Positions 1 through 23,502 of a DNA stretch of 23,502 bases are shown piece by piece. The position numbers and the translations under genes were made by a program. The DNA is from a virus. Each line of letters opens with the position of its first letter. Positions within the stretch are counted from its first letter, which is position 1. The notes beneath the pieces were generated by a model that saw only the letters and a list, made by a program, of their open reading frames with translations, ran no database searches and was not told the DNA's origin. The stretch covers positions 1 to 23,502 of the IMG/VR virus record IMGVR_UViG_3300049726_000132. The stretch is one strand, 5' to 3'.

Positions 1-116
1 TTGACGGCAAACGCGCACTGATTCCGGGGCAGGGATTGGGGCGCAACGCCGGAATCTATGCCCAGGCCGAAGTCGAGGCAGCCATCGTAAAGCCAGGTGG
101 ATTTTTCGGTAGCCAC
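1..116 (-). CDS. Partial phage structural (tail-side) protein, N-terminal 38 residues
   Basis: The reading frame is open from a GTG at 116 to the window edge, so the 3' part of the gene lies outside. The visible peptide starts MATEKSTWLYDG and continues through GLGIDSGVAPQSLPRNQCAF. The pattern 'gly-rich, leucine-proline-arginine-asparagine-glutamine-cysteine-alanine' resembles the N-terminus of phage structural proteins that begin with a short gene-specific lead, but I cannot name the family. It follows the collagen-like gene (stop at 124) by 7 bases on the same strand, so the two are probably co-transcribed. No ATG is available in this frame and no clear Shine-Dalgarno sequence precedes the GTG, so the start is the best available choice, not proven. 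Confidence 0.6.
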   Translation of the reverse strand, partial: MATEKSTWLYDGCLDFGLGIDSGVAPQSLPRNQCAFAV

Positions 117-123
117 ATCACGA

Positions 124-966
<843 letters not shown>

Positions 967-1023
967 AGTATCTCAAAATCAAAGTCACCGTTGAAAGGTT
1001 GGTTGTCTAGTGGTTAAGTGTAG

Positions 1024-3825
1024 TTGGTGATTTACACAGATGAATATGGGCAGAAATGGCCGCGCAAACCGGACCCGCTAAAGATTGAATTCAACATGAT
1101 CCGGCGGACGTGGAAAATGGTGCTACAACCGCCCTCACCCCGGCCCTCTCCCCCAGGAGAGGGGGAGGCGCAGTTGCTCAAGCATTATCTGAACGCGCGC
1201 AAGTTGATTTGGCCTGACCGTTACTGTCACCGTTGGAGTGAATTGATTTACCGGGAAATCATCAAGAACAGCATCACGATTTTGATGGGGGCGGCGAGCA
1301 GCCAGAAAACGGCCCACGCCAGCGAGTTTAGTCTGATTGATTACTGGGTTTACCCGGATGAAACGGCGGTGCTGGTGAGCAGCACGACACGGGACAAGCT
1401 CGAAGATGCCGTTTGGGGCGAGATGAAAAGTTTATGGAAAGCGGGCAAGGAAAATTTCCCGTGGCTGGCGGGGCACATGATTGAGTATAAACAGCGCATT
1501 GCGACCGATGACCGCGCGGCGAATTCGGACGATGTGCGGGACCTCCGCAAAGGTGTGTTTTGTAAAGCCTGCTACCAGGGAAAACAATGGGTGGGTCTCG
1601 GTAATTATTGTTTTCCAAAAGGCACTCCAATTGATACTCCAAGTGGTCCGGTTCCAATTGAACAATTGAAGCCGAGGGACCAAGTGTGGTGTGCTGCTGG
1701 TTTGAGCTTTATTGAATCCATCGGCAACCGAATGGCTGAATATCTGGTCAGAATCCATTTCGCAGACGGACGCCAAATTGATTGCACGCCAGACCATCCT
1801 TTTTTTACTTCGACGGGTTGGGTAAATGCGGTTGACTTAGATTCCAAATCCATTGTATTGTCACTCTATGAGACCTTGCAAATTCTGCGGGAAGGCCACC
1901 AACAGGCGCGGCTCACCGGCTTATTGCAACACAACTTGTTCCGTCGCGGACAGGTCGAAAAAATGTCCAGTTTGTCGGAAAACGTTTCTGCCTTCGGACA
2001 ACAGGAACAACACTTGTTCAAAGCACTGCATGATGAAATTGAGGATGAGCAACCCGGAATATGTTGTGAAAATGCAGGCGAATACCAATCAAACGGCGAA
2101 GGGCAAAGCGATCAGTTTTGCAATTCTTTCAAACTTGGAGGATCGGCAACGCCGTCGTATTCGCATGTTGGAAAACAACCCGCGAAAATTTCAAACCAAA
2201 CCCTATGCGGGCCGGGGAGTTGGTCACGATCCGTCTCCCGCCGAACGAATTCTGGCGGCAATTTTCCCGGAAACTGCCTACAATTTTTGTGTGCCAACGG
2301 GACAAAGTTCCAAACGCCATCAGCCGCACGTTTATTATCTGGATTTGGCGTGGCTAAAAATAAAATTGGACGTGGAAGTGGACGGGGCATATCACAAAAT
2401 GCCGTTGCAAAAAATCAAGGACCGCAAACGCACGGAGTTTTTGCAAGCGCACGGGTGGACCGTCTTGAGATTCTTGGAAAAGGACGTGGTTCAAAATCCA
2501 ACGCGGGCGAGGAAGGCCATCGAGTCTATAATATCCAAGTTGCGCGCCATCCATCATACAGTGTCAACGGACTGATTGTTCATAATTCCGGCATCAAACA
2601 AAAACGGTTTCGGTTCCAGTGCGATGAATTGCAGTTCATGTCGCCGACCTTTTTAGCCTGTCTGCCGAACATGCGGAGCAATACCGGCGCGGGCGGGTTG
2701 AAGGTGATTGGGTCCGGCAATCCCCGTCACGATCCCAACGATCAGCTTGGCATTGTGGCTGAACCGTTGGACGGCTGGCCGGCAGTGGACGGTCTGGAAA
2801 AGACAACGGTGTGGCCGATCAAGTTGCTGGGCGGTGCGTGTGTGAATCTGATTGGCTTGGACAGTCCGAACTTTGACCAGCCGGATGACAAGTATCGTGG
2901 TTTGATTGGGCACACTTACGAGAAGATCATGGCCCATGATTACGGGAAAAACTCACCCGAATATGAGACGCAAATCATGGGCCGGATGCGGATTGGCCTG
3001 GAACATTCGCGCGTGATAACCCGGCAACTGTGCCGGCTGCATCAGGCCCACGATAAAGCCATTTGGGACGGCAAGCCGCGCACGCGGATTTACTCGGTGG
3101 ACCCGGCTTATGGCGGCGGGGACCGTTGCGTAGGCGGCTGGATTGAATTTGGCGAGGGCATGGACGGCACGCAACTTTTGCGCGTCAATCCCCCGCGCAC
3201 CCTGAAAATTGTCGTCAACCCGAACCTGCCGCCCGAAGATCAGATTGCGGACCTGGTGAAAGAGGATTTGGAACAAAACGGTATTCCGCCCGAAAATTGT
3301 TTTTACGATTCCTTTGGCAAGGGCACGGTGGGGTTCGCCTTTGCGCGCAAGTTTGGCTTCAACCCGCCCGTGCCAGTGGATGCCGGGGCACTCACGACGC
3401 AACGTCCGGTGCGTTACGATTTGTGGGTGACGGAACGGGATGGCCGGCGGCGGCTAAAACAGTGCAATGAACACTATTCCAAGTTCATTACGGAAATGTG
3501 GTTTTCGGTTCGGGAGACGATTGAGAGCAATCAGATGCGCGAGTTGCCAGAGGATGTGATGGCCGAAGGGTGCTGGCGCGAGTACCAGACCGTAGCCGGC
3601 GACAAAATTGAAGTCGAGCCGAAGGACGATTTGAAAGAAAGAATGGGGAAAAGCCCGGACCTGTTCGACTGGCTGGCGATTGCCCTGGAAGGCGCGCGGC
3701 AACGCGGCTTCAAAATCAAACGGCTGGGCGCGGACGTGCCGGTGGAAAATTCAAGCTGGGACTGGTTTATGAAGCAACAGGACCGGCTGCACGAGCAACG
3801 GCAGAAACATGCGCTGACGTTTTAA
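1024..3825 (+). CDS. terL: Phage terminase large subunit (DNA-packaging ATPase/nuclease) interrupted by an intein
   Basis: 933-residue precursor; removing the intein (residues 196-521) leaves 607 residues, a normal TerL size. The motor powers DNA packaging through the portal and cuts concatemeric DNA. Seen in the sequence: Walker A at 89-96 (GAASSQKT, with Gln replacing the usual last Gly), Walker B after the intein (FQCDE, acidic pair 534-535), a coupling motif GSGNP at 563-567, and candidate RuvC-like nuclease acidic residues D693 (SVDPAYGGGD), D762 (FYDSFGKG) and D882 (FDWLA). The start is uncertain: TTG at 1024 and GTG at 1027 are in frame, the first ATG is at 1096, and no Shine-Dalgarno is clear. 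A palindromic repeat adds an in-frame Pro/Gly/Glu stretch near residues 36-49. It is the only virion gene here on the plus strand, and its stop codon abuts the tRNA. Confidence 0.9.
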   Translation: MVIYTDEYGQKWPRKPDPLKIEFNMIRRTWKMVLQPPSPRPSPPGEGEAQLLKHYLNARKLIWPDRYCHRWSELIYREIIKNSITILMGAASSQKTAHASEFSLIDYWVYPDETAVLVSSTTRDKLEDAVWGEMKSLWKAGKENFPWLAGHMIEYKQRIATDDRAANSDDVRDLRKGVFCKACYQGKQWVGLGNYCFPKGTPIDTPSGPVPIEQLKPRDQVWCAAGLSFIESIGNRMAEYLVRIHFADGRQIDCTPDHPFFTSTGWVNAVDLDSKSIVLSLYETLQILREGHQQARLTGLLQHNLFRRGQVEKMSSLSENVSAFGQQEQHLFKALHDEIEDEQPGICCENAGEYQSNGEGQSDQFCNSFKLGGSATPSYSHVGKQPAKISNQTLCGPGSWSRSVSRRTNSGGNFPGNCLQFLCANGTKFQTPSAARLLSGFGVAKNKIGRGSGRGISQNAVAKNQGPQTHGVFASARVDRLEILGKGRGSKSNAGEEGHRVYNIQVARHPSYSVNGLIVHNSGIKQKRFRFQCDELQFMSPTFLACLPNMRSNTGAGGLKVIGSGNPRHDPNDQLGIVAEPLDGWPAVDGLEKTTVWPIKLLGGACVNLIGLDSPNFDQPDDKYRGLIGHTYEKIMAHDYGKNSPEYETQIMGRMRIGLEHSRVITRQLCRLHQAHDKAIWDGKPRTRIYSVDPAYGGGDRCVGGWIEFGEGMDGTQLLRVNPPRTLKIVVNPNLPPEDQIADLVKEDLEQNGIPPENCFYDSFGKGTVGFAFARKFGFNPPVPVDAGALTTQRPVRYDLWVTERDGRRRLKQCNEHYSKFITEMWFSVRETIESNQMRELPEDVMAEGCWREYQTVAGDKIEVEPKDDLKERMGKSPDLFDWLAIALEGARQRGFKIKRLGADVPVENSSWDWFMKQQDRLHEQRQKHALTF
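1131..1168. repeat. REP-like GC-rich palindrome inserted in frame in terL
   Basis: The 8-base arm CCCTCTCC (1144-1151) and its exact complement GGAGAGGG (1156-1163) flank the loop CCCA. It is preceded by CCCTCACCCCGG. The whole block resembles a dispersed palindromic repeat commonly seen in bacterial genomes, usually between genes; I recall this from general experience and have not searched. Here it is translated as PPSPRPSPPGEGE, a proline-rich insert between the N-terminal helix region and the Walker A domain of the terminase. Confidence 0.7.
1609..2586 (+). mobile_element. Intein in terminase (326 residues), inserted just before Walker B
   Basis: The protein-splicing element begins at Cys196 (block A: CFPKGTPIDTPSG) and has a block B motif CTPDHPFF (T255, H258). 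Its C-terminal blocks F and G are VYNIQV... and NGLIVHN, ending in His520-Asn521, with Ser522 as first residue of the C-extein (SGIKQKR). These are the expected residues for a Cys1/Ser+1 splicing intein. The host joint lies in GLGNY|SGIKQ, 12 residues before the Walker B acidic pair, an active-site-proximal position typical of inteins. The in-frame central part (about residues 281-500) has no recognisable domain; this DNA instead encodes an endonuclease in another frame. Splicing itself is inferred. Confidence 0.92.
1868..2575 (+). CDS. Zinc-finger / Vsr-like (DUF559-type) homing endonuclease nested out of frame within the intein
   Basis: 235 residues from the ATG at 1868, in the +1 frame relative to the terminase/intein. 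N-terminus: two zinc-ribbon-like units, Cys4-Cys7-Cys20-Cys24 and Cys33-Cys36-Cys50-Cys54. C-terminus: a restriction-endonuclease-fold core resembling very-short-patch repair nucleases and DUF559 proteins, with E126 (AERIL), D159 (YYLDLAW), E170/D172 (DVEVDG), H176 (AYH) and the closing strand GWTVLRFLEKDV. The likely role is cutting intein-free terminase alleles so the intein can spread. Its last 17 or so codons use the same bases as intein block F/G, so the overlap reaches essential splicing residues. An upstream in-frame TTG (1853) is less likely. It could be made by internal initiation or by a +1 frameshift from the intein; I see no strong ribosome-binding site. Confidence 0.88.
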   Translation: MRPCKFCGKATNRRGSPAYCNTTCSVADRSKKCPVCRKTFLPSDNRNNTCSKHCMMKLRMSNPEYVVKMQANTNQTAKGKAISFAILSNLEDRQRRRIRMLENNPRKFQTKPYAGRGVGHDPSPAERILAAIFPETAYNFCVPTGQSSKRHQPHVYYLDLAWLKIKLDVEVDGAYHKMPLQKIKDRKRTEFLQAHGWTVLRFLEKDVVQNPTRARKAIESIISKLRAIHHTVSTD

Positions 3826-3900
3826 TGGTTGCGGGACTTGGAATCGAACCAAGGACAGGCAGTTTATGAGGCTGCCGAACTACCACTGTTCTATCCCGCA
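3826..3900 (-). tRNA. tRNA with CAT anticodon (elongator Met, or Ile2), CCA encoded
   Basis: 75 bases fold as a cloverleaf: acceptor TGCGGGA/TCCCGCA (7 perfect pairs), D stem GAAC/GTTC with loop AGTGGTA, anticodon stem GCAGC/ACTGC with loop CTCATAA, 5-base variable region, T stem CTTGG/CCAAG with loop TTCGATT, discriminator A and encoded CCA. The last anticodon-stem pair is a C-A mismatch. The U1-A72 pair and lack of three G-C pairs in the anticodon stem argue against initiator tRNA. CAT may be read as Met, or as Ile if the C is modified to lysidine. Its 3' CCA lies directly against the terminase stop codon (convergent, no spacer). Confidence 0.93.
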
Positions 3901-3922
3901 ACTGGGATTCTCCGAAATATGG

Positions 3923-3940
3923 CGCCGACTCACGTCGGCG
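3923..3940. other. Short perfect hairpin between tRNA and upstream small gene
   Basis: CGCCGAC (3923-3929) and GTCGGCG (3934-3940) pair perfectly around TCAC. It lies just after the stop of the minus-strand gene ending at 3942 and about 20 bases before the tRNA 5' end. No U-tract follows on either strand, so a simple intrinsic terminator is unlikely; a processing or stabilising hairpin is possible. Confidence 0.5.
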
Positions 3941-3941
3941 G

Positions 3942-4217
3942 CTACGGGGATTTTGGCGGCGGCGCGGCCACTTCCACGGCAGGACAGGTCATTTGCAATT
4001 CAATGGCGGCGAAGGCGTCGGCGGCGTGGTAAAGCTGGGAGACATCCTGGCAGGTCAATTGGGCAATGCCACCGGGAATGATGACCGCGACATCGCAATT
4101 ACAGGTGACGCCTTCGCGCAGGTTGTAAATGACCCCCACGGTCAACTTGCCATTGTAGTCGCGGGGAACAATTACCGGCTCGCCCTCGTGGGCTTCTCTT
4201 TTATTTTTGTAGTGCAT
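3942..4217 (-). CDS. Conserved-looking small phage protein (91 aa), function unknown
   Basis: Starts at ATG 4217 (MHYKNKREAHEG), 5 bases after the GroES stop; the longer upstream reading would overlap GroES deeply and is less likely. The beginning 'KNKREAHEGEPV', the central GVIYNL and a Cys pair (CNC), and the late YHAADAFAAIE form a pattern I have seen in small phage proteins whose function is not known; this is recollection, not a search. It has a proline-rich tail (VAAPPPKSP). No transmembrane segment or catalytic motif is visible. It is the last protein gene of the GroES/scaffold block before the tRNA. Confidence 0.75.
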   Translation of the reverse strand: MHYKNKREAHEGEPVIVPRDYNGKLTVGVIYNLREGVTCNCDVAVIIPGGIAQLTCQDVSQLYHAADAFAAIELQMTCPAVEVAAPPPKSP

Positions 4218-4222
4218 AGGTT

Positions 4223-4537
4223 TTATTTTTTTACGATGCAGTTGATTTCGTTTTCGTGGATCATGCAAAGGTCGTGACCATCCACCTTGATTTGACTGGC
4301 GGTGTATTCGTTGAACACAACTTCGTCCCCGACTTTGACGGTCATCGGGATGGTAACGCCATGTTCTGACACGCGGCCTGGCCCCACGGCGACCACAAGG
4401 CCCTGGGTGTTTTTTTGCCGGGCCTGGTCGGGGATGAAAATGCCGCCGATTTTTTCCGGCCCTTGGGCGGGTTCGATAATGACCCGGTCAGTCAATGGGA
4501 TCAGCTTTTGGTAATTGTATGACATTAGCGGGTTCAT
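4223..4537 (-). CDS. groES: Phage-encoded GroES-type co-chaperonin (Cpn10)
   Basis: 104 residues, the normal Cpn10 length. The fold signature is clear: LTDRVIIEPAQGPEKIGGIF (conserved first strand and the mobile loop with the GGIFIP anchor that contacts GroEL), VVAVGPGR, VKVGDEVVFNEY and the final HENEINCIV strand. A phage GroES caps host GroEL and adapts the cage to fold capsid or other virion proteins, as T4 Gp31 does. The start may be ATG 4537 (MNPLMSYN) or ATG 4525 (MSYNYQK); both overlap the end of the upstream 87-residue gene. No GroEL partner is present, so it would use the host's. Its place in the scaffold block fits a capsid-assembly role. Confidence 0.92.
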   Translation of the reverse strand: MNPLMSYNYQKLIPLTDRVIIEPAQGPEKIGGIFIPDQARQKNTQGLVVAVGPGRVSEHGVTIPMTVKVGDEVVFNEYTASQIKVDGHDLCMIHENEINCIVKK

Positions 4538-4751
4538 TGGCGGGTTTTGAGTTGTTGGAATTCACAATGGTTTCGGCCGTCTCGGCCACAGCGGCGTCTT
4601 TGGCCATGCGGTTGGCTTGTTTGACGGCGGAAAGTACGTCACTTTGTAAGCCGCCCAGGACGGTGTAAACGATGGCGGGATGCACGCCGTTTTTAGAGGC
4701 ATGGGAAACGGCTTCAAAGACGGCATTCTGGAATTTTTCGGTGGGGTTCAT
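4488..4751 (-). CDS. Small helical hypothetical protein (87 aa)
   Basis: MNPTEKFQNAVFEAVSHASK followed by GVHPAIVYTVLGGLQSDVL and an Ala/Lys/Glu-rich helix, then a Pro/Asn-rich tail. I do not recognise the family. It starts 5 bases after the scaffold-like gene's stop (4757) and its end overlaps the GroES start by about 40-50 bases, so it is embedded in the same transcript. The composition (amphipathic helix, no Cys, no membrane segment) would suit a small accessory of capsid assembly, but that is only context. Confidence 0.65.
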   Translation of the reverse strand: MNPTEKFQNAVFEAVSHASKNGVHPAIVYTVLGGLQSDVLSAVKQANRMAKDAAVAETAETIVNSNNSKPANEPANVIQLPKADPID

Positions 4752-4756
4752 AAATT

Positions 4757-6040
4757 TTAACCATTGCCAGCGGCGAGCTGGTCAAAAGCGGCATCCACTT
4801 CGGCAAAGGTGGAGGGCACGCCCGTTTTACCAGCGGGGGTTTCGACCTTGCGGGCCTGACCGCGACCGGGCTGGGATTTTTCAAACCCGGCCAATTTGTC
4901 CTGCAATTCTTTCTTCTCGGCGTCCCGCTGATTCAGCCGGGCAATGAGGCGGTCATAGACGGCGGAACGGTTGCGCAGGGCACTGTGCAGCAAGGTCATT
5001 TCAGCCGGTGGTAACCGGCCATTGACGAGCTTGCTTTGAACGGATTGCGGCAACTTGGAAAATTCGGATGGGTCCAGAACACCAAAGGCCAGGTCCGCGA
5101 GCCGATAGCCCTGTTCCAAGAGCGCGTTGCCCTTGGGATCAGCCGGGTCAGGCGCGAAATACTGCGGATATTTTTCGGCGGCATGGACGTTGGCCGCGTG
5201 CCAGCGGTCACTGATTTCCTTCTGTTGTTTGGTGAGCGTGTCGCGGAAGAGGGTTTCCCGTTCGCCGGATTGTTTGCGAAAATCTTCGACGCTGGCGCGC
5301 ATTTTCCCGTGCAGGTCGAGTACCTTATCCCGTAATCCGGTCACACGGGCGGCATTGTAGCTGAAATGGTCGGCGATAAATTTATTCGCGGTGTCCTCGT
5401 CAGTAATGGACATCAAAGTTTCCCAATCGGCCTCGGTGCCCTTGCGTGCTTTGCCCGGTTCGATGATCGCGCCGAATTCATCGGTCTGGTCCGGTTCCTT
5501 GAGGGTCATCGCCGCGACAAGTTTCCCGGCCTGTTCGTAGGCGCTGAGAAAAGGCTGTTGGTACTTGTCCTTGTATTCCTGGCTGCGTTCGTAGCTGGCG
5601 AATTTGAGTTCGTTTTCAAGGTCAGCCCGGCTTTTGTTCCAGGCGTCACGGTCCTTTAGTAATTGATCCTTTTCCGGGTCCGGCTTGGGCTTGGCAGATT
5701 CGGCAGCGAGCTTTTCGTATTTGACCTTCCAGGTAGAGGTTTCTGCGCGGGAAAGGTCGAGGGCTTCTTTCAACGTGGCAGCTTTGACTTTGGTTGGTGG
5801 CGTGGTTTCACCGGCAGGTTTAGTCTCAGGAGCGGGTTTGGCCTCGTCAACGGGCTTTGTCTCAGTAATGGGCTTAGTTTCGTCAACGGGTTTGGTTTCA
5901 GTAACGGGCTTTTCATCGGGCGGTGCAGCAACGAGGGCATCAAACCCGGCAAACGATTCTGCCATGTTTGGTCCGGTGGTAGAACCCGGCTGGTGAGTGG
6001 CTGGCAGTGCGGCAGGTGGTGCTAACGATGTCTCAGCCAT
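4757..6040 (-). CDS. Probable capsid scaffolding/assembly protein (acidic coiled coil)
   Basis: 427 residues. After a Pro/Ala-rich leader comes a low-complexity ETKP/DETKP repeat at residues 44-79, then a long charged, helix-rich region with coiled-coil character (TWKVKYEKLAAESAK, KDQLLKDRDAWNKSRADLEN, and near the end RDAEKKELQDKLAGFEKSQ). This is the usual make-up of phage scaffolding proteins, but no family motif is certain. Inner ATG 5965 (MAESFAGFDAL) is an alternative start. The first 8 bases (ATGGCTGA) overlap the stop of the HNH gene. A major capsid gene normally follows scaffold; none does here. Alternative: another coiled-coil virion or internal protein. Confidence 0.6.
   Translation of the reverse strand: MAETSLAPPAALPATHQPGSTTGPNMAESFAGFDALVAAPPDEKPVTETKPVDETKPITETKPVDEAKPAPETKPAGETTPPTKVKAATLKEALDLSRAETSTWKVKYEKLAAESAKPKPDPEKDQLLKDRDAWNKSRADLENELKFASYERSQEYKDKYQQPFLSAYEQAGKLVAAMTLKEPDQTDEFGAIIEPGKARKGTEADWETLMSITDEDTANKFIADHFSYNAARVTGLRDKVLDLHGKMRASVEDFRKQSGERETLFRDTLTKQQKEISDRWHAANVHAAEKYPQYFAPDPADPKGNALLEQGYRLADLAFGVLDPSEFSKLPQSVQSKLVNGRLPPAEMTLLHSALRNRSAVYDRLIARLNQRDAEKKELQDKLAGFEKSQPGRGQARKVETPAGKTGVPSTFAEVDAAFDQLAAGNG
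5804..5911 (-). repeat. Imperfect 18-base tandem repeats coding (V/I)xETKP
   Basis: The DNA encoding residues 44-79 of the scaffold-like protein is built of roughly 18-base units, each giving a six-residue phrase such as VTETKP, VDETKP, ITETKP, VDEAKP, APETKP and AGETTP. The drift between copies shows an older expansion than the GAD repeat. Confidence 0.8.
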
Positions 6041-6467
6041 AAACGTGATACCTTCTTTTTAGACAAACAATGCGACTTACATTGCTTTGGGTGATGTTGA
6101 ACATTTCCGCCAACTTCATTTGCGTAAAACCCTCCATGTAAAGTCTGCGAACTTCCCGAACTTGTTGTAGGGTCAGCTTGTGAACCATGCGGTTTTTTCT
6201 GGCGGCGTCGGCTAAATTTTCACCGTTCGTTCCGGTTATCAAATGATTCGGATTTACGCACGCCGGATTATCGCATTTGTGCATGACCAAAAGGCCGTCG
6301 GGTATTTGCCCAAGCGCGATTTGGTACATAATTCTGTGGGCCGTTACAGTCTTTCCACCCGCCTTCATGTGACCGTATCCATGATTGTTTTTTCCACCAG
6401 TCCAAAGCCAGCACCCGGATTCGTCTGGTTTAACCCGACTCCAAAATGTTTTCAGATTGAGATTCAT
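6033..6467 (-). CDS. Free-standing HNH homing endonuclease (HNH_3 type) with C-terminal helix-turn-helix
   Basis: 144 residues from ATG 6467; an AAGG stretch lies about 9 bases upstream, which favours it over the TTG at 6473. Pattern in order: FWSRV..., GCWLWTG..., HGYGHMK, then AHRIMYQIALGQIPDGLLVM and HKCDNPACVNPNHLITGT, the zinc/HNH core with catalytic His and the Asn/His pair; then KLTLQQVREVRRLYMEGFTQ and LAEMFNITQSNVSRI, a helix-turn-helix likely to read the target. Such genes nick or cut a neighbouring site and copy themselves in. It sits between the 89-residue gene and the scaffold-like gene and overlaps both ends minimally, which is how a homing gene looks after settling between genes. 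Confidence 0.92.
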   Translation of the reverse strand: MNLNLKTFWSRVKPDESGCWLWTGGKNNHGYGHMKAGGKTVTAHRIMYQIALGQIPDGLLVMHKCDNPACVNPNHLITGTNGENLADAARKNRMVHKLTLQQVREVRRLYMEGFTQMKLAEMFNITQSNVSRIVCLKRRYHVYG

Positions 6468-6469
6468 AA

Positions 6470-6739
6470 TCAAACCTTGTGATCAAGCAGGCTGGTGGAC
6501 GGGGCGGGGGAGGCAACGCTTGGAGCGTTCAGGTTTTCCAGAATACTGCGGAACTTATCCGCGCCTTCCTTCCGCCAGCGGTTGGCGGCGGCGGTGGTCA
6601 CGTCCTGGGCAATGACGAGGGACAAGTCATGTTCCCGCGAAGCGGTATCCAGGGCGGCTTGCATCTGGTCCCCGCCGATAAAGTCGTTGTAACCGCGTGT
6701 CAGAGCGCGATTGGCACGGAATGTTTCACGGGGAGTCAT
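6470..6739 (-). CDS. Small hypothetical protein (89 aa)
   Basis: Starts MTPRETFRANRALTRGYNDF and continues with an Ala-rich helical stretch, VIAQDVTTAAANRWRKEGAD, and a Pro/Ser-rich tail. I do not recognise the family. It begins with an ATGA overlap with the 50-residue gene upstream and ends 3 bases before the HNH start codon. Its position between four mini-genes and the scaffold-like gene suggests it was the scaffold's direct neighbour before the HNH gene arrived. Confidence 0.65.
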   Translation of the reverse strand: MTPRETFRANRALTRGYNDFIGGDQMQAALDTASREHDLSLVIAQDVTTAAANRWRKEGADKFRSILENLNAPSVASPAPSTSLLDHKV

Positions 6740-6888
6740 AGAAATTTGGTCTGGCTACCCCGGCCCTTTTTCTTGCGCGGGCGATGGACCTTGAGTTTGC
6801 GGTCGTACACGGGTTCCTGGCTCACCAGTGTTTGCGGGTGGCTGCAACTGCCGCAACTTTGAGGATTGCCAGAAGGGGCGTTGTTCAT
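6736..6888 (-). CDS. Mini-gene, 50 aa, Cys pair and basic tail
   Basis: Reads MNNAPSGNPQSCGSCSHPQT and ends in a very basic stretch (KLKVHRPRKKKGRGSQ) before KFL. CGSC is a potential metal or disulfide site. Both ends are ATGA overlaps (6885-6888 with the upstream 54-residue gene, 6736-6739 with the 89-residue gene), which is the main evidence that this short frame is real. Function unknown; a basic, Cys-bearing peptide could bind nucleic acid. Confidence 0.6.
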   Translation of the reverse strand: MNNAPSGNPQSCGSCSHPQTLVSQEPVYDRKLKVHRPRKKKGRGSQTKFL

Positions 6889-7049
6889 AGGAAGCGTGGA
6901 CTGTGCTGGCCTTTCTTTGGCCGGCGCGAGGGAATGCTTTCGCGGCCAACGTCCGGGCCTTGGTTGGCAATGCGCTTTTCAAAACCCGCCTTGGTTGGCG
7001 GTGGTGCGGTTGAAGAACGGCTTGGGAATTTGTGTGGATGTTTATTCAT
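6885..7049 (-). CDS. Mini-gene, 54 aa, basic
   Basis: Reads MNKHPHKFPSRSSTAPPPTK, then AGFEKRIANQGPDVGRESIP and a basic end (SRRPKKGQHSPRFL). Linked by ATGA overlaps to the 82-residue gene upstream (7046-7049) and to the 50-residue gene downstream (6885-6888). No known motif; proline and arginine/lysine rich. The other minus-strand frame here (6755-6982) lacks such coupling and I consider it a shadow. Confidence 0.55.
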   Translation of the reverse strand: MNKHPHKFPSRSSTAPPPTKAGFEKRIANQGPDVGRESIPSRRPKKGQHSPRFL

Positions 7050-7294
7050 TTGCGTGTTCCTGCGGTTGAGGTTTTACCAGCGCGTGCGCCGCGTGCGCCG
7101 CGTGCGCCAGTGCGTTTGCCGCCCATTTTGTCCGGGCCTTTGACGGCGGTGTTGCCCAGGTTTTGATTGCCGGCATGGCTGCGGATGGCCTTGCTCAGAA
7201 TTTTTTGCATGGCGAAGGGCGCGACCGGGACGCCGGCAGGCCGGGGCAGGAAGGCAGGCAATACGGGTACGGTGGCGGTGGACGATTCACTCAT
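7046..7294 (-). CDS. Small basic hypothetical protein (82 aa), first gene of the mini-gene block
   Basis: Starts MSESSTATVPVLPAFLPRPA and ends with a strongly basic Gly/Arg/Lys tail containing GAR-GAR-GAR, encoded by a 9-base unit (GCGTGCGCC on the plus strand, 7082-7108) repeated three times. The middle (FAMQKILSKAIRSHAGNQNL) could form a helix. Function unknown. It is the first minus-strand gene downstream of the divergent region at 7295-7386, so the promoter for the mini-gene/scaffold/GroES block should lie there. Confidence 0.65.
   Translation of the reverse strand: MSESSTATVPVLPAFLPRPAGVPVAPFAMQKILSKAIRSHAGNQNLGNTAVKGPDKMGGKRTGARGARGARAGKTSTAGTRK
7082..7108 (-). repeat. Three 9-base tandem repeats coding GAR-GAR-GAR
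   Basis: Unit GCGTGCGCC on the plus strand, three exact copies, giving Gly-Ala-Arg triplets on the minus strand in the basic tail of the 82-residue protein. It is the same kind of micro-expansion as the GAD repeat in the collagen-like gene. Confidence 0.85.
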
Positions 7295-7331
7295 ACATTA
7301 TCTTTTATACACGACCACCGAGTTTGAGATT

Positions 7332-7348
7332 TGTCAAACGACTTGACA
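7332..7348. promoter_or_regulatory. Inverted TTGACA pair: divergent promoter or operator
   Basis: TGTCAA (7332-7337) and TTGACA (7343-7348) form a palindrome with a 5-base centre. Each half is also a perfect -35 hexamer, one per strand, in the only divergent gap of this part. On the minus strand a TATAAA (7304-7309) follows 22 bases later, longer than the usual 17; on the plus strand no good -10 appears. It may be an operator for a dimeric regulator or a poor divergent promoter. Confidence 0.3.
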
Positions 7349-7386
7349 TGGTGGTGGCAGTTTGGCAGGATTCCGGTCACGTCTTT

Positions 7387-7614
7387 ATGCCGGCAAAAAC
7401 TGAACTATGCCATTGCGGGCAACCGCTGCATTACACGGACCCGAAAATCGAGTACCTGATCCGGGCGCTGGTCAAGGAGTTGGGACCAACCGTGCCGGTG
7501 GTGGTTGACGACCGTGTCTGGAACGTGCCCCGGCACTATATCGCTTTGCACGGGTTGAAGGCACAGGAAATACCCACCCTGGGATTTGAGGAAATTTATG
7601 GACGAGTGGATTGA
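7387..7614 (+). CDS. Small hypothetical protein with CxC near N-terminus (75 aa)
   Basis: Starts at ATG 7387 (MPAKTELCHCGQPLHYTDPK); the upstream extension to 7324 has no coding character and contains the putative promoter. It has CHCG with HY after it and later WNVPRHYIALHGLKAQEIPT followed by LGFEEI. The VPRHYIALHG phrase strikes me as belonging to a conserved phage/bacterial hypothetical, but I cannot name it. The next gene's ATG (7598) lies inside its end, so the two are co-translated. One of only three plus-strand protein loci in the window. Confidence 0.65.
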   Translation: MPAKTELCHCGQPLHYTDPKIEYLIRALVKELGPTVPVVVDDRVWNVPRHYIALHGLKAQEIPTLGFEEIYGRVD

Positions 7615-7996
7615 TAAAGAGGAAAAGGAACGCCGCCAGCAGGAGGCATTCGTTAAAAAGCTTTTGGTTACTTTGACCAAAGACATCCGCACGTACCAAA
7701 TGTTCAGCCACATGTTTTTCCTGTTATGTGCCCTGAATGTAGGTTTAGGACTGCGCAGTCTCATCCATAGCTGGACAGTGGACCAGCTGTGGACAGGAAT
7801 AGTCATGGCATTGTTTTCCGTCAGTGTTGGCGTGTTGGTAGGATGGGTGGCCTTTCGCCTTCGCCGTCGCGTGCGTAACTTGCGCAATTTACGCAAGAGC
7901 TTTGTCGGGGCGATGACAGCCCAAACTCTGATTCAGTTAGAACATCACAAGGGCCAGGGGAAAGCCGCGCTACGAGACTTAATCGCCAACCGCTGA
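7598..7996 (+). CDS. Small membrane protein with two transmembrane helices (132 aa)
   Basis: Start ATG 7598 is preceded by GAGGAA at a short distance, the clearest ribosome-binding site in this area, and beats the upstream TTG at 7586. Order: a charged N-terminal helix (DEWIDKEEKERRQQEAF), TM1 at about 36-53 (FSHMFFLLCALNVGLGL), a short outer loop, TM2 at about 66-87 (WTGIVMALFSVSVGVLVGWV), then a very basic stretch RLRRRVRNLRNLRK and a soluble tail. Two helices with a short loop and basic flank are reminiscent of small holins or spanin-like accessory proteins, but no lysis enzyme is nearby, so I leave the role open. Its 3' end overlaps the convergent ATP-grasp gene by 18 bases. Confidence 0.7.
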   Translation: MDEWIDKEEKERRQQEAFVKKLLVTLTKDIRTYQMFSHMFFLLCALNVGLGLRSLIHSWTVDQLWTGIVMALFSVSVGVLVGWVAFRLRRRVRNLRNLRKSFVGAMTAQTLIQLEHHKGQGKAALRDLIANR

Positions 7997-9289
7997 CATT
8001 TCGAGAACGATTTCAGGCGGGGGAATTTCCTGGTCGGTGAACTTGATGCCGGCTTCTTCCTCGGCGGTGATTTCGCGGAGGATGTCGGCCAGGGCTTCAA
8101 CGCTGGCGTCGGCACTGTCGGGCAATAAGTCCGCTTGTTCGTTCATCTTGCGGGCGACTTCGGTGGGGGTGTCGCCAATGGCCACGAGCCAGCCGATTTC
8201 TTCAATCGGTTTGGTGCCATCGGATGGAAACCAGATTTTGCCGTCCAGTTCGCAACAGTCGGAAAGTTTCAGCCAGGGTTTAAGTTCGTCCGGGATGATG
8301 AACGAGGCCCAGGCGTCCGCCTCACCCATAATTTTCACCATGCACTCGGCGGCGAACTTGTAACCGTAATCAATCTCAACGAGTTCGCCGGCGGCACCGT
8401 GCCAAAGGATTTCCGGGATGTTTTTGGCGCTGAGGAAGGAAGCGGTGGAAGGCAGACCGCCGCGCGTGGTGGCGTCAATAAAATAGGCTTCGTCATCCGT
8501 AACGCGGACTTCCATTGACCACTGTGCCGCATAATGATTCTCGGCCAGAAAGGGGGTAAATGAATCCAGGATATGCGTAAGTTCATCCGGCATTTCCCGT
8601 TTGCTGGTGACGGCGGCAAAGTAGGCTTCATCTTTTTTTTCAATGCCGTGTAACATAAAGGCCGGCCATTGTCCATGCACACAATAGGTGTCCCCGCCGA
8701 TTTCCAGCTTGGTCGGGATTTCATCGAACACCAGAAACGGGACGTGTTCCTTCAACCCGCCCAGCCGCACAGCCCACACGTCAAGTTTCTCGGCATCTTC
8801 GGCCCAACTGCGCCAGTGCTTGGTTTCCCACGAGCCGCGCCACAGGGACACTTTGATGTATTGGTCCTTTTTGTCTTTGAGATAATCCGCCAGCGCGGAC
8901 AGGCCGCGTTTGGTTTTGTAGGGCGAAACCGCCAGACCCAATTCACCCAGTTTTTTCAGAAAGAATTCGCGGTCGAGTTCAAGCTTCATGCCATCGCCGG
9001 CACCCCAAACGCGGCAGCCTTGGGCGCGTAATTCAGCCTGTAACCCGGCATGGTACAGGTCCGGGAATACGAACAGGTCAATGCTCTTTTTGAGCCGCCA
9101 GAAGTCATTGCACCGGATGATGTCACCAAAGCCGGCCCCAATAATGCCTTCATTCAGGACCGGGTAACCCTTTTCCCAAGGAGTATAGTAGAGGACGCGG
9201 CCAAAGGATTCGGCTAAACGATGTGCCAACGGGAGAAAAAAACCGTGGTCCACGACAAGGCAGGTTTTGCTGGAAAAATCTTCACTCAC
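7979..9289 (-). CDS. ATP-grasp-type ligase/synthetase-like protein
   Basis: 436 residues. The N-terminal half resembles a pre-ATP-grasp domain (LVVDHGFFLPLAHRLAESFG, then FPDLYHAGLQAELRAQG and VWGAGDGMKLELDR). The probable ATP-binding lysine is K146 (YIKVS), followed by FDEIPTKLEIGGD (about 188-200), a metal-binding phrase SMEVRV (E260, R262) and the terminal acidic/Asn-type motif replaced by IDATTRGGLPSTASF (D272, R276). Layout is like the GAR-synthetase (PurD) branch: an ATP-dependent carboxylate-amine/thiol ligase. Substrate unknown. A C-terminal region after about 350 is not assigned. It overlaps the next gene by ATGA (9286-9289). It could add a peptide-like or amino group to a glycan or metabolite, but that is inference. 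Confidence 0.75.
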   Translation of the reverse strand: MSEDFSSKTCLVVDHGFFLPLAHRLAESFGRVLYYTPWEKGYPVLNEGIIGAGFGDIIRCNDFWRLKKSIDLFVFPDLYHAGLQAELRAQGCRVWGAGDGMKLELDREFFLKKLGELGLAVSPYKTKRGLSALADYLKDKKDQYIKVSLWRGSWETKHWRSWAEDAEKLDVWAVRLGGLKEHVPFLVFDEIPTKLEIGGDTYCVHGQWPAFMLHGIEKKDEAYFAAVTSKREMPDELTHILDSFTPFLAENHYAAQWSMEVRVTDDEAYFIDATTRGGLPSTASFLSAKNIPEILWHGAAGELVEIDYGYKFAAECMVKIMGEADAWASFIIPDELKPWLKLSDCCELDGKIWFPSDGTKPIEEIGWLVAIGDTPTEVARKMNEQADLLPDSADASVEALADILREITAEEEAGIKFTDQEIPPPEIVLEMSAVGD

Positions 9290-9663
9290 GGCATAGAATT
9301 TAATTCCGCCTCGTACTCCTGCCAGTTCACGCCCAGGGCATCAGCCATGATCCGCTCGTTAGTGGTGGCGCGGAAGTGGGGACGCCGGTAGGGTGCCAGC
9401 GGACTGTCCCCCGGTTCGCTGTCATCATTGGCAGTTCGGGCGGCTTCAAACTTTTCGTCAAAGTCGTCCACGACTTTCTGGGTGATGCCTTCATGTTCGC
9501 AAAGAATAGCCTCGTCCAACTCGTGACGGGCAACCAACATCTCGTAACGCCAATCCGATAACTTGGAAACGCGGATTTGGAGGTCGTCACCCAAGAAAAA
9601 CCAATCACCAACGGTGGGGTATCTTTGTTCGGCGTGCGGGATAATTATGATGGCGATATTCAT
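9286..9663 (-). CDS. Conserved-looking phage hypothetical protein (125 aa)
   Basis: Starts MNIAIIIIPHAEQRYPTVGD and includes MLVARHELDEAILCEHEGIT, FDEKFEAAR and, near the end, ERIMADALGVNWQEYEAEL. The HELxEA/LCxHxGI block with nearby FDxxFE suggests a metal-binding helix pair of the sort seen in a common phage hypothetical; I recognise the pattern but not a function. It is coupled by ATGA overlaps to the small gene upstream (9660-9663) and to the ATP-grasp gene downstream (9286-9289). Confidence 0.75.
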   Translation of the reverse strand: MNIAIIIIPHAEQRYPTVGDWFFLGDDLQIRVSKLSDWRYEMLVARHELDEAILCEHEGITQKVVDDFDEKFEAARTANDDSEPGDSPLAPYRRPHFRATTNERIMADALGVNWQEYEAELNSMP

Positions 9664-9839
9664 GGCAGGATATGTTTTTTAATCTTGGGCTGGGGGTGGC
9701 GGGAAAGCGGCGGGTACTTTTTGAGCGCGGCTTTTTCCAGTTTCGCCAAATCCAGGGGCGTGGCAAAGGACCGCTTTATTTGGCGGTCAATTTCGGCCTG
9801 GTCACGCGCCGCGTCAATTTGTTGAGGTGTCACTTCCAT
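9660..9839 (-). CDS. Small hypothetical protein (59 aa) following portal
   Basis: Starts at ATG 9839 (MEVTPQQIDAARDQAEIDRQ), preferred over TTG 9845 two codons upstream; its start lies 26 bases inside the end of the portal gene. The N-terminal half is an acidic/basic helix, the end is basic with PPLSRHPQPKIKK. Function unknown. Retained because it bridges portal and the 125-residue gene with overlaps at both ends. Confidence 0.6.
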   Translation of the reverse strand: MEVTPQQIDAARDQAEIDRQIKRSFATPLDLAKLEKAALKKYPPLSRHPQPKIKKHILP

Positions 9840-12198
9840 ACTCAAACATTTGTTTCATCCGGTCGTGGTTAAGTTCCTGCAAGTGTTTCTGGGCGTCCTG
9901 TTCCATCTGTTGCTCGAATTGAATCTGGCGCTGGGCCGTGCGCTGGGCGTGAGACTCGCGCGTGTTTTGCGACTTGGTCTGAGCCATGACCATCGTGGCC
10001 TGTATCTTGGCAGCAGTTTCGGGGTCGAGTCCGCCACCGTTCTGGCCCTTTTGTTTCTTGGCGGCTTCGGCGGCGCGTTGGGCGAGAGCTTTGACCTGGT
10101 TCATTAACTTGGCCAAGGCATCGGTGTATTGTTTCACCTTTTCTTTGACGGTGTGATCCGGGGGCACGCCTTTGACGTGCATCGGCTTTTCGTCCTCGGC
10201 CATGAGGTTAAGATGGTTTTTGACGCCATTGCCTTGGACGGGCTGGCCTTGGATGTTCTCGCCGGCCAGGCTTTGCAGGCCGTTGAGTTCGTCCGGGGTG
10301 ATGGGCGTGCCGCGTCCGCCGATTTGCTGGGTCTTGATGGCCAGGGCCAGTAACAGAGCTTCGACATATTCGGAATGGTTGACGCCTTCCTTGAGGGCCA
10401 CGGGCAAGCTTTGCAGCATGGCCCCGGCAGCCAGTTGCGCGTCGTGAATCGAATCGCTGACTACTGGTTCGTCCGGGACCGCCTGCCGGGCCAGTTCGTA
10501 ATCGTCGGTGGTGATGGCCAGGCCGGAACGCAACATGTGGCGCTGGGCGGTGGGGTCGAGCTTGTTGTAATACAGCATCATGATTTTATCCATCATGGCC
10601 ATTTGCAGCATTTTATTGCCGGACCCCATGACGCGGACGGGTTGAACATTCCAGCGTTCAACGTTCAAGGCTTCTTCGGGTACGCCGGCTCGCAACACGG
10701 ACACCCGGAATTTACGGACATCGGCATCGCGGCTGTTAGGGATGCAAAACCGGCGGCAGATTTCGTCGTACTGATATTTCTGGTAGTTGTAAGCCTGGCT
10801 CAACATGCCACTGACAAGCGCGGCGCTGGTGTTGACTTTGGCCATCGTGCGGGTGGCAGTTTCGTTTTCGCCCTGCTCCATGTCGTAGTCCTGGGTGAAC
10901 GAAGCAGAATTATCGGCCATCATTTGCCGGTTCTTTTGCAGGGCCATCGTCACGATATTGGGGTCCACTTCCCAGCGTTCATCGCGCTTTACAAATGCCA
11001 GGCCATCGGGCAGGGCTTTTTTGTCAGTGAGGTCCACTTTCCAAGCGCGTTCGGCATCGGTAGGATTGGTGATGCGGAAATACTGCATCAAGGATTCAAA
11101 GGTAGCTTCGTCGAACTTGCAGTTGAGGCGGTTTTGCAGGTGACAGATGGAGTAAAGCAAAAAGCCCAGGGAGCGGACACTATGATAACGGAACGGGGCG
11201 ACACAGGAACAATCGGCAAACTGAAAGTGGATGGTCTGGTCGAGCTTGTCGCAAAAGACCGGATTTTTACGTTCTTCGGAATCGTAGAGGAATTCCGACT
11301 TGTCAAAATTCCAGACGTTGTATTTGCCGGGTTGTTTGACCCCGCGCTTGTCCAGGAGCATCCCGCCTACCCCGCCGACACCAGGCTCGCCCCAGGCATC
11401 GAGGATGATTTTCTTGCGCCAGCCGGAATGCTTGTCCTCATCGTTCCAATACAGAAACTCAAAACAATCCACGGTGGGGATGGCGTCGGAGGAATACAGT
11501 CCGCCATCCTGCTTGATACGCTCTTCCATTTTTTCCGGTGACCACACTTCCGGCCACGAGGCGGACATAAGTTGTTTACACTGCTGGTCCACCCATTTAA
11601 CCGCCTTCTCGGCTACCGGCACGTTCCAGCCAGGGTCCACTTGCGGGCGGTGCGTCATTTCCCACAATTCGCGTCCGGTGTACTGACGGTAACGGGCGAG
11701 GAAGGGGAGGTTTTTGCGTGAGAGCAGCGTGTTGGACGGGACTAAAATATCTTCAACGCCATCGGCTTCGGGACACCAACTGTAAGCATCTTCCCAACTG
11801 GACGGGCCAATCCCATGCAGGACCAGAAGGGCAAAGACGCTACGCCGGGTTTCCATGTAGGGCAGTGAATGCCGGATGATTTTGTTCAGATAGGTTTGAA
11901 TGAGGCCGGCCCACTCGCGGCGCTGCCAGACCGGGCCGTAATCCAACTCGACGGCAAAGAGCGGGTCGGGAGTAATCAGGGCATTGGACAACTGACGGCG
12001 GGCGGCATGGGAAATGTTGGACAGGGACAGGTCATTGTAATTGACGGCAATCTTGTTGGCGGACACTTCGGACTCGTTGTAGGGAGGCCAACCGTTGGCC
12101 AGATTATTGATCCGGGCACGGTTCTGAGCGCGCGGCCAGTCGGCCAAACGCATTTGCCAAACGACTTGCTCCACGGTCTGAGCATGGGTGAATTCCAT
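9814..12198 (-). CDS. Phage portal protein (head-tail connector), probable
   Basis: 794 residues. The portal ring sits at one capsid vertex, docks the terminase and later the tail. Support: size, N-terminal MEFTHAQTVEQVVWQMRLAD with RINNLANGWPPYNESEV, an aromatic central part (MQYFRITN, SASFTQDYDMEQGENETATR resembling a portal wing/stem region with conserved Glu-rich turn), and a long C-terminal Gln/Ala-rich helix (VKALAQRAAEAAKKQKGQ, then RQIQFEQQMEQDAQKHLQE) typical of portal barrels. ATG 12198 is preceded by an open stretch without stop back to 12247 (IAPLDAIPFHYNVEG) but with no start codon, so the native start may be upstream in a shifted frame; see the intergenic entry. The next gene's start is inside its end. 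Confidence 0.8.
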   Translation of the reverse strand: MEFTHAQTVEQVVWQMRLADWPRAQNRARINNLANGWPPYNESEVSANKIAVNYNDLSLSNISHAARRQLSNALITPDPLFAVELDYGPVWQRREWAGLIQTYLNKIIRHSLPYMETRRSVFALLVLHGIGPSSWEDAYSWCPEADGVEDILVPSNTLLSRKNLPFLARYRQYTGRELWEMTHRPQVDPGWNVPVAEKAVKWVDQQCKQLMSASWPEVWSPEKMEERIKQDGGLYSSDAIPTVDCFEFLYWNDEDKHSGWRKKIILDAWGEPGVGGVGGMLLDKRGVKQPGKYNVWNFDKSEFLYDSEERKNPVFCDKLDQTIHFQFADCSCVAPFRYHSVRSLGFLLYSICHLQNRLNCKFDEATFESLMQYFRITNPTDAERAWKVDLTDKKALPDGLAFVKRDERWEVDPNIVTMALQKNRQMMADNSASFTQDYDMEQGENETATRTMAKVNTSAALVSGMLSQAYNYQKYQYDEICRRFCIPNSRDADVRKFRVSVLRAGVPEEALNVERWNVQPVRVMGSGNKMLQMAMMDKIMMLYYNKLDPTAQRHMLRSGLAITTDDYELARQAVPDEPVVSDSIHDAQLAAGAMLQSLPVALKEGVNHSEYVEALLLALAIKTQQIGGRGTPITPDELNGLQSLAGENIQGQPVQGNGVKNHLNLMAEDEKPMHVKGVPPDHTVKEKVKQYTDALAKLMNQVKALAQRAAEAAKKQKGQNGGGLDPETAAKIQATMVMAQTKSQNTRESHAQRTAQRQIQFEQQMEQDAQKHLQELNHDRMKQMFEYGSDTSTN

Positions 12199-12318
12199 CC
12201 CTTCAACGTTGTAGTGGAATGGGATTGCGTCAAGGGGTGCGATTCAGGAGTGGTTGTCATACCTTTTTAGGCTTGTCCCAGCGGAAGCCAGTTAGTTGCT
12301 GGCCATCGTTGAGTGATT
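12199..12318 (-). other. Short gap with coding-like sequence in two other frames
   Basis: Between the glycosyltransferase stop (12319) and the portal ATG (12198). On the minus strand one frame reads SLNDGQQLTGFRWDKPKKV then stops at an ATGA (12257-12260); the ATGA starts MTTTPESH..., and a single-base shift from there would join IAPLDAIPFHYNVEG and the portal. Neither segment has a usable start in its own frame. It could mark lost starts or one or two indels (real or assembly). Confidence 0.35.
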
Positions 12319-12960
12319 TTAGATTTCAATGGTGTGGAACGGCCAGTTGTTTTTGACCAGGTAAGGGTCATCTTTCGGGAAATCCCAATTCTGGTCCTCG
12401 CGGCCCTCGTGCAGGGGATGGAACACGACGCGCGACGGGGTGAGGTCGTAACAATGGTTGCCGAATTCGGCCATGAAAAAGTTGAGCACCCAATTATCCC
12501 ACTTGATGCGGCCCAGACAAAATGCTTCGGGGATTTTTTCGGCAGCGGCCCGCCAGATCGTGGGCGTGGCGGCAAAGAAGTCCAGGCCCAGGTCGGTGAG
12601 CCTGGCCCCGCTGGTGTCACCATCGGGGGGCAGGGTGTAACGCCGGCTGACGGCGCAACCGGCGGGCTTGCCCCGCAAGGCATCCTCAACCCGGCGAAAG
12701 TTTTGCGGAATGATGATGTCGGCATTGACGATGGCGGACCAATCATTGAGTCCGCCACAAAAGGCGGCGATTTTTTTGATGGCCGGTTTGCCGTTGGTAG
12801 GCAGGAAGGCGGTTTTGGCCGAAACCATGCGCGTGTCTTTATGGTTGAAGTAAAAAATCCGGTCGAAGAGGCGGACCCAGGAACGGTTGGCAGCTTCCTG
12901 TTGTTGCCAGAGGTCATTGGCGCAACCCTCAAAGGGACGGAAGGACGAAACGATAATCAT
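12319..12960 (-). CDS. Glycosyltransferase-like protein (213 aa)
   Basis: Starts MIIVSSFRPFEGCANDLWQQ with a typical GT-A-like first strand, then 'FDRIFYFNHKD' and SAIVNADIIIP, where NAD takes the place of the DxD metal/nucleotide-sugar motif at about residues 78-80. Later HEGREDQNWDFPKDD and the final WPFHTIEI are characteristic end pieces of this set. I infer a sugar-transfer role from fold-like pattern and from its place as the last gene of a run of glycosyltransferases; no exact family is claimed. The overlapping frame 12267-12932 has no such logic. It follows the next upstream gene's stop by 12 bases. Confidence 0.65.
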   Translation of the reverse strand: MIIVSSFRPFEGCANDLWQQQEAANRSWVRLFDRIFYFNHKDTRMVSAKTAFLPTNGKPAIKKIAAFCGGLNDWSAIVNADIIIPQNFRRVEDALRGKPAGCAVSRRYTLPPDGDTSGARLTDLGLDFFAATPTIWRAAAEKIPEAFCLGRIKWDNWVLNFFMAEFGNHCYDLTPSRVVFHPLHEGREDQNWDFPKDDPYLVKNNWPFHTIEI

Positions 12961-12972
12961 GGTGGTGAAAGG

Positions 12973-13704
12973 TTAAACCACCGGGACCGCCAAGCGCAAT
13001 AATTCTTTCTCGGCCCATTCTGCCGAATGTTCGCCCATGTAGGATGGGGAACAACTCCACGCTGCGCCCTTGTCGCCGGTCACCAGACCGCACCGGGCGT
13101 AATTTCTGGCGTTCTTTTTTTTGGTGTATTCATAGCCCAGGTAACGGTAGTGCAGCAATTTGATGCCGGCGTCGTGGACCTGCTCCGGGACATTTTCAAC
13201 GCGGTGTTTGCCGCGACTCCACCGGATGGCCGTAGCTGGCTGGAAAATAACCGGCTTGTTGTAGGTAGGAGCCAGACAACCCGTTTTGACCAAGTCGTAA
13301 ATCTGGCTGTGGCCGTCATCGAGGGGCAAGCCCTGGTTGGCCATGTTGAAGCCGGTTGCGCCCAAAATCTTGTGCCCGTCCCATTTTGCGTTGGCCAGGA
13401 CCAAACCCATTTCAGGGTGATAAAGAAATTCGTCCAGGTCCGGCCAGATTACCCAATCGGCAAGGCCGATAAATTTCGGATAGATGGCGTAACAAAATTC
13501 CAGGAATTTATCTTCGGCGATGCCGTCGTTGTGTTCCCAATCGTGCAGGATGACTTTGGGGTGAGCCTTCAAAAGTTCCCGGCTGCCGTCCGTGCTGTGG
13601 TCGTCCCAGACATTGATTTCATCGGCAATGGTCGAGTAGTGCCGCAGGAAAAACGGCAGGATTTCCGACTCGTTGTAGCACAGGCTACAAACAACAACGT
13701 TCAT
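12973..13704 (-). CDS. Family-2-like glycosyltransferase A (243 aa)
   Basis: GT-A fold signature: MNVVVCSLCYNESEILPFFL, the nucleotide-binding DDHSTDGS at 34-41, WVIWPDLDEFLYHP with PDLDEF at 88-93 (metal-binding DxD-type), and a basic acceptor region with HRVENV. It is of the type that responds to 'DDxSxDGT' family-2 enzymes, transferring a sugar from a nucleotide donor. It is a paralogue of 14602-15330: the two key motifs fall at identical residue numbers. It starts by ATGA overlap (13701-13704) with the 66-residue gene. Confidence 0.88.
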   Translation of the reverse strand: MNVVVCSLCYNESEILPFFLRHYSTIADEINVWDDHSTDGSRELLKAHPKVILHDWEHNDGIAEDKFLEFCYAIYPKFIGLADWVIWPDLDEFLYHPEMGLVLANAKWDGHKILGATGFNMANQGLPLDDGHSQIYDLVKTGCLAPTYNKPVIFQPATAIRWSRGKHRVENVPEQVHDAGIKLLHYRYLGYEYTKKKNARNYARCGLVTGDKGAAWSCSPSYMGEHSAEWAEKELLRLAVPVV

Positions 13705-13901
13705 GTTTTATGGTTCGACGACACATGCGATTCTGCCATCGGCAGGTTATCGCGGATGAAGCCAGTGACATCCTTTATGGTGTCGAAACTGCATTGAGAC
13801 TTTCCGAAATTCCATAGCAAGGAATAACGATAGCTCGGCAGGATGGTTACTTTAACCGGCGTTGTTGTTGTCGAACAAGTTGGGGCTTTTGCTGGTTTCA
13901 T
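13701..13901 (-). CDS. Small hypothetical protein (66 aa) between two glycosyltransferases
   Basis: Start ATG 13901 (MKPAKAPTCSTTTTPVKVTI) makes an ATGA overlap with the PLOD-like gene upstream; its end makes another ATGA with glycosyltransferase A. A Thr-rich stretch, then LPSYRYSLLWNFGKSQCSFD and GFIRDNLPMAESHV. No recognised domain. The double coupling supports reality. It could be a small partner of the neighbouring enzymes. Confidence 0.6.
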   Translation of the reverse strand: MKPAKAPTCSTTTTPVKVTILPSYRYSLLWNFGKSQCSFDTIKDVTGFIRDNLPMAESHVSSNHKT

Positions 13902-14605
13902 AAGTTGAACCACGGACTCAACCGGGTAAGGTCCGCGTTTCCGTTCCCGTGAAACAGGCAGGGATTTTCCCCCGTTTCAACCGCTTTGATCCGGCCATTT
14001 TCAAAGACCAAATGGTCCATCGAATCCATGTTGCAGCAGTAGAGCAGCGAACATTTGTTGTCGAGGGTGATAGGCAGTTGCTTGGACAAAAACAGGTCAA
14101 CGCAAATGCCACTGTCGCACTGTTTGTTTACCTTGGCCGGGTCGGCATTTTCCTTGGACCGCGCCGCCAGAACTTCGGCCAGCTTCAAGGCGTGTTCGGT
14201 GGTGGCCATCCACATGCCGGCGTTGAGAAACCGGGTCTTGTACGGTGACGGCGGATAGAGTTCAGCTTGTTCCTGTTTCGGCCAGCAGTAGCGTTCGGTC
14301 CCGAAAACGATGGGGCTGTTCAGGGCCTCATACTTGGCCAGGATTTCGTCCCAGCCGGCAGCGAACAGGATGTCGTAGGCATCGCAAAACAGGAAGTGCG
14401 TGTATTCGGCGGCGTGGTCCCGGACAAAGCGGGCCTGGGCCGCGCTCTTGCGCCACCAGGGGATTTCGTACCATTCCCGGCCCGGCCACAATTCGGGGTC
14501 GGCATTCATGGGGGTGATGCCGTGGCGCTTGGCGGTGGCCATGAAGGCGTTGAAATGTTTGCGGGCGTCACACCACGTTGAGACACAGACAGGTTTGGCG
14601 TTCAT
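13898..14605 (-). CDS. PLOD / procollagen-type glycosyltransferase (235 aa)
   Basis: Key signature: FLFCDAYDILFAAGWDEI with D-A-Y-D at 75-78 (metal/donor site), PIVFGTERYCWPKQE with CWP at 107-109, FLNAGMWMA at 126-134 and a late LFHGNG (218-222). This set (DAYD, CWP, LN(A/S)G, HGNG) is the hallmark of the glycosyltransferase domain of procollagen galactosyl/lysyl-hydroxylase glucosyltransferases and its microbial relatives. It likely moves a hexose onto a hydroxylated or other acceptor. It is coupled by ATGA on both sides. A collagen-like protein is encoded in the same window (124-966), which raises the acceptor question; no lysyl hydroxylase is visible. Confidence 0.85.
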   Translation of the reverse strand: MNAKPVCVSTWCDARKHFNAFMATAKRHGITPMNADPELWPGREWYEIPWWRKSAAQARFVRDHAAEYTHFLFCDAYDILFAAGWDEILAKYEALNSPIVFGTERYCWPKQEQAELYPPSPYKTRFLNAGMWMATTEHALKLAEVLAARSKENADPAKVNKQCDSGICVDLFLSKQLPITLDNKCSLLYCCNMDSMDHLVFENGRIKAVETGENPCLFHGNGNADLTRLSPWFNL

Positions 14606-15330
14606 ATTACATCACTCAGTTTTCTTTTGGAAATTTCTTCAAACCAACCTGCGCCATGATGGTCGGTCCATGAAGGGGCGCAATTGGTTCCCAGATTCAG
14701 ACGGCGGCAGCGGTCGGGCACTCTGGCCCAATTGCGGTTATGGCGCTGGCGCAGATAATCCATTCCCAGACAACGGTAGTGGAGCAGCTTCAATTCGACC
14801 TGGTCGCTGGGCCGGAGTTTGACGGCGTCCTGGTCGTAACTGTGACGGCCTACGGTCCACTTCATCCCGGCCCGAAAAACCGCCGGCTTGGACCAGACAT
14901 CATCATAAAATCCGGTTTTGATCTCATCGTAAATCTGGCCGCTGGTGGTCGGGAAATGGTCCGAAACCATCGTGTACCCCTGAATCCGGGGCAGGTCCAC
15001 CCCCTCTTTCCGAAAGCGCGCCAACACTTCCAAAATGTTCGGGTGATAAATGAATTCATCGGCGTCAATCCAGATAACCCAATCGGCTTTGCCGATGGCT
15101 TCCTGCCAATGCGTGTTGGCAAAGTCCAGGAATTCGTCATCCACAATTCCGTGCGTGCCCGGCCAGTCCCGAAGTTCAGCCTTGGGACAGGCGGCAATCA
15201 ACTGCCGTGTCCCGTCATCACTTTGGTCGTCGTAGAAAATTAGTTTGTCAACGAACGTGGTGTAGTGCCGTAGAATATACGGCATCAAGCGCGCCTCATT
15301 CCGGCAGATGCAAAAGAGCCAGACATTCAT
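14602..15330 (-). CDS. Family-2-like glycosyltransferase B (242 aa), paralogue of A
   Basis: Starts at ATG 15330 (MNVWLFCICRNEARLMPYIL), an ATGA overlap with the methyltransferase upstream; the longer reading to 15432 would run into that gene. DDQSDDGT at 34-41, WVIWIDADEFIYHP with IDADEF at 88-93, and a later GRHSYDQDAV. Same length, start sequence and motif spacing as 12973-13704, but with a classical D-x-D (DAD) here. The pair probably arose by duplication and may add different sugars or act in sequence. Confidence 0.9.
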   Translation of the reverse strand: MNVWLFCICRNEARLMPYILRHYTTFVDKLIFYDDQSDDGTRQLIAACPKAELRDWPGTHGIVDDEFLDFANTHWQEAIGKADWVIWIDADEFIYHPNILEVLARFRKEGVDLPRIQGYTMVSDHFPTTSGQIYDEIKTGFYDDVWSKPAVFRAGMKWTVGRHSYDQDAVKLRPSDQVELKLLHYRCLGMDYLRQRHNRNWARVPDRCRRLNLGTNCAPSWTDHHGAGWFEEISKRKLSDVI

Positions 15331-15947
15331 ACGCGAAGGATGCCAATGCCGCCGTGGGGGACAACGCCCCGGTATGCCCGGTGAGTTTCGTTGGCGATAA
15401 TTTCTTCTTTCGGGCAGGTCAATTCCTTCCAAAACCGGGCGGTTTGCACATTGGCTTGTTGTTCCCCGTGCGGGCCAAGATTGGCCAGCGGATTGATGTC
15501 ATGGAAACAAATCCAGCCACCGGGCCGGACCAGGGGTTTCCAGATTTTGAACTCGCTGACATCGTCCTCGTAGCAATGGCCATCGTCAATGAACAACAAG
15601 TCAATCGGGCCGCCCAGCATTTTCATAATAGGTTCGGCGCAGCCCAGCAGGCGTGCGTCGGTTAAAACAAATTCCAAATTGCGGCCATACGGGATCACGC
15701 CGGAAGTGTCGTAGTGGTCAATGTCCACAGTAATAGTCTTGCCTTCGGTGACCTGGCTCAACAGCGCGGCCTGGCAGCCCTTGTAGGTGCCGAGTTCCAC
15801 GGTGCGTTGCGGTTTCAACTCGTTGAGTACCTTCGAGAAAAAAGCGCGCAATTCCCATTCGTGTTGCTGGATGTCGCCCCGGTCCAGGAACACACGCAAG
15901 GCCGTTTCCATGCAGTCGGGCAACCTCAGTTCCGGGGGCAGGTTCAT
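15327..15947 (-). CDS. Class I SAM-dependent methyltransferase 1 (206 aa)
   Basis: Start ATG 15947 (MNLPPELRLPDCMETALRVF) by ATGA overlap with methyltransferase 2; the extension to 16049 is not needed. Rossmann motif I ELGTYKG at 51-57, the acidic end of strand 2 (ITVDIDHYD), DLLFIDDGHCYEDDVSEFKI as the strand-4/active segment and GGWICFHDI. This is the Methyltransf_24 (small-molecule O-methyltransferase-like) pattern, often seen beside glycosyltransferases where sugars or acyl groups are methylated. It is a paralogue in type, though not close in sequence, to the next gene. Confidence 0.88.
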   Translation of the reverse strand: MNLPPELRLPDCMETALRVFLDRGDIQQHEWELRAFFSKVLNELKPQRTVELGTYKGCQAALLSQVTEGKTITVDIDHYDTSGVIPYGRNLEFVLTDARLLGCAEPIMKMLGGPIDLLFIDDGHCYEDDVSEFKIWKPLVRPGGWICFHDINPLANLGPHGEQQANVQTARFWKELTCPKEEIIANETHRAYRGVVPHGGIGILRV

Positions 15948-16600
15948 GGTTTGATGACCAGCCGTTTCTCGGCTTCGGCGTGGATCAGCCCTGCCAGGTC
16001 CATGCGGTCGGCAAATCGGTTCCAATCCGTCACCACATCGGGAAACCACCGGCTCACGTCATCCACCAGCAACGCCCCGCCACTGGCCAGTAACGGCCAA
16101 TAGGTTTCGTAATCGCGCAAGACATCGCCAGCCTCGTGCGAGCCGTCCACATAAATCATCTGGGCGAGGATGCCATGAGCGGCCAGGTAACGGGCGGCAT
16201 TGGCGGAATCCAAGGCCAGCGGGATAATCATGTCCTGGTGTCCGTACTTGATGACGTTGGAAATAAATTCGTAGTAGAGCGCGGGCCGGCCAAAGTGGTA
16301 ATGCAGTTTCTCACGGGCCTTGGTCCAGTGGTCGAAACCGCCGTACCAGGTATCCACACAGATAATGGCGGCATCCAACTTTTTGGCCTTGCAAAGTTTT
16401 GCCATGTGCAGGGCGCTGCCGCCCAAAAAAGTTCCCACTTCGATGATGATGCCGGGCTGGCTCTGGTCAATGGCCCGCTCGAAAATGGGCACGGTCGAGC
16501 CGTCCGTGTTTTCGTAGCCCGCCCATTGTGCGGCGGGGAAATTGGTGTAGGGATCAACGCCGGGCAACAGGTGTTCGGAAATGGTTCGGGCCAAGCTCAT
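15944..16600 (-). CDS. Class I SAM-dependent methyltransferase 2 (218 aa)
   Basis: Start ATG 16600 (MSLARTISEHLLPGVDPYTN) by ATGA overlap with the radical SAM gene. Motif I EVGTFLGGSA at 54-63, AAIICVDTWYGGFDHW (strand 2 acidic end), IYVDGSHEAGDVLRDYETYW and GGALLVDDVSRWFPDV. This is like CmcI/cephalosporin-hydroxylase-type or Methyltransf_24 proteins that methylate small molecules or sugars. The long insertion between the D-T-W and the second acidic motif is usual for the group. It is the second methyltransferase in tandem, suggesting two methylation steps. Confidence 0.88.
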   Translation of the reverse strand: MSLARTISEHLLPGVDPYTNFPAAQWAGYENTDGSTVPIFERAIDQSQPGIIIEVGTFLGGSALHMAKLCKAKKLDAAIICVDTWYGGFDHWTKAREKLHYHFGRPALYYEFISNVIKYGHQDMIIPLALDSANAARYLAAHGILAQMIYVDGSHEAGDVLRDYETYWPLLASGGALLVDDVSRWFPDVVTDWNRFADRMDLAGLIHAEAEKRLVIKP

Positions 16601-17367
16601 ACGGTGGCTTCTTTCATCCACTCTTCGCGGTTAAAGGTTTCATGCCAACTGTTCCGGCTGTTGTTCGCCCCGGCACAATGGGTGCAACTGACCAGGGGTG
16701 TGCGGCGGGCCAGGAATTCGGCGGCCGATTTTTCCGTGAGGCCGGCCAGCGGCAAGCCGTCAACGTGCGGGTCCAGTCCCCAAAACTGTTCCGGGAAAAA
16801 AGCGGCGAGCGGACAATGATAAAAATAGCCTTCGTGGATGGTGTAACAGGTCTTGCAGGGGCAAACATTCCAGACGCCCGCGCCGCCGTCCTTTTGTTCA
16901 TAAAACAGTTTCCAAAAAATGGGGGTGTTGCCGGGCCGGACTTCAAACCCGTACTGTTCGGCCTTGCGGGTCGGTTCTTCCAGCGTTTTCACGTCCAAAT
17001 TTGCATAGACCGATACCCGGAATTCGAGTTTTTTGTCACCGACTTTCATTTGGCCGCATTTGCGGAAAAATTCTTCGGGCATTTTGTGCAGCAGTCTGCC
17101 GTTGGAGAGGAAACCGTGTTGATCCGCAATGCCGGAATCTTTGGCCACGTCCATCAGTTCCATGACGCGGGGATGCAAAAGCGGTTCACCGCCTTGCAGA
17201 CAGAGAAAACCAATATGCAGCCTGGGCGACAAGGCAGCCAGGTCGCGCCGCAAAGTTTCCGGGTCCATGAAATAGGGTTTAGCCAGGGGCGAGCCGTGAT
17301 TGCAGTAGGCACAATGATTGTTGCAATGGCGGCAAACATTGATTTCGCACTTGTCTATGAAAATCAT
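16597..17367 (-). CDS. Radical SAM protein with C-terminal (SPASM-like) cysteine cluster
   Basis: 256 residues. C15-x3-C19-x2-C22 (CNNHCAYC) binds the 4Fe-4S cluster that cleaves SAM; C12 lies just before. It then has the SAM-contacting GGEP in FLCLQGGEPLLHP. The C-terminal half has CPCKTC, YHCPL, and near the end CTHC, a Cys pattern like SPASM/twitch auxiliary clusters. Such enzymes make carbon-centred radicals on peptides, sugars or other substrates. The substrate here is not shown by sequence; context suggests a glycan or glycopeptide target, with oxygen-sensitive chemistry. 2-base gap to the next glycosyltransferase gene and ATGA with methyltransferase 2. Confidence 0.88.
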   Translation of the reverse strand: MIFIDKCEINVCRHCNNHCAYCNHGSPLAKPYFMDPETLRRDLAALSPRLHIGFLCLQGGEPLLHPRVMELMDVAKDSGIADQHGFLSNGRLLHKMPEEFFRKCGQMKVGDKKLEFRVSVYANLDVKTLEEPTRKAEQYGFEVRPGNTPIFWKLFYEQKDGGAGVWNVCPCKTCYTIHEGYFYHCPLAAFFPEQFWGLDPHVDGLPLAGLTEKSAAEFLARRTPLVSCTHCAGANNSRNSWHETFNREEWMKEATV

Positions 17368-17369
17368 AA

Positions 17370-18173
17370 TCAGGTCAATCCGAGTTGATAGAGCATTTGA
17401 ATGGCGGTGACGGTTTTTTTCTCACCCTTAACCCAAATGTCCTGCGGCTGGTCGAGGGCGCCGTGGGACCAGAACTGTTGCAGATGGTTGGGGGGCGTAA
17501 CGTGGTCGTCCATTTGTTCGACCAAGTGGTATTGGTCCCGGAAAAGTTGCATCGCCACGTTGCCCAAGGTGACGTATTCACAAAAGCCCTGGGGGAATTG
17601 GTTGCGGCAGGCGCGGATGTAATCAGGCACCGGCTGGCCGGTCTTTTGTTCCATCAACTGGCGCGCGGCGGCGTACAGGCCGCGATGATAAACTTCCGGG
17701 TGACAGCGCATGGTTTCGTAATGCACGGGGAACGGCAGGCATTTGGCGGTGGCTTCCTGCCAGCGGACGACGCCGGGATGGCGGGCACCGATGAAGTTGA
17801 AATTTTCAAAGCGCAAAATCGGTTTGCCGTCTTTGATGTAGGTGTCCGGGGTGACGGGTTCGGTAAAAACACAGTCGGGGTCAATGTGAGCGACGAAATC
17901 AGCTTGGGGACACCATTCGTCGGCGTGCATGACCTGGTTCATGTGCCAGACCATACCCAAGCCGGGCCATTCATCAGCACCCAGACAGATGACGGGCAAG
18001 TCAGCGGTGCCGGGCACTTCGGCCACGAGGTTTTCCAAAGCAACCCGGTCCTCGGCTGGGACCAAAATCCGAAAACCATTAAAACCCTGGGCGAACTTCA
18101 CCGCCGAGCGCAGACAGTATTTGAGCCAGGTGAAATCCTTGACACAGGTACAGGTAAAAAATTGGGTGGTCAT
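17370..18173 (-). CDS. Glycosyltransferase-like protein (267 aa), DxD type
   Basis: Starts MTTQFFTCTCVKDFTWLKYC; the central DFVAHIDPDCVFTEPV holds a D-x-D-C motif (about 96-100) like nucleotide-sugar-binding sites, and NFIGARHPGV may be the acceptor side. Overall pattern recalls DUF6492-like phage/bacterial glycosyltransferases. The rest includes a Cys/Tyr-rich stretch and a C-terminal helix. Coupled by ATGA to the two-domain gene upstream (18170-18173). Confidence in the fold is fair; the sugar and acceptor cannot be read from sequence. Confidence 0.75.
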   Translation of the reverse strand: MTTQFFTCTCVKDFTWLKYCLRSAVKFAQGFNGFRILVPAEDRVALENLVAEVPGTADLPVICLGADEWPGLGMVWHMNQVMHADEWCPQADFVAHIDPDCVFTEPVTPDTYIKDGKPILRFENFNFIGARHPGVVRWQEATAKCLPFPVHYETMRCHPEVYHRGLYAAARQLMEQKTGQPVPDYIRACRNQFPQGFCEYVTLGNVAMQLFRDQYHLVEQMDDHVTPPNHLQQFWSHGALDQPQDIWVKGEKKTVTAIQMLYQLGLT

Positions 18174-19591
18174 TTTTGCGCCTGTTTTTTAGCACGGAGT
18201 TGGTCAATGAGCGAGCCGTCTTTGCAGCGGTGGAACAGGACGGCGTCGGGCGGAATCCAGAGGTCCACCGAGCCGGGCGTTGAGAAGTGCGCGGGCGGTC
18301 CCTGGCTGGGATGCAGTGTCCCGTTGACCATGCCCCAGCGGTGACAGAAAATCCGGCTGCAATCGTGCGTGCGGCCTACGAGGTCGGGAGTCATGGACGT
18401 GTCCCAGGACACGTCGGAGGCGCACATGGCGCGGGGGGAGAGATTGGCGAAGTTGGCGGGGTAAATGGCGGTGCCGTTCATGTGCCCGGCTTCGGGGATC
18501 ACCGGCCCCATAACCGGCTGACCGCAATTCTGATATTCCAGCCAGAGCGAGGGCAGCCAGTTGGGTTTGACCGGGACACAATCCGCCTCGAACCAGAGCC
18601 AGGGGCGGTGCAATTCGGCCTGGATGTGTTGAGCCGTGGAACTGAACGTGACATTGCAGGCATCCGGCCAGGTTTCGTGGATAGGCCGGGGATAGGTGAA
18701 TTCATAGACCTTGCGGAAGGCGTGTTGCGCCGCGTCACGCAGGCGTAACAGCCAGACCGGACCCAGGCTGGGGTCAGAAGAAATGAGGCAATCAAATGGG
18801 TTTTGAACGTCCAACTCCACCATCCATTCCAGACATTTAAGCATGATGGCCGCGTCCTTGACGCATACCGGCAGGGCAACCAGGAGTTGGGGGGATTGAT
18901 GGCGCAAGAGTTCAATCAGGGTGCCGTCCTTGTTGCGATGGAAAAGCACGGCCTGGGGGTCGAGTTGGTCCAGGGTGAAGGCGTGGCGGGGCGCACCTTT
19001 TTTAGTGTCACGAAAAGTGGGGGGCAAACCCGGCTCGCCCCAGAATTGTTGGATCAGGGGTGTGTGTTCAACGTAATCAATCGCGTTGCGGGAAAGTTGC
19101 ACGTCGAACGCCTCGGCCACGTCGCGGTAAAACACCAGGGCGTTGTCGGGATAAACGGCAATGCCGGTCATCATTTTAACCGGGCAGTCCGCGCGGGTGC
19201 AGGTGTACCGGGCGGCGAGAAAATCAGCCACCGTGTTTTGATAGGCTTTGTCGAGGGCATCGAGCCAGCCGGTTTTCAGCGGGACCGCGTCGGGTTCTAA
19301 CCAGAGCCAGCCATCTATGTCGTGGACCGAGCAATGCTGGGCGGCAGTGATCCAGAGCGAATTGCTGCCGGCGATCCAACCCGTCACGGACTGGCCATTG
19401 GTGATAAATTCAACGTGGTCGAAACTTTCACTGACCCGGTCAATGATGGCCTTGGCATGGGGCCAGGATAGGCCGGCGTCGGCGACAACCAGGGCCGAGT
19501 GACCGGGACAGCCGCCGAGTTGCTTGATCCACCGGAGCAGGTTGAGCAGCAAAAAAGTGTCCCCGTCATGGACTGGAAAGACGCAGAGCAT
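18170..19591 (-). CDS. Tandem (duplicated) glycosyltransferase, two similar domains (473 aa)
   Basis: Two halves of one design: in the first, GWLWLEPDAVP (EPDAVP at 99-104) and AVLFHRNKDGTLIELLR (214-230); in the second, PWLWFEADCVP (EADCVP at 335-340) and AVLFHRCKDGSLIDQLR (450-466). Both have a Trp-rich strand before an E-x-D-x-V-P motif and a final FHRxKDG(T/S)LI box. So the gene is an internal duplication and fusion, like two-domain synthases that alternate or act one after the other. The first domain retains a full central region; the second has a shorter approach but all boxes. Two active sites might build a disaccharide unit. TGATG one-base overlap with the upstream DUF7694-like gene. 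Confidence 0.85.
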   Translation of the reverse strand: MLCVFPVHDGDTFLLLNLLRWIKQLGGCPGHSALVVADAGLSWPHAKAIIDRVSESFDHVEFITNGQSVTGWIAGSNSLWITAAQHCSVHDIDGWLWLEPDAVPLKTGWLDALDKAYQNTVADFLAARYTCTRADCPVKMMTGIAVYPDNALVFYRDVAEAFDVQLSRNAIDYVEHTPLIQQFWGEPGLPPTFRDTKKGAPRHAFTLDQLDPQAVLFHRNKDGTLIELLRHQSPQLLVALPVCVKDAAIMLKCLEWMVELDVQNPFDCLISSDPSLGPVWLLRLRDAAQHAFRKVYEFTYPRPIHETWPDACNVTFSSTAQHIQAELHRPWLWFEADCVPVKPNWLPSLWLEYQNCGQPVMGPVIPEAGHMNGTAIYPANFANLSPRAMCASDVSWDTSMTPDLVGRTHDCSRIFCHRWGMVNGTLHPSQGPPAHFSTPGSVDLWIPPDAVLFHRCKDGSLIDQLRAKKQAQK

Positions 19592-19971
19592 CAGGGTTTA
19601 TTTTCTTCGGTTTTGATGCCTACCAAGATAGCTGGCGGGACTGGAAAAACCCCATCAGTCGGTCTAAAAAGATGCAGGCAGCCGGGATGATTGTTTACAT
19701 ATTCACTTTTAGCGGGGTGAAATTGGACAACCCACTGGTCATCATCCCAAAACAACTTTTTAACTTTGCACATAATTTCCCAAGACGGGGTGAAGGTGCT
19801 GTTGGCGAGAGAAACAGAAACGTGCTGCCATCCCATTCCATCCGAGAAAATAATTTTTACCGGCAAACCATTGATGGGAATCATTGCTGTGCCGTTAAAT
19901 TCATCAGCCTCAGTATTAGCAAAAAAGCCTTCGCGGATACGATGACGGTTAATGGTTTTCCAATCGCTCAT
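19591..19971 (-). CDS. Small protein with a DUF7694-like pattern (126 aa)
   Basis: The pattern GWQHVSVSLANSTFTPSWEI, then VKKLFWDDDQWVVQFHPAKS and EYVNNHPGCLHLFRP matches what I recall as the DUF7694 domain seen in phages: 'GWEHVSVS...PtW..M..vK.lFw....vvQfHP....YvN..p.cLHLw'. No biochemical role is known. It begins at ATG 19971 without a visible Shine-Dalgarno and overlaps the two-domain glycosyltransferase by TGATG. It is the first gene of the glycosylation run when read on the minus strand, with a 6-base gap from the Cys-rich protein upstream. Confidence 0.75.
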   Translation of the reverse strand: MSDWKTINRHRIREGFFANTEADEFNGTAMIPINGLPVKIIFSDGMGWQHVSVSLANSTFTPSWEIMCKVKKLFWDDDQWVVQFHPAKSEYVNNHPGCLHLFRPTDGVFPVPPAILVGIKTEENKP

Positions 19972-19977
19972 GGCTGA

Positions 19978-20655
19978 TTATTTCAAAACCCAGCAATGGG
20001 GGTCAAGTGCGTCTTTGGTTTTGGGGATAAGATGCTTTTGGATGAGGGGCAGCGGGACGTGGACCTTGAGTTTGAGCGGGCACAAACAGGCTTCGCAAAT
20101 GCCGAGCTTGTCATCGGACGGTGTTTTCAATTCCAATTTTTGAGCAGTTTCAATGCGGCGGCGGATTTGTTCACTGGCAAAGATGGTGAACCAGCGGGTT
20201 AAATCGCCCAAGCCGTTTTGGGGACACGAGGCACAAATGGCCGCGCGCGGATCAGCTTCGGCGGCGGGAACCGTGGGATAGCCCTGGTCCTGCCATTCTT
20301 CCAGGAGTGAAACCCCGGCGGACAATTGCCGGATTTTATCCCCCACAACAACGAGTGGCTTTAGGAGGGTCGCTTTTTTTGTTTCCTGATGGACCGGCCC
20401 TCCTTTCTGAACCACATAAGCATCCGCACCGGAAATAGCCAAACAGCGCAAGGCGTTTTGCTGGTCAATGAAGTTGCCGATGGTGACCGGGTCCGTGGGC
20501 AAGTTCAGTTGCGGATTGCTGAGGGCAATACCCTGAAACCAGGCCACGGCCTCGTCGAAAGACCAGAATTGTTTGGGTTCTTTTTGGTTCGCCGCTGTGA
20601 TGGTTACCAAAAAGCCATTGGGCGGACATTCCTTACGCGATTTTAAGCGTGCCAT
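19978..20655 (-). CDS. Cys-rich phage hypothetical protein (225 aa)
   Basis: Starts MARLKSRKECPPNGFLVTIT. Distinct parts: a beta-type N-terminus (FLVTITAANQKEPKQFWSFD), a segment about 50-90 with NPQLNLPTDPVTIGNFIDQQ, then Cys clusters ICASCPQNGLGD and the GICEACLCPLKLKVHVPL end, closing with DPHCWVLK. The cysteine pairs (CASC, CEAC-LC, C near the end) suggest a zinc-binding module. I recognise the end pattern as a phage hypothetical, not a function. Its ATG (20653-20655) lies inside a hairpin (see 20648-20672). Confidence 0.75.
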   Translation of the reverse strand: MARLKSRKECPPNGFLVTITAANQKEPKQFWSFDEAVAWFQGIALSNPQLNLPTDPVTIGNFIDQQNALRCLAISGADAYVVQKGGPVHQETKKATLLKPLVVVGDKIRQLSAGVSLLEEWQDQGYPTVPAAEADPRAAICASCPQNGLGDLTRWFTIFASEQIRRRIETAQKLELKTPSDDKLGICEACLCPLKLKVHVPLPLIQKHLIPKTKDALDPHCWVLK

Positions 20656-20672
20656 GTTCAGAACGTGGCACG
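20648..20672. promoter_or_regulatory. Hairpin enclosing the start codon of the 225-residue gene
   Basis: CGTGCCA (20648-20654) pairs exactly with TGGCACG (20666-20672) around an 11-base loop. On the minus strand the stem contains most of the ATG of the gene starting at 20655, and the stop codon of the upstream gene (20658-20660) is in the loop. This geometry could hide the start until ribosomes translating the upstream gene open it. Confidence 0.4.
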
Positions 20673-20954
20673 GAAAAGATAAGTTTCAAGGCTTGGGCGG
20701 CAGTTTGTCAGACGTGCCAAAGATTTTCCGGGATGTGCCAGGGTTTCGCTTCGAATCGTTTTGAATGGCTTGCCAAACTTTTCCTCTACGCCACTCAGAA
20801 ACTGCTGCGCAAAGGATTTCGATGAACGTTCAGCTTTTCTCTTGTCGTCGGATTTCTGCTTGCGAGCAGCCGCAGAAGCCAACAACCGCTTTCCGGACGG
20901 TGTTCGCGTCCAAGGCGCCTTCTTCGTTTTTGGTTTGTAATTTTTTAGGCTCAT
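20658..20954 (-). CDS. Basic hypothetical protein (98 aa)
   Basis: Start ATG 20954 (MSLKNYKPKTKKAPWTRTPS) chosen by ATGA overlap with the upstream gene. Very rich in Lys/Arg (KKAPWTRTPSGKRLLASAAA, RKQKSDDKRKAERSSK), then SFAQQFLSGVEEKFGKPFKT. No motif known to me. A highly charged protein of this kind could bind nucleic acid. Base composition is poorer in GC than the glycosylation run. Confidence 0.6.
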   Translation of the reverse strand: MSLKNYKPKTKKAPWTRTPSGKRLLASAAARKQKSDDKRKAERSSKSFAQQFLSGVEEKFGKPFKTIRSETLAHPGKSLARLTNCRPSLETYLFRATF

Positions 20955-21232
20955 GGCGTTGCCGCGTAGCCGATCATGGCTTGTTGAATTTTCTGGCCGG
21001 CCAGGGTTGGCGAAATTGTCCACGAATTCCACGGCGTCCGGTAGCTACTGAACTGCATTTGAGGATGGCCCCGAAGTCGTATTATTATCACGGCATCAGC
21101 TTTTACCTTTGGCACGAACACGTTTGAGTTTTCAGGAATCAATTCGGCTGCCGCCTTATGGCGATAGAAATTACGAATCTTACTTGAAATATACGCCTTC
21201 TTTCCGTAACTGCTTGATTTGTAGCGGGCCAT
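20951..21232 (-). CDS. Hypothetical protein (93 aa)
   Basis: Starts MARYKSSSYGKKAYISSKIR; a basic N-terminal helix and a later IIIRLRGHPQMQFSSYRT. No family recognised. It starts only one base after the TAA of the Zn-ribbon gene (21234-21236) and ends with an ATGA overlap, so it is in the same transcript as genes on both sides. It lies just left of the first attC-type core (21270), so it is the phage-side neighbour of the cassette array or part of the same insert. Confidence 0.55.
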   Translation of the reverse strand: MARYKSSSYGKKAYISSKIRNFYRHKAAAELIPENSNVFVPKVKADAVIIIRLRGHPQMQFSSYRTPWNSWTISPTLAGQKIQQAMIGYAATP

Positions 21233-21233
21233 A

Positions 21234-21485
21234 TTATTCGTTTAATTTTGGGTGAGGCATATCTGCTTTGTTAGCTGCTAGTTGTTTTTCGAGATGTCGC
21301 TTTCGGCCACGGGCGACTGTCACGAGTATGATTGCCGACTGCCGGCGAGACTCCACTGATTCTCGCGGGTCTTTGAAGTATTTCATCGCTGGATGGTTGG
21401 CGAGGTATGCCTCGCAGTCATCACACAGCATGGTGTCCGTTGGCTTTTTGCCGCCGCAGGGGCAGCTTGTATTTTCGTAGCTCAT
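21234..21485 (-). CDS. Zn-ribbon-like small protein (83 aa), cassette A
   Basis: Begins MSYENTSCPCGGKKPTDTML with Cys8-Cys10 and CDDC (21, 24), a likely zinc site, followed by a hydrophobic/basic helix (SAIILVTVARGRKRHLEKQL). Function unknown. ATG at 21485 is 18 bases below the attC-1 inner boundary. The gene runs through the left core site GTTAGCT (21270-21276), so its last ~12 residues come from outside the cassette. It is oriented opposite to the attC polarity. Confidence 0.75.
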   Translation of the reverse strand: MSYENTSCPCGGKKPTDTMLCDDCEAYLANHPAMKYFKDPRESVESRRQSAIILVTVARGRKRHLEKQLAANKADMPHPKLNE

Positions 21486-21502
21486 ATCGTTTCCACGTTC
21501 GC

Positions 21503-21610
21503 AGCTAACACCGCTCTGCTGCCAACGCGGGTTACGGCTTTAGGTGAGGCTTTGGCTCTTGTGTTTGGTTTCATAAAATTCAGCGCGTGGCAGAGCTTGG
21601 CCCGTTATCA
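21503..21610 (+). other. attC-1 recombination site
   Basis: 1L core AGCTAAC (21503-21509), left stem CGCTCTGCTGCCAACGCG (21512-21529), right stem CGCGTGGCAGAG (21584-21595), 1R core GTTATCA (21604-21610; cut after 21604). The left stem has several extra bases, one being the A of CCAACGCG, against the right. The spacer of about 55 bases holds the stop of the gene at 21580. Confidence 0.78.
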
Positions 21611-21933
21611 GGATTCCGTTTGTCCGCTGCCTTCCGTGCGTATTCGTCGCTCGACATGCAGCTATCGCAGAAGTGATGCGGAGTTTTTCCGTAGTCGAGG
21701 CAGTTACCTTCCTGCCATGTGTGATAGAGGTCGCCGCAGATGTCGCAGCGTTCGATATAGTCAGGCACTTGCCAGTATTCGTTGCCGAGATACCAGATGA
21801 CCGTCCATGCTTGGTCGGGCGTGAGTTTTGGGCGGTGGCTTCTGGTCACATGAGTTCCTTCCGGCATTTTGCCTTGCAGGAAATCGAACAGTTGCTTTGT
21901 CCGCTCTAGTTGCTTGTCATTTTCTTCACTCAT
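21580..21933 (-). CDS. Zn-finger-like small protein (117 aa), cassette B
   Basis: Starts MSEENDKQLERTKQLFDFLQ (coiled helix), then LTPDQAWTVIWYLGNEYWQV and a metal site: CDICGDLYHTWQEGNCLDYG, then HHFCDSCM, i.e. two CxxC pairs with further Cys/His. Function unknown; the aromatic-plus-zinc pattern suggests protein or nucleic-acid binding. ATG 21933 lies 8 bases left of the attC-2 1L core; the stop (21580) is in the attC-1 spacer, so the last ~9 residues cross the cassette boundary. It is antisense to the attC polarity. Confidence 0.8.
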   Translation of the reverse strand: MSEENDKQLERTKQLFDFLQGKMPEGTHVTRSHRPKLTPDQAWTVIWYLGNEYWQVPDYIERCDICGDLYHTWQEGNCLDYGKTPHHFCDSCMSSDEYARKAADKRNPDNGPSSATR

Positions 21934-21941
21934 AAAAATCC

Positions 21942-22029
21942 TGATAACAAATCGGTGCAGGCAACGGCGGGTTGCGCTGCGGGTTAATTCGGGCGTCAGG
22001 CTCCGCCGTGCCTGACCTCACTGTTAGGC
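21942..22029 (+). other. attC-2 recombination site
   Basis: 1L core TGATAAC (21942-21948), left stem GGTGCAGGCAACGGCGG (21954-21970), right stem CCGCCGTGCCTGACC (22003-22017), 1R core GTTAGGC (22023-22029; cut after 22023). Pairing is complete except two unpaired left-arm bases, G (GGT[G]CAGG) and A (GGC[A]ACGG), 5-6 bases apart, the same pattern as in classic aadA-type attC sites. Confidence 0.85.
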
Positions 22030-22427
22030 TTCCTATCCACCTTTACCTTGATGAAGTTCGCGTTTTCCCATCGGAAAGGCCGCCCGCCGTCGAAATCTAG
22101 CGTGATGTCCCATACTTTACGTGTCGGGATAGGCTCGTCGTCTCCGTAGCCAGCCGCACGCGCCTCTTCGCGGGTGGCGAAGTATGGAGCGTCTCCGACT
22201 GCTATGAGTGTTCCGATGCCTTCAATCGGATCACGCGATTTCATCATGTGCGTTGTGGTTTCCATAACGAGGTCTCCGACCTTTGGGTTTCTGAGTTCCT
22301 CAAATAGCTCATGGATTGATTCCGGCCCCGCGCATAGAGACGCGCACCAAAGTTGGTAAGCAGACCCCTTGAGAAGCCTAACAAGGCGCTGGAGACAATC
22401 GGCGTTGGATGTTTCTTTTTCGTTCAT
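21996..22427 (-). CDS. Small protein (143 aa), cassette C, function unknown
   Basis: Start ATG 22427 (MNEKETSNADCLQRLVRLLK); ATG 22451 is possible. Later VGDLVMETTTHMMKSRDPIE, GIGTLIAVGDAPY, then ARAAGYGDDEPIPTRKVWDI and FDGGRPFRWENANFIKVKVD. The 'GDLVMET..., G-GTL...' opening and strand-rich end suggest a small SH3-like beta barrel. The start lies in the spacer of attC-3 and residues of NADCLQRLVR come from its left arm; the stop (21996) falls in attC-2. It is thus stitched from cassette plus att DNA, and is antisense to attC polarity. Confidence 0.75.
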   Translation of the reverse strand: MNEKETSNADCLQRLVRLLKGSAYQLWCASLCAGPESIHELFEELRNPKVGDLVMETTTHMMKSRDPIEGIGTLIAVGDAPYFATREEARAAGYGDDEPIPTRKVWDITLDFDGGRPFRWENANFIKVKVDRKPNSEVRHGGA

Positions 22428-22487
22428 AAAAGGTTTCTGGTTGCTGGACATCGCGGGTCGCCGATGTCTCAGCTTGGTATGTTCGGC
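22376..22487 (+). other. attC-3 recombination site
   Basis: 1L core GCCTAAC (22376-22382), left stem GCTGGAGACAATCGGCG (22388-22404), right stem CGCCGATGTCTCAGC (22459-22473), 1R core GTTCGGC (22481-22487; cut after 22481). The arms pair fully if one G and one A of the left arm are left out, 5-6 bases apart. The spacer carries the start codon of the 143-residue gene. Confidence 0.88.
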
Positions 22488-22795
22488 TACGCGGTTTCGA
22501 TTTCTGGTGGATCGGGGATTGCATATAGGGTGCGTTCCACCTCGCGCATCCATTTATTCAATCGGCGGCGCCCCTTGCCTTGCCAAGCGAATCGCCAGCG
22601 CATGAAGTTTTCCATTGCTCGGTCGTGCTTTGCGAAGGCGTGGCGTGTCGCTTTGCGCCATTTTTGGATGTCATCTGACGCGACCGCCGAACAAGGTGTT
22701 GCAGATAATTCGCTTTGTCCCTTACATTCGCACGGCTCGTCATCTACTGACCACTTTTTGCACTTGGTGCATTGGCTGTAATTTTTACCGCTCAT
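22487..22795 (-). CDS. Zn-ribbon-like small protein (102 aa), cassette D
   Basis: Starts MSGKNYSQCTKCKKWSVDDE with CTKC and later CECKG, likely one zinc site, followed by a Lys/Arg/Trp-rich helix (DIQKWRKATRHAFAKHDRAM, then WQGKGRRRLNKWMREVE). Function unknown; the basic helical half suggests nucleic-acid contact. Start ATG (22793-22795) is in the right stem of attC-4 and forms an ATGA overlap with the preceding gene; the TAG stop (22487-22489) touches the 1R core of attC-3. It is antisense to the attC polarity. Confidence 0.78.
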   Translation of the reverse strand: MSGKNYSQCTKCKKWSVDDEPCECKGQSELSATPCSAVASDDIQKWRKATRHAFAKHDRAMENFMRWRFAWQGKGRRRLNKWMREVERTLYAIPDPPEIETA

Positions 22796-22816
22796 ATCTG
22801 AACTTTCTCGTTAGAC
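22686..22816 (+). other. attC-4 recombination site
   Basis: 1L core GCCGAAC (22686-22692), left stem GTTGCAGATAATTCGC (22698-22713), right stem GCTCATATCTGAAC (22790-22803), 1R core GTTAGAC (22810-22816; cut after 22810). The best-paired part, GTT[G]CAGATA[A]T, again has an extra G and an extra A on the left arm; the inner end has mismatches. The long spacer codes for the N-terminus of the 102-residue protein. Confidence 0.78.
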
Positions 22817-23331
22817 GGCTCGGCCACGGTTGTTTTTTCTTCGTGAGTTTTTAAGGCGGCGTCTATTGCTGCTCTGATGTTGCGAGTGTTGCTTGTTTGG
22901 TCGCTTGGAAGCTCCACCGACCATGATTTAGGCACTTCGAGTTCGTAGCCCCAATTATCCAGCCAGTCGAGTCGAGCGGTGTCAGCCCCAGCCGCGCTGG
23001 ATTCCTGTTCGAGTTCGTGGACTGCCATCTTTAGTTGTTTGTGCCACATTGCAAATTGACGCAGCAAGTCGCCGTTCACGCTCTCCCAATGGAGAGCGTT
23101 GTTCATTCCTTTTTCTATGTATTTGAGTTTTTCGATTGTAGCTTTCATATTTTTGAGGCGGCGCGCAGGCGCTTTATTATCGGCCATTACGACATTTTCA
23201 CCACGCCACAGCACGGCGTTGCAGTCAGAGTCCAGACAGATTTCATCATCCGTTCTTGGTGTTTCAGACGGCGGACGTTCTCCGCGCTCCTCGCCTTGTT
23301 TCCAGTGTTCCAGATATTGCTGTGCGTTCAT
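22792..23331 (-). CDS. Phage-like hypothetical protein with RLDWLD motif (179 aa), cassette E
   Basis: Start ATG 23331 (MNAQQYLEHWKQGEERGERP) is set by ATGA overlap with the partial gene upstream; an in-frame ATG at 23370 would add 13 residues overlapping it. Seen: RTDDEICLDSDCNAV, a helical middle (KATIEKLKYIEKGMNNALHW) and DTARLDWLDNWG followed by NIRAAIDAAL. The 'DTARLDWL...R.AIDAAL' pair is common in phage-borne and host hypotheticals (Ea22-like). The stop is inside the right stem of attC-4 and overlaps the next start (ATGA). Confidence 0.75.
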   Translation of the reverse strand: MNAQQYLEHWKQGEERGERPPSETPRTDDEICLDSDCNAVLWRGENVVMADNKAPARRLKNMKATIEKLKYIEKGMNNALHWESVNGDLLRQFAMWHKQLKMAVHELEQESSAAGADTARLDWLDNWGYELEVPKSWSVELPSDQTSNTRNIRAAIDAALKTHEEKTTVAEPSNEKVQI

Positions 23332-23502
23332 TTTGTTGGTGGGTTTAGGCGCGCATATTCTTCCGACCATTGCCGGATTGTTTCATCGTTCATGCTCCGT
23401 TCACGACCGAATGTGGACGGCAGATTGATGCTTGAGTGCCGACCGCCGGCAGTCGAAAAGGTCAGCCATACGCCATCTTCGGATGATTGGATTGCTAGTT
23501 TT
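23328..23502 (-). CDS. Partial hypothetical protein, C-terminal 58 residues
   Basis: The frame enters from beyond the window and ends in a TGA at 23328-23330. The visible residues begin KLAIQSSEDGVWLTFSTAGG, then RHSSINLPSTFGRERSMNDE, then TIRQWSEEYARLNPPTK. The Ser/Gly/Arg-rich middle and the terminal ETIRQW...EYARL helix are unlike the attC genes' Zn patterns and I do not know the family. It makes an ATGA overlap with the 179-residue gene, so the unit continues upstream. Confidence 0.7.
   Translation of the reverse strand, partial: KLAIQSSEDGVWLTFSTAGGRHSSINLPSTFGRERSMNDETIRQWSEEYARLNPPTK

Follow-up and report, generated by a model that had tools for sequence, protein, structure and literature searches.

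An integron-type attC cassette array with antisense genes on a phage contig, and similar arrays in other phages

The window analyzed here, i.e. the whole stretch of DNA, is an entire IMG/VR record of 23,502 bases without an end repeat, and near its right end it carries an integron-type attC cassette array. The evidence supports the view that this array belongs to a genuine phage genome. The presence of attC sites in phages is not new, and the unexpected part is gene polarity: the cassette genes of the window, like most phage cassette genes, are antisense to attC, sense orientation being a usual, if not strict, feature of integrons. Very probably, the region is a phage-borne CALIN (there is no integrase on the visible part) of Verrucomicrobia-type integron origin, with its polarity rewired to that of the phage operon.

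A terminase gene is found at 1024-3825 (PHROG 2), and its ORF (933 aa) contains an apparent intein- or Hint-like insertion (GNYCFPKGTPIDTPSGPVPIEQLKPRDQVW...NIQVARHPSYSVNGLIVHNS). Adjoining this ORF is a tRNA gene (3829-3900, minus strand) with 84% identity to a stretch of the array-bearing phage G012 (L073 17869-17944); an Rfam search of the window returned tRNA only. The 794-aa product of 9814-12198 is probably the portal protein, judged from its position and size, no family match naming it. Relatives are present on eight other viral contigs (48-100% identity), and a comparison with GenBank phages gave no match. By eye, 12973-18173 appears to contain a run of several minus-strand genes of glycosyltransferase-like, methyltransferase-like and radical-SAM-like kinds. 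Nucleotide likeness to four of these contigs (G001, G002, G003 and G008) reaches about 20,700 and then ends, and the array starts at about 21,270. It runs past the end of the contig, as in the phage contig G009 a further attC follows 52 bp after the equivalent of position 23502. The initial annotation noted neither this overrun nor the antisense direction of the genes. The sites at the array and the gene beside it are as follows:

20951 to 21232, minus strand: array-flanking gene, with homologues that adjoin the arrays of G011 (62% over 326 bp, L068) and G012 (68% over 218 bp, L072).
21267 to 21280, plus strand: half-site on the left edge of the array, with GTTAGCTGC as its right core, the best chaining partner of attC1; neither a covariance-model match nor a full attC was found here.
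21503 to 21610, plus strand: attC1, 22.1 bits (E 6.4e-4), chaining over 9 nt to 21270.
21943 to 22029, plus strand: attC2, 38.9 bits (E 4.6e-8), its left arm bearing an extra G and an extra A, chaining over 12 nt to 21604.
22376 to 22487, plus strand: attC3, 61.1 bits (E 1.4e-13), with these two extra bases (G, A) also in its left arm.
22686 to 22816, plus strand: attC4, 31.6 bits (E 3e-6), again with both extra bases (G, A) in its left arm, chaining over 7 nt to 22481.

The initial annotation had described four attC-like palindromes between 21503 and 22816 and had proposed that they be checked with an attC covariance model (CM). All four are present, and a bacterial-attC CM matches them with high scores on the plus strand (E 1.4e-13 to 6.4e-4); attC1 is the weak one of the set. 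The next-best match in the 23.5-kb window has an E value of 0.035; read on its minus strand, the best site drops to 11.6 bits. The CM was built from 17 aligned attCs, all from contigs of Verrucomicrobia metagenome-assembled genomes (MAGs) and with no sequence of the window phage among them, and 13 of its 22 pairs vary on both sides across these sites; the scan pattern that fetched them was derived from phage sites, so the host sites used are ones that resemble those of phages. One 5-kb Verrucomicrobia MAG contig of mixed polarity (L038) was excluded. The CM also matches sites in five further phage contigs with arrays, and the examined sequence of array-less relatives of the window phage gave no convincing match (best E 0.24). 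A strict consensus scan (RYYYAAC...GTTRRRY) of the region found nothing, because several cores, such as GTTATCA and GTTCGGC, depart from the consensus.

The R''/R' and L''/L' pairing of a folded site, as scored by the CM of known attCs, is found in all four matches. An extra G and an extra A had been reported on the left arm of at least three sites; they are clear in three of the four, about 6 bases apart, and give extrahelical bases of the T-N6-C type on the bottom strand. Sites with bottom-strand T-N6-C are excised well by IntI1 (PMC3053210). The left arm of attC1 is a variant, with an extra CTG and A. In single-site DNA folding, only attC2 and attC3 have z-scores that beat shuffled sequences, and since the folding energies are not in every case better than those of shuffles, the case rests on the CM and on core chaining.

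Chaining, in which the left core of a cassette can pair with the R'' of the attC belonging to that cassette, had been claimed for all four sites and is upheld, extending over 9, 12, 10 and 7 nt to the preceding core. Of all GTTs upstream of a site within the window, the preceding core makes the best partner for attC1, attC2 and attC3 (among 448, 461 and 472 sites, respectively) and ranks fourth of 481 for attC4, at 7 nt. The cassettes and genes so delimited are:

21604 to 22022: cassette A, from core G^TTATCAGG to attC2.
21580 to 21933, minus strand: cassette A gene, antisense to attC, encoding a cysteine-rich protein of 117 aa with no Pfam family over cut-off.
22023 to 22480: cassette B, from core G^TTAGGC to attC3.
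21996 to 22553, minus strand: cassette B gene, an ORF of 185 aa, or 151 aa from an ATG within attC3.
22481 to 22809: cassette C, from core G^TTCGGC to attC4; missing at the corresponding position of G009.
22487 to 22795, minus strand: cassette C gene, 102 aa, with a cysteine-rich N-terminus and its start within attC4.
22810 to 23502: cassette D, partial, leaving the contig; common to the phage contigs G009 and G010.
22792 to 23370, minus strand: cassette D gene, 192 aa, with an internal segment that differs in G009 and no Pfam or PHROG family.

Searches of the cassette proteins against Pfam and PHROGs gave no match over cut-off and none better than E 0.004, and the cassette B protein has no relative among the viral sequences searched. 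Outside a short replaced segment in its gene, cassette D aligns with G009/G010 in two stretches, one of 380 bp (92% identity) and one of 256 bp (96% identity). Leftward, the identity ends at the core (window CTTTCTC/GTTAGAC; G009 GCGCCCAC/GTTAGAC), and the attC that precedes the cassette differs between the window and G009. The two related arrays therefore part at a cassette edge, (C)GTTAGAC, the one such boundary seen. This breakpoint is what an integrase-made rearrangement would predict, as a single event; homologous recombination that happened to end at the core may also account for it.

Similar arrays, together with phage genes, occur in three genomes with exact terminal repeats of 127 bp, which mark a circular or terminally redundant assembly: G012 (44,480 bp), G014 (43,999 bp; terminase, RusA and at least eight internal attCs) and G022 (39,440 bp; attCs, DnaB, endolysin and primosomal protein), the last retrieved via its integron integrase (IntI). 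An attC of the complete phage genome G014 shares 94% identity with attC3 over 111 bp. In G009 (48,959 bp), three attCs adjoin DnaB in a run of genes that also contains an Erf-like gene. Two array-bearing phages also have in common a coding region of tandem repeats, each unit being some 15 bases long (L069 19534-19903 and L068 6843-7238).

No tyrosine recombinase or integrase was found in the window, which is a fragment. Pfam did not detect IntI in the window, G009, G011, G012 or G013, nor did TIGR02249 in the window and G009; G012 carries a different integrase, of phage type. The window thus lacks the intI and attI in cis of a complete integron, and G022 has the intI: an intact IntI (L152/L207 4087-5091) that scores 354 bits against a cut-off of 265. 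A second record (L169; 3300044731_001268) has attC scores identical to those of G022 at a constant offset. Adjoining the G014 array is an in-frame IntI remnant of 86 aa (L069 12019-12279; TIGR02249, E 3e-11), in which both ends of the integrase are joined and the catalytic middle is deleted. This remnant, the degenerate attC1, the several off-consensus cores and the want of an intact IntI in the window would fit a fossil, captured once along with its integron, whose IntI decayed and whose attCs now serve only as terminators or translation starts, recombination having been lost. We consider such a history unlikely, as the cores still chain over as many as 12 nt, both extrahelical bases and the arm pairing are retained, a common cassette is cleanly bounded where its neighbor differs, and IntI is intact in G022 and in one host MAG.

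The polarity of the longest ORF relative to the attC top strand differs strongly between bacterial and phage arrays, with sense to antisense ratios of 51:10 in Verrucomicrobia and 8:20 in phages (p 1e-6), and of 19:0 in hosts and 1:7 in phages for cassettes of at least 500 bp (p 9e-6). As cassettes within one array or related arrays are not fully independent, these p-values are indicative. A single attC family led to four of the six phage contigs with antisense genes. Antisense ATG-initiated ORFs of at least 50 aa that start within attC are found at 21 of 34 phage sites and 11 of 60 host sites (p 3e-5; p 0.001 without five near-copies of attC3). In the window, the loop of attC1 contains TTCATAAAA, an ATG on the minus strand, and the minus strand of the attC3 loop provides start codons for the gene at 21996. 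Start codons placed in this way travel with the gene, because the attC, as far as G^TT, is part of the cassette.

An artefact of strand assignment, i.e. a wrong attC top strand or true genes on the plus strand, would turn these into ordinary cassettes. An attC is nearly a palindrome, and ORFs occur on either strand of small cassettes, which leaves the polarity of the latter ambiguous (in 22487-22686, for example, the sense ORF is the longer). At IMG/VR loci with IntI, however, all 51 attC matches lie on the strand opposite to intI and point away from it, and as this is the classical geometry the strand calls of the CM are trusted. All seven domain-verified phage cassette genes (six methyltransferases and one PAPS reductase, from G013, G012, G022 and G021) are antisense, including the N6_N4_Mtase and Dam cassettes of G022, whereas the host genes verified by domain (HAD hydrolase, fatty acid hydroxylase) run in the sense direction. 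We regard the artefact as highly improbable. Pooled over all IntI-bearing viral contigs, polarity is mixed (16:11), and the reversal therefore belongs to some phages only.

Least credible of all is a misassembly that fused phage DNA to DNA of a bacterial integron, or the filing of a bacterial integron contig among the viruses: the array does sit at the extreme end of the contig, and close phage relatives have no attC at the corresponding place, but such arrays are present in the three terminally redundant phage genomes, that of G009 adjoins DnaB amid phage genes, the gene beside the array is conserved in three phages (the window, G011 and G012) and cassette D was assembled independently in G009 and G010.

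The attC family of the window was found in Verrucomicrobia MAGs, including Limisphaerales. Five Verrucomicrobia genomes with this family have from 4 to 47 CM matches each, and two of them encode IntI over the curated cut-off; in L063, intI has two attCs on its other side, the classical layout. Integrons of Verrucomicrobiota are already known (PMC8618304). The similarity of the attCs suggests that the host of the window phage is probably a member of the Verrucomicrobia, and attC sequence would in this way tie IMG/VR phages to such hosts.

The initial annotation considered phage contigs with cassette arrays to be hardly described, which is half right. Integrons and 17 CALINs in phages were reported by Qi et al. 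in 2023 (PMC9892861), who showed that IntI1 recombines phage attCs; their text does not appear to describe a consistent reversal of gene polarity. The arrays described here resemble those CALINs in being attC clusters without integrase in phage genomes, and DNA methyltransferase cassettes are cargo in both. According to Qi et al., the cassettes of TJE1 and PH101 have the typical bacterial orientation, whereas here they are mostly antisense, many starting inside attC, and the likely host phylum also differs. A search of the freely available literature found no report of reversed phage cassettes. With the sedentary chromosomal integrons of Verrucomicrobiota, the phages share the attC family (as seen by CM cross-detection), cores such as GTTCGGC and extrahelical bases of the bottom-strand T-N6-C type. 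In those integrons, unlike in the phages, genes run with the attC top strand and have their ends close to attC, and intI is in the same genomes. Atypical integrons of Treponema have intI directed toward attI (PMC3607928), whereas the intI of G022 and G014 is placed and directed as usual with respect to attC, and it is the cassette genes that are reversed.

Under our preferred reading of a phage-borne, rewired CALIN, cassettes would be excised, and inserted again at G^TTRRRY cores, by an integron integrase that works on the folded bottom strand (the minus strand here) and comes from the host or from another phage with an IntI gene. Most phage cassette genes are on the bottom strand of attC and run in the direction of the phage operon; many of them start inside their own attC, making attC the 5' end of the gene, and translation would then draw on transcripts of the phage operon and not on an integron promoter. 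The anatomy and chaining of the sites, the breakpoint at a cassette edge, the complete phage genomes with arrays, two of them with intI or its remnant, the matching host integrons and the reversed polarity are observations; the identity of the acting integrase, ongoing recombination, expression and benefit are what we infer. More tentatively, and with somewhat less than an even chance of being right, some phages may possess a polarity-reversed integron, in which attC supplies the gene's 5' end (start codon and N-terminal leader) and orientation-fixed insertion by IntI places genes at once in line with operon transcription. The result would be a phage-suited pool, silent in host integrons and exchanged among unrelated phages by host or phage IntI. 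The findings indicate that phages may use the integron system as a gene-swapping device of their own, DNA methyltransferases being one example of the cargo, and that the phage and bacterial pools may be set apart by cassette polarity. They also bear on the question of cassette birth, attC here being at the start of the gene and not at its end.

In two Verrucomicrobia integrons, the cassettes nearest to intI (L063 221-590 and L064 239-345) have antisense ORFs that start in attC, as in phages; these are possibly recent captures from phages.
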